A stretch of 64,000 bases of DNA from Clostridium sp. Marseille-P2415 (lineage in GTDB: Bacteria; Bacillota; Clostridia; Lachnospirales; Lachnospiraceae), in contig NZ_LT732526.1 of the NCBI RefSeq assembly GCF_900155545.1, positions 2,844,656 to 2,908,655 on the forward strand, read 5' to 3'. The notes below the pieces were generated by a model. It was not told the DNA's origin, made no database searches, and saw only the letters and a program-made list of their open reading frames with translations. This document shows positions 1 through 64,000 of this stretch, in pieces; position 1 is the stretch's first letter; the number at the start of each line of letters is the position of its first letter. Both the position numbers and the translations under genes were made by a program.

Positions 1-190
1 ACTTCAAATGCGAAAAGCATTAAGTGGTGGGTGGGGACTTGCTTGTGTCAGGTGGAGTACAAGCTCCACCTGACAAGCAGCGATAGCTGCTATTCGGTTA
101 TGCCCGGTGGAGCGGGGCACGCTGTGAGCAAGTAGCGAAGCGGATTGCGAATATCCGCTTGACGAAAGCAAAGCTGCTCTCTTAAACCGG
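1..190. other. Structured noncoding stretch with four consecutive hairpins
   Basis: No convincing gene is seen here. Four inverted repeats follow one another: 46-57 with 64-75 (12 bp), 76-81 with 86-91, 101-105 with 115-119, and 138-145 with 153-160 (8 bp). They lie downstream of the minus-strand MarR gene and run to the window edge. None is followed by a clear T-run, so I do not call a terminator. The stretch may be one end of a larger structured element cut by the window. Confidence 0.45.
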
Positions 191-643
191 TCAGCTTTTC
201 TCCGTAAGCCTCAGCATATTCTCCAGATTCCGGTTCATCACTTTCGCGGTGCGGTTTAAAGCCTCTAAATCCTCCGCAGGTATGCCTTTATGCAGTTCTT
301 CCATGAATTCCTGCTTACATGTCTTAATCCTCGCCACAACTTTCTGGCTTTTTTCCGTTAGGTATAAATGGACAAGCCTGCGGTCCTTTTTATCCTTTCC
401 GGTCGTCAGATACCCTTTTTCACACAGGGATTCCACGGATTTTGCCACAAGACCTTTGGAAATATTCCGGCACTGGGCTATGTCGGATGCGCTGTTAAGC
501 TCCTGATTATTGGAAAGGAACATCAACACAAGGATCTCATTGGGAGTAAAATCATATTCCGCAACAGCCTTTCCGCAAACCTTCCGGTATATCTTGTCTA
601 TCTTTGCAAAATATGTAAAATCCCCCTCTTCTTTCTGCCTCAT
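191..643 (-). CDS. MarR family transcriptional regulator
   Basis: A 150-residue winged-helix regulator. The central part shows the MarR layout: a helix with NEILVLMFLSNN, a recognition region (SASDIAQCRNISKGLVAKSVESL) and a beta-wing with the DKKDRR turn. MarR proteins are dimers that usually repress by binding palindromes and respond to small ligands or oxidants; the ligand here cannot be read from the sequence. The ATG is supported by AAGGAG five bases upstream. A consensus promoter (790-818) and two operator-like inverted repeats (763-776, 778-791) lie upstream, which suggests autoregulation. No target gene is adjacent in the same direction, so regulation of itself or of distant genes is likely. 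Confidence 0.9.
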   Translation of the reverse strand: MRQKEEGDFTYFAKIDKIYRKVCGKAVAEYDFTPNEILVLMFLSNNQELNSASDIAQCRNISKGLVAKSVESLCEKGYLTTGKDKKDRRLVHLYLTEKSQKVVARIKTCKQEFMEELHKGIPAEDLEALNRTAKVMNRNLENMLRLTEKS

Positions 644-762
644 CTCTTCTCCTTAAATAACACATTCAGGCTATCCAAACAAACGATAACCCTTAATAAA
701 TCATATGTCTGAGATCCAATGCTGTATACTGGTTTCCCTATATGAGATCCCGACACTGGATC

Positions 763-791
763 GTTCACTTTTGAACCATTCGTTTTTGAAT
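763..791 (-). promoter_or_regulatory. Tandem operator-like palindromes, probable MarR sites
   Basis: Two inverted repeats, 763-776 (GTTCA-N4-TGAAC) and 778-791 (ATTC-N6-GAAT), share the minus-strand pattern TTCAAAA-N2-GAA and are offset by about 15 bp. The upstream one overlaps the -10 box at 790-795 and the other covers the probable transcription start. This is the arrangement expected of a repressor that blocks its own promoter. Binding by the adjacent MarR protein is inferred. Confidence 0.6.
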
Positions 792-818
792 TATAAACAG
801 GCAAACGCAGTATGTCAA
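790..818 (-). promoter_or_regulatory. Sigma-A promoter of the MarR gene
   Basis: On the minus strand a perfect TTGACA (813-818) and TATAAT (790-795) are separated by 17 bp. The promoter points at the MarR gene starting at 643 and leaves a leader of about 140 bases. Confidence 0.85.
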
Positions 819-835
819 GTCCAAAACGCAAAAGT

Positions 836-865
836 GCCCGGAAAAAAGGAACCTTTCTTCCGGGC
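836..865 (-). terminator. Rho-independent terminator after yajC
   Basis: A 14-bp stem with a two-base loop (GCCCGGAA at its base) is followed on the minus strand by a T-rich stretch. It lies 40 bases past the yajC stop and ends the scfA-scfB-secDF-tgt-yajC cluster just before the MarR promoter. Confidence 0.8.
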
Positions 866-905
866 AACCCGTTCCTGATCTGCAATTCCGGTTGTCAGGC
901 CACCT

Positions 906-1202
906 TTAGGCTTCTGGTTTTTCAACCTGAACGATTGCTGACTTCTGCATAGGAATTCTGCAGTTCTTATTATTACCGAATTCAACAATAACCGTATCAT
1001 CTGTCATATCGATGATAACGCCGTAAAAACCGCTGGAGGTTAAGACGCTGTCACCGATTGCAATGTTTGCAAACATCTCCTGCTGTCTCTTTTTCTCCTT
1101 TTTCTGCGGTCTGATTGCGATAAAATACATAAAGCCAAAGATCACTGCGATGTAGATAACCCAGAAACCCATGCCCATGGTACCGCCTGTTGCTGATAAC
1201 AT
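906..1202 (-). CDS. yajC: Preprotein translocase subunit YajC
   Basis: A single-span membrane protein of about 98 residues and the last gene of the cluster. The N-terminal hydrophobic helix (FWVIYIAVIFGFMYFIAIRP) is followed by the family RPQKKE motif, then a small cytoplasmic beta-rich domain (IGDSVLTSSGFYGVI, DDTVIVEFG). YajC associates with SecDF and SecYEG at the membrane. I chose the second ATG (1202) because GGAGG sits eight bases upstream of it; the ATG at 1208 is only three bases from GGAGG. The gap to tgt is about 110 bp and contains a possible GCCGCC/GGCGGC leader stem. Confidence 0.93.
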   Translation of the reverse strand: MLSATGGTMGMGFWVIYIAVIFGFMYFIAIRPQKKEKKRQQEMFANIAIGDSVLTSSGFYGVIIDMTDDTVIVEFGNNKNCRIPMQKSAIVQVEKPEA

Positions 1203-1312
1203 AACCATTTCCTCCTTATATAACGATCCGCCGCCTGCTTGTCCCTCATCTTCAGGAAGCTCGATTCACCTGGCGGCTCTTCGAACGGCTAAGCCTGCCT
1301 TCCTTAAGAGGA

Positions 1313-2455
1313 TTATTCCCCGGATTGTACCGCCGTCATACCGGAAAGCTTCTGTTCCTTGTATTCCCCATAACGGCGGTTTTCGATTGCGTCACGAATC
1401 TCTTCCATCATTGTATTATAAAAATATAAATTATGCAAGACACATAATCTCATGCCAAGCATTTCTTTTGCCTTTAAAAGATGCCTGATATAGGCCCTGC
1501 TGTAAGAGCGGCAGGCCGGGCACCGGCACCCCTCTTCTATGGGCTTATGATCCAGTTCATACCTGGAATTGAATAAATTCCGTTTTCCCTGATTGGTATA
1601 CACATGACCATGGCGGCCATTTCTTGACGGATATACGCAGTCAAAGAAATCCACGCCCCGGTCCACGCTCTCTAAAATATTGGCCGGGGTTCCCACTCCC
1701 ATCAGATAAGTCGGCTTGTTCTCCGGCAGATAGGGAACCGTTTCATCTAAAATACGGTACATCTCCGCATGGCTTTCCCCCACTGCAAGCCCGCCTAATG
1801 CATAGCCGTCTAAACCCATGGCAGATATGGTTTTGGCATGAGCGATCCGGATGTCCTCAAAGGTCCCGCCCTGGTTGATGCCGAACAACAGCTGGTCCCG
1901 GTTTAAAGTATCAGGCAGGGAATTCAGCCTTTCCATCTCAATCCGGCACCTTTCCAGCCATCTGGTGGTACGGTCTACGCTGTTCTGCATATATTCCCTG
2001 GCTGCCGGATGAGGCGGGCACTCGTCAAAGGCCATGGCTATGGTAGAGGCTAAATTAGACTGGATCTGCATGCTCTCTTCCGGGCCCATAAAAATCCTAT
2101 GGCCGTCTATATGGGACTGGAAGGTAACGCCTTCTTCCTTTATCTTTCTCAATCCGGCCAGAGAAAATACCTGAAACCCGCCTGAGTCTGTAAGAATCGG
2201 GCGGTCCCAATTCATAAAAGCATGAAGTCCGCCGAATTTTTTAATTAATTTATCGCCGGTGCGCACATGAAGGTGATAGGTGTTTGAAAGCTCTACCTGG
2301 GTCTTGATCTCACGGAGATCATCCGTGGAAACAGCTCCCTTGATGGCTCCCACCGTGCCAACATTCATGAACACCGGAGTCTGGATCGTGCCGTGGACGG
2401 TTGTTACCTCCGCCCGCTTCGCACGTCCATCCTTTGCAATGATCTTATAATTCAT
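1313..2455 (-). CDS. tgt: Queuine tRNA-ribosyltransferase (tRNA-guanine transglycosylase)
   Basis: A 380-residue enzyme of normal bacterial length. It replaces guanine-34 in GUN-anticodon tRNAs with preQ1, a step of queuosine synthesis. Visible hallmarks are the TDSGGFQVFSL motif with its catalytic Asp near residue 91, the INQGG motif, the nucleophile region FDCVYPSRNGRHG, and the zinc site CRCPAC followed about 25 residues later by His. It lies 16 bp after secDF, in the tgt-yajC-secD arrangement common in bacteria. No preQ1 riboswitch is seen in front of it, as expected for an internal operon gene. Confidence 0.97.
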   Translation of the reverse strand: MNYKIIAKDGRAKRAEVTTVHGTIQTPVFMNVGTVGAIKGAVSTDDLREIKTQVELSNTYHLHVRTGDKLIKKFGGLHAFMNWDRPILTDSGGFQVFSLAGLRKIKEEGVTFQSHIDGHRIFMGPEESMQIQSNLASTIAMAFDECPPHPAAREYMQNSVDRTTRWLERCRIEMERLNSLPDTLNRDQLLFGINQGGTFEDIRIAHAKTISAMGLDGYALGGLAVGESHAEMYRILDETVPYLPENKPTYLMGVGTPANILESVDRGVDFFDCVYPSRNGRHGHVYTNQGKRNLFNSRYELDHKPIEEGCRCPACRSYSRAYIRHLLKAKEMLGMRLCVLHNLYFYNTMMEEIRDAIENRRYGEYKEQKLSGMTAVQSGE

Positions 2456-2471
2456 TTACATTCCCTTACTT

Positions 2472-4625
2472 TTATTTTTTCGTGTTTTTAGCAGTTGTTT
2501 TCGCCCCTGCACTGTTTTTATTTTTATGAATGCTCATCACATACCACAGGGAGCCTGTTATGCATACGGAAGAATACGTACCGCATACGATACCGGCCAT
2601 TAAAGGCAGCGCGAACTCGCGGATGGATGATACCCCCAGGATATACAGCACGAATACCATGATGAAGGTAGTGAGTGAAGTGTTAATGCTTCTTGTAAAT
2701 GTCTGCGTAATGCTTAAGTTCACAATCTCATCCAGCTCCAGCTTTCTCTGGGTCTTTAAATTTTCCCGGATGCGGTCGAAAATAACAATCGTAGCATTGA
2801 TAGAATACCCTACAATGGTAAGCATACATGCAATGAAGGTGGAACCTACGGACCATTTTAACAGAGCGTAGAAGGTCAGTACTACCAAAACGTCATGAAC
2901 CAGTGCAAGCACCGCACTTCCCGCGAACCTGATATCTTTAAAACGGAACCAGATATAAAGAAGCATACAGACCGTAGCAATGATAACGGCTACAATGGCA
3001 TCCTGCTTCATTTCCTGGCTGACTGCTCCGGAAATGCTTTCTGCCGTAATCTTTTCGGCTTCTATGCCAAAGTTATCGACCATAGCCTTGTTTAAAGCCT
3101 CACGTTCGTCCACACTTAAGGTCCTGGTCTTTATAATAACTTCATTGGTTCCGGCAACCTTCTGAGTCTGAACATCCGCATCCTTTGTTATTCCTTCCAC
3201 AACCGGAACCACCTCAGAGGAGATCCTCTCCAGAGTCAGATCCTCATTAAAGGGCACATTGGTAGAAGTACCGCCCTTAAACTCCATGCTGTAGTTTAAG
3301 ATGTTTCCTGTCTGGGACTTATTGACTCCCAGCCATGCAAGTCCGATGACGATCACAAGAAGGGAACCGGCAAACCACAGCTTCTTTCTGGAAAGGAAAT
3401 TGATCACCCTTCCATCTTTCTTAGTGCCATAGAATTTCGGATCATCAAACCCCAGCTGGAACAGCATGTTCAAAACGAACTTTGTGACAAAAAGCGCTGT
3501 GATCATGGATAAAACGATACCGATCGCCAGCGTGGAGGCAAACCCCTTTACCGTGCCGGATCCTCTCCAGAACAGAACGCCGGCAGCGATCAGGGTTGTC
3601 ACATTACCGTCAACAATCGCTGACAGAGCCTTGTTGAAACCAGCCTGTATGGCCGATTTCACCGTCTTGCCAAAACCGATTTCTTCCTTGATACGTGTGA
3701 AAATGATAACATTTGCATCCACTGCCATACCGATTGAAAGAATGATACCTGCTACACCCGGAAGGGTCAGGGTCACTTCAAAGGCAGCCAGCAGAATCAA
3801 AATAATGCCCACATAAAGAGATAATGCGATAACAGAAGCCACTCCCGGAATCAGATAAACTGCAATCATGAATACTGCAACAATGGCAAAACCGATGGCA
3901 CCTGCCTTCAAGCTGGTGGTAATGGCTTCCTGTCCTAATTTTGCACCTACCACATTGGAACGGAGTTCTTCCAGCTCCAGGGAAAGGGAACCGATTCGGA
4001 TGGTGGAGGCCAGGGTTTCCGCTTCCTCGTAAGAGGTCATACCGCTGATCTGGCACTGTCCCTGGGTGATCGGCTCCTGAACGACCGGGTTGGAATAAAT
4101 CTTGCCGTCGTAAATAATGGCAATCCGTTTTCCGACATTATTGGTCGTTGCATCTGCGAATATCTGCTTCCCTTCGTCTGTAAAGGTCAAATCCACCAGG
4201 TATTCCTTGATGCCGTTATTTTCGGTGATCACCGGCTTCGCCGTAGCCACCTGATTGCCATTTAAAATCGTATTGCCGGTTTCATCTGCAAAAATCAGGG
4301 AGCCGGGCTTTCCAAGTTCCTCTAAAATAGCATTGGCATCGGATACGCCGGGAATGTCCACGTTAATCCGATTGTTTCCTTCCTGGTAAACCTCTGCTTC
4401 CGTGCTGTAATTCTGGACTCTCTGCTGCAGCTTATAGATGGTGTCCTTCATATCCTCAGCGCTTGGATCTTCTTCCTTTGCCTGATACGTAATGCTGACA
4501 CCCCCTGCCAGATCCAGGCCCAGCTTAATGTCATTCATGGTCGTGTAGCCAAAATAGGCGAACAATCCAACCATGGCCAGTGAAAAAATCAGCCCTAACA
4601 GGCCCTTGCCTTTGTTACTTTTCAT
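2472..4625 (-). CDS. secDF: Fused protein translocase SecDF
   Basis: A 717-residue fusion of SecD (about residues 1-420) and SecF (about 425-717) that uses the proton gradient to help pull proteins out of SecYEG. The SecD half has IKLGLDLAGGVSITYQ after the first membrane helix and the membrane motif DANVIIFTRIKEE. The SecF half has MEFKGGTS and the repeat-related motif SINATIVIFDRIREN. At the position where many SecF proteins carry Asp (SIND), the codon here is GCT for Ala; the SecD Asp is present. The start is supported by GGAG seven bases upstream. It lies 45 bp after scfB and 16 bp before tgt, probably in one transcript. Confidence 0.96.
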   Translation of the reverse strand: MKSNKGKGLLGLIFSLAMVGLFAYFGYTTMNDIKLGLDLAGGVSITYQAKEEDPSAEDMKDTIYKLQQRVQNYSTEAEVYQEGNNRINVDIPGVSDANAILEELGKPGSLIFADETGNTILNGNQVATAKPVITENNGIKEYLVDLTFTDEGKQIFADATTNNVGKRIAIIYDGKIYSNPVVQEPITQGQCQISGMTSYEEAETLASTIRIGSLSLELEELRSNVVGAKLGQEAITTSLKAGAIGFAIVAVFMIAVYLIPGVASVIALSLYVGIILILLAAFEVTLTLPGVAGIILSIGMAVDANVIIFTRIKEEIGFGKTVKSAIQAGFNKALSAIVDGNVTTLIAAGVLFWRGSGTVKGFASTLAIGIVLSMITALFVTKFVLNMLFQLGFDDPKFYGTKKDGRVINFLSRKKLWFAGSLLVIVIGLAWLGVNKSQTGNILNYSMEFKGGTSTNVPFNEDLTLERISSEVVPVVEGITKDADVQTQKVAGTNEVIIKTRTLSVDEREALNKAMVDNFGIEAEKITAESISGAVSQEMKQDAIVAVIIATVCMLLYIWFRFKDIRFAGSAVLALVHDVLVVLTFYALLKWSVGSTFIACMLTIVGYSINATIVIFDRIRENLKTQRKLELDEIVNLSITQTFTRSINTSLTTFIMVFVLYILGVSSIREFALPLMAGIVCGTYSSVCITGSLWYVMSIHKNKNSAGAKTTAKNTKK

Positions 4626-4670
4626 GACTTTTCTCCTTTTTTTTGGGATAATAAATGCTTTTTTCCAACC

Positions 4671-6065
4671 TTAGTCTTCAGCCAGAGCCGCCTTGATCAT
4701 GATGGCGCACTCAATCCGTTTCTTCTGCATTTCGCATCCGATATCATAAGCATCCGTAATGCATCCATGGAAGTTATAGGAGTTGGCTGCACAGCCTCCG
4801 CTGCAGTAGAACCTTGCAAAACAATCCCGGCACTTATTCTTAGCATAAACATTGCAAAGCTTAAACTCATCGCGAATCTGTAAATTGGTCACACCTGTAT
4901 CTACATTGCCGAGAAGGAATTTCTCCTCTCCGACAAATTGGTGGCACGGATAGAAATCTCCCCACGGGGTCACTGCCAGATACTCAGTCCCTGAACCACA
5001 GCCTGACAACCGCTTTGCCACGCAGGGTCCCTGATTCAAATCAATATTAAAATGGAAGAAATTAAAACCTTTGCCTTCCTTCTGCCTGTTAATGTATTCC
5101 ACTGCAAGCCTGTCATACTCTTCAAGGATCTGCGGGAGGTCTTCCTCCCTGATCGCATAATCCTCTTCCGGCTGCGCTACCACCGGCTCGATGGACATGC
5201 TGGAAAAGCCAAGATCTGCATATTCCAGAACATCCTTTGAGAAATCCATATTATTGCGGGTAAAGGTCCCTCTGATATAATAATCCCTGGTTCCTCTGAG
5301 CTCAGCAAATTTCTGAAACTTGGGAACGATCAGATCGTAGCTGCCTTTTCCGTTGCGGAACGGGCGCATCCTGTCATTGACTTCCTTACGTCCGTCAAGG
5401 CTTAACACAACATTGCTCATTTCCCGGTTGCAGAATTCCATGATCTCATCATTTAACAGCACACCGTTGGTCGTCATGGTGAAACGGAAATTCTTATTAT
5501 ATTCTTTCTCTTTTGAGCGGCCGTATTCAACAAGCTGCTTCACTACCTCCCAATTCATGAGCGGTTCTCCGCCAAAAAAGTCCACCTCCAGGTTTTTCCG
5601 GCTGCCGGAATTGGCAATCAGAAAGTCCAGCGCCTTTTTCCCCACTTCAAAGGACATCAGCGCCCGCCTGCCATGGTATTCTCCCTCTTCCGCAAAGCAA
5701 TATTTGCAGGCCAGATTGCAGTCATGGGCAATATGTAAACAAAGCGCCTTAACAACCGTCTTCCGCTTTTTAAAATCAACCACATAGTCGTGATATACAT
5801 CCCTGGTAAACAGTTCTCCCGCATTGATGAGATACTGAATCTCCTCCAAAGCTTCCTTTACTTCTGATTCTCCGTACTTTTCAGAAAGGCGGCTGGAAAT
5901 CTCTTCTTCCGCCTCTTTTGGAAGTGCCTCCGGCTCTTCCATCTCCGGCACCATACCTGCGGCGATCTCTACAGCTTCATACATAACCGGGTCCACGGAG
6001 TGAACCGAGCCGCTGTTGACATCCATCACGATATGAAACCCATTATTGATATATTGATGAATCAC
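4671..6065 (-). CDS. scfB: SCIFF radical SAM maturase (thioether-forming)
   Basis: A 464-residue radical SAM/SPASM enzyme that modifies the SCIFF peptide encoded just upstream. An N-terminal region of about 100 residues resembles a peptide-recognition domain. The Cx3Cx2C motif binding the SAM-cleaving cluster is C116, C120, C123 (HDCNLACKYC), followed by GGEP. The C-terminal SPASM/twitch part has about ten Cys, including CGSG, FYPCHQF and CRDCFARFYCSGGC, for auxiliary iron-sulfur clusters. Characterised relatives (Clostridium thermocellum CteB type) link Cys to Thr by a thioether. A large hairpin separates it from scfA. The family assignment is firm; the exact bond made here is inferred. Confidence 0.95.
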   Translation of the reverse strand: MIHQYINNGFHIVMDVNSGSVHSVDPVMYEAVEIAAGMVPEMEEPEALPKEAEEEISSRLSEKYGESEVKEALEEIQYLINAGELFTRDVYHDYVVDFKKRKTVVKALCLHIAHDCNLACKYCFAEEGEYHGRRALMSFEVGKKALDFLIANSGSRKNLEVDFFGGEPLMNWEVVKQLVEYGRSKEKEYNKNFRFTMTTNGVLLNDEIMEFCNREMSNVVLSLDGRKEVNDRMRPFRNGKGSYDLIVPKFQKFAELRGTRDYYIRGTFTRNNMDFSKDVLEYADLGFSSMSIEPVVAQPEEDYAIREEDLPQILEEYDRLAVEYINRQKEGKGFNFFHFNIDLNQGPCVAKRLSGCGSGTEYLAVTPWGDFYPCHQFVGEEKFLLGNVDTGVTNLQIRDEFKLCNVYAKNKCRDCFARFYCSGGCAANSYNFHGCITDAYDIGCEMQKKRIECAIMIKAALAED

Positions 6066-6111
6066 TTGTAGTCTCCTTATTTTGAAAGATTTTAACCTTT
6101 AATCGGTTTTG

Positions 6112-6171
6112 GGCAGACAAGCGAAGTAACCCCTACCGTCGTATGACCGTAGGGGCATCTGCTTATCTGCC
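6112..6171 (-). promoter_or_regulatory. Long stem-loop between scfA and scfB, probable attenuator or RNA stabiliser
   Basis: An outer stem (6112-6122 with 6161-6171, 11 bp) encloses an inner stem (6130-6136 with 6149-6155). In minus-strand RNA the one irregular outer pair is a U-G wobble, whereas plus-strand RNA would have a C-A mismatch, so the structure fits minus-strand transcription. There is no long U-run after it. It probably makes precursor peptide more abundant than maturase. Confidence 0.6.
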
Positions 6172-6200
6172 TTATGGCTGTTCTATACAGTTTTCATAAA

Positions 6201-6347
6201 CTAACGGTTGCTATTCTCGCAGCTCTGGTTTCCTACTGTACAGGATGTCTTGCAGGCTGACTGGCAGGAAGTCTGGCATTCGCCGCAGCCACCTTTTTTC
6301 ATGGATTCTTTTAAAGTACTGGAATTTAATGTTTTCACGTGTTTCAT
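6201..6347 (-). CDS. scfA: SCIFF ranthipeptide precursor (six cysteines in forty-five)
   Basis: A 48-residue peptide starting MKHVKTLNSS and containing six cysteines at 21, 24, 28, 32, 36 and 43 in the order CGECQTSCQSACKTSC plus one more. The basic amphipathic N-terminus before the GG pair is the leader, and the Cys-rich half is the modified core. This matches the SCIFF family, nearly universal in Clostridia, whose role is debated (signalling or regulation has been proposed). GGAGG lies eight bases upstream of the ATG and a TTGCAC-17-TATAAT promoter is at 6384-6412. It is the first gene of the cluster continuing into scfB and secDF. Confidence 0.95.
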   Translation of the reverse strand: MKHVKTLNSSTLKESMKKGGCGECQTSCQSACKTSCTVGNQSCENSNR

Positions 6348-6383
6348 ATACTTACACCTCCTGTATTAACCTAATTCCTTGAG

Positions 6384-6412
6384 ATTATACCACATGTTTT
6401 TGGCGAGTGCAA
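6384..6412 (-). promoter_or_regulatory. Promoter of the scfA-scfB-secDF-tgt-yajC cluster
   Basis: On the minus strand TTGCAC (6407-6412) and TATAAT (6384-6389) are 17 bp apart, preceding scfA by about 37 bases. It is the only strong promoter seen in front of the cluster. Confidence 0.8.
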
Positions 6413-6530
6413 GATGAATTGCCCCCTCACAAACAGGCCTGTATAAATTTTTATTGTCCAAACATCCTAGAATATCCTCTGTACAGGCAGAATATACTGA
6501 ACCATAAGACAAGATATAAGGAGTAGTCAA

Positions 6531-6890
6531 ATGGAAAAATCAAAGCTTCAGGTCACACTAAGAAACCTGCTCATCACCTACATACTGACCGGAATCCTGC
6601 TGGTGGTCCTGGCCTTAGCACTCTATAGATTCCGGTTGAAGGAAGGCCAGATACGACTGGGTGTCAATGCGGTTTATATTATCACCTGTCTCTTTGGGGG
6701 GATTTTAATGGGAAAGAGCATACGGCAGCGGAGGTTCTTCTGGGGACTTTTACTGGGACTTCTTTATTTCCTGGTGCTCTTAGGAGTTTCTTTCCTATTG
6801 AACAAAGGGTTAAACGGATCCATGAACCAGATTCTTACCACTATGGCGATATGTGTGGTCAGCGGGACTGCGGGGGGGATGATGAGTTAA
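6531..6890 (+). CDS. TIGR04086-like small integral membrane protein
   Basis: A 119-residue protein, divergent from scfA, with four predicted membrane helices (about residues 10-31, 44-62, 68-90 and 98-118) and a short basic loop (KSIRQRR). Length, helix pattern and glycine-rich last helix fit the TIGR04086/YrzE group of small Firmicute membrane proteins, which I recall occurring near SCIFF and yajC genes in Clostridia. No catalytic residues are visible and the function is unknown. AAGGAG lies seven bases before the ATG. It is followed by the first giant inverted repeat. Confidence 0.75.
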   Translation: MEKSKLQVTLRNLLITYILTGILLVVLALALYRFRLKEGQIRLGVNAVYIITCLFGGILMGKSIRQRRFFWGLLLGLLYFLVLLGVSFLLNKGLNGSMNQILTTMAICVVSGTAGGMMS

Positions 6891-6916
6891 AAATGGTTTT
6901 ACTCATAAGGTTGTGA

Positions 6917-7223
6917 GGAAATGGAGAACTGCGCTTAGGGTTTTGGAGGGAAAATGAGGAAAGGCTCCCCGGATACGCTCATGGTTTCGGACGGGATAGG
7001 TGTAAGGGAGATGGCACGGGATAATGAGGGCACCGACACCATTCATCGAGTTTTCCTGATGAAAACTCGATTCAGGGCGTCTAAAAAACGGACTTTGTGA
7101 GTCCGTTTTTTCCCTCATTATCCCGTACCCTCTCCCTAACGCCTATCGACGTCCTGCAAAAATCGCTGTATCCGGGGAGCCTTTCCTCATTTTCCGGCCA
7201 GAATACGGCAGCTCTCCATTTCC
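6917..7223. repeat. Giant imperfect inverted repeat 1 (about 307 bp)
   Basis: The left arm (6917-7030) and right arm (7112-7223) are near-complementary over more than 100 bp. A perfect 28-bp block (6949-6976 with 7168-7195) and another strong block (about 6995-7030 with 7112-7147) are visible. The tip carries two separate hairpins, 7045-7054 with 7062-7071 and 7083-7094 with 7100-7111. It lies between convergent genes. No open frame is believable. It could act as a long RNA hairpin in either transcript, as a cruciform, or be a mobile palindromic element. Confidence 0.85.
7083..7111. terminator. Symmetric bidirectional terminator hairpin
   Basis: Six A residues, a six-base stem, a five-base loop, the matching stem and six T residues form a 12-bp arm structure that reads as an intrinsic terminator on both strands. 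It lies at the tip of giant inverted repeat 1 and would serve the converging genes on both sides. Confidence 0.75.
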
Positions 7224-7314
7224 GCTAAGGGTATTGGCGAAAATCATAGTTGAAAACCATGTTTATAATTTGGAGGCTGAGGTTTAAATATTCAATTCGG
7301 AAGGCCCGTACACA

Positions 7315-7610
7315 GTGGACTTTTCCAACACTTAGCCGGGAAAAGAGGCAGAGGGGGAGGGGCAGCGGTTGGTTTGCAGGCGGATTAGAACTTCTTAGGT
7401 TGGAAGGATACAAAAAACATGGGCGGACATTGGCTTCAAAGCCAATGTCCGAGGAAACCCGGAACGCGAATTTCTTTCAGAAATTCGGGTGGAGTTTTCC
7501 GATCCCATGTTTTTTGTATCCTTCCGGCCTTAGAAGTTCTTCCGCCGAAACTCCAACTGCTGCCCCTCCCCCTCTGCCTCTTTTCCCTCGAAATCTTAGC
7601 AAAAGTCCAC
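7315..7610. repeat. Giant imperfect inverted repeat 2 (about 296 bp)
   Basis: Arms from 7315 and to 7610 pair over about 110 bp. Perfect blocks are 7338-7366 with 7559-7587 (29 bp, purine-rich on one strand) and 7402-7423 with 7504-7525 (22 bp). The tip again has two short hairpins: 7424-7435 with 7440-7451, and 7467-7474 with 7480-7487. The architecture matches repeat 1 although the sequence differs. It begins 18 bases past the stop of the CNNM-like gene. Open frames through it are artefacts of the palindrome. Confidence 0.85.
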
Positions 7611-7628
7611 GTCACCGCAGCCAGTCCC

Positions 7629-8879
7629 TCAATGCGGCAAATACATATGCACCTTATCAATTCTGTTTTTATCCAGTTTATCAACTACAAGCCTGATTTC
7701 GTTGCAGATTACCTCTTCTCCCTGCTCCGGAAGGCGGTCAAGCTGTCCGATGATCAGGCCGCCAATGGAATCATAATCCTCAGATTCCAGTTCAAGGCCT
7801 AACCGGTCATTTAGATCGTCAAGCTTCATGGAGCCTTCTACCACATATTCAAACGGCGCAACTTCGACCAGTTCATTTTCTTCGTCTTCGTCGTACTCAT
7901 CCCGGATTTCTCCGACGATTTCTTCCAGCAAGTCTTCTAAAGTAATCATCCCTGCCGTTGCTCCGTATTCGTCCAGGACAATAACAACGTTGTTGCAGGT
8001 CTTGCGCATCTCTAACATAAGTTCTGCAGTTTTTTTATACTCATATGTATAGAGCGGCTCTCTTAAAATATTTCGGATACTGAAACCGTCATCATTGTTT
8101 ATGAGAAGAAGGTCCTTCATATTAATGATTCCGATGACATTATCACTGGTTTCTTCATAAATCGGAATTCTGGTGTACATCTCTTCCCGGAATATATCAA
8201 TCAGTTCATCATAAGTGGCGTTTACTTCTACTAGAGTCATATCGATACGTGGGATCATAATATCACGTGCCACGGAATCGCCGAAGTCGAATACGTTGTT
8301 GATTATTTTTCTTTCTTCCAATTCGATAACGCCTTCCTCATGGCTGACATCTACAATGGTTCGAAGTTCATCTTCTGTGATGGCTTCCTGCTTTCGGTTG
8401 GGATTCACATGGATGAACCGCAAAAAGCCCGATGAAAGTATGTTGACAACATAAATGACCGGAGTCATGACAATCATAAAGGTATATACTGTTTTTGCAT
8501 ATTTTAAAGCTATTATTTCGGAATATAGTGTTGAAATGGTCTTCGGCGAAATCTCGCCAAATACCAGAATGACCAGAGTAAGGATACCGGTCCCAATGCC
8601 TACCGCCTTATTGCCCCATATGCTCAGAACCAGTGTGGTGGAAATGGATGAGGCAGTTAAGTTTACTACATTGTTACCGACCAGAATCGCACTGAGCATC
8701 TTACCCTGGTTCTCCAGAATCTTCGTCAGCGTGATGGCGCTCTTATTGCCTGCCTCCGCCAAAGTCCGGACCCGGATCTTATTCACCGTAGTAAGTGCAG
8801 TCTCAGCCGATGAGAAAAATGCTGATAAACCAACCAGAAAAATTAATATAAGCAACTGTATATAGTCACTCGAATCCAA
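7629..8879 (-). CDS. CNNM/CorC (HlyC/TlyC) family membrane protein with CBS pair
   Basis: A membrane protein of about 416 residues. An N-terminal DUF21 domain has three to four helices and the FFSSAETALT motif; a CBS pair follows (DIMIPRIDM, then VIVLDEYGATAGMITLEDLLEEIVGEI), and a C-terminal CorC/HlyC domain is at about 345-416. Family members handle magnesium or cobalt efflux and adenosine nucleotides bind the CBS pair. The start is probably TTG at 8879, nine bases after GGGAG; a TTG at 8888 abuts GGGAG and is less likely. Its promoter overlaps the lspA terminator. The hemolysin name is historical. Confidence 0.88.
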   Translation of the reverse strand: MDSSDYIQLLILIFLVGLSAFFSSAETALTTVNKIRVRTLAEAGNKSAITLTKILENQGKMLSAILVGNNVVNLTASSISTTLVLSIWGNKAVGIGTGILTLVILVFGEISPKTISTLYSEIIALKYAKTVYTFMIVMTPVIYVVNILSSGFLRFIHVNPNRKQEAITEDELRTIVDVSHEEGVIELEERKIINNVFDFGDSVARDIMIPRIDMTLVEVNATYDELIDIFREEMYTRIPIYEETSDNVIGIINMKDLLLINNDDGFSIRNILREPLYTYEYKKTAELMLEMRKTCNNVVIVLDEYGATAGMITLEDLLEEIVGEIRDEYDEDEENELVEVAPFEYVVEGSMKLDDLNDRLGLELESEDYDSIGGLIIGQLDRLPEQGEEVICNEIRLVVDKLDKNRIDKVHMYLPH

Positions 8880-8914
8880 AAAGATCAACTCCCGTTTTTT
8901 ATATTTTGTCTTTG

Positions 8915-8943
8915 ATTTTACAATAGAAAAGCGGCTATGTCAA
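8915..8943 (-). promoter_or_regulatory. Promoter of the CNNM-like gene, nested in the lspA terminator
   Basis: On the minus strand TTGACA (8938-8943) and TAAAAT (8915-8920) are 17 bp apart. The -35 box lies in the loop of the terminator hairpin at 8927-8959 and the spacer contains its 3' arm. Confidence 0.75.
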
Positions 8944-8959
8944 GAAAACAGCCGCTTTT
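8927..8959 (-). terminator. Terminator after lspA
   Basis: A 10-bp stem (8927-8936 with 8950-8959, AAAAGCGGCT type) with a 13-base loop lies a few bases past the lspA stop and is followed by TTTT-rich sequence on the minus strand. It overlaps the promoter of the next gene. Confidence 0.75.
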
Positions 8960-8965
8960 TTACAC

Positions 8966-9433
8966 TTAACGCTCCCTGAAAGACCGGATCACTGCCGCCA
9001 CAAGCATGATACCGGCTCCCAGAAATATGAACAAATCTCCCAGGTTAAATACAACCTTCTTAAGCTTCCCATACTGAATGCTGAAATAATCCACCACATA
9101 ATGCCGGACCAGCCTGTCATACAGATTGCTGACGGCGCCGCCTAAGGCTATGGATAAGGCCAGTTTTTCTGCGGTCCTCCCCTTTCTTTGAAGGAGGCAG
9201 GCAAGCATTCCTCCAATAAAAGAAGCAACTGCAAGAGGAATCATCTGTACCAGCGACTGATGATTTTTTAAATAGCCGAAGGAAAAACCGGCATTATGAT
9301 TTTTATACAACAAAATTTTTCCGCAGCTTCCCTCAAGTTCTTTGGGGAAATCGGATTCGTTCTGTTCCTCAATGGCACTTTTTATGCAAAGATCCAGGGA
9401 TGCTAATAATGCAATGAAGCCGATCAATACCAT
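8966..9433 (-). CDS. lspA: Lipoprotein signal peptidase (signal peptidase II)
   Basis: A membrane aspartyl protease of about 155 residues that removes signal peptides from prolipoproteins. Four membrane helices are visible. Family motifs are NHNAGFSFG, SNLYDR with the first catalytic Asp, and FNLGD with the second. I chose the ATG at 9433 because AAGGAG lies eight bases upstream and this gives normal LspA length. An upstream ATG at 9520 overlaps the clpX stop as TAATG and would add 29 polar residues. The motif SNLYDR replaces the common GNxxDR, so this is a divergent family member. It is probably cotranscribed with the ClpX paralogue. Confidence 0.88.
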   Translation of the reverse strand: MVLIGFIALLASLDLCIKSAIEEQNESDFPKELEGSCGKILLYKNHNAGFSFGYLKNHQSLVQMIPLAVASFIGGMLACLLQRKGRTAEKLALSIALGGAVSNLYDRLVRHYVVDYFSIQYGKLKKVVFNLGDLFIFLGAGIMLVAAVIRSFRER

Positions 9434-9519
9434 GACGTACACTCCTTCCGTCCTTATTATCACCATGTTACCGTTCTTTTTATCCTTCATCCGGCAATTC
9501 CCGCTGATTTCCTGTATCA

Positions 9520-10923
9520 TTAACCGCGCATCTGAATGTGAGGACCGCCGTTCCTGTCCAGATAGGATCTCGTTATGACCACGGAACCGATATTCGGATC
9601 CTTGGGAATCTCATACATGATATCGAGCATGAAGTTCTCTATAATGGCGCGCAGCGCTCTGGCCCCGGTTTTTTTCTTGAGAGCCTCATCTGCGATCCAC
9701 TCTAATGCATCCTCTTCAAACACCAGATTCACCTCATCAAGCTCCAAAAGCTTTTTGTACTGTTTTAAAATGGCGTTTTTCGGTTCCTTTAAAACACGGA
9801 TCAGAAAGTCCTTATTCAGGGATTCTAGGGTAACCGTAATGGGAAGTCGGCCCAGGAACTCCGGTATCATACCGAATTTTCTTAAATCCTCGTTGGTCAC
9901 ATGAGTAAGAATGTCAGAATCTTTTTCATACTTATCCTTTAATTCGGCTGAAAAGCCGATGGAGGATTTTTCTTTCAGCCGTTCCCTTATAATGTCTTCC
10001 AGATCCGGGAACGCTCCTCCGCAGATGAAAAGTATGTTTTCTGTACTGACCGAAGTCATAGGCGTTAAGGCATTCTTCTGATTGGAGCCTACCGGAACCT
10101 CCACCGTGCTCCCCTCCAGCAGCTTTAAAAGCTCCTGCTGGACAGATTCCCCGCTTACATCTCTGCTGCTTGTACTCTTCTTTTTCGCGATTTTATCAAT
10201 CTCATCAATAAAAATAATGCCGCGCTCTGCCTTGTCCACATCGTTATCAGCGGCTGCCAGCAATTTGGATACTACGCTCTCAATGTCATCGCCTATGTAT
10301 CCTGCCTCGGTAAGAGAAGTTGCATCGGCAATGGCCAGAGGTACATCAAGGAGCTTTGCCAGGGTCTTAACCAGATAGGTTTTCCCGCTGCCAGTCGGAC
10401 CGATCATGAGAATGTTTGATTTTTCAATCTGAACGTTCCCTTCCTCATCCCGCTGCTTCGAATCCACCAGATAGACCCTCTTATAATGATTATAAACCGC
10501 TACGGAGATCACTTTTTTTGCCTGCTCCTGGCCAATGACATAATCATCCAGCTTCTGTTTGATTACATGAGGAGCGGGAATATCCTTTAAATTAAGGTCC
10601 TGCTTCGGTTCTTTCTCCGTTCTTTTTTTAATCTTCTGCTTTTTGGGTATCTCAAGATCCTGACTGTTTATATTGCCAAGATCCCTTAAATTCAAATTCA
10701 TATAAGGCATATTCTGAATCTTGGACAAATCAAATCCGCCCTGAGTTACAGAGTCAAATGCTTTCTGCATGCAGTCATGGCACAGATTCATGCCTCCAGG
10801 CATGGAAACCATCGGCCCTGCCACATTCTCCGGTCTCCGGCAGACATAACAGATTTTTTCGTATTCATCGTCTTCTTTTTTCTTTTTATCACCATCAGAG
10901 CTGCGGACAGTCGTGTCTTCCAT
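9520..10923 (-). CDS. clpX: ClpX-like AAA+ unfoldase paralogue
   Basis: A AAA+ protein of 467 residues (477 from the TTG at 10953), longer than the usual 410-430. The zinc domain has Cys pairs CYVC and CHDC, then a basic linker (KKQKIKKRTEKEPK) before the AAA+ core with Walker A GPTGSGKT, Walker B IIFIDEIDKI, a GYIGDD pore loop, an IGF tripeptide (ClpP docking) and sensor-2 GARALR. The usual RKH pore loop (RKHPH-like) is replaced by a GSNQKNALTPMTS stretch, so substrate choice may differ. No clpP or tig is adjacent. The ATG at 10923 has GGAGG five bases upstream; the TTG at 10953 has GGGAG eight bases upstream, so either start is possible. Confidence 0.87.
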   Translation of the reverse strand: MEDTTVRSSDGDKKKKEDDEYEKICYVCRRPENVAGPMVSMPGGMNLCHDCMQKAFDSVTQGGFDLSKIQNMPYMNLNLRDLGNINSQDLEIPKKQKIKKRTEKEPKQDLNLKDIPAPHVIKQKLDDYVIGQEQAKKVISVAVYNHYKRVYLVDSKQRDEEGNVQIEKSNILMIGPTGSGKTYLVKTLAKLLDVPLAIADATSLTEAGYIGDDIESVVSKLLAAADNDVDKAERGIIFIDEIDKIAKKKSTSSRDVSGESVQQELLKLLEGSTVEVPVGSNQKNALTPMTSVSTENILFICGGAFPDLEDIIRERLKEKSSIGFSAELKDKYEKDSDILTHVTNEDLRKFGMIPEFLGRLPITVTLESLNKDFLIRVLKEPKNAILKQYKKLLELDEVNLVFEEDALEWIADEALKKKTGARALRAIIENFMLDIMYEIPKDPNIGSVVITRSYLDRNGGPHIQMRG

Positions 10924-10998
10924 CTTCTCCTCCAGAATATCTTTGTCTTCCAAACTATAGTCTCCCTCTATCTGTAATTATATACCGCATAATATGTC

Positions 10999-11027
10999 AT
11001 TATAAAGCATTTAAAACTGTCCTACAA
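10999..11027 (-). promoter_or_regulatory. Probable promoter of the clpX-lspA pair
   Basis: On the minus strand TTGTAG (11022-11027) and TATAAT (10999-11004) are 17 bp apart, upstream of the ClpX-like gene. The -35 box is imperfect. Confidence 0.6.
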
Positions 11028-11068
11028 GTGCGGATCAGTAATTTAGATTTTTTTAATGAATTGAAAAA

Positions 11069-11099
11069 CTCCCCAAGCCCGGTGAATGAGCCTGAGGAG
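11069..11099 (-). terminator. Terminator after htrA
   Basis: A 12-bp stem with a seven-base loop, ending in CTCC/GGGGAG pairing and followed by TTTTT on the minus strand, lies 12 bases past the htrA stop. Confidence 0.85.
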
Positions 11100-11110
11100 C
11101 CATTTTCCTC

Positions 11111-12556
11111 TTATCCCTGCTGTTGGACCTCTGCCGGCCTCTTACCAAGGGTTATGTCTACGTTTCTTTCTACGTACTGACCGTTCTCAAGAGACTGGAC
11201 GGTAAGGGTTACGGTTGTTCCTCCTTCGTAATATTTAAGCATATTTGTCAGGTCATCATAAGTCTTAATGCCCTGGCCGTCGAATTTGGTAATGATGTCT
11301 TTTTCCCGTAAATCGGACTGGGAAGCCGCACCTCCTTCTACAATCTTATAGATAAATACACCCTGGGGCATACCGAGCTGCTGGCTTGTAGCCGCATCAA
11401 TATTCTTGCACTGGATCCCTAAGTATCCCTGGTCCCCGTCGGCAACCTGTGTTCTGGTCTTTCTGGTCATCAGGTTGTCAATGATATCCTGGGCTTTTGA
11501 AATCGGGATCGCATACCCCATGCCCTCAACTTCTGTGGAAGAATATTTTGCTGAGTTAATGGCAACTACCTCTCCCTGCATATTTAACAGAGCGCCGCCG
11601 CTGTTACCGGGATTGATGGCTGCATCGGTCTGAAGCAGGTTACGGTTTGTTCCATCCTCGGTCTGGACGGTACGGTCAAGAGCGCTGATGTAACCGACGG
11701 TAACGGACTGTCCGTAGCCAAGAGCATTTCCAATGGCAACAACTCCCTGGCCTACCTTCAAATTGTCGGAATTGCCAAGGTTTGCTAAGGAAATTTTGGT
11801 TAATGTGTCGGAAGAGATATTCTTTAACGGAACTGCAATGACCGCCAGATCGCTGTCTGCGTCAGTTCCTTTGATAGCTGCATCCACGGCCACCTGGTCA
11901 ATAAAGGTGACCTTCAGCTCATTTGCCCCTTCTACTACATGGTTATTGGTTACGATTAAAAGTTCATCGTCATTCTTTCCCACAATGATACCGGAACCGC
12001 TGCCCTCCCCTTCTCTCTGCATGGGGCCAAACCAGGTCTGGCTTTCATAAATCACCTTGCTGGTAATGGCAACGACCGACGGCATGGCTTTGTCTACGAT
12101 GGTAGAAACATCATTGACTGTGGAAACACTGGAGGCGTTGGCTACCTGGGTACCGGCTGCTGCAGACGTAGAAGGAATGGTCTCTGCCCGGCTTATCTCG
12201 ACGGAATTTCTGCTTTCGTAGGCCCCGGCGGCCCAGTTAATCCCAACCATGACGCTTCCGGCAATCACACCGAAGACCAGGGCTCCGCCTGCAAGGCCGG
12301 CGGCCTTCTTTACAAAACCGCCTTTCTTTTTGGGTTTCCCTTCTTCCGGAAGCGGACTTTGTTCCGCCATTCTTTGATACTGGTATTCCTGATAATGCGG
12401 AATATTCTGCTGATTCTCATAAGCACTGCGGGCCTGAGACCGTTCGGAGCTCTCCGGCTCCGGATCCCTCATAATAAAATTGGTAGTCATTGCTTCTTCT
12501 TTATGATCTTCAGGATTCATTCCGCCTGTCACTTTGTTTTCATCTTCGTCATACAT
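11111..12556 (-). CDS. htrA: HtrA/DegP-like membrane-anchored serine protease
   Basis: A 481-residue surface protease for misfolded exported proteins. The cytoplasmic head (1-80) is polar; one membrane helix lies at about 87-108. The trypsin-like domain has the triad His206 (TNNHVVEG), Asp236 (DSDLAV) and Ser319 (INPGNSGGAL). A PDZ domain covers about 370-465, with YLGIQCKNI at its start and the GGAASQSDLREKDII repeat. The ATG has GGAG nine bases upstream. It follows the LCP gene by 185 bp and ends in a strong terminator. CtsR or CssRS control is known for relatives, but no operator was identified here. Confidence 0.94.
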   Translation of the reverse strand: MYDEDENKVTGGMNPEDHKEEAMTTNFIMRDPEPESSERSQARSAYENQQNIPHYQEYQYQRMAEQSPLPEEGKPKKKGGFVKKAAGLAGGALVFGVIAGSVMVGINWAAGAYESRNSVEISRAETIPSTSAAAGTQVANASSVSTVNDVSTIVDKAMPSVVAITSKVIYESQTWFGPMQREGEGSGSGIIVGKNDDELLIVTNNHVVEGANELKVTFIDQVAVDAAIKGTDADSDLAVIAVPLKNISSDTLTKISLANLGNSDNLKVGQGVVAIGNALGYGQSVTVGYISALDRTVQTEDGTNRNLLQTDAAINPGNSGGALLNMQGEVVAINSAKYSSTEVEGMGYAIPISKAQDIIDNLMTRKTRTQVADGDQGYLGIQCKNIDAATSQQLGMPQGVFIYKIVEGGAASQSDLREKDIITKFDGQGIKTYDDLTNMLKYYEGGTTVTLTVQSLENGQYVERNVDITLGKRPAEVQQQG

Positions 12557-12741
12557 AAGACCTGTCTCCTTTCATGTATACTGTTCCTCTTCTTTGATAA
12601 TCAAAGTTTACCAATGAATTGTGACCATTTTGTGATAAAAATATATTCAATATGTGAAATGAAAAAGAACCCCGCATCAGATGCCTGTCAAATCATCAAG
12701 GCCCTGTCTGCAGGGTATTATTCCTTCTTTTTCCTTTTTTA

Positions 12742-14868
12742 TTAATCAACTGGTGGTGCAGACACCACCGGAACTTCTGAGGCCCCGCCGTTCGCATTGG
12801 AATTCTGGGATGCGGCCGTCTCCCCCGGACCGCCCGGTCCGGCTGACGTAGTCTCAGGAGCAGTCGTCTGATTGGATCCCGGCCCATGAGCCGCCGTTGT
12901 CGTCTCTGTGACGCCGCCGGTAGGCGTTGGCTTTGTTTCTCCTGGTTTCGTTGCACCGGACGTTGTTTCCTGGGGTCTCGTCTCTCCGGGCTTTGTTTCC
13001 TTTGTCGCTCCGGTGCTGCCTTCCGATGAATCCGCAGGCTTTATTGGCTTTCCGTTTTCATCTGTTTCCTCTATGAAGTCTCCCTGGGAAGAGGATTCTT
13101 CTGCATCCGTGGTTTTTTCTTCCTTTGTCGCTTTCGTGGTTTTCTCCGGAACATCCCCTTCATCCGTCGAAACGTGATCAATGCTGGTTCCTTTTTTGTA
13201 CATGCCGGAATCAGCAGCTATCTTGGCACTGATTTTCTTAACCATTTCAGACGGTTCATAGTCTTCTTTATCAAAAAGAAGCTTATGAAGCTCCGAAACG
13301 TTGGTTTCCAGAGTCTGGGGGATTACGCAGTCCCCTTTTTTGCCTATTGTCATATCGCCGCGGGCAAATGGGAAGCCCCCTGTTTCCCCGATATGATATT
13401 TGCTGATATCCAAAATCAGTTCTGTAAAATCACTGAACGTAAGGTTCGTACCGATCTGCTCCACTTCCATTAATAAGATTCTGTTAAGCAATCCCAAGTC
13501 TGCCTTCTTTGCCTTATCAAATGTCTTTTGAATCACAAGGCGCTGACGCTCTGTTCTTGCGTAGTCGGTATCCATCTTTCTAAGTCTGGCATAGGCAACA
13601 GCCTGAACTCCATCCAGATGATTCATGCCTGCTGATTTTAAATGAACCGACGGAACTCCGGTTTCCTTGACTGTCTCTGTAATAAAAGAATTGATGTAAC
13701 GGAATTCGGCCTTGCTGATATCAATATCTACACCGTTAAGCATATTAATCCCGTCAGCAACCGATTTCCAGTTAAATGTGACGTATTCTCTGATATCCAG
13801 ATCAAGATTTTTATTAAGGGCTACCAGAGCCTGTTGAGCACCTCCGTTGGCATAGGCAGAGTTTATTTTGTTATAAGTATTACCTTCATTTGTATTCAAA
13901 TATGTATCACGGAATACGGATACAAGTCTGATTTCTCCGGTATCTCTGTTTATATTGCAGATCATAATCACGTCAGCATTGGTCCCTTTGTTCACATTGC
14001 CATCCCGGCTGTCAACGCCGAATATCGCGATGGTACGGTAACCTGTCATGTGCTTTTTTTGTTCCGGTGACATGATCTCATTCCGGACCTGATTCTCATT
14101 AAAATTATCCGGTCTCTGAATGGCTCCCATCAGTCTCGCTACATAAGCATAGGAGAAAATAAGCGCCAGCGTAAATATTTCCGCAACCGTCATAATAATG
14201 ATGCGCCTGATCTTTCTCTTTTTTTCAGTCTGGGCTGCCGATCTGCTGGCCGCCGCGCTCTTTGCCTGGATATCCTGGACTGACATTCTGGGCTGCTGCC
14301 TTGTCCCGCCGTCTCCTATTACAATCTGGCCTCTGGGCGCATTTTGGCTGCTTCCTGATGCAGTGCGGCTTCTGGCTGTTCCCTGGGCGCTTCCTGCCGC
14401 TGTCTGGGCACGGGATGTTCCCTGGCCGCTTCCTGATGATGCCTGCGGGCGTGACGTTCCCTGACTTCTTCCTGCCTGCGGCTGCGGACGGGAGGTTTCC
14501 TGAGCGTTCCTGTTCCCGGATGAAACCTGGTTCCTGCCTGTGCTGCTTCCTGATGCCTGCCGGGGCCGGGGCGCTCCCTGGCTTTTATTCTGAGCGGCTC
14601 CGGATGATGACTGGCCCCGGAACATCGCCTGGCTGCCTGCGGCTGAAGGTTGGGAACCATAAGCTCCCCTGGCCCTCTCACCGGCCTTCTTTGTCATATC
14701 ACCCCGGCCAGCTGTCTGATTTGTTCCGCCGTGTTTCGGCTCCTGATAATCTTCATAATCATCATCCAGGTAGTAATCTTCATCGGACGGATCTGGTTTT
14801 GAATTGGAACCGCGCCTTCCCTTTCTAATGTTATCACGGTTTAATTCATCATCAAATTCATTTCTCAT
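12742..14868 (-). CDS. LytR-CpsA-Psr (LCP) family glycopolymer ligase
   Basis: A 708-residue protein. A long disordered cytoplasmic N-terminus rich in Ser, Gln, Arg and Gly (about 1-215, with imperfect SxGSxQGTSR repeats) precedes one membrane helix (about 222-247). The LCP domain follows: TIAIFGVDSRDG, TNADVIMICNINRDTGEIRLVSVFRDTYLN and HLDGVQAVAYARLRKMDTDYARTERQR, with the Arg/Asp residues of the family. The C-terminus (about 560-708) is Thr/Glu/Pro-rich and probably spans the wall. LCP proteins attach undecaprenyl-linked polymers to peptidoglycan, which fits its place at the end of a polysaccharide operon. Tail and head lengths are unusual. Confidence 0.93.
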   Translation of the reverse strand: MRNEFDDELNRDNIRKGRRGSNSKPDPSDEDYYLDDDYEDYQEPKHGGTNQTAGRGDMTKKAGERARGAYGSQPSAAGSQAMFRGQSSSGAAQNKSQGAPRPRQASGSSTGRNQVSSGNRNAQETSRPQPQAGRSQGTSRPQASSGSGQGTSRAQTAAGSAQGTARSRTASGSSQNAPRGQIVIGDGGTRQQPRMSVQDIQAKSAAASRSAAQTEKKRKIRRIIIMTVAEIFTLALIFSYAYVARLMGAIQRPDNFNENQVRNEIMSPEQKKHMTGYRTIAIFGVDSRDGNVNKGTNADVIMICNINRDTGEIRLVSVFRDTYLNTNEGNTYNKINSAYANGGAQQALVALNKNLDLDIREYVTFNWKSVADGINMLNGVDIDISKAEFRYINSFITETVKETGVPSVHLKSAGMNHLDGVQAVAYARLRKMDTDYARTERQRLVIQKTFDKAKKADLGLLNRILLMEVEQIGTNLTFSDFTELILDISKYHIGETGGFPFARGDMTIGKKGDCVIPQTLETNVSELHKLLFDKEDYEPSEMVKKISAKIAADSGMYKKGTSIDHVSTDEGDVPEKTTKATKEEKTTDAEESSSQGDFIEETDENGKPIKPADSSEGSTGATKETKPGETRPQETTSGATKPGETKPTPTGGVTETTTAAHGPGSNQTTAPETTSAGPGGPGETAASQNSNANGGASEVPVVSAPPVD

Positions 14869-14904
14869 CTATTTAACCTCATCCTAATCGTGTCGTATCC
14901 GGTA

Positions 14905-16323
14905 TCAGTACGCATTTTTATTGATAAACCCTTTGAACATGGTAAGAAACAATATCTTAAAATCAAATCCCAGGGTCCAGTTTTCGATATAATATAAATC
15001 ATGTTCAATTCTCTTTGTAATGGAAGTATCTCCACGGTATCCATTCACCTGGGCCCAGCCTGTAATTCCCGGCCGTACCTGATGCTTGATCATATAGCGG
15101 GGGATCTCTTCTTTGAATTTTTCAACAAAGAGCGGCCTTTCCGGCCTTGGTCCCACCAGACTCATGTCCCCCCGGAGAACATTTAAAAACTGAGGCATCT
15201 CATCAATGCTTGTCTTTCTGATAAACCGTCCCACAGGCGTTACACGGGAATCATGGGGCGTTGTCCATTTTGCTTTTTCTTCAGACGGAGCCTGGACCAC
15301 CATGGAACGGAATTTATACATTTTAAACGGTCTGTTATGAAGGCCTACCCTCTCCTGGCTGTAAATGAGCGGCCCCGGAGCGGTCAGTTTAATGAGTGCT
15401 GCTGTCATCAGCATAATGGGTGAAAATAAAGCCAGGGCAAATGCAGCCCCTAAAATGTCAACCGCCCTTTTTGCCAGGGCGTTAACCGGATCCGTTAAGG
15501 GCACCCGGCGGATGTTGACCACCGGCAGACCCTGTAAGTCCTCAATATAAGGCCTTGTAGGGATCATATTATTATAATCCGGTATAAACTTGGTGTGGAC
15601 GCCTGATTTTTCACAGGAAGCCACGATTTTTTCTAAATTTGCATATTCGTTGATGCTTAAGGTGATGGCGATTTCATCAAGAGAGTTCAGGGCGAGAATC
15701 TCATCCAAGTCCCGAACTTTTCCTATGACATGGACTCCCTTATATCCGGTCCCCCATTCCTTCGTATTATCAAGAATGCCTTTTACCTGATAACCCCATT
15801 CCGGATTTACCAGCACCCGGTCTATAAATCCTTCCGCCGCCCGGCTGTAGCCAATCAAAAGAATGTGCTTCTGATTGTACCCTCTGGAACGCATGGAACG
15901 GAGCATATAACGGATCAGGTTCCGTTCTGCCACCTCCAGAATAATGTTGATGGCGCAAAAATAAAACACCATCCTGGTAGAGAATTCACGGAAATACGGA
16001 TTTTTCTTAATCAGTAACAGGAGCAAGGCAAAGAGCAGGACCCCAAAAAAGTTGGCCTTTAAGATATTGACGAATTCATACCTCTTCTCCTGTACCCTTT
16101 TCGGCGCATACAAATGGAAGATGCCGTAAAGCAGCAGATAGGTCGGCAAAATTACAAGAAGCGCCGCAAAATAGTACTGTGGTGCCAAAACCTGCTTATA
16201 AGGGCTGAACAACCGGTTGCCCAACAAAAGCAGCAGCCAGGCAAATACATAGGACACAAGAATGACCAGCCCGTCCAGTACTACATGAAACCCATTTAAT
16301 TTTTTCTGATTATCCTTTATCAT
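14905..16323 (-). CDS. Polyprenyl glycosylphosphotransferase (priming sugar transferase)
   Basis: A 472-residue initiating enzyme that transfers a sugar-1-phosphate to undecaprenyl phosphate. Four to five N-terminal membrane helices (about 15-120), a nucleotide-binding-like domain (HILLIGYSRAAEGFI), another membrane helix and the C-terminal bacterial sugar transferase domain are visible. The last has YSQERVGLHNRPFKMYKFRSM, TSIDEMPQFLNVLRGDMSLVGPRPERP and GITGWAQVNGYRGDTS. I chose the ATG at 16323; the frame is open to a TTG at 16341. GGAAGG precedes the ATG. It sits between the GT2 gene and the LCP gene in the first polysaccharide operon. Confidence 0.93.
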   Translation of the reverse strand: MIKDNQKKLNGFHVVLDGLVILVSYVFAWLLLLLGNRLFSPYKQVLAPQYYFAALLVILPTYLLLYGIFHLYAPKRVQEKRYEFVNILKANFFGVLLFALLLLLIKKNPYFREFSTRMVFYFCAINIILEVAERNLIRYMLRSMRSRGYNQKHILLIGYSRAAEGFIDRVLVNPEWGYQVKGILDNTKEWGTGYKGVHVIGKVRDLDEILALNSLDEIAITLSINEYANLEKIVASCEKSGVHTKFIPDYNNMIPTRPYIEDLQGLPVVNIRRVPLTDPVNALAKRAVDILGAAFALALFSPIMLMTAALIKLTAPGPLIYSQERVGLHNRPFKMYKFRSMVVQAPSEEKAKWTTPHDSRVTPVGRFIRKTSIDEMPQFLNVLRGDMSLVGPRPERPLFVEKFKEEIPRYMIKHQVRPGITGWAQVNGYRGDTSITKRIEHDLYYIENWTLGFDFKILFLTMFKGFINKNAY

Positions 16324-16422
16324 AGCAGCAAAACCTTCCAATCGTGCGTTGCACCATACTTCTCCATGATAATATCCCGTATATTATACATGATATGTCA
16401 ATATGATGCCATTAAAATATTC

Positions 16423-17412
16423 TTAATATGACCTGACAATTTTTAGTTTTCTTCTTAAAAATTCCCAGATATAGAGGAACGTTCCCATGATCAGCTCTCC
16501 TTCAATCCGTAAGTAGCTGCCGAGATGGGACATCCGAAACCGGACTTTTCTGGTACTTCCGGCTGTCCGCAGGCCCTCTTTCAATCCTTCCACGTAATCC
16601 GAATCAAAGCCGATCTTCCGGAAGAATAAGTATTTTACGAAGATTCCTGCCAAAAGCGGAACCAGATTCACCAAAAGCTGCAAGGCCGGCATATTCTTAT
16701 AATTTAAATACACAATGTTCCTGGCCGCCAGCCTGACCTTGAAGGAATTGTACTTGGAACCGCTGGTCCCGCTTCCCACATGGTAAACCACGGCTGCCGG
16801 ACAGTACACGTTTTCATATCCGAAGATCTTTGCCCGGTATCCCACGTCAATGTCTTCCAGATAGGCGAAATGAGCCTCGTCAAAGCCGCCGATTTCCTCA
16901 AAGACCTCTCTCCGGTAAATGGCAGCTCCCGCACAGGCAGCAAAAACACTGCGGGGTTTATTATAGCCCCGGCTGCTCTGCCCTACGCCTCTCTGATAGG
17001 CCCAGCCTAAAATGCTGTACATATCCCCGGCATCATCCATAAGCTCCTTATGATGGAGCTGGATCATCTTGCTGCTGGCGGAAAATATCCCCGGCGACCG
17101 GTCCATGGTCCGGACCAGTTCTTTTACATAATCCGGTTCCGGCTCCGTATCATTGTTTAAAAGAATGACATAAGGCGTTTTCGCATGACGGATGCCCACA
17201 TTCACAGCCCCGGAAAAGCCTGTGTTTTCCGGCAGGAAAATAGAAGGGATCCTGCGTTCCTCAAGCCATTTTACGCTGCCGTCCGTGGAACCGTTATCCA
17301 CCACAAGAAGCTCAAAGTTCTTATCACTCTGAGCTTCCAGGGCATTGAAACAAGGTTCCATGAATTTCAGCCCGTTATAATTCGGAATTATGATGGTTAC
17401 TTTTTTCTCCAT
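16423..17412 (-). CDS. Family 2 glycosyltransferase, rhamnosyltransferase-like
   Basis: A GT-A fold enzyme of about 329 residues. N-terminal VTIIIPNYNG, VVDNGSTDGS and LLNNDTEPEPDY (the metal-binding DxD equivalent) are visible, followed by the acceptor part FLEDIDVGYRAKIFGY-like and a hydrophobic C-terminal segment (LLVNLVPLLAGIFVKYLFF). It resembles WbbL-type rhamnosyltransferases, but the sugar cannot be fixed from sequence. The ATG at 17412 lies six bases after GAGG and just past the stop of the preceding gene, so the two are translationally coupled. Confidence 0.9.
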   Translation of the reverse strand: MEKKVTIIIPNYNGLKFMEPCFNALEAQSDKNFELLVVDNGSTDGSVKWLEERRIPSIFLPENTGFSGAVNVGIRHAKTPYVILLNNDTEPEPDYVKELVRTMDRSPGIFSASSKMIQLHHKELMDDAGDMYSILGWAYQRGVGQSSRGYNKPRSVFAACAGAAIYRREVFEEIGGFDEAHFAYLEDIDVGYRAKIFGYENVYCPAAVVYHVGSGTSGSKYNSFKVRLAARNIVYLNYKNMPALQLLVNLVPLLAGIFVKYLFFRKIGFDSDYVEGLKEGLRTAGSTRKVRFRMSHLGSYLRIEGELIMGTFLYIWEFLRRKLKIVRSY

Positions 17413-17413
17413 T

Positions 17414-19606
17414 TCATACCTCAAGCCTGTAGGGTTCCCCGATCTTTTCCTTCCGTAAGTCCCGCAGGGCGAAATTGGATTTGCGCAGGGTCAGATTCGG
17501 ATTGTAATAAGGATCTCCGTCCCGTAAAATTTCCGGCCACTTTTCAGAGAATATCCGGATCTCCCGGTTAAAACGGGCCACCTTTTCCGGCGTATCCTCA
17601 AGACCTCTGGATTTTGACTCATAATGGTAAAACATCGCATAAGGCGCATAAACTACCAGCTTATTCAAAGAGCGGATCTTCATACAGTAATCAATATCGT
17701 TAAAGGCAACGGCCAACTCCTCGGAAAAGCCCCCTGCTTTCTCAAACAGGGATTTCTTACTCATCATGCAGGCTGCTGTTACAGCACTGTAATCCCGGGC
17801 GCACATGGCCTGGTTAAAATAGCTGCTTTCCGCCTTATGAAGTCCGATAAAGGTATGTCCGGCAATGCCGCCGAAGCCCACCACAACACCGGCATGCTGG
17901 ATGGTATCATCCGAATACAGAAGCCTGGCTCCGGCGATCCCCACATCATCCCTCTGGCAGAAGCCCAGCATCTCCTGAATGCTTTCCGGATTTATGATTT
18001 CCGTATCGTTATTTAAAAACAGCAGGTATTCCCCCTTTGCAAAGGTAACGCCAAAGTTATTGATGGCGGAGTAATTAAACTCCCTCTCCCACTTTACCAC
18101 ATGAACGAAATCAAATTCCTCTTGGATCCTTTCATAATAATCAAAGGTTTCCGGAGCTGTACTGTTGTTTTCCACAACAATGAATTCCAGATTTTTCCAG
18201 GTGGATTTCTCAATAATAGAGCGCATGCATAAATCCAGGTCAGCCGCATGGTCCTTGTTGGGAATGATGACGGAAACCAGCGGCTCTCCGGTTATTTGAA
18301 ACGTGGTATGGTAAATGCCGTAATCCACGCCCTTTTCCACAGACAGGGCGGGTATCCCCATACGCTCATAGTGGGCTTTGACGGCTCTCGCCCCGGCTTC
18401 AAAGGCATACAGCTTGCTCTCAGGATTGCTGGAAGTGGAATTCTGATGACAGCGCCAGTGATAGAGAGCCTTTGGAACATGACAGATCTTCCTGGCCTTT
18501 TCCGTACAGCGGAAGATGAAATCATAATCCTGAGCCCCGTCGTATTCCGCCCGGAAGCCTCCCACTTCCATGAGCAGCTCATGGTTTACCACAAACAAGT
18601 GGCAGATATAATTGACACTGGTCAAAAGGTCCGGGTTAAAATCCGGTTTAAAATGAGGCTCAAACAGTTCCCCTCCGTCAATATCCAGCTTATCCTCATC
18701 GGTATAAACCACATCGATCTCAGGATCGGAATTGATGGCCTTTACACATTCAAACAGGGCATCGGGAGCCAGGGTATCGTCATGATCTGCCAGGACGATA
18801 AAATCTCCCGCCGCCATTTCGATGGCTGCGTTGGTGTTTCCTGAAATTCCCTTATTCTCTCCCAAAATCACATAACGAATCCGTTCATCCTTTATGGCAT
18901 AACGCTTTAAAACGCGCTCTACGCCTTCTCCTCTGGGACTTCCGTCTGCCACACATACTTCCCAGTTCTCATAAGTCTGGGCCAATAAGGAATCCAGCAT
19001 GGCCGCCAGATAGCGCTCCGGCGTTTTATAAGCCGGAATCACCACGGAAAGCTTCGGCATATAGTCAAAAACCGTTTTCTTCTGGGCCTCCAGCTCTTCC
19101 TGCGTTGTTTTTGTAAGGGCGTACCATTCCGGATAATCATAATCGCTGTCAATTCCCTGAAGCTTGTGCCTGGACTTTAACACAAAAGCCCGGAATCCGT
19201 TTTCCTTCCAGAAGTCCATGGCGGACTGAACGGTCTGCATATTCATCATGCTTTTAAGCTTTGCGCTTTTCCTATGGGCAGAGCTGTTCTGCCTCTCAAT
19301 GATCTGGGCATTCAGCTTCACTCTTGCGGTTTTCCCGTCACATCGGATCACGAAAAACCTGTCCTCATTTTTCTCCCGGATATAGGGGATCCGGATATCG
19401 AACCCCAGATCCTTGTCCGGATTTTTTTTGAAATAAATCTGGCTCACATCATCCCGGCGGACCGGAACGCACTTAAATTCCACGGGCCTTTCCTGTTCAT
19501 CCAAAACTTCAAACTCCGCTTCTGCCTCCGGGATTTTTCCGATCACCCAGCCATTTAATACGATTGAATTGTCACGGATTCTCGCTACATCTATCTTATA
19601 TTTCAT
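17414..19606 (-). CDS. Large bifunctional family 2 glycosyltransferase
   Basis: A 730-residue protein with two GT2 catalytic domains. An N-terminal beta-rich domain (about 1-110) precedes GT2 domain one (about 185-430; LSVVIPAYKTP, VADGSPRGEG, VLADHDDTLAPDAL) and GT2 domain two (about 440-690; VSVIIPNKDHA, VVENNSTAPET, LFLNNDTEIIN). Such tandem enzymes extend surface glycans with two linkages. It starts within the ATGA overlap of the upstream GT2 gene and its stop precedes the next start by two bases. It shares no obvious frame break. Confidence 0.92.
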   Translation of the reverse strand: MKYKIDVARIRDNSIVLNGWVIGKIPEAEAEFEVLDEQERPVEFKCVPVRRDDVSQIYFKKNPDKDLGFDIRIPYIREKNEDRFFVIRCDGKTARVKLNAQIIERQNSSAHRKSAKLKSMMNMQTVQSAMDFWKENGFRAFVLKSRHKLQGIDSDYDYPEWYALTKTTQEELEAQKKTVFDYMPKLSVVIPAYKTPERYLAAMLDSLLAQTYENWEVCVADGSPRGEGVERVLKRYAIKDERIRYVILGENKGISGNTNAAIEMAAGDFIVLADHDDTLAPDALFECVKAINSDPEIDVVYTDEDKLDIDGGELFEPHFKPDFNPDLLTSVNYICHLFVVNHELLMEVGGFRAEYDGAQDYDFIFRCTEKARKICHVPKALYHWRCHQNSTSSNPESKLYAFEAGARAVKAHYERMGIPALSVEKGVDYGIYHTTFQITGEPLVSVIIPNKDHAADLDLCMRSIIEKSTWKNLEFIVVENNSTAPETFDYYERIQEEFDFVHVVKWEREFNYSAINNFGVTFAKGEYLLFLNNDTEIINPESIQEMLGFCQRDDVGIAGARLLYSDDTIQHAGVVVGFGGIAGHTFIGLHKAESSYFNQAMCARDYSAVTAACMMSKKSLFEKAGGFSEELAVAFNDIDYCMKIRSLNKLVVYAPYAMFYHYESKSRGLEDTPEKVARFNREIRIFSEKWPEILRDGDPYYNPNLTLRKSNFALRDLRKEKIGEPYRLEV

Positions 19607-20610
19607 CTCTGATTCCCATCCTCCACAGATGCTGCCGTAAGAAGTATATCCTCTTCCGGATCTTTTTCCGTTTCTTCTGTAAAATTGATCCTCTCTTCCT
19701 CAATGACGAGCGGCCGTTTCATGACCCGGGCATTGATGGACAGTACATATTCCCCCACAAGGCCGATGAAAAAGATCTGTACGGATCCCAGAAAACACAT
19801 GCCGATCAAAAGAGGGGCCATACCTGCCGGAAAACGGTCCCAGTACATCAGTTTCATGATCAGATAAACAAGCGCCACCGCCAGGCTGATAAAGGAGCAG
19901 ATGCTTCCGAAAATAGTTGCCAGGCGAAGCCCTGCCTTTGTATAGGAAGTAATGCTTAACATTGCCGCATCATAAAGGCGGTAAAAATTATTGCTGGTCT
20001 TCCCGGCCCGCCTCTTTGGCTGTTCGTATGGGATTTCCTTGCGCCGGAAGCCAAGCTCTGCCACAATACCGCGAAGGAACGGCGTGGGATCATGAAGTTC
20101 CCGCAAAACCTTAATAAACCTCGCATCATAAAGGCCGAAACCGGTAAAATGCTCAATCTGCTCTACGTCGGAAAGCTTCTTGATGGTTTTATAATAACAG
20201 CTTCTCAACCAGTACATGAATTTATTCTCTTTGCTGGATTTCTTGATCCCGATGACGATCTTATAGCCGTTTTCCCATTCCTTTACATACTTTGGTATCA
20301 TATCCACCGGGTCCTGGAAATCTGCAGCCATAAGTACGGTACAATCTCCCGTTGACTGAAGCATGGCGTAATAAGGAGAATTAAACTGTCCAAAGTTCTT
20401 GGCGTTCAATATCCCCTTGACCCTTTCATCCCCGGAGCACAGCCTTCGGATGATTTCCCTGGTACGGTCCTTGGAATCATTGTCGATAAAGATCAGCTCA
20501 TAACGGTAATCCGGTAAATCCTTATTAAATATACAGTCAACAGCCTGATACATGGCTTCTACATTCTCTTCCTCGTTGTAGCAGGGGACTACGATGCTAA
20601 TTGTTTTCAT
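19603..20610 (-). CDS. Polyprenyl-phosphate glycosyltransferase (DPM/ArnC/GtrB type)
   Basis: A 335-residue GT2 protein with an N-terminal catalytic domain (ISIVVPCYNEEENV, IDNDSKDRT, LMAADFQDPVDMIP) and two C-terminal membrane helices (about 230-260 and 265-295). Members load a sugar onto undecaprenyl phosphate for use on the outer face of the membrane. The MAADFQDP motif supplies the DxD role. It is four bases after the alcohol dehydrogenase gene and overlaps the next GT2 by four bases. The donor sugar is unknown; it may be the sugar made by the upstream enzymes. Confidence 0.92.
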   Translation of the reverse strand: MKTISIVVPCYNEEENVEAMYQAVDCIFNKDLPDYRYELIFIDNDSKDRTREIIRRLCSGDERVKGILNAKNFGQFNSPYYAMLQSTGDCTVLMAADFQDPVDMIPKYVKEWENGYKIVIGIKKSSKENKFMYWLRSCYYKTIKKLSDVEQIEHFTGFGLYDARFIKVLRELHDPTPFLRGIVAELGFRRKEIPYEQPKRRAGKTSNNFYRLYDAAMLSITSYTKAGLRLATIFGSICSFISLAVALVYLIMKLMYWDRFPAGMAPLLIGMCFLGSVQIFFIGLVGEYVLSINARVMKRPLVIEEERINFTEETEKDPEEDILLTAASVEDGNQR

Positions 20611-20614
20611 ATGT

Positions 20615-21682
20615 TCACTTCCAATCTATCCGAACCATAACTTTAATCAGATCCTCCGGTTTTTCTTTCATCAGCTGCAGCGCTGTCTCCACCTGCTCCA
20701 AACCGTACATATGGTGAGTCACCAGCTTCTGGGGATTGATCCTCCCATACCGGACCATTTTTAAAAGGCGTTCGATTCTGACCCGGCCTCCCTTTGCAAG
20801 CTCGGTATGAACGGTCTTCCCAGCCATGCCGCGCCCGCCGGAAAACTTGGGAAAGGGCAGGTATCCGGTGCCGCCGTAATAATTCACATTGGAAATGGTG
20901 CCGATCCCGTATCTGGCCATATCCACTGCCTGGGCAAAGACCTCATCCCCGCCTCCGCAGATGATGACTCCATCGGCCCCCAGGCCGCCGGTCCGCTCCA
21001 TAACCTGCTCTACCACATCACCGTCTTTATAGCTTATCACCTCTGTGGCTCCGAATTCCTTCGCAAGCTCCACACAAACAGGCCTGCTGCCAACCGCAAT
21101 GATACGGGCGGCCCCCAGATGGCGGGCTCCTTCAATGGCCATAAGGCCGATGGGCCCTATCCCTAAGACGACCACCGTATCTCCGATCTTGATATCAGCG
21201 GATTCCGCACCCGTGAAGCCCGTTGTCACCACATCCACGCACATAAGCGCCTGTTCCAGGGTGATCCCATCCGGAATCTCAGCCAGAGTGGTATCTGCAT
21301 CCGGGATCAGAAATTTTTCCGCAAAAACTCCGGGAACCGACCTTCCAAGCTGATGGCCGGAAAACGGGGCCGAAGCATGTTTATAATTCCCTTCCTGGAT
21401 TCCGCAGGCCCTCCAGTCCGGTGTAATGGCAGGGACCGCTACCCTGTCACCGGGCTTAAAGTCATGAACCAGCTCTCCGGTTTCTATGATTTCCGCCACG
21501 CATTCATGGCCGAGAATCAGGTTGGGAGCCTTCCTTGAGCCGCCGCCATATACCGTATGGACATCAGAGGAGCATGGAGTTACTGCAATGGGCCGGAGTA
21601 CGGCGCCATATGGAGTTACGGCCGGTTCCGGTGCATCATACCAGCCAACCTTCCCCGGTTCTATTAAAACAAAAGCTTTCAT
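20615..21682 (-). CDS. Zinc-dependent alcohol dehydrogenase, TBADH/CBADH-like
   Basis: A 355-residue medium-chain dehydrogenase. Catalytic zinc ligands are suggested by PCSSDVHT (Cys near 37) and GHE (His/Glu near 59-60); TPDWR and the lack of the four-Cys structural zinc loop match the Clostridium beijerinckii/Thermoanaerobacter secondary alcohol dehydrogenase group. The Rossmann motif is VVLGIGPIGLMAIEGA. It lies between a methyltransferase gene (8 bp) and a glycosyltransferase gene (4 bp), so a role in reducing a keto-sugar intermediate is more likely than fermentation. That role is an inference. Confidence 0.88.
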   Translation of the reverse strand: MKAFVLIEPGKVGWYDAPEPAVTPYGAVLRPIAVTPCSSDVHTVYGGGSRKAPNLILGHECVAEIIETGELVHDFKPGDRVAVPAITPDWRACGIQEGNYKHASAPFSGHQLGRSVPGVFAEKFLIPDADTTLAEIPDGITLEQALMCVDVVTTGFTGAESADIKIGDTVVVLGIGPIGLMAIEGARHLGAARIIAVGSRPVCVELAKEFGATEVISYKDGDVVEQVMERTGGLGADGVIICGGGDEVFAQAVDMARYGIGTISNVNYYGGTGYLPFPKFSGGRGMAGKTVHTELAKGGRVRIERLLKMVRYGRINPQKLVTHHMYGLEQVETALQLMKEKPEDLIKVMVRIDWK

Positions 21683-21690
21683 AGGTTTTC

Positions 21691-22890
21691 TTATATCCTT
21701 TCCAGATGATTGGATTTCAACGCCAGAATCTGAATATTCCGGTTAAATTTTTCCTGTATGGTACCTGCGATTTCTTCCGTATACCCAGGTGCCACAATTA
21801 AAATGGCATCCACCGGATCCTTTCCGTAATGATCCGGAGAGACAATGGGAAGATGGGAAGCGGGTGCGTATTTTCCCTGTTTAAAGGGTGCGGAATCTAT
21901 GATGTATTCCGCAAATCTGCCGATTTTTGTAGTGGAAGCAAGTGTAAAGCCCTGATGGCTGGCTCCCCATATGGCAAGCCGTTTCCCCTGAGCCTTAAGC
22001 TCCCTTACAAGCCCTTCCATCTCTCTTCCTATGGCATCCCGGCTTTGTATCAGGCCGTAAGGCTCCACCTTTTCCGCCTTCCTGCCCTGTCCGGGCTGCC
22101 CGCCTGCCTGCGCCCGTTTCTTTTTCCTCACAATAACGAAAAGCGTATCCCGGTTGACCATTTCCTCTTCCAATACCTCAAATCCGGCTTCCCGGACCGC
22201 AAACCCAAGAGTGTCAAAGGTATAATAAGCCAGATGGTCCCGAATCAGCTCGTAATATCCGTCATACTGCAGGATATATTCCAGGCTTGGAACCGTGATG
22301 AGCCCTACGCCTTCCTCCGATAGATTATCCGCAATGCAGCGGAGCATTTTCACCGGTTCCGGCTGATGTTCCAGAAAATTAAAGGATAAAAATCCGTCAT
22401 AAGGGCCCGCTGCGCTTCCATCGGACGGCGCCAGAATTTCTCCTTCGTCCGCAAACTGCTTCCAGACCCCAAGCCCCTTTTCCCTGGCCAGCAAAACCAG
22501 GCTTTCCCGGTGCTCTATTCCATAGGCCTTCACCGGAAATTCCGAAAGGACCGAAAGGAACTCCCCCTGTCCGCAGCCCGCCTCGATCAGTTTCTTTCCT
22601 TCCAGATGATATGCATCAATAAAATGCCGGTACTGGCTTCTTCTTAAATTCACCATGGTTGTGGTAAAGCCGCCGGACCGGATGACGTCCTTATAATAGG
22701 CCACAGGTTCACAGTCAAACTGCACCAGACCGCATCTTTCACACTGATGAAGCTTAAGGGTAATGCCCTGATCTTCTTTCAGTTCTTCCTTTCCCGGAAT
22801 ATCCTGAGCCGCAGCAGGCATAGACTCAAGTGTCATAAGTGGTTTTTCTCCAAGAGGCTCGCCGCACACAATACAAATCCTATCTCTCAT
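21691..22890 (-). CDS. C-methyltransferase-like SAM-dependent enzyme (sugar modification)
   Basis: A protein of about 399 residues with the layout of TylCIII/NovU sugar C-methyltransferases: an N-terminal zinc-binding part (CIVCGEP and CERCGLVQFD), a SAM-binding domain (KLIEAGCGQGEFLSVL, then LSFNFLEHQPEP) and a C-terminal domain with a Rossmann-like AIWGASHQGFTLAS segment. These enzymes methylate keto-deoxysugars. I chose ATG 22890, 12 bases after GGAGG; the frame is open to a TTG at 22914 that overlaps the upstream stop. Which substrate carbon is methylated is unknown. Confidence 0.85.
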   Translation of the reverse strand: MRDRICIVCGEPLGEKPLMTLESMPAAAQDIPGKEELKEDQGITLKLHQCERCGLVQFDCEPVAYYKDVIRSGGFTTTMVNLRRSQYRHFIDAYHLEGKKLIEAGCGQGEFLSVLSEFPVKAYGIEHRESLVLLAREKGLGVWKQFADEGEILAPSDGSAAGPYDGFLSFNFLEHQPEPVKMLRCIADNLSEEGVGLITVPSLEYILQYDGYYELIRDHLAYYTFDTLGFAVREAGFEVLEEEMVNRDTLFVIVRKKKRAQAGGQPGQGRKAEKVEPYGLIQSRDAIGREMEGLVRELKAQGKRLAIWGASHQGFTLASTTKIGRFAEYIIDSAPFKQGKYAPASHLPIVSPDHYGKDPVDAILIVAPGYTEEIAGTIQEKFNRNIQILALKSNHLERI

Positions 22891-22910
22891 ACCACAAAAT
22901 TTCCTCCATG

Positions 22911-23852
22911 TCAATATTTTTCCGCCTGAAAGGTCCGCCGGATCCCGTCAGAAAATGTCACCGCAGGCTCCCATCCGGTCATCTCCTTCAACTTTTTTAT
23001 ATCAGGAATAAGATTTGCAGGCCCTTCTGCATTGGGCTCCCTCCGTCCGTAGCTATAGCTGCCGTGAAAGCCCAGGACCTCATATATCATCCGGATATAT
23101 TCCCTTAAAGGCCTGTTTTCCCCTTCCGGTCCCGCTACATTATAAATTCCGGAAACTGATTTATTCTCCTGTTCCATCAGAAGTACCAGTGCCCGGATGC
23201 AATCATCAAGATATAAAAAATTCCATATTTGCGTACACTCACCCAGGGAAATATACTCTCCACTGCCAAATACCCTCAGACAGCTTTCGACCAAAGACCA
23301 TGGGTGATCTCCGGGTCCATAAACGCTGAAGATCCTGGAATGGATGTATTCCATGTCGGAAATTCCCGTCTGCCTCCACTTTTCCGTCTGTTCCGATGCC
23401 CGTTTTAAGAATTCAAGCTTGGCTTTGCCATATTCGGAGACGGGGCTGCACACCGCCTCCTCTGTCATGGCTTCCTTATGAATTCCGTATTCTGCCTGGG
23501 AACCGCTGAAAAGAAACCGGCTGCAGCCAAGACGCCTGGCTCCTTCCAAAGCCTTCAAGGAGTCCTCAACATTCTTCTGCTGCACTTCCCTTTTCATCCG
23601 GCCCGCACTTCCAGACCCTTCCCAGCCAAAATGGTAAAAAGCCTGGCATGGTTCATCGATTCCCTTGTCCAGTTCATGAAGTTCTTCCAGCTGCCGCTCG
23701 ATCAGGATAAGCCCCTGCTGTTCCTTATCAAGGCTTCCCAGATTCTTTGAGCCGGGACGGACCACCGCAAATACATGATTATGCTCTTTTAAAAGCCTGT
23801 TAACCAATGCCCGTCCAAGAAAACTGGTGGCCCCTGTTACAACAATGTTCAA
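22911..23852 (-). CDS. NAD-dependent epimerase/dehydratase (extended SDR)
   Basis: A 313-residue nucleotide-sugar enzyme. The N-terminal glycine motif is GATSFLGRALV, a serine-containing FLFSGSQAEYG segment follows, and the catalytic YxxxK is SEYGKAK. The extended-SDR C-terminal part (YNVAGPEGENRPLREYI) contacts the nucleotide sugar. It could reduce, epimerise or dehydrate a sugar. The start is TTG, seven bases after GGAGG. It is 25 bp after the TPP enzyme gene and overlaps the next reading frame. Confidence 0.88.
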   Translation of the reverse strand: MNIVVTGATSFLGRALVNRLLKEHNHVFAVVRPGSKNLGSLDKEQQGLILIERQLEELHELDKGIDEPCQAFYHFGWEGSGSAGRMKREVQQKNVEDSLKALEGARRLGCSRFLFSGSQAEYGIHKEAMTEEAVCSPVSEYGKAKLEFLKRASEQTEKWRQTGISDMEYIHSRIFSVYGPGDHPWSLVESCLRVFGSGEYISLGECTQIWNFLYLDDCIRALVLLMEQENKSVSGIYNVAGPEGENRPLREYIRMIYEVLGFHGSYSYGRREPNAEGPANLIPDIKKLKEMTGWEPAVTFSDGIRRTFQAEKY

Positions 23853-23877
23853 CGTTTTTCCTCCACATCGTAAAGTT

Positions 23878-25812
23878 TTATTCCTTAATCCGCGGGATGA
23901 TCATGTTGCGGTCCATCTCCTCGTCTGAAAGGAATGGAGACATGTCTTCCAGCGGTGGTGATATCATGCTTCCGTCGGGCAGCCGTTTCGCCGCGGATTT
24001 CGGCTCAAAATTCTGATCCCGGCTGACAAAAACCTCACAGATGACCGGCCCCTTCCTGGACAGCGCCGTTTCAACGGCTTCTTCCAACCCGCTGTTATGG
24101 CGTGCGCAAACATAAGGATAGCCATAAGCTGCCGAAAGCTTTTCCATGTCCGGAAAGCTTAAATCATGGCTGTCCTCCCCAATTCCCACCAAAGGCTCTC
24201 CGAAAAAATTCCTCTGGGTCTGGCGGATGGAATGATATCCTCCATTATTAATAAGGAATATCTTAATGGGCATACGATGATGAATGATGGTCTGCAGCTC
24301 CTGCAGATTCATCTGAATGCTGCCATCACCGGTAACCAGAATGATATCCTGTCCCGGATCCGCCTTGCAGACTCCAATAGCCGCAGGAAGATCATAGCCC
24401 ATAGAGGCAACCGCTGAATTGGTTATAAAACGCTGGCCCTCCTTCATGACATAAGCATGCCCGCCTACAACGCAGGCTGATCCATTACCGACCACTGTGA
24501 TCTGATTCTCAGAAAGCCTTCGGCTCAATTCCTTAATAAACGCATAAACATTGACATCCTCTTCCCCGCCGTGGCTGTAATGCTTTGGAAGCACAACCGG
24601 ATAGTTCTCCTTCCACATGCGGCAGGTTTCATTCCAGGTCATGCCGTCAAGCCCTTTGCCGCCGGCAAAAAACGGCTGTTCCCCGGTTGCTCCGTATTCT
24701 GAATCCAGAAGCTCCTCCAGAACATTCAGCAAATCCTTAACATCGGCATGCACCCGCATATCAGCGTGAACGGAGGGCTTTTTTAATTCCTCCCTATCGA
24801 TGTCATTGACGATCACATAGGCTTCCCTGGCCCATGTAGTATAATTATACCCTACCTGCCGAATGCTTAAGCGGCTTCCCAGGGAAAGGACCAGATCGCT
24901 GTTCTGAACGGCAAAGTTACCGGGACGGTCTCCCATGCCGCCTCCTCGCCCCGTGTAAAGCGGATGTTCATCATACATGCAGTCCTCGCTGTTCCAGCCG
25001 GTCACGACCGGAACTCCCAGCTTATCCACCACCCGCATGAATACCTCATGAGCCTGTCCGATCCGGATCCCGTTGCCGGCATTGATCACCGGGCGTGAGG
25101 AAGACCTGATCTTTTCCAAAATGGCACGGGCCGTATCAGCTGTCACTTTCTCCGGAAGGATCTGCCGTTTTTCTCCGCATCCGGCCTCATCCTCCCTGAT
25201 CTTCGCATCGCTTACAGAAGCCCAGCCGTCTCCGCCCCGTTCATAATCCTCTGCCGAAAAGCCTATCAAATCCTCTGTCTCAATATAGGCTCCCTGGACA
25301 TTCAAGGGAATGTCCAGCCATGTGGGACCCGGACGCCCGGAAAGGGATAAGTAAATGGCTTTTTCCAGGCAATAGCGGATCCGCATAGGGTCAATGACCA
25401 TCTCGCTGTATTTCGTCATACAGTCAACTGCTTTTGTGATATCGAACTCCTGGTCCCCCATGGCCCGGATCCCAACACCTGACCATCTGGCCGTCGTATC
25501 ATAGCGCACCTGGCCGGATAAGATGAACATGGGAATGGAATCCAGCCACCCGCCAAGCACTCCGGTAACCGCATTGGTCCCCCCGGGTCCTGTGGTCACG
25601 CAGACAGCCGCTATGCGGCCATGGATCCTGGCATAGGATTCCGCCGCTATGGCACACGCCTGTTCGTGATGGTTGTATAAACAATGCATTCCCTCCTGGT
25701 GCCCCAGCGCATCGTTTAAATGCATGGCTCCTCCGCCTGTAACGGTAAACACCTGTGTAATCCCGGAATCCACCAGTTTCTGGGAGATATAGTTGGATAC
25801 TTTCATTCTCAT
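23878..25812 (-). CDS. Thiamine pyrophosphate enzyme, acetolactate-synthase-like, in a sugar operon
   Basis: A 644-residue ThDP enzyme with the three-domain layout of acetolactate synthases. The catalytic Glu is in YNHHEQACAIAAESYAR (near 50), followed by TTGPGGTNAVTGV. The C-terminal ThDP motif starts GDGSIQMNLQELQT and ends with NN about 30 residues later. It is the first gene of a polysaccharide operon, not of an ilv operon, and no ilvN partner is near. Relatives in sugar clusters include YerE, which adds a two-carbon unit from pyruvate to a 4-keto sugar to make yersiniose. That reaction is a hypothesis here. GGAG lies eight bases before the ATG, and an extended -10 (TGGTATAAT, core 25856-25861) upstream suggests its promoter. 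Confidence 0.85.
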   Translation of the reverse strand: MRMKVSNYISQKLVDSGITQVFTVTGGGAMHLNDALGHQEGMHCLYNHHEQACAIAAESYARIHGRIAAVCVTTGPGGTNAVTGVLGGWLDSIPMFILSGQVRYDTTARWSGVGIRAMGDQEFDITKAVDCMTKYSEMVIDPMRIRYCLEKAIYLSLSGRPGPTWLDIPLNVQGAYIETEDLIGFSAEDYERGGDGWASVSDAKIREDEAGCGEKRQILPEKVTADTARAILEKIRSSSRPVINAGNGIRIGQAHEVFMRVVDKLGVPVVTGWNSEDCMYDEHPLYTGRGGGMGDRPGNFAVQNSDLVLSLGSRLSIRQVGYNYTTWAREAYVIVNDIDREELKKPSVHADMRVHADVKDLLNVLEELLDSEYGATGEQPFFAGGKGLDGMTWNETCRMWKENYPVVLPKHYSHGGEEDVNVYAFIKELSRRLSENQITVVGNGSACVVGGHAYVMKEGQRFITNSAVASMGYDLPAAIGVCKADPGQDIILVTGDGSIQMNLQELQTIIHHRMPIKIFLINNGGYHSIRQTQRNFFGEPLVGIGEDSHDLSFPDMEKLSAAYGYPYVCARHNSGLEEAVETALSRKGPVICEVFVSRDQNFEPKSAAKRLPDGSMISPPLEDMSPFLSDEEMDRNMIIPRIKE

Positions 25813-26220
25813 GGATCGCTCTCCTTTTTTAAGGGATGTTAATTATCTGTTTGTGATTATACCACACCAGCCTTTATTTTCCTATTAAAGTTTTCTTACT
25901 TTCTATTAGCTTTCTATTAGCTTCCATTTTTCCAGAAACATGTTTTATTACGGAACATTTCCTTTCGTATTTCCACGGATCCGGAGCCAATCATTATTTC
26001 CAGAAAAAAGGCTGATTTTCCTTACGTTTCCGTATCAATCGGGCTATAACCGGTACCCCTGGAATTTCTCATCTTTTTTCTTGTTATGTTATCTCCTTCC
26101 ATATCTGCCATCAAACCACACTATAAAAGTCCCTCTAAAATACGATATAATCGCAGAGTAATGCAACTATGGATTTTCGGCCACGATAAAACTTATTGCA
26201 AAAAAGGAGAGAACATATTT
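25813..26220. promoter_or_regulatory. Divergent intergenic region (408 bp)
   Basis: No gene is seen. It carries outward signals for both neighbours: an extended -10 TGGTATAAT on the minus strand (core 25856-25861) for the TPP enzyme, and a TATAAT on the plus strand (26146-26151) with no good -35 for the wall-repeat protein. A short direct repeat (TTCTATTAGC twice, about 25901-25921) and T-rich sequence are also present. I recognise no riboswitch. Confidence 0.5.
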
Positions 26221-27561
26221 ATGAAAAAGCATTTAAAATTGATGGCTGTATTATCCGCTGCCGGTATTTTAACCGCTGCAGCTCCAGAGCTGGGCTTAAT
26301 CAGTACAGCAGCAACCGCCTATGCGAAAGTAGTCGGCTGGGTTGAGGAAAACGGAAGCTGGAAATTTTATGATGATAATGACAGTTACGTAACCGATGCC
26401 TGGAAAAAGCGCGGCGAAGACTGGTATTACTTAAACGAGGACGGCGAAGTCGCCACTGATGCACAGATCGATGATTATTACGTAGATGAAAGTGGGAAAA
26501 GGGTTTCCGACAAATGGATCTCTTTATCAAATGATGAATTCTGGGATTCTTCTGACGCTCCGGAATTTTTGTGGCACTACTATGGAAAGAACGGTAAGGC
26601 TGTTGTTTCCAAGTGGCAGAAAATCAACGATAATTGGTACTACTTCAATGACCAGGGCGAAATGATGACCGGAAAAGTCGAGATTGAAGGCAGTACTTAT
26701 TATTTAGGTGAAGAGAATGACGGCGTCATGAAAACAGGCTGGATCCAGCTTGAGAATGATTCTGAAGACCTTGATGAAACTCATTCCTGGTACTATTTTG
26801 ACAAGAGCGGCCGTATGATAGATAACCAGGTTGACAAAAAGATCGACGGTAACTATTATACCTTTGTAAACGGTGTTATGCAGACAGGCTGGTACAAACT
26901 TCCTACTGCTGCAACTGCATCGGAAGCAACCGCTGACACACTTACAGCAGCCGGATACCAGTACTATGATCCGGATAACGGAGCACGGGTTGACGGTTGG
27001 AAGGAGATCGAAGGCATTTCCGGACTCAGTCAGGAAGGCGAAATTTACACCTTCTATTTCAAGAATGGTGCTCCTTACCATGCAACAAAAGGTCTTGAAT
27101 TATTTACTGTAGATTCCAAGAAATATGCTTTCAATACAAAGGGTGAAATGCAGACCGGACTTGAGGTCGTCAACCTGGAAGATGGAGGAATTGCCAACTT
27201 CTACTTCGGAACAGACGGCGCTATGACTACCGGAAAGCAGACAATCTACAACGAGGATCTGGATGAAAACCAGGTATGGTTCTTCCAGACAGAAGGCTCT
27301 AACAAAGGACAGGGCGTTCACGGTGTTCGTGACAACACTCTGTATGAATACGGCTTAAGAAAAGAAGCGGATGCCGATTTAAAGGTTGCTCCTATTTCCT
27401 TTGACGGCAAACAGTACCTCGTAAATGCTAGTGGTTCCCTCCAGAAAGCAACTTCCTCATCCAAATCTGCAACAAAACCAGAGCTTGGAAAAGGATATAA
27501 GGATTACAAAGATTCCAATGACAAAGTATGGGTTGTCGATGAAAACGGCATTATCCAGTAA
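26221..27561 (+). CDS. Secreted cell-wall-binding repeat protein
   Basis: A 446-residue exported protein. The signal peptide (MKKHLKLMAVLSAAG, hydrophobic to about 25, likely cut near AYAK) is followed by tandem aromatic-glycine repeats of choline-binding/CW_binding_1 type, recognisable as WYYLNEDGE, WYYFNDQGEMMTG and YFGTDGAMTTG. No enzymatic domain is seen, so it is a wall-binding or adhesin-like protein. I chose the ATG at 26221, nine bases after GGAGAG, although the frame is open further upstream; only this start gives a signal peptide. A terminator follows at 27602. Confidence 0.9.
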   Translation: MKKHLKLMAVLSAAGILTAAAPELGLISTAATAYAKVVGWVEENGSWKFYDDNDSYVTDAWKKRGEDWYYLNEDGEVATDAQIDDYYVDESGKRVSDKWISLSNDEFWDSSDAPEFLWHYYGKNGKAVVSKWQKINDNWYYFNDQGEMMTGKVEIEGSTYYLGEENDGVMKTGWIQLENDSEDLDETHSWYYFDKSGRMIDNQVDKKIDGNYYTFVNGVMQTGWYKLPTAATASEATADTLTAAGYQYYDPDNGARVDGWKEIEGISGLSQEGEIYTFYFKNGAPYHATKGLELFTVDSKKYAFNTKGEMQTGLEVVNLEDGGIANFYFGTDGAMTTGKQTIYNEDLDENQVWFFQTEGSNKGQGVHGVRDNTLYEYGLRKEADADLKVAPISFDGKQYLVNASGSLQKATSSSKSATKPELGKGYKDYKDSNDKVWVVDENGIIQ

Positions 27562-27601
27562 ATTAAAAAATAAGTCATAAAAAATTCATCCGTTCAAACA
27601 G

Positions 27602-27642
27602 AAAAAAGGTCCGCACGTTTTAGACGCTGCGGTCCTTTTTTT
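27602..27642 (+). terminator. Terminator after the wall-repeat protein gene
   Basis: A-rich left flank, a stem GGTCCGCA/TGCGGTCC with one T-T mismatch, and a run of seven T residues form an intrinsic terminator 40 bases past the stop. Confidence 0.8.
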
Positions 27643-27804
27643 GTGTATTTTGCACGAATCGTTGTTTCTTTTTTGTATAACTTCTATAAATTTACATTTT
27701 TTTATATATTTTGCACTTTTTTTCGTTATATTTCGTTTTATTTTACGTTATATATTATAGAAGTAGGCTGTCTTTATCATAAATAAGAAAAAAGGAGGAG
27801 ACCA

Positions 27805-28206
27805 ATGAGAGAACTGTCCGTGTACTATTGTCCTAAGTGCGGTTACTATGGTTATTACCAGCTTCAACGGAATGCGGTGTGCCCCAAATGCAAGGTGGAC
27901 ATGGTACCGCTGTCCATTAGCTACCAGGACTTCATGAATCTGTCCTGTGAAGCAAGGGACGAATTACTTTCCACGCATATTATTACATCATCTTCTCCTT
28001 ATGTCAGGCGCCTGCTGGCGCCGCACAAGGCTAATAACAATCGGGAGATCATCGCCCGCATGGGGGACCGCATTACCGAATTAGAGATAGAAAATGAAAA
28101 GCTGAATAAAACCATTGAATGGATGCACCAGACAATATGGGAACTGGTCCGCAAAAATAAAGGAATTGTTCCGGATGATAAGGAAAATTCCAAAAACCGG
28201 GATTGA
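27805..28206 (+). CDS. Small zinc-ribbon plus coiled-coil protein
   Basis: A 133-residue protein of unknown function. Residues 9-29 hold a zinc ribbon of two CPKC knuckles (YYCPKCGYYG, VCPKCKVDM). The middle is a short helical region, and residues 88-120 form a coiled coil (ITELEIENEKLNKTIEWMHQ). The gene has a strong GGAGG six bases before the ATG and lies in an AT-rich region. Its coiled coil resembles the small minus-strand protein that converges on it, so the two may pair. No homologue function is recalled. Confidence 0.7.
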   Translation: MRELSVYYCPKCGYYGYYQLQRNAVCPKCKVDMVPLSISYQDFMNLSCEARDELLSTHIITSSSPYVRRLLAPHKANNNREIIARMGDRITELEIENEKLNKTIEWMHQTIWELVRKNKGIVPDDKENSKNRD

Positions 28207-28209
28207 TCC

Positions 28210-28262
28210 CTGACAGGGATACTCCCGGGAGTGCCCCGCACTCCCCGACTATCACCTGTCAG
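28210..28262. terminator. Nested hairpin between convergent small genes
   Basis: An outer 8-bp stem (28210-28217 with 28255-28262) encloses an 8-bp GC-rich hairpin (28227-28234 with 28238-28245). There is no T-run on either side. The outer stem covers the stop codon of the minus-strand small protein. It probably ends or stabilises both converging transcripts. Confidence 0.5.
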
Positions 28263-28408
28263 GCAATCTTATCAGCGCTTATGTAACGCCCGATCAATCT
28301 GTTAAGCGTCTGATTTAACCTCTCAATCACCTTATGGAGTTTCATGTTCTCTTCCGTCAACCTCACATTCTCCATCTCTATAATCCGCAGCTTCTCAGCG
28401 TCTGTCAT
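28259..28408 (-). CDS. 49-residue coiled-coil miniprotein
   Basis: A very small protein made almost wholly of one leucine-zipper-like helix (MTDAEKLRIIEMENVRLTEE...), with heptad-spaced hydrophobic residues to about residue 40. The ATG at 28408 lies eight bases after GGAGGG; a GTG further upstream is open but has no such site. Its EMEN...LHKVIERLNQTLNRLI pattern resembles the coil of the convergent zinc-ribbon protein. Function unknown; it may be a dimerisation partner. Confidence 0.6.
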   Translation of the reverse strand: MTDAEKLRIIEMENVRLTEENMKLHKVIERLNQTLNRLIGRYISADKIA

Positions 28409-28447
28409 ATAGAAAACCCTCCTTTTTTCTGCTTTTCTTGTAATCAC

Positions 28448-28957
28448 TATAAGCTGTTTCTGACTTTTTGAAAAGCAAAATTAATCGCAATATTCGACAT
28501 TATTTTGTCATTTTATCCAAAACAGCCTGCTTTTTAAAGATGCATAAAAGGATGAGATACTATATGTATTTATTTGTTAAGAATGTAACACAACATCTAT
28601 GATTAACAAAACAAATTTTATGTCGACAAAATTGGCACGAAAAACATGCTAAAAACTAATATTTTTTTCAAATTATGTTTTTAACTATTATCTCGTCTGA
28701 CTTTTAATATGTTTTTTGAGATATCCCTGATAGATTCAGGGATGATCAGATATTTATGTTATAGTGTTCTGCTAATCCACTTCGATTTAGAATTCTTTAC
28801 TATTTTATCGGCTCACTATGCTGATAAAATAATCATAATCAGGATTTCTTTTTTCGGTTTAGGAAAAAAGATAATCAGTTGGCGATTGTGTTACTTTTCT
28901 TAGATGATACGATTTCAGAAAAATATCTTGTTGATTTTCGGAATTGCATGTGGCTGG
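28448..28957. other. AT-rich intergenic stretch (510 bp)
   Basis: I see no convincing gene. Weak -10-like sequence lies upstream of the 49-residue protein. Two inverted repeats are present, ATCCCTGA/TCAGGGAT near 28723-28743 and TATTTTATC/GATAAAATA near 28800-28829; both are AT-rich or lack U-runs, so I make no firm call. Confidence 0.4.
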
Positions 28958-29725
28958 TTATTCCTTATTGGCTGCCCTTTCCATCATCTCCTCATACAAT
29001 CCGCCTGCTTCCTCCGGTGAATAGCTATAGACCAAAAACACATCCATCAAATAAGGGGAATAACGGATACCTGTAATTTCCTGTGCAAATCCCATGGCAG
29101 CAATCTCACTAAGAGCGATCACATTCGAATCATTATGAAAAAATCCAACCGACCAGAGTCTGATCTTCTCATTTTTGGTATATATCTCTTCTTTGCAGCG
29201 TTCTTCCACACTGTGAAAAAGTTCATGCGACAGGAGAAGGCGTCTGATGTCCAGTTCCTTTGTCAGTATCTCCGCAACTCCAGGTTCCTCAAAGAGTTTC
29301 TTTGCTTTTTTCACTGCATCCATATAAATACATATCTTATCAGGCACCCGGAATTCCGCAAAAAGCACACGGTCGGTCTTTTCCGGAAATTCCGGATAAG
29401 TAATAGTAATCCCCATGGAATCGGCCAGACTATCGGGATCTTCCGTCTGATATTCCCGGCAAATTTTATGTGCGTATTCCCTGCCGCAGTCCAGACTTTT
29501 CTTCATCCAGCTTCTTCGCTGTTCATCCTTCAATTTCCCGTTTAATGGCTCTCTCGAAAACGCATAGGAATACCAATCCACCGGCTCAATTGCAGCGAGG
29601 TCTCTTAACATTTCCCCCAAAGAACGCACAGGAATATACGGACGCCTGTATCCTCTTGTTTCCTGATTGCCAAAAAGACCTGCCCGAATGGGATGAATGG
29701 CCCTTTGAAATACTTCCTTCGTCAT
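28958..29725 (-). CDS. HExxH zinc metallopeptidase-like protein of unknown role
   Basis: A 255-residue protein. Its clear feature is LLLSHELFHSVEE (near 167-179), an HExxH zinc protease motif, preceded by a region that includes a YPEFPEKTD strand segment, as in ImmA/IrrE-like or related zincins. No signal peptide is seen, so it probably acts in the cytoplasm. The ATG follows the stop of a 67-codon frame by seven bases, with GAGG close by. It sits where a hydantoinase gene is cut off, so it may have arrived with a rearrangement. Its substrate is unknown. Confidence 0.65.
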   Translation of the reverse strand: MTKEVFQRAIHPIRAGLFGNQETRGYRRPYIPVRSLGEMLRDLAAIEPVDWYSYAFSREPLNGKLKDEQRRSWMKKSLDCGREYAHKICREYQTEDPDSLADSMGITITYPEFPEKTDRVLFAEFRVPDKICIYMDAVKKAKKLFEEPGVAEILTKELDIRRLLLSHELFHSVEERCKEEIYTKNEKIRLWSVGFFHNDSNVIALSEIAAMGFAQEITGIRYSPYLMDVFLVYSYSPEEAGGLYEEMMERAANKE

Positions 29726-29731
29726 AATCCT

Positions 29732-29935
29732 CTAAATCTCCCTGACAGAAGCTATGATCATAATTTCCTCATCCGCCTCCCGGTCTCCCAGATCCAGGTT
29801 CATAAGAAGCAGAATCTGCTCCAAATCCACTGAACTATAGTCACATACCCGGGGACCAACACATAGAAAGAAGTCCGGGCGCAATACCGTATCAGTCTTA
29901 AATACGGCATTTTCTTTCCAGAGGTCCACCACCAC
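29732..29935 (-). CDS. Uncharacterised 67-residue protein, possibly coupled to the metallopeptidase
   Basis: A small acidic reading frame (PDFFLCVGPRVCDYSSVDLE..., ending SVREI) that starts at a GTG right after AAAGGAGG and stops seven bases before the metallopeptidase ATG. It overlaps the out-of-frame tail of the truncated hydantoinase, so it may be a real gene joined at a rearrangement point or the end of a lost gene. I do not recognise a family. Confidence 0.4.
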   Translation of the reverse strand: MVVDLWKENAVFKTDTVLRPDFFLCVGPRVCDYSSVDLEQILLLMNLDLGDREADEEIMIIASVREI

Positions 29936-30342
29936 CTCCTTTTGATAAAGGTATAAAACACCCGGATCATACGTCCCACCTTTTCATCCAGCACAATATC
30001 CTTAAGTGCAAGCTGGCCCTTTGCCAGAAAGCCCTCCAGACCGCCGCCGGCTACTCCTACCACTCCAACATTCGCCACATCTCCTTCAATGAAGGCATTG
30101 GTTGCCTGCGTTGTGGAGTGAGCAACGAAAACCACATCCTCCGGCGCAATATGATTCTCCCGCATGCAATTCTCAAAGCTCTGCACCACGCCGGCCGCAA
30201 CACCATCTTTGTGATCATGTGTTGTCTTTACTTCATTTTTTCCTATAATTTCATGGGTTTCATTGTCCATGGCTACGCATTTGGTATATGTACCTCCTAC
30301 GTCAATGCCCATACGGACCGCTCTATGTATACGTTCAGCCAT
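29800..30342 (-). pseudogene. Truncated hydantoinase/oxoprolinase N-terminal domain
   Basis: The first 145 or so residues are typical of the HyuA N-terminal domain: an actin-like phosphate loop (MGIDVGGTYTKCVAMD), VAHSTTQATNAF and GVVGVAGGGLEGFL. Full proteins run to roughly 550-700 residues. Here, after IRVFYTFIK, the frame runs into unrelated sequence and stops at 29800, and the ATPase domain is missing. It follows the permease gene by 63 bp in the same direction, so the two were probably one uptake-and-hydrolysis operon. Confidence 0.8.
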
Positions 30343-30405
30343 TGATTACATCCCTTTCTTAAATTCGATTGAGCTTCATGTACCTGTCTCCCTGTCCGGC
30401 AAAAA

Positions 30406-31797
30406 TCATGCCAGGAACCATGCAGCGCCAAGTCCGCCCAGCATGACGAAAGCAGTTATATATTGCAGTACACCCGTAAGATAAGCGTTGGGAATGGAAA
30501 GTTTTAAGAAATCATTTGACTCCACCTTTGTGTAGGCGAGCCCCCATGCAATCCATGACTGGGTAATGCAGCAGCCGATATTTACGGTAATGGTCGGAAT
30601 GGCAAAGACCGCATATAAGAACGGTATGGAGAAGGATGCAACATTGGACAATACGCCGAGCGTTGCGGCACCGCAGCCGACCAGGGTCATAGGCCCCCGG
30701 AACAACCCCATACAAAGCAGCACGGCAAATACAACACATACAACAATCTCACTTTTGGGCATAATACCTCCCAGTATCACTTTAAAATACGGAGAAGCAT
30801 AGGATGCTACCGAATTAAACATCGGCAGGGTAAGGAGGAAGCCTACAAGCGGAGCAGTATCAACCACACCCTCATAGTAAAGCTTATTAACTAGCTGACA
30901 ATTCTCTTTGAAGCTTCCTTTCAGTTTTCCGCACAGGAACAATGCCAGAAATCCAGCGATTACAAAACCTCCGATTACAGAGAAATCCAGCCAGATCTTC
31001 AACACCACCGGAACTACCGGAAGAATCAGGGTATAAAATGGGGCATTCTTCTGTTCGGAAGTTATTTTGCGGGTCTGAGCCGCCCATGCATGAACCGTTT
31101 TCATACGCTTTAATTGAATCGCGGTAAGAAAAGTAGTCATTACCAGCATAATCAAGAGCGCTGCATATCCCCAATGCAGTGCATACCAGCCAAGGGTGAA
31201 TTCAGGCATTTGTTCCGGCGTGAGAAAGAATGCCCGGAGCTGAGTAAAAATTACAGGATTTAAATAAATACCAGCTGCCACAGAGCCCATAAAGTCAAAC
31301 AGCGCAATGGCCTTGGGAATTCCAAGGGACATCAAAATCGGAAGAACAATCACACCAATTGCAATAACCGGACCTGCCCCCATCATAGCCGTAAAAATCA
31401 AAGCCGTTACAATATTTAACAGCGTCACCGTAACAAGGGGTTTGTCTCCCCCCAGTTCCACTGTCTTGCGGATAAGGGTGGAAGCAACCCCTGTTTCCAT
31501 CAGCACACGGCCAAACCATGCTCCCCAGCAAACGTTTACCAGTGTAGTACCCCAGCCCTCGGGAGCAGACTGATAAATCTTATTCAAGATAGATATCAGG
31601 GTATTATCTTCTCCAAACTGCAGCAGCGGGTTGGCTGCCAGGAATGTCTCACTGGCAAAAAGTGTCCCTCCTAACGGAAGAATGGTCCAGAGAACGGTAA
31701 TCACCAAAAAACCGATCATCAGGTTATGTCCCTTAATGCAATAGTAAGCCAGACCAAAAAAAGAAATCAGTAAAACAACTCCAATCACATACTCCAT
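30406..31797 (-). CDS. Multispan permease of the citrate/gluconate ion-transporter type
   Basis: A 463-residue membrane protein with about 11-12 predicted helices. A glycine-rich MMGAGPVIAIGVIVLP segment and the repeat-like helix layout resemble the ion transporter superfamily (CitMHS, GntP and related groups). It probably imports an organic acid, hydantoin-like compound or carboxylate. I chose the ATG at 31797, seven bases after GGAGG. It stands upstream of a broken hydantoinase gene, which points to a lost catabolic pair. The exact family is uncertain. Confidence 0.7.
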   Translation of the reverse strand: MEYVIGVVLLISFFGLAYYCIKGHNLMIGFLVITVLWTILPLGGTLFASETFLAANPLLQFGEDNTLISILNKIYQSAPEGWGTTLVNVCWGAWFGRVLMETGVASTLIRKTVELGGDKPLVTVTLLNIVTALIFTAMMGAGPVIAIGVIVLPILMSLGIPKAIALFDFMGSVAAGIYLNPVIFTQLRAFFLTPEQMPEFTLGWYALHWGYAALLIMLVMTTFLTAIQLKRMKTVHAWAAQTRKITSEQKNAPFYTLILPVVPVVLKIWLDFSVIGGFVIAGFLALFLCGKLKGSFKENCQLVNKLYYEGVVDTAPLVGFLLTLPMFNSVASYASPYFKVILGGIMPKSEIVVCVVFAVLLCMGLFRGPMTLVGCGAATLGVLSNVASFSIPFLYAVFAIPTITVNIGCCITQSWIAWGLAYTKVESNDFLKLSIPNAYLTGVLQYITAFVMLGGLGAAWFLA

Positions 31798-32100
31798 AAT
31801 CATACCTCCTGTAACTTTTGTTTTCATACAATTGTAATCTTCCGCCGCTGCGTGAAGCGGCAGACCTCTCATGACTCTGCTTTTACCACTTCCTTCATCC
31901 TGTTAATCACCACTCCTACTTTCTTTCTTCTTTCCCTCCTTTAAAACCGATATAACCGCTGCCTGTTCTCAGAAACTTTGCTGCTCTTAACTCCATTTAC
32001 ATCCCTATTCAGTTCCAATGTATTTAATCCACGCAGGATTAACTCTTTTATCATCTCATTCTGGGTCGCCTTGCAAAAATACTTTCTCTTCACTGTTCTT

Positions 32101-32265
32101 AAATCAAGATATACGGTCTCTGTGGATGATGATCTGTTCCGGCAGATCGAAGATTTCCGGTTTGAAAACCGGTTCCAGACCCGTTCTGAAGCAACGGTAG
32201 AACTGATCCGCCTGGGACTTCATGCTCTGCATAAGGAAAAAGAGGCCTTGCGGAAAAAGGAATGA
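32101..32265 (+). pseudogene. Ribbon-helix-helix (CopG/Arc-like) remnant lacking its start
   Basis: About 54 residues beginning KSRYTVSVDDDLFRQIEDF and continuing with NRFQTRSEATVELIRLGL form a complete ribbon-helix-helix fold signature. No ATG, GTG or TTG with a ribosome site precedes it; the frame upstream is open only into low-quality sequence. It is either translated from an unusual start or is a 5'-truncated gene. A nested terminator follows on the same strand. Confidence 0.5.
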
Positions 32266-32313
32266 GGGGGAATCCCCTTATGAACGTGATATTTCTATTT
32301 CTTTGAAAACAAA

Positions 32314-32394
32314 ATGCCTGAGACCGCTTGCAAAGCCAGTCAGGGACTTTTTTCAGTCCCTGGCCGCTTCCATGCTGAAACAGGCATTTTTTTC
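32314..32394 (+). terminator. Nested terminator, plus strand
   Basis: An outer TGCCTG/CAGGCA stem followed by TTTTTTTC encloses a perfect inner hairpin (CAGGGACT/AGTCCCTG, about 32341-32361). It follows the ribbon-helix-helix remnant and faces the 3' end of jetD. Confidence 0.7.
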
Positions 32395-32433
32395 TTTAAC
32401 GGAAGGCCTCAGACCCGGAAGACATTGCAACAG

Positions 32434-33720
32434 TCAGATAAAGCATTCCATAACATTCTCCTGATAGCCGGAGCATCTATATTCCCTGAGCAGCCTTCCC
32501 AGCGCCGCCAGCCTTTCATCTGTAAGGCAATCCAGCTGCTTGAGTCTCTTCTCACTGATGGTTTCCGAGGATATGGCTTTAAGGTAGATCTCTTCATGAT
32601 AGCACCACAGCTTAAGCCGGTTTCCATACCGGCTGACCAGTTTCTGGGCAATGGCCAGACCCTCGGGATCAAAATCCCCGGAATAATACAGAGTCACTCC
32701 GCGCTCTGCCAGTAAGTCCAGCAAAACCAGCACCGAAAGGCGGAGCTGCCCGCCGGAACATATACAGGCGCATCTTTCACGGCTGTTTTCTACGATCCAG
32801 GAAAAAACAGAAGGATTTTCCACGATATAGACCTCCTTCCCTTCCACAGCCGCTGACTTTAAGGCACTTAGATTCTTGAGAGTCAGAATCTGAGGCTCTT
32901 CTCTTTTCAAATATTCCTCCATCCCCCTGTGAAGCTCTTTATCCGAGACATATCCGTGGATTCCGTAACAGAGAACCCAGTTGGACAGATCATCCTTTAC
33001 GATACCGCCCCGGTACAGAAGCTCTGTTTTTTCTTCCGAATTGCCCGTACCAAAGCTTCCTGAACCAAACAGGCTGCGGATCCCATACAACAGATATTTA
33101 AGGCTTCTTTTTCCTTCATCAAAATAATGGGGATTTCCGGTAATGGATGCTGCAAAAACAGGAAGCCGCAGATAGGTTCCTGTAAGCGCAGGAAGCCGGT
33201 TTACAGCCTTAATGATCAGAGGCAGATTCTCTGTAAGCCAGTCTCTGTCCGAATGGTAATCCCTTGATATCAGTGCGGTTAAAGGATTGCCTTTTACCAG
33301 GCAGCTTACCAGCCATTCTCCGGCAGGCGTCCCATAGCAGCATTCCTGCATGCTGTCTAAGAATGCCTGCATTTCCAGCTCCTTCTTTGTCCGTTCCTCC
33401 TTGTTGGATATCATTTTCTCTTTCAAAACAAAGGGGACAAGCTCCTCTAAGGTACATTTATCATAACGGGTATGCTTCAATGCCTTTCTGATCCGGCTGA
33501 CAGAAACGGTAAGCCTGCTGCCCTCCGGAACATTGATCTGCAAAAAGCCTTCCAGCGCCTCTGCCTCCTCCTTTGTCAGTGCATTTAAGCAAATGCTTCC
33601 TCCCAGACGGGAAAGGGTTCCATAGCGCTGCCGCAGGCCGGCAAACAAGCGCTCAAACCCCGGCTTTTTAAAATATTCCGCCGCCTGCACAAGCATTTCA
33701 CTCTCGTTCCATATCTCCAT
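32434..33720 (-). CDS. jetD: Wadjet JetD, TOPRIM-like nuclease subunit (DUF2399 type)
   Basis: A protein of about 428 residues and the nuclease of the anti-plasmid complex. The C-terminal TOPRIM-like part has a conserved Glu in YIVENPSVFSW and the acidic GDFDPEG motif followed by LAIAQKLV, typical of DUF2399/TIGR02679 proteins. The N-terminal part corresponds to a DUF3323-like region. I chose ATG 33720, about ten bases after AGAGG; it overlaps the jetC end by 23 bases. In studied Wadjet systems this subunit cuts the plasmid after the SMC motor has reeled it in. Confidence 0.85.
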   Translation of the reverse strand: MEIWNESEMLVQAAEYFKKPGFERLFAGLRQRYGTLSRLGGSICLNALTKEEAEALEGFLQINVPEGSRLTVSVSRIRKALKHTRYDKCTLEELVPFVLKEKMISNKEERTKKELEMQAFLDSMQECCYGTPAGEWLVSCLVKGNPLTALISRDYHSDRDWLTENLPLIIKAVNRLPALTGTYLRLPVFAASITGNPHYFDEGKRSLKYLLYGIRSLFGSGSFGTGNSEEKTELLYRGGIVKDDLSNWVLCYGIHGYVSDKELHRGMEEYLKREEPQILTLKNLSALKSAAVEGKEVYIVENPSVFSWIVENSRERCACICSGGQLRLSVLVLLDLLAERGVTLYYSGDFDPEGLAIAQKLVSRYGNRLKLWCYHEEIYLKAISSETISEKRLKQLDCLTDERLAALGRLLREYRCSGYQENVMECFI

Positions 33721-36700
33721 CGACTGCCAGCCTCTTAACCTTTCCATTCCAGATATAAGGAAGTGCCGTGACAAATTTCGCATTCTCCTTGCGCAGCAGC
33801 TGGTAAATGGCAAGCTCCGGTACGGTATCGCAGTCTCCCCATAAAATCTGTGAATTAATGATAAACTCAAATTCCATATCCACCATGAGCCGGAACATGT
33901 CGCTGATGTTCTGCTCATCCACACCTGCAAAAGCCTCGTCTAAGGATACCAGTCTGGGAGCATCCGCTCTGGCCCCGTCATATTTGGCTACGACCGCCGA
34001 AAATAACGGTACATACATGGACATTGCCTTTTCCCCTCCGCTGAAGGTGAAAAATGCATTATTGGTCAATTCCCGGCGATTCTCTCCGGTCTTCTGGTAA
34101 AACAGCTGGAATTCGAACCATTTCCTGTAGTCCAGAACCTCCTTCATGATCCCATGGAAGCTGCGGCTGCTGCCGGTATCATCCATGATCCGTCTGGCCT
34201 CCTGTACCTTGGTCTGAAAATGCAGGGATAGCTGCTCCAGCTCTTCCTCCCTCATGAGCCCGGCATCCTTTTTCAGCAGCTCTACCAGCTTACCGGTATC
34301 AAGCTGCCCCTCCTCCTCTGCCTTTTTCTTCTTCCATACCAGGCTTAATTTCAGTCCGCTTGAGGTGTTCATACTTCCCATCAGCCGGTTCATCTTTTCG
34401 ACCCAGCCTTCACTCTTATAAATCTTATAACGGATCTTTTTGCTCACGGTGTTGGCAAGAATATCCTCAAACAAAGCGCGGTCGCTCTCTCTCACCAGAC
34501 TTTTCTGAATCTCCACATCTCCGGCAATTCCATGGATCAGCGTATCATAAGGAACCTCTCTACCTTTATACTTTGCAAAAATGGCAAGCCTCTTAAACCC
34601 CGGCTCCATGGCTCCATCCGTATAATCAGTATAATCCTCATCTCCAAAAATCGGGTTGATGGTCAGATTAAAATCAACCAGTTCGCTGAGATTCTCGTAA
34701 AATTTCTGCTGAAGCAGGCTGCTTAATTCCGTACTGCTCTTTATGTGATCCGGCTGAAGCAGCCGGCATACGCTTCCGGCAGCTTCCGATATCTCCTCCC
34801 AGGATACCTCCTCCAGTCCGCCGGCATAAGAAAGATTCTTCTCATCCACAAGCCCCTTCTCCAGAAGCTTCAGATCACAAAAACTCTTTTCCTTTTGGAT
34901 TTTTATAGTGCCAAGCCTGTCTTCATTGAATTTATAATCCTTCTCATGACCGCTCTGTTTCAAGTAACAGTCCTTCTGTTCCTCCGGGATCTCTTTTAAC
35001 CGCTGTACACAGGCCTCCAGCTGTTCCCTGACAGACTCATAATCCTGGGCTTTCAGCTGTTCCTCACAAACGGTAATGGTGCTTTTAAGCTCCATCAGCA
35101 CCCGGTTCTGCTTATTGATATCATAACGGATCTCATCAAGAAGCTCCGTCAGTTCCTCCATTCTGTCTTTCAGGACACCAACGCTTTCAAATGTATGGAG
35201 ATAAGCCTGATGCAGTAATTCCAGACTGCCGATGGCATCGAAATAGCCGGAGGCTTCCGCCCTTGCTTCCCTATATATGGACAGATCGCTTTTTAAATAC
35301 AGCTTTTTGCTGTTTTCGGAGGCCGCAAGCCCTGCCTCCATCAGCTCCTTCTGAAGTACGGAAACCGCCAGCTCCTTTTCCTCTGCTTCCCGCTGCAGCT
35401 TGTCTATCCTTTCCACGGTTTCCGAAAGCTCCTTTACTGCCTCCTGTACGTCCCATTCAGAAGGGTATGCTTCGTACTCTGCCTTCAGCTTTAATATGGC
35501 CTTGTCATTTTCCTCAAGGGCCTTTCCGTCTTCCTCCAGCTTCCCGGCACATGCCGCCAGTTCCGCCTCCAGCTCCTGTATCTTTGCCATCCGGTACTTT
35601 TCCCTTGCCCTCACACCGATATATCTGGCTTCATAGCGATGGGTAATGGTTCCCTTTAACAGTCCCAGGCCAAATCTGCCTTCTTCATCAATCCAGGTCT
35701 GTCCTCCTCTTGCCGTTGCCACTCCGCTAAGCACAGCTGCAAGCTCCTGATAAAATACGATATCCTCTATCTCAGCAGAAATCTCCAGAAGCCTGGCTAT
35801 GCTCTCCTTCACCACAGTGATATCACCAAAGATATAGGTATCCCTCATGCCGGTACGGGAAGCCAGGACCTTTTCTTCATAATTTCCAGGAACAAGTACC
35901 GCATCCAGCATTCCCATGCAGTTCAGGGCTTCTTCCAGACGGTTCCGCTTTTCCGGATCCAGCGTTTCGGCGAAATCCACCACTTTGTAAAAAGGATAAT
36001 AGGGAATATGATTTTCCCTCAGCCATTTCCGGTTGGCCCGGACCCCATCGTCTTTATCCGGTTCCGGATCTTCTTTATTCTTCCATTCCTCCAGCTCCTG
36101 CTTCTTGCTGCCATATTCCTCCTCATCAAGCTTAAGCCGGTGAGCCATTACGACTCCGGCCTTCTGAAGCCCGGTCAGAATCCGGTCCTTCTGCTCACGG
36201 AGCTGTTCTTTTGCTTCTAAAGGATCCGTAAGCTTATCATAGGAGCGGATCCGGCCGGTAAAATAGTGCTCCGTCTCTTCAGAGAGGATTAAACAGGTAT
36301 TGCCTCTGGTCCATTGGTAAAACTGCTCCTCCCACTCACTCTTCACCTGTCTTAATTGTTCCTCCTGATCCTTCTTAAGAAGAACACACTTCTGCTGCTC
36401 CTGCCTGGTCTTTTCAAGCTGGATGAGGGCTTCCTCCTGTTTTTCCGATATCCGCTGCCGTTTTTCCAGAATCCCGATGCCAAGGTCAATATCTTTGCGG
36501 AGGGTGTCCATCTGCCCTCGTAAGGTACCGAAGGAATAGGATTCCTCCAGCCCCTTCTTTAGCTCCTCTGCCATAAATACATGCTCATCAAAGGTCAGAA
36601 CCTGCAGACCGGCTTCCATATCTTCAAGTTTTTCAAAAATGTCAGCCTTCTGCTGTTCCAGCTTCTCCTGCTGCTCTTTCAGCGCATAATGCAGCTCAGT

Positions 36701-37798
36701 TTCCTTTTGGCTCCTCTCATTAAGGCTCTTTTCTTTCCCGGCTAATTCCCGGCCTGCCAGGGCAAGCTTTTCTTCTGCCTCAAGCTTTTGCTCCATCAGC
36801 CTGGCAATATCACTTTTGTCCAGGCTTTCCTTTTTCTGCAGAAGGGAAGTCCTCTCAATATTTAACGCTTCTTCTCTCTGAATTTCCTTCTGGTAATTCC
36901 GGGCACATTCCTCAATGTTTAACTGTGTCCGGGTATATTCGTTCTCAATCCTGCGGTGTTCCTGTTCTGCCTTCCGGTATCTGTCTGCTTTTTCGTATAA
37001 TACAGCACGGTTATACTGCTTATAAACCTCATTGATCCTGTCAGCTGCTTTTTTGCTGGTTTCAAGCTCTCGGAGCCTGGTCTTTAAATTGTCCATATTT
37101 TCTATAGCCTCTGACATGGGACGAAGATCCTCATCGGAAAGAGGAGGCAGGGAACTGCTCAGGATCTCATTTAAAACGGTGGGTTTAAAGTCCTTGGACA
37201 GCTTGGGGGTCCGCAGCTGTATCAGCAGATCCACCAGCTCCTTGTATTCCTCCACATTCTCGTAACCGAACAGGGTATCATTGACCAGCTTCATGTAATC
37301 ATTCTGACCATCAATTACTTTACCGCCTTCCCCAAGACGGTTGGCCAGTTCTATTTTACTGAGGGTGATTTTATTTTTCAGTTCCTTATACAGGAAAAAA
37401 TCACGGCCGATCCGGCGGCCATCCTGAAGGATGAAATGCCAGGAATCCAGCTTTTTATTTCTCTTTGCACAAAGACCGATCCCTATGGTCACATAGGAAT
37501 CACTGTCCTTTCGCTTAAATTCCATATACAGATAACCGGTTCTTTCTTCTCTCCCGTCATTTTCCTCAAGAAGATAATTCTCAAGCTTCCTCGCCCTGGT
37601 TCCAAAGGGATCCAGCCGCTCAGCTGCTTTATTGCCGTCCAACAGAAGGGGAATAAAGCTCTGCATGGTAACAGACTTTCCCGAACCGTTGGCTCCCCGA
37701 AGGAGCAGCCTTCCATCTCTGAACTGAAATTCCTCTTCGTCATAATACCAGAAATCAATCAACCCGATCCGGTTAATAACCCATTTACTGGTCTGCAT
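33698..37798 (-). CDS. jetC: Wadjet JetC, SMC-like ATPase
   Basis: A 1366-residue SMC/MukB-like motor. Walker A is GANGSGKS at 35-42. Long coiled-coil arms, rich in Glu and Lys, cover about 260-1000 around a hinge-like section (about 560-720). The C-terminal head holds the signature FSGGEKAMSMY, Walker B PRLVSLDEAFAGVDEQ, and a late SQILWGDCD switch. Length and head layout match TIGR02680. I chose ATG 37798, about eight bases after GGAGG; it overlaps jetB by 14 bases. It would extrude loops on small circular DNA using ATP. An intact frame suggests the system is functional. Confidence 0.92.
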   Translation of the reverse strand: MQTSKWVINRIGLIDFWYYDEEEFQFRDGRLLLRGANGSGKSVTMQSFIPLLLDGNKAAERLDPFGTRARKLENYLLEENDGREERTGYLYMEFKRKDSDSYVTIGIGLCAKRNKKLDSWHFILQDGRRIGRDFFLYKELKNKITLSKIELANRLGEGGKVIDGQNDYMKLVNDTLFGYENVEEYKELVDLLIQLRTPKLSKDFKPTVLNEILSSSLPPLSDEDLRPMSEAIENMDNLKTRLRELETSKKAADRINEVYKQYNRAVLYEKADRYRKAEQEHRRIENEYTRTQLNIEECARNYQKEIQREEALNIERTSLLQKKESLDKSDIARLMEQKLEAEEKLALAGRELAGKEKSLNERSQKETELHYALKEQQEKLEQQKADIFEKLEDMEAGLQVLTFDEHVFMAEELKKGLEESYSFGTLRGQMDTLRKDIDLGIGILEKRQRISEKQEEALIQLEKTRQEQQKCVLLKKDQEEQLRQVKSEWEEQFYQWTRGNTCLILSEETEHYFTGRIRSYDKLTDPLEAKEQLREQKDRILTGLQKAGVVMAHRLKLDEEEYGSKKQELEEWKNKEDPEPDKDDGVRANRKWLRENHIPYYPFYKVVDFAETLDPEKRNRLEEALNCMGMLDAVLVPGNYEEKVLASRTGMRDTYIFGDITVVKESIARLLEISAEIEDIVFYQELAAVLSGVATARGGQTWIDEEGRFGLGLLKGTITHRYEARYIGVRAREKYRMAKIQELEAELAACAGKLEEDGKALEENDKAILKLKAEYEAYPSEWDVQEAVKELSETVERIDKLQREAEEKELAVSVLQKELMEAGLAASENSKKLYLKSDLSIYREARAEASGYFDAIGSLELLHQAYLHTFESVGVLKDRMEELTELLDEIRYDINKQNRVLMELKSTITVCEEQLKAQDYESVREQLEACVQRLKEIPEEQKDCYLKQSGHEKDYKFNEDRLGTIKIQKEKSFCDLKLLEKGLVDEKNLSYAGGLEEVSWEEISEAAGSVCRLLQPDHIKSSTELSSLLQQKFYENLSELVDFNLTINPIFGDEDYTDYTDGAMEPGFKRLAIFAKYKGREVPYDTLIHGIAGDVEIQKSLVRESDRALFEDILANTVSKKIRYKIYKSEGWVEKMNRLMGSMNTSSGLKLSLVWKKKKAEEEGQLDTGKLVELLKKDAGLMREEELEQLSLHFQTKVQEARRIMDDTGSSRSFHGIMKEVLDYRKWFEFQLFYQKTGENRRELTNNAFFTFSGGEKAMSMYVPLFSAVVAKYDGARADAPRLVSLDEAFAGVDEQNISDMFRLMVDMEFEFIINSQILWGDCDTVPELAIYQLLRKENAKFVTALPYIWNGKVKRLAVDGDMERE

Positions 37799-38948
37799 CG
37801 GTATCTCCCTCCTCTCTCTTCTGTTCCAGATAACGTTCCGGATAAGTTCCCATGATTTTCCCTGCAACCGGCATAATCTGTACTTCTTCTGTCACCGCAT
37901 CAATCCGCAGGAAGTCCAGGCTCTTCAGTTCCTCTATAAGGCAATCCTCAAACTCCCGGCCGGACATCTCCCGGTAAGCTTTGGTCAGCCCGCTTCCATA
38001 CTTCTGCCTTGTTTCCCGGATCATTTCCCTTAGCTTAAGCAACGGAACCAGAATCCGCTCATTGATTTCGGGCTTAAGCTCTCCTGATTCCACCCGATTC
38101 CTCACCTCTGCGTGAAACAGTAAAATTGCATCGGACAGGCTGTTTCTTGCGGGAAATGTCCTCCCTAAATCCCCATTTTCTCCCAGAATCAGATAGGCGC
38201 TGGATTTATAAATCTGAAGGGAGACATCCAAAAACTGCTCCAAATCATTTTCTATGATACTGCGGTAATTCTTTACATAATTAAAATCTTCATCCTGTTC
38301 CTTTTCCCTGTACATTCCAAGGGAAAGCAGCAATTTCCGGTATACTCTCTGCCTTCGTATGACCCCCCGTTCCTCATTCATATCAAGCCATTCGCTCTGG
38401 AAGAAATCGGCCACGGTTTGGTAACTGTTAATATTCTTAGTAAAAGTTCTGACGAAATACTTAGACAGTCCTGTATTCTCATACAGGGCCTCCGCCTCCA
38501 TATCCGTGACAAAATTATCCCCATTGCCGTCGTCAATCAGCAACAGATCATTTTTCATGCAATATTTCATCACGCGGATCAGCCTTTGACGGTTGGTATA
38601 CACAGTCCACGCCATCTGACCCTCAGGAAAGCTTGCCGTAATATACTCCGTCAGCTGGGACAACACGAACTGCTCTTCTGCCTCCTTATCCTCCAAAAAC
38701 ATGAGGATCACACAAAAAAGAGCATAATCCGACGGATTCTTAAATTCCTGGACTCCCATCCATGGAAGGGCTTCCCCCGGAAGCTTCTCCAGCTTCACCA
38801 GACTGCTGTTGCTTATGATCCGGTATCCCAGCTTTTCCACAAGAAAATCCCGGACAGTCCCCAGTTCATCCTTGATCCGGTAGTACCGGTCCCGATCCCT
38901 GTATTTGGAAATCCACCGTTCATTCATCAATTCTTCCAGTACATTCAC
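37785..38948 (-). CDS. jetB: Wadjet JetB, kite-like subunit (DUF2398/TIGR02678 type)
   Basis: A 387-residue protein with no catalytic motif, mostly helical with winged-helix-like segments; RRQRVYRKLLLSLGMY resembles the TIGR02678/DUF2398 family. In SMC complexes of this type the kite subunit dimerises and supports the kleisin. The start overlaps the jetA stop as ATGA and its end overlaps jetC by 14 bases, so expression is tightly coupled. The assignment rests on position and weak similarity. Confidence 0.8.
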   Translation of the reverse strand: MNVLEELMNERWISKYRDRDRYYRIKDELGTVRDFLVEKLGYRIISNSSLVKLEKLPGEALPWMGVQEFKNPSDYALFCVILMFLEDKEAEEQFVLSQLTEYITASFPEGQMAWTVYTNRQRLIRVMKYCMKNDLLLIDDGNGDNFVTDMEAEALYENTGLSKYFVRTFTKNINSYQTVADFFQSEWLDMNEERGVIRRQRVYRKLLLSLGMYREKEQDEDFNYVKNYRSIIENDLEQFLDVSLQIYKSSAYLILGENGDLGRTFPARNSLSDAILLFHAEVRNRVESGELKPEINERILVPLLKLREMIRETRQKYGSGLTKAYREMSGREFEDCLIEELKSLDFLRIDAVTEEVQIMPVAGKIMGTYPERYLEQKREEGDTDADQ

Positions 38949-40432
38949 GAATTCCCTGCCTCCTCAAATTTAAGTACGAACGCCGGCATTTCAAACGCAC
39001 CATCCTCACATTCCACGACGCAGCGCTCTTTGGTATCCGGATTTTCCACGCGGTAAACTCTCCCGTCCTCCGTCTTGCCTGTCCCGCTGCCCTCCAGGGC
39101 CTTTGCCAGCCACCGAAGAAGGAGGTTTCTGGTGTTTTGCTTAAGGACCGGAAGCATTGCAAAATCAATCTCTCCTTCCTTTAAGAAGCTGTCCATCATC
39201 ATTCTCTCCCGTTTAAGCTTCTCCATGGCCTCTTTTCTGGCCTGCTCTTTCTCCGTACCGTACTCCCTGATATGGCTGCGCTCCGTTCTTTCACGGTATT
39301 CCCTTACCCGGGGCACAATCTCCATCACACAGGCCGGTTCCTCATAGATGCCTGCATTGATGCTGTCTGTGGTCCTCTCCATTCCCCCTTTTAAATGGAG
39401 GGGCCTTTCCACTCCGAATACGACTGCAGACAGGCAGTGTGCCTCACTAATATCCCTGCATGATAAAAAGGTCCCGCACAGCTTCCGGTACTCTTCCTTC
39501 CGGTTGGCACCGTTTGTAAACTGCTCACTGATCCGGGTCGCATAACGGGTGATTTTCCGAATGCTTTCGTTGGTCATATCAAAGAGCCGGGATGCCTCAC
39601 TGGGAATTCCGTTACACTCCGTAAACCATTCCTTCATGCTTATAAAACGGCCCTTTGCCTTCTCATAAAGCTCCTCCGGATCTAACTCTGTGTCGAGCCT
39701 GGGTATGGACATCTCATATTCGACTGCCTTATGAAATATCTGTTCTGCCACTTCCTCCGTTACCTGCTTCATCAGATTTTCAATCATTCCCACATTCAGC
39801 TGCAGCCCCTTCACAAAGGAACGAAGATAGTCGATCAGCTTATCCTTATACGTTAAAAACTGCGTGGTTTTCATCAGTTCTTCCGCCCTGGCGCTGTTCA
39901 AGTCCCGCATATAGTCCTGATAATTCTGGTTCAGCCTGATAAAATCATTATTCAGATCATTCCACCAGCCATATACCTCAAGCGGAGTTCCTTCCGATAT
40001 CCGGAAAATCTTCGCCATCTCAGATTTAATTTTCTCAAGCAGCGTGGGCTCTAAGGACGCGCCTTCCACAAAAAGCTTCTCCAGCCGGATGGTCATTCTC
40101 TCGATCTCAACGGAATATTCCGCAAGCTGGTATCTGTACTGTCTGTTCTTAAAGGCTTCAATGGAAGTAACCCTCTTAGTATCCTGCATGGTCAGAAGAT
40201 TTCCCCAGCCCAGCAGCGAGTCCAGATCCTGGCGGCACTGGTCGACGGTGTAGTCAGCAAATTCCTCGTGGGAGCTTAACTCCCGGTAGATTTCTTCCTG
40301 CTCCATCCAGTACTTGATTTTTTCATACTGCATATAAAAAAAGCGAAGAATCACACGATACCGCCTGGCATTCTCCGCTGTTAAATATGTGGTTTCTTTG
40401 ATTGGCTTCATTAGTTTTTCGGTTAGCTGCAT
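38945..40432 (-). CDS. jetA: Wadjet JetA, kleisin-like subunit (DUF2397/TIGR02677 type)
   Basis: A 495-residue protein and the first gene of the operon. The N-terminal part (RRYRVILRFFYMQYEKIKYWMEQEEIY) and the middle helical region match the TIGR02677/DUF2397 family, the kleisin that joins the SMC heads. C-terminal residues form a Glu/Arg-rich coil and a final beta-rich piece (RVYRVENPDTKERCVVE). AAGGAG lies seven bases before the ATG, and a TTGTAA-17-TATGAT promoter is 33-62 bases upstream. Confidence 0.85.
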   Translation of the reverse strand: MQLTEKLMKPIKETTYLTAENARRYRVILRFFYMQYEKIKYWMEQEEIYRELSSHEEFADYTVDQCRQDLDSLLGWGNLLTMQDTKRVTSIEAFKNRQYRYQLAEYSVEIERMTIRLEKLFVEGASLEPTLLEKIKSEMAKIFRISEGTPLEVYGWWNDLNNDFIRLNQNYQDYMRDLNSARAEELMKTTQFLTYKDKLIDYLRSFVKGLQLNVGMIENLMKQVTEEVAEQIFHKAVEYEMSIPRLDTELDPEELYEKAKGRFISMKEWFTECNGIPSEASRLFDMTNESIRKITRYATRISEQFTNGANRKEEYRKLCGTFLSCRDISEAHCLSAVVFGVERPLHLKGGMERTTDSINAGIYEEPACVMEIVPRVREYRERTERSHIREYGTEKEQARKEAMEKLKRERMMMDSFLKEGEIDFAMLPVLKQNTRNLLLRWLAKALEGSGTGKTEDGRVYRVENPDTKERCVVECEDGAFEMPAFVLKFEEAGNS

Positions 40433-40465
40433 TGCACTGCTCCTTGGTGGTACTGTTATGACATA

Positions 40466-40494
40466 ATCATAACAAAAGATTTAAGATATTACAA
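40466..40494 (-). promoter_or_regulatory. Promoter of the jetABCD operon
   Basis: On the minus strand TTGTAA (40489-40494) and TATGAT (40466-40471) are 17 bp apart, just upstream of jetA. The boxes are near consensus, so expression is probably constitutive unless an unseen repressor acts. Confidence 0.65.
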
Positions 40495-40540
40495 TGGTTT
40501 TTTCTTCAAGGTATAATACTTCGCTGCAAACACCGGTATC

Positions 40541-40588
40541 AAAAGAAGCTGCCTGCTATGGGAATCCCAATAGTAAGCAGCTTCTTTT
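40541..40588. terminator. Terminator hairpin between the HigA remnant and jetA
   Basis: A 12-bp stem (40541-40552 with 40577-40588, AAAAGAAGCTGC type) with an imperfectly paired inner part is flanked by A and T runs and can act in both directions. It insulates the jet operon from the upstream remnants. Confidence 0.65.
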
Positions 40589-40618
40589 ATTACATCTTTT
40601 TAGGTACGAAATTCAATT

Positions 40619-40747
40619 TCAGAACCGGCTGGTTCTGTTATCCACCAGTGCACGGATAATATCGAACTCTGGCTGGAGATTTTCATATTCATCTCTGAAT
40701 TCTTCATGTTTCATTTGATCATCCAAAAACTGATTTAAGGTTTTCAT
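40619..40747 (-). pseudogene. HigA-like antitoxin remnant (N-terminal 42 codons)
   Basis: The frame MKTLNQFLDDQMKHEEF ... IIRALVDNRTSRF stops at codon 43. This is the start of XRE-family antitoxins of HigBA pairs, which continue into a helix-turn-helix that is missing here. The ATG overlaps the stop of the toxin fragment by the ATGA arrangement, as in intact HigBA operons. Confidence 0.7.
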
Positions 40748-40852
40748 TTCGTCTCACCATACCTCTCCAAATAATCTTTCCTATATCTCTTGGCAAGTTC
40801 TATCTCATTTTGGGGAAACGTGGATACCTTTCCCGCAGATGCTTTTTTATCC
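40744..40852 (-). pseudogene. HigB/RelE-like toxin remnant (C-terminal end)
   Basis: About 35 codons ending in EIELAKRYRKDYLERYGETK are recognisable as the tail of a Gp49/HigB-type toxin. An in-frame stop lies just upstream (near 40853) and the catalytic part is gone, so no active toxin remains. It is directly coupled to the antitoxin remnant. Confidence 0.65.
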
Positions 40853-40870
40853 TACGAGAAGCGAAAAGGA

Positions 40871-41095
40871 TCATATTTCCTGGCAATCAAGCAAGAAGTC
40901 GATAATATTCATTTGCCTGATGCCATCTTCGCCCATTGGGAAATCATCCATAGTCAGGACAAACTTCGGATAGTGATCCGGGATTTTCTTCAATGATGCA
41001 AATTCTCTCTCATAAGTAACCGGGTCTAAAATGCTGGCTGAAACCTGATAATAGATTTTATTATCGCCCAGCTGTGCGATAAAATCCACCTCTCA
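40871..41095 (-). pseudogene. C-terminal fragment of a DUF4143 AAA ATPase
   Basis: About 74 codons read VDFIAQLGDNKIYYQVSASI ... EREFASLKKIPDHYPKFVL, then DDFPMGEDGIRQMNIIDFLLD, the conserved tail of DUF4143 ATPases. The ATPase domain is absent: upstream sequence belongs to a different gene. It is a deletion remnant. Confidence 0.75.
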
Positions 41096-41125
41096 CTCCG
41101 TCGATAACATTCCCATGAACGGAAC

Positions 41126-41779
41126 TCAGTTCCGTTTTCGTGAAATATCAAGATTTATAATTTCTGCATTTTCTTTGATTAAATAATCATTCGAACCAAT
41201 TCCTACTTCCACCGTATCTAAAACTAAATCATATTTTAAAGGAATTTTATATAATTTAAGTTTTGAAGCTACATCCTTATCATAAATGAAAAACGGACTG
41301 TCAACTTCTTCAAACAGAAAAAAATCCCCTTGTAAAACATCGCAGTTATCACAGCAATTAGCCAGATAAGAGCTTTTTATTGTCTTTGAATATCTCTTTT
41401 TGTAATTATATTGACTTTGTATGTACTCCATTAATGCAGCTGGCATAGGCTTTATATGGGAAGCAATATGTACTTCTCCGCTCTCATAATAGTGATCTTT
41501 GTCTGAGTCTCCCATATTCCAAAATTCATAATAGTTTTCAATACCATAACCAATAACCCTTGTTGTCTTGCCGCACTTAAAACAAGTGTTTTTACCTTCC
41601 ACGATATATAAACAGTCACATATAATTTCAAAGTTACCGTTTTCAGAAATCCATCTTACAAATTTAGGATAATCACTTTTATTCTGAACATACCACTTTT
41701 TTAATTCCGGATTCCACCTTGCTCCTAATTTCTTAGCCTCATCTTTTTCATTAAATGGGACATTTAACAGTAGTGCCAT
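41126..41779 (-). CDS. DUF5710 domain protein with zinc-binding Cys pairs
   Basis: A 217-residue cytoplasmic protein. Residues 1-50 form a DUF5710 domain (LNVPFNEKDEAKKLGARWNPELKKWYV), often found in nucleic-acid-associated proteins. Two Cys pairs follow, CFKCGK and CCDNC, suggesting one zinc site. The rest has no family I recognise. The stop overlaps an AACGGAAC/GTTCCGTT hairpin (41114-41134). It stands alone between the ATPase remnant and the second polysaccharide locus, and its AT content is like the latter. Confidence 0.7.
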   Translation of the reverse strand: MALLLNVPFNEKDEAKKLGARWNPELKKWYVQNKSDYPKFVRWISENGNFEIICDCLYIVEGKNTCFKCGKTTRVIGYGIENYYEFWNMGDSDKDHYYESGEVHIASHIKPMPAALMEYIQSQYNYKKRYSKTIKSSYLANCCDNCDVLQGDFFLFEEVDSPFFIYDKDVASKLKLYKIPLKYDLVLDTVEVGIGSNDYLIKENAEIINLDISRKRN

Positions 41780-42209
41780 TATATATCTCTCCTCATTATA
41801 AGTGTATTTGAATAATTTATATGAAAAATAAAAATTCTATTGCATTTTGTCCAGGTTTTTTATTGGACAGAAGATCACATGACGAAGTTGAATCTCTTAC
41901 TTATTTCAGCAAGCACTATGTCTTCACAGCTATAAACTCTTTATGGGAAATTATGTAAATCAGTTTTTTTCTTAATGTCCCAAATATAGGTCTGCAATCT
42001 GCAAAAATCATCAAGATTCTCTTTACTGACGATATCTTTAAGCTTACCCAGGATTTTTACATTGCTTATACTTGACCCACTACATTGTATATGACTAGTA
42101 TAACATAAATTGCAAACGTGGTCGTAAATATTTCTCATTTTAACACTTTAATTTTTGAACTCGCTGCAAAAATATGATATACTACACTTATTAATAAAAG
42201 GTATGGTAA
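41780..42209. other. Intergenic stretch with a doubtful small frame
   Basis: It holds the promoter for the glycosyltransferase at its right end and a 65-codon minus frame (41941-42138; IYDHVCNLCYTSH...) that I do not recognise and that has no ribosome site. It may be the tail of a lost gene. Nothing else is visible. Confidence 0.4.
42155..42183 (+). promoter_or_regulatory. Promoter of the lone GT4 gene
   Basis: TTGAAC (42155-42160) and TATACT (42178-42183), 17 bp apart, precede the start at 42210 by about 20 bases from the likely transcription start. Confidence 0.65.
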
Positions 42210-43406
42210 ATGCAAATGAAACCAACAAAAAAAGCACTTTTAGTCACAACAGTCAGCGGCTTCGTTCCCCAATTTGAAATGTCAAATGTCCATATCCTCC
42301 AAAGCATGGGATATGAAATTCATTATGCAGCTAATTATAATACCCCCTCCTATGGCAAAGATAACCATCGGCTGGATGGAACCGGTATTATTCGGCATCA
42401 GATAGATTTTATCCGAAGTCCCTTTAAGCCCCAAAATATCAAAATCTATAAACAGCTTAAGCAGCTGATGCAGGCGGAACACTTTGACCTTGTCCATTGC
42501 CATACGCCCATGGGCGGAGTCATGGCACGTTTGGCTGCCCATGCGACAAAAACCGCTCCGGTCATTTATACCGCACATGGATTTCACTTTTTTAAGGGAG
42601 CTTCCATCATCAACTGGCTGTGTTACTATCCGATAGAAAAGATTCTCTCACGTTTTACTGATGAACAGATTTGCATTAATAAAGAGGATTATGAACGCGC
42701 AAAAAAACATTTTCACGCAAAACATGTTGATTATATTCCAGGAGTTGGGATAAACATTGAAAAAATTCAGAAAACAGTTGATGTCTCTCGCAAAAAAGAG
42801 GAACTGGGTCTTCCTAAGGATAAAGTAATTCTTCTGTCTTCGGGTGAACTGATAAAACGTAAGAACCATGAAGCAATTATCCGTGCAGTCGCGGAATTAA
42901 AGCAGAAATCTGCTGCCTCTTCAGAACCTTTACCTTTGGACTTTCATTATGTGATATGCGGACATGGAGTATTAGATGGATACCTGCAACAAATAGCTGA
43001 AGAGCTTGAGGTTTCTGATTCTATATCTTTTTTGGGATACCGGGAAGATATGATGGAGATTTTCCAAATTGCAGATATGTTTATTTTCCCTTCATTTCAG
43101 GAGGGGCTTCCCATGGCTTTGCTGGAAGCTATGGCATACGGTCTTCCAGTCATCTGTTCGGATATACGCGGAAGCAGAGATCTGATGGGAAAATGTGCGG
43201 AACAATCATTGGATTATTGTGATGGGGGGATTATGGTAAAACGGACTGATGACATATCAGCATACGGCCAGGCGATTCTACTATTGTTAAAGGATAGGAA
43301 CTTGATGCAGGAAATGGGGAAAAAGAATAGCCATAGGGCGAAAGAATTCAGCGATAAACTTGTAAAAAGTACTATGGAAAAAATATATCGTGGGTTACTG
43401 CCTTAA
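42210..43406 (+). CDS. Family 4 glycosyltransferase (EpsD/CapM-like)
   Basis: A 398-residue GT-B fold enzyme. The N-terminal half has VHCHTPMGGVMARLAA and TAHGFHFFKGAS, typical of EPS-type GT4 enzymes; the C-terminal half has SSGELIKRKNHEAIIRA and the donor-binding EX7E region FPSFQEGLPMALLEAMAYG. It transfers an activated sugar in capsule synthesis. It is the only gene of the second locus on the plus strand and has its own promoter. ATG 42210 and ATG 42216 are both possible after AAAGG. It converges on the Wzz-like gene across a bidirectional terminator. Confidence 0.92.
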   Translation: MQMKPTKKALLVTTVSGFVPQFEMSNVHILQSMGYEIHYAANYNTPSYGKDNHRLDGTGIIRHQIDFIRSPFKPQNIKIYKQLKQLMQAEHFDLVHCHTPMGGVMARLAAHATKTAPVIYTAHGFHFFKGASIINWLCYYPIEKILSRFTDEQICINKEDYERAKKHFHAKHVDYIPGVGINIEKIQKTVDVSRKKEELGLPKDKVILLSSGELIKRKNHEAIIRAVAELKQKSAASSEPLPLDFHYVICGHGVLDGYLQQIAEELEVSDSISFLGYREDMMEIFQIADMFIFPSFQEGLPMALLEAMAYGLPVICSDIRGSRDLMGKCAEQSLDYCDGGIMVKRTDDISAYGQAILLLLKDRNLMQEMGKKNSHRAKEFSDKLVKSTMEKIYRGLLP

Positions 43407-43418
43407 CTTCTTACAGAG

Positions 43419-43490
43419 AAAATCTGGTTCTGTGCTGAATATAAGAAATATATTTCATATCTCTCATATTTGGCACAGAACCGGATTTTT
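43419..43490. terminator. Bidirectional terminator between GT4 and the Wzz-like gene
   Basis: Arms AAATCTGGTTCTGTGC and GCACAGAACCGGATTT pair over 16 bp (one G-T), with A-runs and T-runs outside and an AT-rich paired inner region. It serves both converging genes. Confidence 0.85.
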
Positions 43491-43492
43491 AA

Positions 43493-44866
43493 TTACAGGA
43501 CTATACAGCCAATCACTTTCTTATTCAAGTTATAAACAGCTTCTAATTCCTTCAGGATATCATCATATTTTGAAACTCCGCACTTTTCAATGAGGATAAC
43601 TCCGTCCACCTTTGGAAGTCTTGTTAAAGTTTCCGGACATTTATTCATATCCACAGCCACCTCAAAATGTATATCAGGAAGTTTCTCTTTTAGCTTAGAC
43701 TCAATACTGCTTAAAATATCGCCTTCGGTTGTTCCTGTTAATAAGATTGCCTGACCTTCCTCTGTATAGTTTGCGGTGTTTGCTGCAATTCTTTCATAAA
43801 CAGTTTCATCAGAAATGTATCCTTTTCCCTCCAGCCTGTCTAACCAGCTGTCAATTCCTGAAAAAGCTCTCTTTTTTCTTTCCTTCGTAAAAACACCTAA
43901 GATCTTTATGTCAAAACGATTTTTTAACTCATTTGAAGAAATCACCTTACCGCTCATAAATGCTATGCTGATAAAAAAGACTGTTATAAATCCACCGAGG
44001 ACACCGCCTAAAACACCATATTTGATCCCATTCTTTAATATGTTCATCCTTGATAAGCTTACTGGTTTTTCAGGCTCTTTCAACTCTTCAAGCGCAGCCT
44101 GAGTATCATCAAGACTATTATGCATGGTAGTTAGATTATTAATTCTTTGTTTCTGATTCTCTGCAAGTACCGGATCGGTTACCGTGCTTATATTCTGGTT
44201 CATAACAACCATTTTATGAAGTCCTAAGCTATCTTCAACTTCCGGATACATAGATTTCAAACTGTCTAAAATTATATCTAAAATTTCCTCCGCTCCATCT
44301 TTATCAATATAAGTGCTAGAAATTGTAAGCATATTACCGTCATAATCTGTGGTAACATTAATTAACTCTTTTAAATATTGTGTATCTATCGAATTCTCCT
44401 GTGAAAACTTTAAAAGGCTGTTTCCTTTATCTACCGCAGAAGCATAGGCCTTTAAAACACTATCTGCAGGGTCGACCGCAGTAACCGTCAAACCATTTTC
44501 TGCAGTTTTTTCTTCCATCTTCACAAAAATATCTGTCGTAGCCACCCATTTGTTATAAGGATCAACTTTTAATAAAACAGATTTTTTCTGATAATTTTCT
44601 TCATTTGCAATATTTGCTATAAGATTATTAATATCTCTTTCATAACCAGCTTTCGTCTGTTCATATTCATTTATATCAGCTTCATAATTTTTCTGTATTT
44701 TAGCAATGTACTCTTCATCCTGATGATCAAGAATTCCTTTTCCAAACTTATAGCCCCCCATCAAGGCAGCTATGGCGAGCGCAATAAGTAATACCTGACG
44801 CCACTTATGTAATATAAAAAACAACAGCTCCTTTAAATCAATTTCCTGTTCATATGTATTGTCCAT
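43493..44866 (-). CDS. Wzz-like chain-length determinant with degenerate kinase-like tail
   Basis: A 457-residue polysaccharide copolymerase. The N-terminal membrane helix (about 20-45) follows LKELLFFILHKWRQ; a periplasm-side coiled coil (about 55-260) and a second helix (about 280-305) follow. The C-terminal 130 residues (ILLTGTTEGDILSSIE..., VDGVILIEKCGVSKYDDIL) look like a bacterial tyrosine kinase fold, but the Walker A lysine and Walker motifs are missing. No separate kinase or phosphatase gene is visible. It sets polymer length in Wzy systems. It is the last gene of the operon. Confidence 0.85.
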   Translation of the reverse strand: MDNTYEQEIDLKELLFFILHKWRQVLLIALAIAALMGGYKFGKGILDHQDEEYIAKIQKNYEADINEYEQTKAGYERDINNLIANIANEENYQKKSVLLKVDPYNKWVATTDIFVKMEEKTAENGLTVTAVDPADSVLKAYASAVDKGNSLLKFSQENSIDTQYLKELINVTTDYDGNMLTISSTYIDKDGAEEILDIILDSLKSMYPEVEDSLGLHKMVVMNQNISTVTDPVLAENQKQRINNLTTMHNSLDDTQAALEELKEPEKPVSLSRMNILKNGIKYGVLGGVLGGFITVFFISIAFMSGKVISSNELKNRFDIKILGVFTKERKKRAFSGIDSWLDRLEGKGYISDETVYERIAANTANYTEEGQAILLTGTTEGDILSSIESKLKEKLPDIHFEVAVDMNKCPETLTRLPKVDGVILIEKCGVSKYDDILKELEAVYNLNKKVIGCIVL

Positions 44867-44895
44867 ATTTTCTCCTTATTAAATCCTAACATATT

Positions 44896-46314
44896 TTATC
44901 TTGAGCCTTTACCAGTTAAAACCACCCAAACCGTCAAAATTAAAATCTTTATATCCTTTAAAATTGACCAATCATCTATGTATTGCATATCCAGCTTCAC
45001 GACTTCGTCAAAATCCTTGATATCACTTCTGCCGCTGATCTGCCACAAACCTGTCAAACCAGGCGTCATGCTTAAACGGCATTTATGCTTGGCCTCATAA
45101 CGTTCAAATTCATCAACTGTCGGAGGACGGGTCCCCACCAGGCTCATATCACCTCTTAAGACATTCCAGAATTGTGGTAATTCATCAATACTTGTCTTAC
45201 GAATAAACTTGCCTACCTTTGTTATCCTTGGATCATCTTCCAGTTTGAACATAAGTCCCTTCACTTCATTTTTCTTCATTAATTCCTTTTTTCTTTGTTC
45301 TGCATCCTGATACATGGAACGAAACTTATAGAAAGTGAATTTGCGTCCGTTTTTTCCGACTCGAGTCTGTCCGAAAAATACGGGCCCCGATGAATCCAGC
45401 TTTATTGCAGGGGCAACAAATATTGTGGCAATTGCCAGTATTATGATTCCTATGATACTTCCGATAACATCCAAAATTCTTTTCGCCATCATTTGTCTTG
45501 TGGAAAAGATGTTTCTGGCAAATGTCACTACTGCATACTTACCAACCCGGTTTAAGGTCTTTTTCCCTCCGGATGTAATATTGAAAATATCAATATTTAC
45601 ATCTACGATAACCCCCATCCCTTCCATGTCTGATACCCATTGCTGCAGCATCGAATCAGACATTATAGCTGGATCGTTAATAAATACCTCATCTACGTTA
45701 TGGTGAATAACGTAATCAATTAAGGTTGACTTATCCGCTACAACCGGTAACCCGCATACAGCATTTCCAATGATAGATTTATCTATTAAAACAATTCCTG
45801 TCAGAATACGACTCCATTCGTTGTATTTAATTAAATTTTTGATAACTGTATCGACCTGTTCCGCTGTTGTTACTACAAGTAACCGATTACTATATTTACT
45901 GGTTTTAAAAACTTTTATCATGAACTGTTTAAATGTAATTCTTCCAATAAAAGTCAGTAAAATATTTAAAACAATAAAATAACCATAGACTAATCGAGAA
46001 AGTTCACTGCTTCTATGTATAAGAAATAACGTTACTACCCAGAGAACGGAGAAAATCATCTGAGAACGAATAATAGATACCAGTTCTTCAAAATATCCCC
46101 TTCGGAAGAAATGTCTGGCGAAATTACCAAATATACTAACAAGTCCATAAAGCATGGATATAAGCGCAATCTGCCATAACTGATCACCATTATCATATAT
46201 ACCATAAACCATTCCATAGCGTATTTCAAAGGCTATTCCCAAACTTATCCATAAACAGATGATGTCAGTCAATAATATAAATATATTCTCAATAGCTTTT
46301 CTCTTTTGATACAT
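44896..46314 (-). CDS. Polyprenyl glycosylphosphotransferase (priming enzyme of locus 2)
   Basis: A 472-residue initiating sugar-phosphate transferase. Five N-terminal helices, a central nucleotide-binding-like domain and a catalytic C-terminal domain with GQTRVGKNGRKFTFYKFRSMYQDAEQR, TSIDELPQFWNVLRGDMSLVGTRP and GLTGLWQISGRSDIKDFD are visible. It resembles the other priming enzyme at 14905, so the two loci each start their own polymer. AAGGAG lies seven bases before the ATG. Confidence 0.93.
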   Translation of the reverse strand: MYQKRKAIENIFILLTDIICLWISLGIAFEIRYGMVYGIYDNGDQLWQIALISMLYGLVSIFGNFARHFFRRGYFEELVSIIRSQMIFSVLWVVTLFLIHRSSELSRLVYGYFIVLNILLTFIGRITFKQFMIKVFKTSKYSNRLLVVTTAEQVDTVIKNLIKYNEWSRILTGIVLIDKSIIGNAVCGLPVVADKSTLIDYVIHHNVDEVFINDPAIMSDSMLQQWVSDMEGMGVIVDVNIDIFNITSGGKKTLNRVGKYAVVTFARNIFSTRQMMAKRILDVIGSIIGIIILAIATIFVAPAIKLDSSGPVFFGQTRVGKNGRKFTFYKFRSMYQDAEQRKKELMKKNEVKGLMFKLEDDPRITKVGKFIRKTSIDELPQFWNVLRGDMSLVGTRPPTVDEFERYEAKHKCRLSMTPGLTGLWQISGRSDIKDFDEVVKLDMQYIDDWSILKDIKILILTVWVVLTGKGSR

Positions 46315-46498
46315 TATAAGGCTCCTTAAATTAATGGTAATATATATTGCACCAGATCGCAGGCTTGATGGTTTGCCAGGTACAATAATTCAGCCACTAC
46401 TTTTTTAAATCTCAAATTCTATGATACGAAGGCCGAAATCTTTTCTGCATCTTGAAAATTTCACATTAATAAATCCTTGAAACCAGGGTGTATCGTAT

Positions 46499-47525
46499 AC
46501 TTATCTCACCACAAAACAGGCATGGTATACCGATGTCTTTCGTGTTAAACCGTCGTCAACAAATTTCTTTTAGCACTTCCACTGTTAACCTGACATACAG
46601 GGAAAGAAAAAAGAGTGATAAATCATGGGCAAAGGTCCTTGTTAAACATATTTTCCCTATCATCAAGGAAGAACCTTTATACAATAATAAAAACATCTAG
46701 ACAGAATGCATCGTACAATATCATGTTGGAGCTCTTATCCTCAAGGAACTTCATTACATGACGGATGATGAAATCGTGGAGTTCCTCATGTTTGATATTC
46801 GCTTTCAATACGTACTTCACGCGACAAGCTTTGAGTAACAGCTGCTGAGTGATAAATCCTCAGTCGCTTATGAAACCACTTCTTTACTTACGAGGTTATA
46901 GACGGTAAATATCTTAACCATGATTTTGTGACAGGGCTTACTGGTGAGATGGATTCCTTTATGAAGATTAATTCCAGAATTAAGAGAATGGATTCCCTGA
47001 TGGTTGCAGCCAATATTAAAGCTGAACCGACTGGAGCTGCTATATATCTGTATTTAAAACCTTGTAACATATCTCGTAAGAAAGGGCAGGACGACAAATT
47101 TACCGGAATGGAGCATCATTACGATCCAAGCCAATTGCAACAGAGTCATCTACTACAGCCGGAATCCCGATGTAAAGATAGACTAAAAACCATATCTTCT
47201 AACACAGATGTACTGCCTTCTGCCTGCAACAGCGACTAAGAGAATTATCTGCATAAAAATGAATACCGTTCAAAATCTTTCAACAAACAGCTATCGTGTT
47301 CCTATCTCAGAAATCAATTCCGGGGCTCAGATACAAATACAAAGACAGATGAAGACGGAAGAGTTCACGGAATTAAGTCGGTTCCGAAAAGGAGTGGAAA
47401 CTATACTTTCCACACTCCACAGGAAATATGATGTCGGCCACATGCCAATTCGGGGAACTCTACTTACGAAACATTGGTACAGATTTAAAATCGCAACATT
47501 GAATTTTAGAATATTCAAATATTAG
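46499..47525 (+). pseudogene. IS1182-family transposase remnant
   Basis: Pieces of a transposase are readable across several frames: VFRVKPSS, LKELHYMTDDEIVEFLMFDIRFQY, then TGLTGEMDSFMKINSRIKRMDSL and, at the end, RFRKGVETILSTLHRKYDVGHMPIRG with KIATLNFRIFKY. The frames are interrupted by stops and shifts, and the catalytic middle part is gone. It lies upstream of the priming transferase and is inactive. No terminal repeats were identified. Confidence 0.8.
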
Positions 47526-47867
47526 GATAGCTTAGAACAGAACAGCCAAAACCTGGTAATAGTCTAAAAATTGGTTATAGTAAATCACTGATTTAGTACG
47601 AGAATAACTCCGCATTGACTGCTTTGCGATTTTAACGTGAATTTTTCAATGTACAGAATCTTTTTATATAAAGGTTTTAACCCTCATATTATATTTATAA
47701 ACTATCATGAATTTAATTATAGTATATTTTCTTATATAAAACAATTAGAAGTTTGTTATGCCGGCGTTAAAAAATAAATAAAAGCCAACTCATCCGTAAA
47801 CTCCGATTTTTTCTTTGGAATGACTCTTCCACTTTTCTTCAAATTTTTGATAGTTATGCACATCAGG
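47526..47867. other. Intergenic stretch between two transposase remnants
   Basis: AT-rich sequence with no gene or clear structure, lying between the IS1182-like and IS66 remnants. It may be old insertion-sequence end material. Confidence 0.4.
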
Positions 47868-48540
47868 CTATTGCTCATCAGACATCTCCTTGTTTGGCCG
47901 GTGATCCAGCAGGTAATTTAAATACTTATAGATATTGAGACCGTTTGCCTTAGCCATCTCCACTATACTGTAGACTGTAGCACTGACGGTTGCCCCTTTG
48001 GGAGAATCACTGAATAACCAGTTCTTTCGGCCCAATGTAAAAGGACGAATAGAATTCTCGCTGAGGTTGTTCGAAATGCTACATCTGCCCTCCTCAAGAT
48101 ACGTCTCAAGATAGGCCCTTGTAGATAACCTTCAGCGCCTTCAGGGAATGCCTCTGCATTATATCCGGCCCGTGCTATTCCGTTTGTAATGCGCAGGCAG
48201 GCACCTGCAAGAGATAATTCCATCATAGGCATTCCTGGATTTTGCTCCTGGTATGATTCGGTATAAACAGCAGATGACTCTGAATTGGAAGAAACAGGTT
48301 TCTGCTCAAACTCCAGTTTCACCACTTCCTGTTTTGGAACTTCTTTGTAGGAACGTCGTGTTGCTGCCGGAATATCATAGCTGCCTTTATGACGGAGACG
48401 TTTCACCCAGTTATAAAAAGTACCGGGGTTGATATCGTGGTTTAGACACCACTGCTGATCAGACAGACCACTTTGTCTGCATTCCATAATGAGTCGGTAC
48501 TGTTCGTCAGCAGATACTTTAGTTGCTCGTATGGCATTCC
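47868..48540 (-). pseudogene. IS66-family remnant (tnpA joined to the tail of tnpC)
   Basis: The right part is a TnpA-like protein (IRATKVSADEQYRLIMECRQ, SDQQWCLNHDINPGTFYNWVKRL). From about 48125 leftward another frame gives the tail of IS66 Tnp[41 protein letters not shown] and [20 protein letters not shown], ending at 47868. tnpB and most of tnpC are deleted. The codon where TnpA should start is ATA, so it too is broken. Confidence 0.85.
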
Positions 48541-48710
48541 TCCATAATTTCAATGTAGTAAAATGCTTGCATCCCGCGTTATCTAGCAACACCAATGAAG
48601 TAAAACGCTTGCATTTCTTATCTACAATTATGGAACAAAATCATGGGGTGGCTATCCGTTGATTTAATTTGACACCTCTCTCAAATTTTAGTCGCTTTTC
48701 TTACCGCATA

Positions 48711-50126
48711 CTATCGTCTCCTAAGCTTCGCCTTGAACATATTAAACAGCAAAACGATAGTCTTTGCATTCAGAACAAACAACACCGCAAAGCACACTAT
48801 TGATGTTACATACCTGAGTACTCCATCTATTGTGATCATTAAAACACATTGCCCTGTTAAAATAACCATTGATAGAAGCACCTGCGTAACCTGAACTTCG
48901 AACTGTATATACTTTTGAGAATCGATCATTCTGAACACAAATACAACGAAGTATGCTACAGCTGTAGCTATTACCGCACCCTGAATTCCTATGGTTGGAA
49001 TCAGTATTGTATTTAAAACAATGTTGATCACAGCTGCAATTAATGTAGTTGACATTATACTTACATTCTTTTTTGCCGATGTGTATATAGCTCCAAAGAA
49101 AGCGGCATAAGACTGGAAAATACTTCCCAATAAAAGCAGCGGAACATACTGCCAGCTTTCTACAAAGTTTACACCAACATAAATCTGCATAAATGGCTTA
49201 ATTATAAGAACAATTCCAGATGCAACCATAACCAACATACAATTAAATACTGTGAAGGTTCTGGAATAGAACTTTCCATCTCTCGTTGTATCATATTCGG
49301 AAACAGAAGAGATGATCCAAGCTTGATTGAAAATATTGGTCAGCGTGGTGAGAATCGACGGTATTTTAGATGCAACAGAATAGATTCCAGAAGCTGAGGC
49401 AGAATCAAAATATTCTATCATAATCTTGTCAGATGAATTGATAATCCACCACGAAATGTTATTGAGAATCATCGGTAGTGAATAAATCACCATGTCCTTT
49501 AATAATTTCTTGTTGACACGGTTTTTTTTGCAGCTTCCAAATACATTCCCAAATATACATAATATAATTATCGATCCAACTGTAGAAATAATAATAGCAT
49601 AAAAATATCCTTTCAATCCCAGTTTAACAACAGTCAGAAGCACAATATTGCTTATCATAAGGAACAATGTATATAAAATAGAGTCAATAGCAAAAAGCTT
49701 TGTTTTTCCGATAGCCTTCAAGTAAATAGAAAGTGCATTTCGAACCATATACACAATGGTCAATATCAAGAAATACTGCGTCCATCCATCAATAGCTTTA
49801 TACAGACCAATGAACGGATACAATAGGCAGGTCACAATCGATCCTATGGCAAGAATCAGGATCGTATTCTTTAACACCTCCCCTGATTTATTATTTTTAT
49901 CAAGTACAAATCTTAATGTTGCGTCTTGGATGGAAACTGATACGAAAGGTATAAGCAGATTGGTTCCGGTTATAACCAATTCACTGATACCATATTCTGT
50001 CGTAGTCAAAGCGTTGGTATACAGCGGCATAAGAATGAACACTATAAATTTAGACCCAAGGTTTCCAAGCGCAAATAAGGATGTATTCAATATCAACTGG
50101 AAATATTTATTATCTTTAGATACCAC
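48711..50126 (-). CDS. wzx: Wzx-type polysaccharide flippase
   Basis: A membrane protein of about 471 residues with 12-14 helices and the MATE/Wzx pattern (LFALGNLGSKFIVFILMPLY...TTTEYGISELV). It moves undecaprenyl-linked repeat units across the membrane. I chose GTG 50126, about ten bases after GGAGG; a TTG at 50147 overlaps the ribosome site and is unlikely. It lies between the pyruvyltransferase gene and an IS66 remnant. Confidence 0.9.
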   Translation of the reverse strand: MVSKDNKYFQLILNTSLFALGNLGSKFIVFILMPLYTNALTTTEYGISELVITGTNLLIPFVSVSIQDATLRFVLDKNNKSGEVLKNTILILAIGSIVTCLLYPFIGLYKAIDGWTQYFLILTIVYMVRNALSIYLKAIGKTKLFAIDSILYTLFLMISNIVLLTVVKLGLKGYFYAIIISTVGSIIILCIFGNVFGSCKKNRVNKKLLKDMVIYSLPMILNNISWWIINSSDKIMIEYFDSASASGIYSVASKIPSILTTLTNIFNQAWIISSVSEYDTTRDGKFYSRTFTVFNCMLVMVASGIVLIIKPFMQIYVGVNFVESWQYVPLLLLGSIFQSYAAFFGAIYTSAKKNVSIMSTTLIAAVINIVLNTILIPTIGIQGAVIATAVAYFVVFVFRMIDSQKYIQFEVQVTQVLLSMVILTGQCVLMITIDGVLRYVTSIVCFAVLFVLNAKTIVLLFNMFKAKLRRR

Positions 50127-50165
50127 TATATACTTTCCTCCTGTCAAATAGCCTTCTTAATATGA

Positions 50166-51302
50166 CTATCCCAAGACCAATTCTTTTAGTCCATCTATCC
50201 TCTTGATATATGCATCCATGCCTTCATAGGCTCGCATGATACTATCGTAATTCTGCTCTACTTTAATAAATGCATCTAGGATATCCGTGCTACCTTTCAA
50301 ATGCTTGCTGTCAACAACCGTATATTCCGGCATACCGATGTCCCCTGCAATTCCTCGGGCTTTTACCGAATAACCAAGAGCAATGCACGGAACATGAGTA
50401 CTGTATGCAGAGATGACGGAATGAGTGCGTCCACCGACAAAGTACTTACATTTCGAAATAGCATATCGAATCTGCAAATAAGACATCTTCTCTGAATCTA
50501 ATACATGAACCTTATTTCCATACTTCTTTATGTATTTTGCAATTGACTTCCGATCATCCTGTTCTTTCCAGAACACATGAGGAATAAAGCACACTTCCAT
50601 GCCCTGTGACAGGACATATTCGATGAACTTATTCATATTTTCTTCGAACAAACCATCAGCATCTGTAAAGGGGCTGGAGTTGATACCGACAACCTTTTTG
50701 CCAAAATAATTAGGTAGCGGACACTTTACAGGTTTAAGCGAAAAAGCTGGATCCGGATAAAGATAATTCTTCAATCCGAGATCAGTCATAGTTTTTGCAG
50801 ATATTGTTTCGCGCGTGATAATAAGATCATAGTTTCTTAACCCAGCTACTACCTTATCATCAAGGAATTTTTTCTCCATTGAGACTCCAAAGAGTACTGG
50901 CTTTATACCCTTTTTCCTTGCCTTCTTCGCTATCAGGTTGGGAAGTGCGGAGGCTCCTTTGTAGCAATAGATATCACCGCCAGTTATAAAAATGGCATCC
51001 CCTGGTTTTGCGGTATTTACATAATAGCCACTCATCAGTTCATTATAAAAATATGGCAGCTTCATTTTCTGCAGTACCCTGCACATTAATCTTGCCGTTT
51101 CTACTCCATTATTGTCCTTGGTTTGCTTTAATACTCCGACTTTATTTAATCCCAATTTTAAATCGCCAGCATAGTCATACGGAGAAATGTCAAATAGTAT
51201 TAATTGATCCTTATTTAAATCTAAAATTTTAGCAATGCCCCTCGCTATGCCTTCACAGCCTCGATTCCCGCAGCCTAAATGATATGGTAATAAAACTCTC
51301 AT
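50166..51302 (-). CDS. Polysaccharide pyruvyltransferase family protein
   Basis: A 378-residue protein of the WcaK/CsaB family that adds pyruvate ketals to sugars from phosphoenolpyruvate. It starts MRVLLPYHLGCGNRGCEGIA with the glycine-rich first loop, has AIFITGGDIY, and near the end GGRTHSVISAYSTHVPCIALGYS, a family hallmark. GAGG lies ten bases before the ATG. It pairs with the F420-hydrogenase-beta-like gene in the same operon, as often in gut Firmicutes. The target sugar is unknown. Confidence 0.9.
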   Translation of the reverse strand: MRVLLPYHLGCGNRGCEGIARGIAKILDLNKDQLILFDISPYDYAGDLKLGLNKVGVLKQTKDNNGVETARLMCRVLQKMKLPYFYNELMSGYYVNTAKPGDAIFITGGDIYCYKGASALPNLIAKKARKKGIKPVLFGVSMEKKFLDDKVVAGLRNYDLIITRETISAKTMTDLGLKNYLYPDPAFSLKPVKCPLPNYFGKKVVGINSSPFTDADGLFEENMNKFIEYVLSQGMEVCFIPHVFWKEQDDRKSIAKYIKKYGNKVHVLDSEKMSYLQIRYAISKCKYFVGGRTHSVISAYSTHVPCIALGYSVKARGIAGDIGMPEYTVVDSKHLKGSTDILDAFIKVEQNYDSIMRAYEGMDAYIKRIDGLKELVLG

Positions 51303-51335
51303 TTCATAATGTCCTCATATTTATGTATTTTCAAA

Positions 51336-51962
51336 TTAAATCTCTTCTTTCAGTGGTACAAGCTTCAGCAACTCATCTACATTAGACTCATTGATTTCTA
51401 TCTTGTGCCACCCTTTGATTCGATCAATAACCGCTTGGTCAAATTTAGAATAATCAATCTTCTGTAATTTATTGCACACTTCCTGACTGAATCGGTATTT
51501 GATAATCTTATGACCGGCGTATATCGCATACGGTGGAACCTCACAGCTTACTACAGAACCTGCACCAATCACACATCCCTGATGTAAAATAGCTCCACCA
51601 AGTATTGATGCTCCTTGCCCAAGCCAAACATCATCTTCTACAATGATGCTGGTCTTTTTCTCCCAATCATAATACCGCTCATGATACTCATAAACCTGCC
51701 ATCCCCACGATGAGAAGAAACGATAATTGTGAGGATTTATGATGAACTGAACTCCCGGAGCAATTGAGCAAAAGCTACCGATTTTAACTGTACGAATTGG
51801 ATTGGTACCAAGGTTAATGTTCAGCTCTCCATAGGTTTTCTTTCCTACAGATACCTTCTGCTCATTAAATATAGTATTTGCATTAGTATAATTGTGGGGA
51901 TTATGTTTTCTCCATTTATATCTGATAACAATCCCTCGTATCTTATTCTTTATTCCAAACAA
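51336..51962 (-). CDS. Left-handed beta-helix acyltransferase
   Basis: A 208-residue hexapeptide-repeat protein of the CatB-related O-acetyltransferase group. Visible repeat turns include IGSFCSIAPGVQF, VWLGQGASILGGAIL and CVIGAGSVV. The active His is likely in INPHNYRFF. It would acetylate a sugar of the polymer. The start is TTG, eight bases after GAGG; there is no ATG upstream. It lies between wzy and the pyruvyltransferase gene. Confidence 0.88.
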   Translation of the reverse strand: MFGIKNKIRGIVIRYKWRKHNPHNYTNANTIFNEQKVSVGKKTYGELNINLGTNPIRTVKIGSFCSIAPGVQFIINPHNYRFFSSWGWQVYEYHERYYDWEKKTSIIVEDDVWLGQGASILGGAILHQGCVIGAGSVVSCEVPPYAIYAGHKIIKYRFSQEVCNKLQKIDYSKFDQAVIDRIKGWHKIEINESNVDELLKLVPLKEEI

Positions 51963-51967
51963 CTCTG

Positions 51968-53308
51968 CTACCTCTTTTCATATACATTCTCCTTATGTGT
52001 ATATAGAAGTGAATACTTACGGCTTCTAATTCGCAATTGATCCTCAATCAATCGAATCAAAAGCGCGATAATATGCGCTGTGATCATTCCTGCGTATTCC
52101 AAACGACCAACAGCAAAATTTCCAGTCACATAGAAGCTCAGATAATACAGGAAAATAAACACCGTGCTAATACGCAAGGTTGGCTTTCTTAACAGCCTAC
52201 ACATAAAGTATGACCACAAAGCTGTGAAACCAACACAGCTAAAGATTCCAAAATCTGTATAGATGTAGCCCAAATATGTGATGAAAACTGGTCCAATACT
52301 TGGATATCCAATCTCCGCTTGAATATTTTCCCAACTATAGGATATTCCAAAATAGTGGTTCAACAGCCTTCCGATGATTGTTTTGCCATATGCAAAATCC
52401 TCCAAAGACCCTGTTACTTTGCTAAACTCAATTGGGCCATGTCCCAAATAAAACGATATGTTTCTAAGGAGTAAATTTCCTCCACCAGTGTCGGTAGCAA
52501 GTCTAGACATTGTAACGGCTAAGAAAAACGAAACCACAACTCCACCGCACACAGCCCCTAAGATTATGAGTTTCCTTTTTGAGCCCTTGCTCATATACTT
52601 AAAAAATGTCAACACCATAAGGAATGAACAAAATACAAAAATGAGCAATCCGCCACGTGCTGCATTTGCAGATGCATAGATATAATAAATTGTAAATGTC
52701 GTCACAAGGAGACCCACTGCTGTTTTAACACGATATCTTTCCTTAAACATAAGCAGCGCAATGAAAATACTTAAATATTTGAATTGAATACAAAGTTTAT
52801 AGCATAAATTTGCGACAAAATTATTCGTTATTACCAGCGTTGATTCATTATCACTGTTTCCATACAAAGATGAACGTAATGCACCGAGGTCTCCTGTTTC
52901 TAGAATACTTCTAATATTGCTGAATGAAAGTATAACAAATATAAGTGCCAACAAAATATAAATGTAAGCATAATAACCCATATATTGTTTTGCACCTTTT
53001 CTTTCACCCATATCTCCTAAAGATGAATCGTGATCAAAAACCTCAAATGGTTTGAAAGCAATCAGGTTGCAGATGATAATCAGTGCATATCCCCACCAAG
53101 TCGTATCTGACAGATCATACCACTTGTTATGCCATGTACTAATTCCAACCAAATTAGCTTGATACACTTTACCGAGCACACAGAAAACCGAAGAAACCGC
53201 ATACTCACACCATAACGCAATGTATATAATATTCCTTCTTTTCAATATTGATCGAATCGTGATTACGCACGTAATGACTGCGTAGCATACCAAATAAAAA
53301 AGTCCCAA
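51968..53308 (-). CDS. wzy: Wzy-type oligosaccharide repeat-unit polymerase
   Basis: A 446-residue protein with about 10-12 helices and a large loop containing STWHNKWYDLSDTTWWGY and, later, GRLLNHYFG. This layout fits Wzy polymerases, which share little sequence. It would join repeat units outside the membrane. The start is TTG, eight bases after GGAGG. Function is inferred from topology and its place beside wzx and wzz-like genes. Confidence 0.8.
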   Translation of the reverse strand: MGLFYLVCYAVITCVITIRSILKRRNIIYIALWCEYAVSSVFCVLGKVYQANLVGISTWHNKWYDLSDTTWWGYALIIICNLIAFKPFEVFDHDSSLGDMGERKGAKQYMGYYAYIYILLALIFVILSFSNIRSILETGDLGALRSSLYGNSDNESTLVITNNFVANLCYKLCIQFKYLSIFIALLMFKERYRVKTAVGLLVTTFTIYYIYASANAARGGLLIFVFCSFLMVLTFFKYMSKGSKRKLIILGAVCGGVVVSFFLAVTMSRLATDTGGGNLLLRNISFYLGHGPIEFSKVTGSLEDFAYGKTIIGRLLNHYFGISYSWENIQAEIGYPSIGPVFITYLGYIYTDFGIFSCVGFTALWSYFMCRLLRKPTLRISTVFIFLYYLSFYVTGNFAVGRLEYAGMITAHIIALLIRLIEDQLRIRSRKYSLLYTHKENVYEKR

Positions 53309-53337
53309 TCGTTCGGCCTCCTGTATTTCCTTTAAAT

Positions 53338-54462
53338 CTATTTTCCCTTAAATCGTTTTATAGCTTTATCGTATATTTTGTCCCCTAATAATCTTCTTCC
53401 GATGCGTTTCATTACAAAGGCTAAGAATGTTCTGTAATATGCATAATAAATTCCTCGCTTATTATATCTTTCGGTAAAGACATCCACCTTTGAACTTCTG
53501 ACAGTTGGATGATTTAAAGCATCATTTTCCTTCAACAATGCAGTATTTCTTTCTTCATATTGAATAGATGAACAGGTTTCTGCCACCAACCTTTGTCCCA
53601 CTTCTGAATTCGGAAGAACGCATGAATATCCCTTTCCCTGCTCGGTATAGTCTCCGATAGTGAGATCCCCAACTCTCTTCCTTTGAGCATATCTGCATTT
53701 ATAGCAACTTTCTCTTAAGGATGTATAAGTAAGAAAAAGCACATAATATGGATTATCATATCCATTTATTGAATATGTTTTTCCAGATCTATCCTTCAAA
53801 TTTAAGAAAAAACTAAGACCTCGTCTGAATGAAATCGTCTCAACCATGTCATCTGTTATTTTTTTAATTTGTTTCTTCAGCATTTCAGCGCTTGGTACTC
53901 CATGGCATACCAAGTCAATACATATTAATTTACTTTTGTCTCCTACAAGATTTTTTACTGCAGAAACCTGACAAGGACATCCTATAAAGAGTACTTTGTG
54001 CTCTTTTACATCCTTCAGAATATTTTCATAAGTATCTTTTTCAATCGTACTATGGACATATTTGCTTCCCTGAATGGCTGGCAATTCCTGCACCGAAGCT
54101 ATCCTTGAATGCTGCACTCTTTGCTTATCAACATCCCAAACTGCCGCATACGTAATACCTCCCTCTGAAAGAATAAGACGTGCTATTTCATAAGCAATTC
54201 CGCCAGAAGAGGATTTCTTCAATACATCTTTTTGCTTCGTAATTGCTCTGTAGAATATGTCTACTTCATCATGTAGCTTTGTATTATTTGCGGCACATAC
54301 TTTGAGACACCTACCACAGTTAATGCACTCCTCATTTGACTTATAGAGAAGTTCACCTCTACGCCCACGCTCAGCGTATATGGCATTTTTCGGACAGACC
54401 GAATAACAAGCTTCACAACCGCAGCAGTTATCTCCAATACAGTTAATGTTTCCCGAACTCAT
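53338..54462 (-). CDS. Coenzyme F420 hydrogenase/dehydrogenase beta-subunit-like iron-sulfur protein
   Basis: A 374-residue protein. Two ferredoxin-type clusters are at the N-terminus (CCGCEACYSVCP and CINCGRCLKVC), followed by the FrhB-like domain (SSSGGIAYEIARLIL, LFIGCPCQVSAVKNL, CIDLVCHGVPS). Similar proteins are common in exopolysaccharide loci next to pyruvyltransferases; their role there is unknown, perhaps redox chemistry on a sugar intermediate. It overlaps the WbsX gene by 20 bases. Confidence 0.88.
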   Translation of the reverse strand: MSSGNINCIGDNCCGCEACYSVCPKNAIYAERGRRGELLYKSNEECINCGRCLKVCAANNTKLHDEVDIFYRAITKQKDVLKKSSSGGIAYEIARLILSEGGITYAAVWDVDKQRVQHSRIASVQELPAIQGSKYVHSTIEKDTYENILKDVKEHKVLFIGCPCQVSAVKNLVGDKSKLICIDLVCHGVPSAEMLKKQIKKITDDMVETISFRRGLSFFLNLKDRSGKTYSINGYDNPYYVLFLTYTSLRESCYKCRYAQRKRVGDLTIGDYTEQGKGYSCVLPNSEVGQRLVAETCSSIQYEERNTALLKENDALNHPTVRSSKVDVFTERYNKRGIYYAYYRTFLAFVMKRIGRRLLGDKIYDKAIKRFKGK

Positions 54463-55564
54463 CCAATGCCCCCTTAATGGCCTCCAGATAACCTAGTCCG
54501 GTATATGTATCCGGCTCAAGATAGTTGCCCTCGCCCCATTCATTCCATGCGCGAATGAATATTAGCTGATTCTCTGGCTTCTTATCTTTAACAATCTCTA
54601 ACGCATTTTTTACATAATCTTTAAAAAGATCAGGCGTGCAACCAGTGTAAATCAGTTCTTTTCCCTTTGAACGTGGAGAGTGATCAAAGCGCGGGAATAT
54701 CTCCGGGAAGACTCTCTCATCCTTGTCATATTCCTTCATGACCCACTTTATGGTCGATCCATAATTATATGTGTTCGGGATGTTTAATTTTTTCCGAATC
54801 ACATACTTACCCTTACAATATAGATTTCGATACATTACCTTCCTATATTGGGAATCCATAATAGCATCATAAGCGCCATGGTACAAGCCGTTCAGTCCTA
54901 ACAGGCCTCCAACTCCTGACTCGCTCAATACAGTAGATTCCTTATAGTGTGCTGCATGTGCAATAAAAAAGAATTCACCAAGGCCTTCTTTCGCTGCAAG
55001 CCTTCTCCACAAAGACAGTATCTTCTCAATCTCCGGAGAATTCAATGGAAGATCAACCGCAAACATGATCTTTCCATCATGTCGCATATATCGCTCATCT
55101 TTGAACGCAGGTAGAAGCGTATAAAAATGCCTGATAGCATCTTCTTCTCCCGGATAGACCTGCTCTACAAGGAGCTTGTCTCCAGTGCCGTTGGCGTTCC
55201 ATAGCTTTTTTGACCATGAGCCGTTAGCCCAGTGCAACATAAACGGGAACTTATAATTCTTGTCTGCTAATATAGCCTGGAAAGGTTTCTCCAAAAGCTG
55301 CTTACCATTTCCAAACCAATAATGATAGAATGAAAATCCATTTACCCCGTATTTCTGTGCCATTTCAGCCTGTGCATACCTTACTTCTGGAACCCGAAGA
55401 TCATAGAATCCAAGGTCAGCTGGAACTCTCGGCTGTTTATGTCCGGCGAAAAGTGGTTTTGCCTTTGCGACATTAGTCCATTCCGTAAACCCTTTTCCAT
55501 ACCATTCATCATTCTCTGGAATGGGATGAAACTGAGGTAAATATAATGCTATAATTTTTGCCAT
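54443..55564 (-). CDS. WbsX/glycoside hydrolase family 99-like protein
   Basis: A protein of about 373 residues. MAKIIALYLPQFHPIPENDE, GKGFTEWTNVAKAKPLF and WNEWGEGNYLEPD are hallmarks of the WbsX family, related to family 99 endo-mannosidases and often in O-antigen clusters. It might trim or transfer mannose-linked glycans, but its activity is unproven. I chose ATG 55564; AAGGAG is 12 bases upstream and a TTG at 55576 abuts it. It overlaps the next gene, so the two are coupled. Confidence 0.88.
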   Translation of the reverse strand: MAKIIALYLPQFHPIPENDEWYGKGFTEWTNVAKAKPLFAGHKQPRVPADLGFYDLRVPEVRYAQAEMAQKYGVNGFSFYHYWFGNGKQLLEKPFQAILADKNYKFPFMLHWANGSWSKKLWNANGTGDKLLVEQVYPGEEDAIRHFYTLLPAFKDERYMRHDGKIMFAVDLPLNSPEIEKILSLWRRLAAKEGLGEFFFIAHAAHYKESTVLSESGVGGLLGLNGLYHGAYDAIMDSQYRKVMYRNLYCKGKYVIRKKLNIPNTYNYGSTIKWVMKEYDKDERVFPEIFPRFDHSPRSKGKELIYTGCTPDLFKDYVKNALEIVKDKKPENQLIFIRAWNEWGEGNYLEPDTYTGLGYLEAIKGALDEFGKH

Positions 55565-55576
55565 ATATTTATTCAA

Positions 55577-55901
55577 CTCCTTCTATCTGGGCATTCATCC
55601 ATATGATTACCAATCTTATATACCAAAACAAGCCACTGAAATTTCCAACTATTATTAATGTGACCTTTGAATTGTTTCTATTTCTTTGCTTTCTCCAATA
55701 GTTGGGAATAGAAGATCCTCCAATATAATTCTTTTTTATTATATTTGTAATAAACGACTACATCATCAAGCGTCTCTGGTAGCTAAGATATATCAGATAA
55801 GACTGATCTGATATCATTTCCTATTACATCAAATATAATATTACTTTTATACTGACTATTTTCTGCTGTGCCTATATGTTATACTTAATCCTTCAATAAA
55901 A
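55577..55901. other. AT-rich intergenic stretch (325 bp)
   Basis: No gene or clear structure. It may carry a promoter for the WbsX gene, but I find no convincing pair of boxes. Confidence 0.35.
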
Positions 55902-57017
55902 TCAAATGAAAATATTATTTCTAAGTTTTTCTGCCTCTTTTTTCCAACTAAATTTTTGAGCTTGTTTTATTCCCTTTTTTTTAATTAAAGATAGTTCGTT
56001 TTCTGTAAGAGAAAGCACATTAAGGATTTCTTTTTTAAGTCCTTCACAATCTCTATTAGGGAAAAAAAATGCAGCATTTCCCAGTACCTCTGGCAGCGAT
56101 GCTGCATCGGAAGATACAACTGGAATCCCCATTGACATAGCCTCTATAGGAGGGACACCAAAGCCTTCATATATAGATGGAAATACAAACAATCGTGCAT
56201 TTCTATACACATATGGAAGCAAATTATCATCAACAAAACCTGTGAAATGAATTCTATCCACTGTGTTTTTTTTCAAATTTGCCAACAAATCATCTACAAG
56301 CCAACCTTTTCTTCCAGCCAGCACTAAATCAATATTGACTTTGCCTTCAGTCAAAAGTTGATCATAAGCCTCAACTAATAAACGAAGATTCTTGCGCGGT
56401 TCTAATGTTGAAAGACACAAAAGATACTCATCTGGTAATTTATATTCAGTAATAGCCTTCTTATTTTTTTCTATATCATACGTAAAATTTTCAAAACAAT
56501 CTGCAATTCCATCATATATTACATTGATTTGTGATGGTGATTTTTTTAAGATTATTTGTATTCTCTCTTTAGAAAATTCTGAGACAGTAACCACTTGCTT
56601 ATTTCCATATGCTGCCTTCCAATACATAATTTTAAAGTATACTGTCATATATTTTTTATTTTTGCTCGGACAATCCCAACATCCTACATCATGAATCGTA
56701 CTGATAGCTTTCTTGTTAAAAAAGAAAAAAGGTGCCGGAAAAGCTGGGAAGAAATAGTAATCCGCTTTTATTTTCATTAATGCTGATGGAAGTATCACTT
56801 GATTGAAAATCAATTTATTTTTCCCTTTCAGTACTATGCTCTTTACATTCGGTTCTATACTTTTAAATTCTTCATGAATGCTATTTTTAAACAGTAAAAT
56901 ATACTTTATATCTTTTCTTTTATTATCTACTATTAATTCTTTTGTAATGCTAAGTGCAAATCTCTCTATTCCAGAAAAATTATCTGCGAGAGAAGTTAAA
57001 TCTATTAGCACCCTCAT
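55902..57017 (-). CDS. Family 4 glycosyltransferase
   Basis: A 371-residue GT-B enzyme. RVLIDLTSLADNFSGIERFA marks the start, and LCLSTLEPRKNLRLLVEAY and the EX7E motif region FPSIYEGFGVPPIEAMSMG mark the donor domain. It resembles mannosyl- and other GT4 transferases of capsule loci. I chose the ATG at 57017 over a TTG at 57044 and an ATG at 57032 because GGGGTG is five bases upstream. It is separated from its neighbours by AT-rich gaps, so it may have its own transcript. Confidence 0.9.
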   Translation of the reverse strand: MRVLIDLTSLADNFSGIERFALSITKELIVDNKRKDIKYILLFKNSIHEEFKSIEPNVKSIVLKGKNKLIFNQVILPSALMKIKADYYFFPAFPAPFFFFNKKAISTIHDVGCWDCPSKNKKYMTVYFKIMYWKAAYGNKQVVTVSEFSKERIQIILKKSPSQINVIYDGIADCFENFTYDIEKNKKAITEYKLPDEYLLCLSTLEPRKNLRLLVEAYDQLLTEGKVNIDLVLAGRKGWLVDDLLANLKKNTVDRIHFTGFVDDNLLPYVYRNARLFVFPSIYEGFGVPPIEAMSMGIPVVSSDAASLPEVLGNAAFFFPNRDCEGLKKEILNVLSLTENELSLIKKKGIKQAQKFSWKKEAEKLRNNIFI

Positions 57018-57307
57018 GTCCACACCCCACATTTTTAATTTCAAACTTACTAAAATCCAGTCCTTTTCAGACGTACAGAATAGTTTCTGTAATCACGATC
57101 ATATTATATCTATAATAAAACAGAGAGCGTCTTAAATGATTTATATTTTATAGTATCAACAGCATTCAACTTATCCGAAAATGATCATTACTTCCATCAT
57201 TTACATAATCAATAAATATAAATGAGGTAAATTTAAAAATACCGTCAATAATATTTTTCATGATTATAGACAAGCGTGATTACAGTAATAAGTATTTCCT
57301 TTCATTG

Positions 57308-58057
57308 CTACACACCCTGTTTTTTATATTTTAAAGCCAAACCTATAATTTTCCGATCATCAACCAGATATCGTTTTGCCATTCTTTTAGGATCTTGTGT
57401 GATGCGAAATACCCACTCAAGTCCATGATTAGACATCCACTTTGGTGCGCGTTTAATATTTCCTGCTTCAAAATTAAAACTTGCTCCTAATCCTAATGAA
57501 ATTGGAACGCACAATTCTTTGCAATGATGGTACATGAACTTCTCCTGTTTCGGACAACCTAATCCAACAATCAAAATTTGGGGATTCGCTTCTTTTATCA
57601 TCACTTTGATCTTTGCCATTTCTCCTATATCTTTTTCAAAGCCAAACGGTGGTGAATATGTACCAACTATCTGCAACCCCTTATATCGATTTACAAGATT
57701 CTTCGCTGCTTTTGCAGCAACACCTTCAGCAGCGCCAAGGAAAAACATTTTATATCCTTTTTCCGCAGCCATTTTACATAAAAGTGGAAACAGATCAGAA
57801 CCGGATATTTTTTCTTTAATTGGAGTTCCATACCACTTCGCAATCCACAAAAGAGGCTTTCCATCAGTCAAAATCAGAGAAGCATTCTTATACACAGCCT
57901 GCAATTCCTTGCTTGTTTCTAATTGTACAATATGATCCACATTTGGCGTTACTACATAAGAACCTTTGTTTTCCTCAATCAACAAGTCGATAGCCTGCAA
58001 TGCTTCTTCCATTGTCAGATTGTCTATTTCTGTGTTCATAAAATTCATTCTTGCCAT
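57308..58057 (-). CDS. WecG/TagA/CpsF family glycosyltransferase (GT26)
   Basis: A 249-residue transferase. VVTPNVDHIVQLE, LTDGKPLLWIAKWYG and GLGCPKQEKFMYHH are conserved family motifs, the first containing the catalytic Asp. It forms an early linkage to the lipid-linked sugar, often N-acetylmannosamine. GGAGG precedes the ATG. It follows the broken manA gene. Confidence 0.92.
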   Translation of the reverse strand: MARMNFMNTEIDNLTMEEALQAIDLLIEENKGSYVVTPNVDHIVQLETSKELQAVYKNASLILTDGKPLLWIAKWYGTPIKEKISGSDLFPLLCKMAAEKGYKMFFLGAAEGVAAKAAKNLVNRYKGLQIVGTYSPPFGFEKDIGEMAKIKVMIKEANPQILIVGLGCPKQEKFMYHHCKELCVPISLGLGASFNFEAGNIKRAPKWMSNHGLEWVFRITQDPKRMAKRYLVDDRKIIGLALKYKKQGV

Positions 58058-58087
58058 TTATATCCTCCCCGCAACAGGAAAAACAAG

Positions 58088-58576
58088 CTAACATCTTATC
58101 TTTAGTACTGTCGCATCACCAATAATCATGCATCTTCCTATTCCAACTGGTAAAAACATTGTCTCCCCTTTGCTGAATCATATCGGTTTTTGATCCGCTT
58201 CTATAGTCTCGATTTGTCCGTATCCATTCAAACACATCAGCACCTGAAACGAATTCTTAAGCACTGAGAATGAGAGACCTTTTTTCATTTGAATTCACTC
58301 CGCTTCAAAATACTTGCAACGGCACAACAATTCGCATGAACACCCCGGATAACATTTCACCAATCGCGGCTTTTGCTTCGCCTCTGACGCAATTCCCATA
58401 TTCATGACCTGCACTGCTTTATCAAAATGCAACTCTCTTTTTTTCCCATTCCTTGTCTACACGGTGGAGTAGTATCATAATGGAGTCATATCAATTTTCT
58501 TTCCATATTCCTCACGAAGCCTTGTTCCGCCCCAGAGATAATCTTTTCCAGTCGGTAGTAATTTCAGAATTTCCAT
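58088..58576 (-). pseudogene. manA: Class I mannose-6-phosphate isomerase remnant
   Basis: The start MEILKLLPTGKDYLWGGTRL is intact, 15 bases past manC. After about 35 codons stops and shifts appear, and then the family tail (VLKNSFQVLMCLNGYGQIET, ETMFLPVGIG) is readable to 58088. At 489 bp it is about half the usual length, so the catalytic middle is deleted. GDP-mannose supply must use another isomerase elsewhere, if it is still made. Confidence 0.85.
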
Positions 58577-58591
58577 TTTCCCTACCGCCTT

Positions 58592-59905
58592 TTACTCCAT
58601 TGAAAATTTGATCTTATCGTTTACACTGATTTCATCACCCAACTGAACTTCAACAATATCAATAGCAGTAATTGCTTCTACAGTATGTTTACAACCTGCT
58701 GCGATGGTGATTACATCTCCAGTGCGAAGTATCTGCTCCATACCGTCTACAACTGCTTTGCCCTTACCTGACACAACCGTCCAAACTTCCTCCCGATAAT
58801 TGTGCATATGGTAACTCATTCTTTCTCCAACCTTCATAGAAACCTTGACAGTCATGGAACCTGGCTGGACATCAATGACGGTATAGGATCCCCATGACTT
58901 CTCAGCATACATTGCCTCAGTCTCGATTTTTTCAACATACGGTTTCATATAGCCGCTTCGTTCTCTGTCAGAAATTAAAATACCATCTCCGCTGGCTGCA
59001 ACAATTAAGCCCTTGCATCCCATACAAAGAATTGGGATATTTAATTCGTTCACAACATTGGTATTCTCACAAGTCTCATCAAGAATTGCTCTACCCTTGG
59101 TCTTGTCAGCCATAACCTCTGCCATCATGTTCCATGTTCCGACATCCTTCCAATCACCGCTGTACCGCAGAACTTGAATACTTGTTTCTCTCTCAACGAC
59201 TGCGTAATCAAAGCTGATTTTAGTAAGCGTATCGTATTTGCTAAACAGATCCCGGTAATCCTCAAATTCAATCATACTGTGGGCTTTATCCAACAAGTAA
59301 CCCAACCTGAATGCAAAGATACCCGCGTTCCACAAAGCCTTCTGATCCAGATATTTCTTTGCAGTATCAGTGGCAGGTTTTTCCTTGAATTCTTTGACCC
59401 TGCTGACGTTATCGCCGCTTTCCGGAATAATATATCCGTACTTTTCGCTCGGATACGTCGGCTCGATACCCATTAGCGTCAGATTAGCCTCTCCATGTTC
59501 CGCCAGTTCCTGCAAGGTCTTGACTGCCTCGTAATATGTATTGTCTACGTAGGGATCAACTGGGCAGACCACAACAGCTTCTTCAGAGCCTATATGAAGC
59601 TCATCTTGCAGATAAGCCGCCGCCAATACGATAGCCGGGAACGTATCACGGCGGCAAGGCTCAACGCAGATGGATGCTTTCTCTCCCAGCTGGTTTTTAA
59701 TGGCGCTCGCCTGTGATTTACTGGTCGCAATCGTAATCCTGGCATCGCAGTCCACCGTGGTGATCTGGCGGTAAACTCTCTGAACCATCGACTCATACTC
59801 ACCATTGTCATCCTTGAACAATTTAATAAACTGTTTGCTGTGCACATCATTGGATAAAGGCCAAAGACGCTTGCCACTACCACCAGAAAGTAAAATGATA
59901 TTCAT
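58592..59905 (-). CDS. manC: Mannose-1-phosphate guanylyltransferase
   Basis: A 437-residue enzyme that makes GDP-mannose. The N-terminal nucleotidyltransferase has LLSGGSGKRLWPLSNDVHSK, VVCPVDPYVDN and EFKEKP; the C-terminal cupin-like domain (SMKVGERMSYHMHNYREEVWTV) in other members has isomerase or sugar-binding roles. It follows the phosphohexomutase gene by about 17 bp. With the mutase it supplies mannose for locus 2. Confidence 0.93.
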   Translation of the reverse strand: MNIILLSGGSGKRLWPLSNDVHSKQFIKLFKDDNGEYESMVQRVYRQITTVDCDARITIATSKSQASAIKNQLGEKASICVEPCRRDTFPAIVLAAAYLQDELHIGSEEAVVVCPVDPYVDNTYYEAVKTLQELAEHGEANLTLMGIEPTYPSEKYGYIIPESGDNVSRVKEFKEKPATDTAKKYLDQKALWNAGIFAFRLGYLLDKAHSMIEFEDYRDLFSKYDTLTKISFDYAVVERETSIQVLRYSGDWKDVGTWNMMAEVMADKTKGRAILDETCENTNVVNELNIPILCMGCKGLIVAASGDGILISDRERSGYMKPYVEKIETEAMYAEKSWGSYTVIDVQPGSMTVKVSMKVGERMSYHMHNYREEVWTVVSGKGKAVVDGMEQILRTGDVITIAAGCKHTVEAITAIDIVEVQLGDEISVNDKIKFSME

Positions 59906-59922
59906 AATCCTTGTCCTCCCTG

Positions 59923-61629
59923 TTATTTCAATCCCAATTTGCCCTGGATCTTGTCCTGGATTTCTTTCAACTTCTTCTCAGCAGCACTCTGATCCGAGCC
60001 CTTAATGCTGTAGTACAGCTTAATCTTTGGTTCTGTACCAGAACGCCGTACAGCAATCCAAGAGCCATCTTCCAAAACATATTTCAGGACGTTGGAAGTC
60101 GGCAATATACCAAATCCAGGCTCAGCCTCTATCAGAATACTGTAATCAATCACAGCCTTTGTTCCCTCAAATGGGGAACCGGAATCACGGAGGGCGGCCA
60201 TCAAAGAACTTATCTTCTCCAGCCCATCTTTCCCTTTAAGGGTAAAACTGTCCAAAGCGTCACGGTAATAGCCATATTCCGCATAGATTTCATCCATCTC
60301 ATCCAGTAGAGATTTACCGTTAGCTTTTGCTTCTGCTGCCATCTCACAAATCAACAAAGAACTAACAACTGCGTCTTTATCCCTCGCATGGGTACCAGCA
60401 AGATAACCATAAGATTCCTCATAACCAAACAGGAAGTCATAATCCTGCTCCTTATTACCCTTCAGCTTTGCCTGCTCAAACTGGGTAATCTTCTCTCCAA
60501 TGAACTTAAAGCCGGTCAAAGTTGAAAACACAGCGATACCACGCTTACGGGCAATATCTGCACCAAGTTCCGATGTGACAACCGTCTTAACCACTGCGGG
60601 ATGCTGATATTTGTTCATATCCGTATGGCTCAGAATGAAATCCATCAGCAATGCGCCAACTTGATTGCCCGTCAGCAGCTGATATTCTCCCTCAACCTTC
60701 TTAATGGCAACACCCACACGGTCGCTATCAGGATCCGTGCCAAGAACAATATCCGCATCCGTGCGCTTTGCCTGCGCAATACCAAGTTCCAGCGCCCGAC
60801 GGTCTTCCGGATTCGGAGAAACAACAGTCGGGAAATTTCCGTCTGGAACAACTTGCTCTGCAACTGCATCCACTTGATTGAAGCCATCCAAACGGAGTGC
60901 TTTCTGCACAGGGACATTACCCGTACCATGCAGCGGAGTATAAACAATTTTCAGCTTGCTCTTTGCTTCGCTACTGTCATAACGGCTCTGTTTCATAACA
61001 GCCATCACAAAGTTGTCAGTTACATCTGCCATCGAAACCAGCGAATCATCACCAGTAAAATTGATAGTGTGATAATCTGTGATGGCATCGACATAGGCTG
61101 TAACTTGTTTTGCCTGCCTAGGAACCAGCTGGCAACCAAACTCGTCATAAACTTTGTAGCCGTTGTACTCTTTCGGATTATGGCTTGCGGTCACGACAAC
61201 GCCAGCAAGCGCATTCCAAAACTTTACGGAAAAACTGAGCTGAGGAGTAGGCCGGGCATGGACATGAAGATAGACTTTTATGCCCATGCCACTCAGAACA
61301 TCCACCGCTGTTTTTGAGAAATATTCACTATTATTGCGAGTATCATATCCAATGACAATGCCTCGCTTTTTACAATCATCTGCACCATAGGTATCAAGCA
61401 GATATCTTCCCAAACCAGTAGTTGCTTTGCCCACGGTGTATTTGTTCATACGGTTCGTTCCTGCGCCCATCACGCCTCGTAACCCCCCCGTACCAAACTC
61501 AAGGTCGCGATAGAATCGGTCTTCTATTTCCTTTTCATCAGTAAGCGTTGCAAGTTCTTTACGGGTTTTTTCATCAAAGAACTCATCATTTAACCACTGT
61601 TCGTATATTTTCTTGTAAACCATCTTCAT
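59923..61629 (-). CDS. Phosphoglucomutase/phosphomannomutase
   Basis: A 568-residue alpha-D-phosphohexomutase. The active-site phosphoserine is in VVTASHNPKEYNGYK, the metal site in DPDSDRVGVA, the sugar-binding loop is GYEESYGY, and the phosphate-binding end is RRSGTEPKIKLY. It interconverts hexose 6- and 1-phosphates, feeding manC. I chose ATG 61629, five bases after GGGAG; the frame extends to 61674. It is the first intact gene of the locus on this strand. Confidence 0.93.
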   Translation of the reverse strand: MKMVYKKIYEQWLNDEFFDEKTRKELATLTDEKEIEDRFYRDLEFGTGGLRGVMGAGTNRMNKYTVGKATTGLGRYLLDTYGADDCKKRGIVIGYDTRNNSEYFSKTAVDVLSGMGIKVYLHVHARPTPQLSFSVKFWNALAGVVVTASHNPKEYNGYKVYDEFGCQLVPRQAKQVTAYVDAITDYHTINFTGDDSLVSMADVTDNFVMAVMKQSRYDSSEAKSKLKIVYTPLHGTGNVPVQKALRLDGFNQVDAVAEQVVPDGNFPTVVSPNPEDRRALELGIAQAKRTDADIVLGTDPDSDRVGVAIKKVEGEYQLLTGNQVGALLMDFILSHTDMNKYQHPAVVKTVVTSELGADIARKRGIAVFSTLTGFKFIGEKITQFEQAKLKGNKEQDYDFLFGYEESYGYLAGTHARDKDAVVSSLLICEMAAEAKANGKSLLDEMDEIYAEYGYYRDALDSFTLKGKDGLEKISSLMAALRDSGSPFEGTKAVIDYSILIEAEPGFGILPTSNVLKYVLEDGSWIAVRRSGTEPKIKLYYSIKGSDQSAAEKKLKEIQDKIQGKLGLK

Positions 61630-61940
61630 TAACTCTCCCAACCTGCTATTTTTAAAACACAGAAAATCTACCAAATCACTTTGAACGTCATCTAAGTCTA
61701 AGATGATGTCCGATATTCATGAAATTCTTCAACACCCCATTACCATGAAGAACAAGTACGTCAAATAGCTTGTCGAGAACCTCCTTTCAGAAGTCCATCG
61801 TCAGGCTTGGCCATCCTTCTTCCTGTTCAATTTCTGCTCTCATAATTCGGGTAAATAATGAGGAACATCACCGTCAAGCCTGTTTTCAGCATCTCTGTGG
61901 CCTGCTGCTCTACCCTGTAGCATAAATTGAGGTTGGACAG

Positions 61941-62378
61941 TCAAGCCGCCAAAAGCCTTGAAAAATCAAGCTTTTTTCCGGTTGTCCCAATTATTTCACA
62001 AGCACCATCTGGATTCACATAGACCTTACCTCTCAGCTTATGGATTTCTTTCTGAAAATGCACAGCAAATGGACCAATACGACAAGCAAGTATGTATATG
62101 ATAGGATTTTTAATTTTATTTTTCTTGATGTACTTTACGCAAAAATTTAGTGCCACCACATCATAGTAAATCGCTTGAGCTGGACCGATATTGGGAACTT
62201 TAATCTGGAAACAATGTGCATTATGGTATTCAAACTCTTTGTTTTCAGCACCTTTCCATGCGATATGATATTTAATTTTCTTATTGTTTTGGTGATACTC
62301 TGTTAGCTTATACAAAAATGTTTCATATCCGCCATATGCGCCGCAATTTTGGGCACCGACTATAAACACATGTTTCAT
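61941..62378 (-). pseudogene. Truncated DUF1972 rhamnosyltransferase
   Basis: The 145-residue frame starts properly (MKHVFIVGAQNCGAYGGYET, GGGAGG before the ATG) and matches the N-terminal domain of Cps2T-type beta-1,4-rhamnosyltransferases (VYVNPDGA near 125). After that the sequence changes to a short unrelated tail and stops. The donor-binding domain is missing, so the enzyme is inactive. Confidence 0.8.
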
Positions 62379-62413
62379 AGTTTTCCTCCCCCTCTTAAGT
62401 ATTTAGAATTTAA

Positions 62414-62590
62414 ATGTATCCTTCAATCCAATTCACCTTCGTCGCCAGGAGATAAAAATCAGTCACTTTGTAACAAAACTCATCAGTCTCACACAAAACA
62501 AGGAATCCTTACGCAAAGCCTTCGTAAATGTAAAACTGCTTTTTGTTCTCTTCTGTCAGCTCCACATCATACCACTTGCCATAGGCTCGC
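62414..62590 (-). pseudogene. rmlC: dTDP-4-dehydrorhamnose 3,5-epimerase remnant
   Basis: Codons reading YGKWYDVELTEENKKQFYIY and then EGFA ... GFLVL, EFCYKVTDFY match RmlC, a cupin-like epimerase. It is joined directly to the rmlB fragment and has stops and a frameshift. A deletion removed the start of rmlC and the end of rmlB. Confidence 0.8.
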
Positions 62591-62831
62591 TACCATCACA
62601 GCAGTACCTTTAATATTGGTATTAAGAAACACTTCCGGATTTTAATTGAACAGTAACATGCGACTTTGCAGAAAAATTAATAATAATATCAGCAAGTTCT
62701 TCTTCAAACAGCCGATAAATTGCTTCGCGATCATAAATGCTAATTTTACAGTAACGAAAACTCGGATTTTTCAGTACCTCGTTCAATTTAGACAAATTGC
62801 CCGCATAAATCAAGTAGTCCACATAAAACAA
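62585..62831 (-). pseudogene. rmlB: dTDP-glucose 4,6-dehydratase remnant
   Basis: The readable part FYVDYLIYAGNLSKLNEVLK ... EELADIIINFSAKSHV is typical of RmlB just after its lost nucleotide-binding start. After a shift, NPEVFLNTNIKGTAVMVA continues the family sequence to the rmlC joint. Both ends are missing. With rmlC and the broken rhamnosyltransferase it shows loss of the rhamnose pathway here. Confidence 0.85.
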
Positions 62832-62959
62832 TATGATAATCTGAGTATTTATTCAAAGATTCGATACGATGAAATTAAAATGACCAGAAAACTCATAACG
62901 AATTATTTCACATGCTCTGTTATGATACACAGAACATGGGTTTAACTAGTGTCTGCTGA

Positions 62960-63866
62960 TTAAACCGTCTCCGGTTCAAAATCAGCAGGTTGATATGCTA
63001 TCAGCTCCCAAAGCCAAATCAGGGCAAAAAGTATTCGTGCCTGAATCTTGAAAAGATTCGTCACAAATACAGATAACGCAATTGATGTAAGTGTCGTATC
63101 ATACTGCTTGGTCTTGATCAATCCCAGTCCATAGCAGCGCTTGCTTAAACTGAAAAACCGCTCCACTTCAATTCGATCTGTGTTATCCTGATATTCCTGT
63201 TTTTTATCTTTGGCTGAAGGTTTTGTCAAACTTGGTCTTCCAAGTTTTGGTCCAGATAGCCGAATTCCATGGAGCTTGCAGAAACTGCGGTTTCCTCTGG
63301 TCCGATAAATCTGATCGGCAAGTACACGTTCTGGATAATGACCGGTGCGTTTCTTGAAGCGTTCTACTGCCTCAATCAGTACGGTGCGGCTCATCATTTC
63401 CACATCCACCTGTTGGAGGATTGGAATGGTCATCATCATCATTATCATCACTGGACTCCTTCTCTTTGAAGGCATTCAGCATATATTCGTTGGCTTCCAT
63501 GATAACGTCCATTTTCAGGCATTTACGGAATAAGACCAGCGTACTTGCATCCACCGGTGGTTCTTCCTGATATCCTGGAAGACCGATAAAATACTGATAA
63601 TACGGATTCTCCGTCAGCTGATCAACCAGTTCCCGATCAGAATACTGATACTTGGTCTGAATAATCAGAGAGCCAAGGGCAAGACGTAAAGGTTTTGCTA
63701 CGCGTCCATTCTTTCCCTTGAACAAACGGGAGTATTTCTTTTCAAATATCTCCCACGGAATAGAATCTGCCATTTTTATCCATCGATTCTCCGGATTCAT
63801 ATGGAGTCCCATTGGCTGATTGAAACTGAGAAAGTTGCTCTGTGTATTATCGGTGTATTTATACAT
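62960..63866 (-). pseudogene. IS5-like transposase with internal deletion
   Basis: The N-terminal frame (from 63866; NPENRWIKMADSIPWEIFEK, PLRLALGSLIIQTKYQYSDREL, DASTLVLFRKCL) is a DUF772-type domain. A second frame (to 62960) holds the C-terminal catalytic part (FKKRTGHYPERVLADQIYRTR, IEVERFFSLSKRCYGLGLIK). Roughly 200 codons between them, including the first catalytic Asp, are absent and the frames do not match. The element is dead unless another copy supplies transposase. End repeats were not found. Confidence 0.8.
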
Positions 63867-64000
63867 TAAATTATTTGCTCCTAAAATGGTACTTTTCTAT
63901 GAAAAACTGCACGAAAAAAGATTTGAATTCATCGTAAACCGTGCACTTATAGTATACCACTCTGGAGTGAGAAAGTCAGTAAAATCAATAGTTTCTGGCT

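Follow-up and report, generated by a model that had tools for sequence, protein, structure and literature searches.

The window analysed here is a stretch of 64,000 nucleotides (C9:2844656-2908655) in which four tightly packed genes raise the question of whether they encode a complete and working Wadjet system and, if so, of which type. A first-pass annotation had read them as a complete jetABCD operon of a type III-like kind. We are very confident that they are a chromosomal operon for a complete Wadjet (JetABCD) of type II, in a bacterium that we take to be a Lacrimispora, and that it probably works as a machine that extrudes and cuts plasmids.

The four genes are adjacent and co-directional and follow the order A-B-C-D, which is the arrangement of a type II Wadjet (Table 1). 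None of the frames contains an internal stop, and successive genes overlap by 4, 14 and 23 bases, in exact agreement with the initial description. The longest mechanically derived open reading frames of jetC (33698-37867) and jetD (32434-33930) start further upstream and were the inputs of the profile scans. The starts given in Table 1 are those that reproduce the overlaps described before, and they give proteins about as long as the best-matching type II models, which have 1365 and 430 positions. JetC contains the intact Walker A, signature and Walker B motifs that had been ascribed to it (GANGSGKS at residue 35, FSGGEK at residue 1252 and LVSLDEA at residue 1283). In JetD, VENP is found at residue 300 and GDFDPEG, the motif named for the proposed TOPRIM-like nuclease, at residue 348.

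Table 1. Positions in the window of the jetABCD genes and of their possible promoter and probable terminator.
Feature	Coordinates	Strand	Description
Possible operon promoter	40466..40494	-	TTGTAA-17-TATGAT, 9/12 consensus, TG before second hexamer
jetA (kleisin subunit)	38945..40432	-	495 aa, ATG start, DUF2397/TIGR02677
jetB (KITE subunit)	37785..38948	-	387 aa, GTG start, DUF2398/TIGR02678
jetC (SMC ATPase)	33698..37798	-	1366 aa, ATG start, TIGR02680
jetD (TOPRIM nuclease)	32434..33720	-	428 aa, ATG start, DUF3323 + DUF2399
Probable terminator hairpin downstream of jetD	32308..32400	-	T-rich end

The identity of the operon is borne out by NCBIfam, Pfam and PADLOC profiles, including the four against which a check had been proposed (TIGR02677, TIGR02678, TIGR02680 and DUF2399), with scores well beyond what chance would give. 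JetA scores 335 bits with TIGR02677 (cut-off 166), 657 bits with PADLOC JetA2 and 489 bits with Pfam DUF2397, and JetB 177 bits with TIGR02678 (cut-off 125), 443 bits with JetB2 and 313 bits with DUF2398. The longer frame of jetC gives 849 bits with TIGR02680 (cut-off 463) and 1472 bits with JetC2, together with a match to the Pfam SbcC Walker B family. For the longer frame of jetD the values are 438 bits with JetD2, 145 bits with DUF3323 and 97 bits with DUF2399; JetD reaches 189.2 bits with TIGR02679, slightly below the curated cut-off of 196. We take the PADLOC suffixes 1, 2 and 3 to stand for Wadjet types I, II and III. The top PADLOC model of each of the four proteins bears the suffix 2, and all four thus belong to the type II families.

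Among solved structures, the strong matches of JetA, JetB and JetC are solely to PDB entries 9qe0 and 9qe1, the chains of which are named JetA, JetB and JetC. The alignments with the 9qe0 chains span residues 6-492 of JetA (252 bits), 5-373 of JetB (236 bits) and 2-1362 of JetC (702 bits). From the chain names and the structure cited in the accessible part of PMC12647877, we infer that these entries represent the type II complex of Neobacillus vireti (nvJET); no paper naming 9qe0 or 9qe1 was found in the open literature searched. The nvJET system of N. vireti LMG 21834 is of the same four-gene type and shares with ours a JetA, a JetB and a JetC that can be aligned over almost their whole length, but it is distant in sequence and no JetD chain of 9qe0/9qe1 is matched by the JetD of the window. 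Searched against solved structures as a single sequence or as a 47-row profile, JetD gave no meaningful match (best E 0.97), and its TOPRIM fold is therefore assigned from the Pfam and PADLOC profiles and from motif conservation. The type I systems of E. coli GF4-3 and C. glutamicum (MksBEFG), as far as the consulted sources describe them, share the kleisin, KITE, SMC and TOPRIM nuclease subunits and the extrusion-cleavage mechanism, but belong to different profile families (JetA1-D1). A hinge channel that permits obstacle bypass in type I is absent in N. vireti type II, according to the accessible text of PMC12647877. The view that such systems have received less attention than type I is a fair one for types II and III (passages of PMC10586767), but cleavage data are available for type II and a 2025 structure of a type II complex is cited (passages of PMC12647877). 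No paper on Wadjet in Lacrimispora was found in the open literature searched.

Next, the operon was compared with its relatives. A pattern-based scan of genome contigs for JetC relatives yielded 75 loci, 64 of which have all four genes detected, in each case in the order A-B-C-D (64/64). In six of these 64, including locus L053 of L. xylanisolvens, jetC and jetD are more than 200 bases apart. In the remaining 11 of the 75 loci jetD was not detected, in most cases because the available DNA stops near the jetC match. Conservation was counted on proteins without interruptions that reach 85% or more of the length of the query (JetD 61/64, JetC 60/75, JetB 67/74 and JetA 64/74). The JetC Walker and signature residues that were counted are conserved in 58-61 of the 61 rows. 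In JetD, Glu301 and Asn302 are kept in 62/62 rows and Asp349 and Asp351 each in 61/62 (window included). An alignment of 46 of the 61 JetD relatives plus the window (47 rows) has 16 invariant columns: Gly41, Asp201, Gly239, Glu301, Asn302, Phe306, Cys321, Gly324, Tyr346, Gly348, Asp349, Asp351, Gly354, Tyr419, Gln420 and Glu421. The SMC Walker B motif and the TOPRIM acidic residues, the loss of which the first-pass annotation had named as evidence against its reading, are thus intact and nearly invariant across the relatives.

The same gene order is found in L002 (L. amygdalina), L003 (Clostridium sp. HBUAS56010), L005 (the metagenome-assembled genome SIG288, labelled Paenibacillaceae) and L053, while the genes that neighbour the relatives' operons differ from those in the window. 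In L002, L003 and L005, JetA, JetB and JetC are 74-80% identical to those of the window, but JetD only 57-61%. Compared with these relatives, pN is 0.125-0.155 and pS 0.72-0.78 for jetA, jetB and jetC, and pN is 0.245-0.277 and pS 0.70-0.73 for jetD; these values cover 11 of 12 comparisons (jetA of L005 was excluded by a filter), with synonymous changes near saturation. The jetABCD genes are under amino-acid constraint, and the amino-acid change in JetD is about twice that in JetA, JetB and JetC.

The signals that flank the genes are less clear-cut. An AAGGAG ribosome-binding site follows the possible promoter of Table 1 ahead of jetA, and by eye a similar promoter arrangement is present upstream of jetA in L002 and L005. 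A higher-scoring promoter-like site (TTGATA-18-TATTAT, 10/12) is located at 40542-40513. The 9.4 kb scanned contain 14 promoter-like sites versus 10.6 ± 3.3 in shuffles, which is not clearly above expectation; of the initial claim that a promoter precedes jetA, the presence of suitable sites stands, while the scan does not set them apart. The hairpin downstream of jetD has a folding energy of -39 kcal/mol versus -23.4 ± 3.4 kcal/mol in 200 shuffles (z = -4.6) and is missing from the list of a simple terminator scan. The presumed -10 element of jetA is overlapped by a perfect inverted repeat at 40454-40474 (TGTTATGA-ttatg-TCATAACA). This repeat was considered as a conserved operator and rejected: among the three loci compared (L002, L003 and L005, without L053), L002 and L005 have no arms of at least 7 bases within 120 bases upstream of jetA and L003 carries a different inverted repeat.

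The genome measures 5.25 Mb in nine contigs and has a single DUF2397 gene, the jetA of the window. From the position of the window, its contig is at least 2.9 Mb long, and the operon is therefore taken as chromosomal. DUF2397 was found in seven of 61 genomes, and type II JetC in five of 25 genomes of the genus, namely G000, G009 (locus L002), G017 (L005), G022 (L003) and G023 (L053, where it is in several frames). In all five carriers the nearest end of the operon is located about 7-14 kb from a gene for a TPP enzyme on the same contig (23878-25812 in the window), which we take to be iolD-like. In G000 and G009 the operon lies between this gene and that of a sugar transferase (Bac_transf; 44896-46314), the cluster of which we presume to be an exopolysaccharide cluster; at a strict threshold of E 1e-120 no such transferase was found in G017, G022 and G023. 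Five further genomes (G001, G005, G008, G015 and G016) have no type II JetC, and in these the TPP enzyme is 9-24 kb away from the transferase. Judged from similarity to genes of the window, from a few N-terminal sequences and from PADLOC matches rather than from full annotation, the interval there holds other genes, including those of glycosyltransferases, apparent sugar transport and large proteins with cell-wall-binding repeats. The interval between the TPP-enzyme and transferase genes is a variable site. Eight of ten open reading frames selected from the corresponding interval elsewhere have no PADLOC match; an ABC-type ATPase in the interval of other genomes matches several PADLOC models, with mad3 on top at 101 bits, while MkoC is matched by a fragment in G015 (126 bits). 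On these ten frames we do not class the interval as a defence island. A precise insertion boundary was sought by comparing G017, which has the Wadjet, with G015, which does not, and no clean junction was obtained: the DNA is 86.5% identical over 10 kb, followed on the TPP-enzyme side by a 73% identical stretch that stops about 320 bases beyond jetD. In the plasmid collection searched (72,556 records), JetC relatives occur in 22 records, all below 60% identity, which gives no hint that plasmids carried the system recently.

The operon had also been called the main defence unit of the window. This is plausible and unproven: of ten other window proteins selected for a PADLOC scan, eight have no match and two have weak matches (the best, 32.5 bits, for an ATPase at 9520-10953), so that no convincing second system emerges among them. 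Between the operon and a glycosyltransferase gene is the gene of a DUF5710 protein (41126-41779), near which the G+C content, 48% at 38-40 kb, falls to 37% at 40-42 kb. As an accessory gene it was rejected, since it has no PADLOC match and in L. amygdalina (G009) jetA comes directly after the gene that matches 43493-44866 of the window. Two short frames (40619-40747 and 40871-41089) have no Pfam match. On the other side, a hydantoinase/oxoprolinase gene (29800-30342) is cut off after its N-terminal part and adjoins a permease-like gene (30406-31872) without a Pfam match. A transposase gene at 62960-63866 consists of two overlapping frames, a DUF772 part and a DDE part.

A search of the same genome with the SbcC Walker B family picks up three places: jetC of the window, a second, Jet-like SMC gene located on contig C8, and one more place on C9. 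The C8 gene is part of a type I jetA-B-C set (L087:17107-19998 and L088:453-2476), flanked by an FtsH gene and the gene of an FMN-binding protein, with PADLOC scores of 801 bits for JetA1, 370 bits for JetB1 and 1388 bits for JetC1 (the latter from a 963-residue piece). No JetD turned up in its neighbourhood, and the sole JetD_C match of the genome is that of the window. A search with the 963-residue piece finds JetC1 in 24 of the 25 genus genomes, in partial or fragmented form in G004, G018 and G023; the exception is a genome of 67% completeness. JetD1 is present in only two of the 25, G001 and G008 (522 and 481 bits), immediately after jetC1. Of six genomes inspected directly downstream of jetC1, G001 and G008 have JetD1 there and G000, G005, G009 and G011 do not. 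Beyond the type II genes, a family search finds DUF2399 in G001, G008 and G011 only; JetD_C, a model that misses the type II JetD of G017 and G022 and is hence not exhaustive, matches in the same three genomes and at a further place in G009 (G009:C23:141691-141945, 30.8 bits), away from the type II operon of L. amygdalina. The G011 protein (L112:4015-5058) is a type III-like JetD (JetD3, 241 bits). Across its species, the genus includes JetD genes of type I, type II and type III, and the type I set has the look of a condensin-like core that extends through the genus and to which a nuclease is an optional addition. A bolder reading, which we regard as improbable, is that the type I SMC core (JetABC, MksBEF-like) is a permanent chromosomal fixture whereas cutting modules (JetD1, the type II operon and the type III-like JetD) come and go, the type II operon serving as an exchangeable nuclease arm in an arrangement with two SMCs and perhaps acting with the orphan type I core.

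These results bear directly on the other ways in which the operon can be read. The original assignment to type III finds an echo in the TOPRIM region of JetD, which weakly matches three JetD3 models (26, 19 and 16 bits); these are the only type III matches, and JetA, JetB and JetC have none among the PADLOC models listed. Set against the 438-1472 bits by which the best models of all four proteins are of type II, such scores are minor, and the type III-like JetD of G011 shows the opposite profile (JetD3 241 bits versus JetD2 27 bits). The profile results refute a type III Wadjet, to which we attach practically no probability. A Muk/Mks-like condensin that organizes the chromosome and has no role in defence would agree with the resemblance of JetABC to MukFEB (passages of PMC9252829). 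Contrary to a MukBEF or MksBEF condensin without a nuclease, jetC here has a nuclease gene partner that overlaps it by 23 bases and has conserved acidic residues, and type II JetC occurs in just five of the 25 genus genomes. The type I JetC, present in 24 of these genomes and without a nearby JetD in the genome of the window, is the better condensin candidate, and a condensin role for the window operon is very improbable.

We consider it equally far-fetched that the operon is a decayed, non-functional copy. In favour of decay, the truncated hydantoinase gene and the two short orphan frames are near the operon, and in G023 (G023:C1:2086377-2094323, L053) the type II operon is in pieces, with jetA and jetC each in several frames. 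JetC1 and the TPP enzyme are also split in the G023 assembly, and sequencing error is a possible cause of its broken operon. In the window, by contrast, the frames are free of internal stops, the overlaps and motifs are intact, the proteins align over their full length with their relatives and pN is far below pS. A complete and apparently intact type II Wadjet is the reading that we retain.

Its function is most likely the extrusion of small circular DNA followed by cutting by JetD, and thereby plasmid restriction, as judged from studied relatives; what is established for the operon itself is its identity, integrity and type, the conservation of its active-site residues, the amino-acid constraint and the patchy occurrence near one landmark. 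In the available passages of PMC10586767, JetA, JetB and JetC are the kleisin, KITE and SMC subunits, JetD has a Toprim domain, and suppression of plasmid transformation in B. subtilis requires all four Jet genes. As described in the accessible part of PMC12647877, dimeric JetABC extrudes the plasmid and completed extrusion activates JetD, and the N. vireti type II complex cuts naked circular DNA and is bypass-incompetent at a tethered obstacle. By analogy, JetC, JetA and JetB of the window probably form a dimeric loop-extruding motor that would load on DNA without sequence preference and then reel it in. On a small circle, extrusion would reach completion and the TOPRIM nuclease JetD would be activated to cut the DNA, while chromosomal DNA would not be fully extruded and would be spared. 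Like its N. vireti counterpart, the complex may fail to bypass tethered obstacles.

The operon is an ordinary, apparently intact one; type II Wadjet is already known, and this is a further member with a corrected type. The pattern of a type I core with a variable JetD1 may hold more interest. In Clostridium cellulovorans, deletion of jetABCD strongly increased conjugal plasmid uptake (PMC12287153, the available passages of which do not state the Wadjet type). If the operon works as proposed, its removal should likewise ease plasmid genetics in these anaerobes, and its presence or absence near one chromosomal landmark provides natural comparisons.
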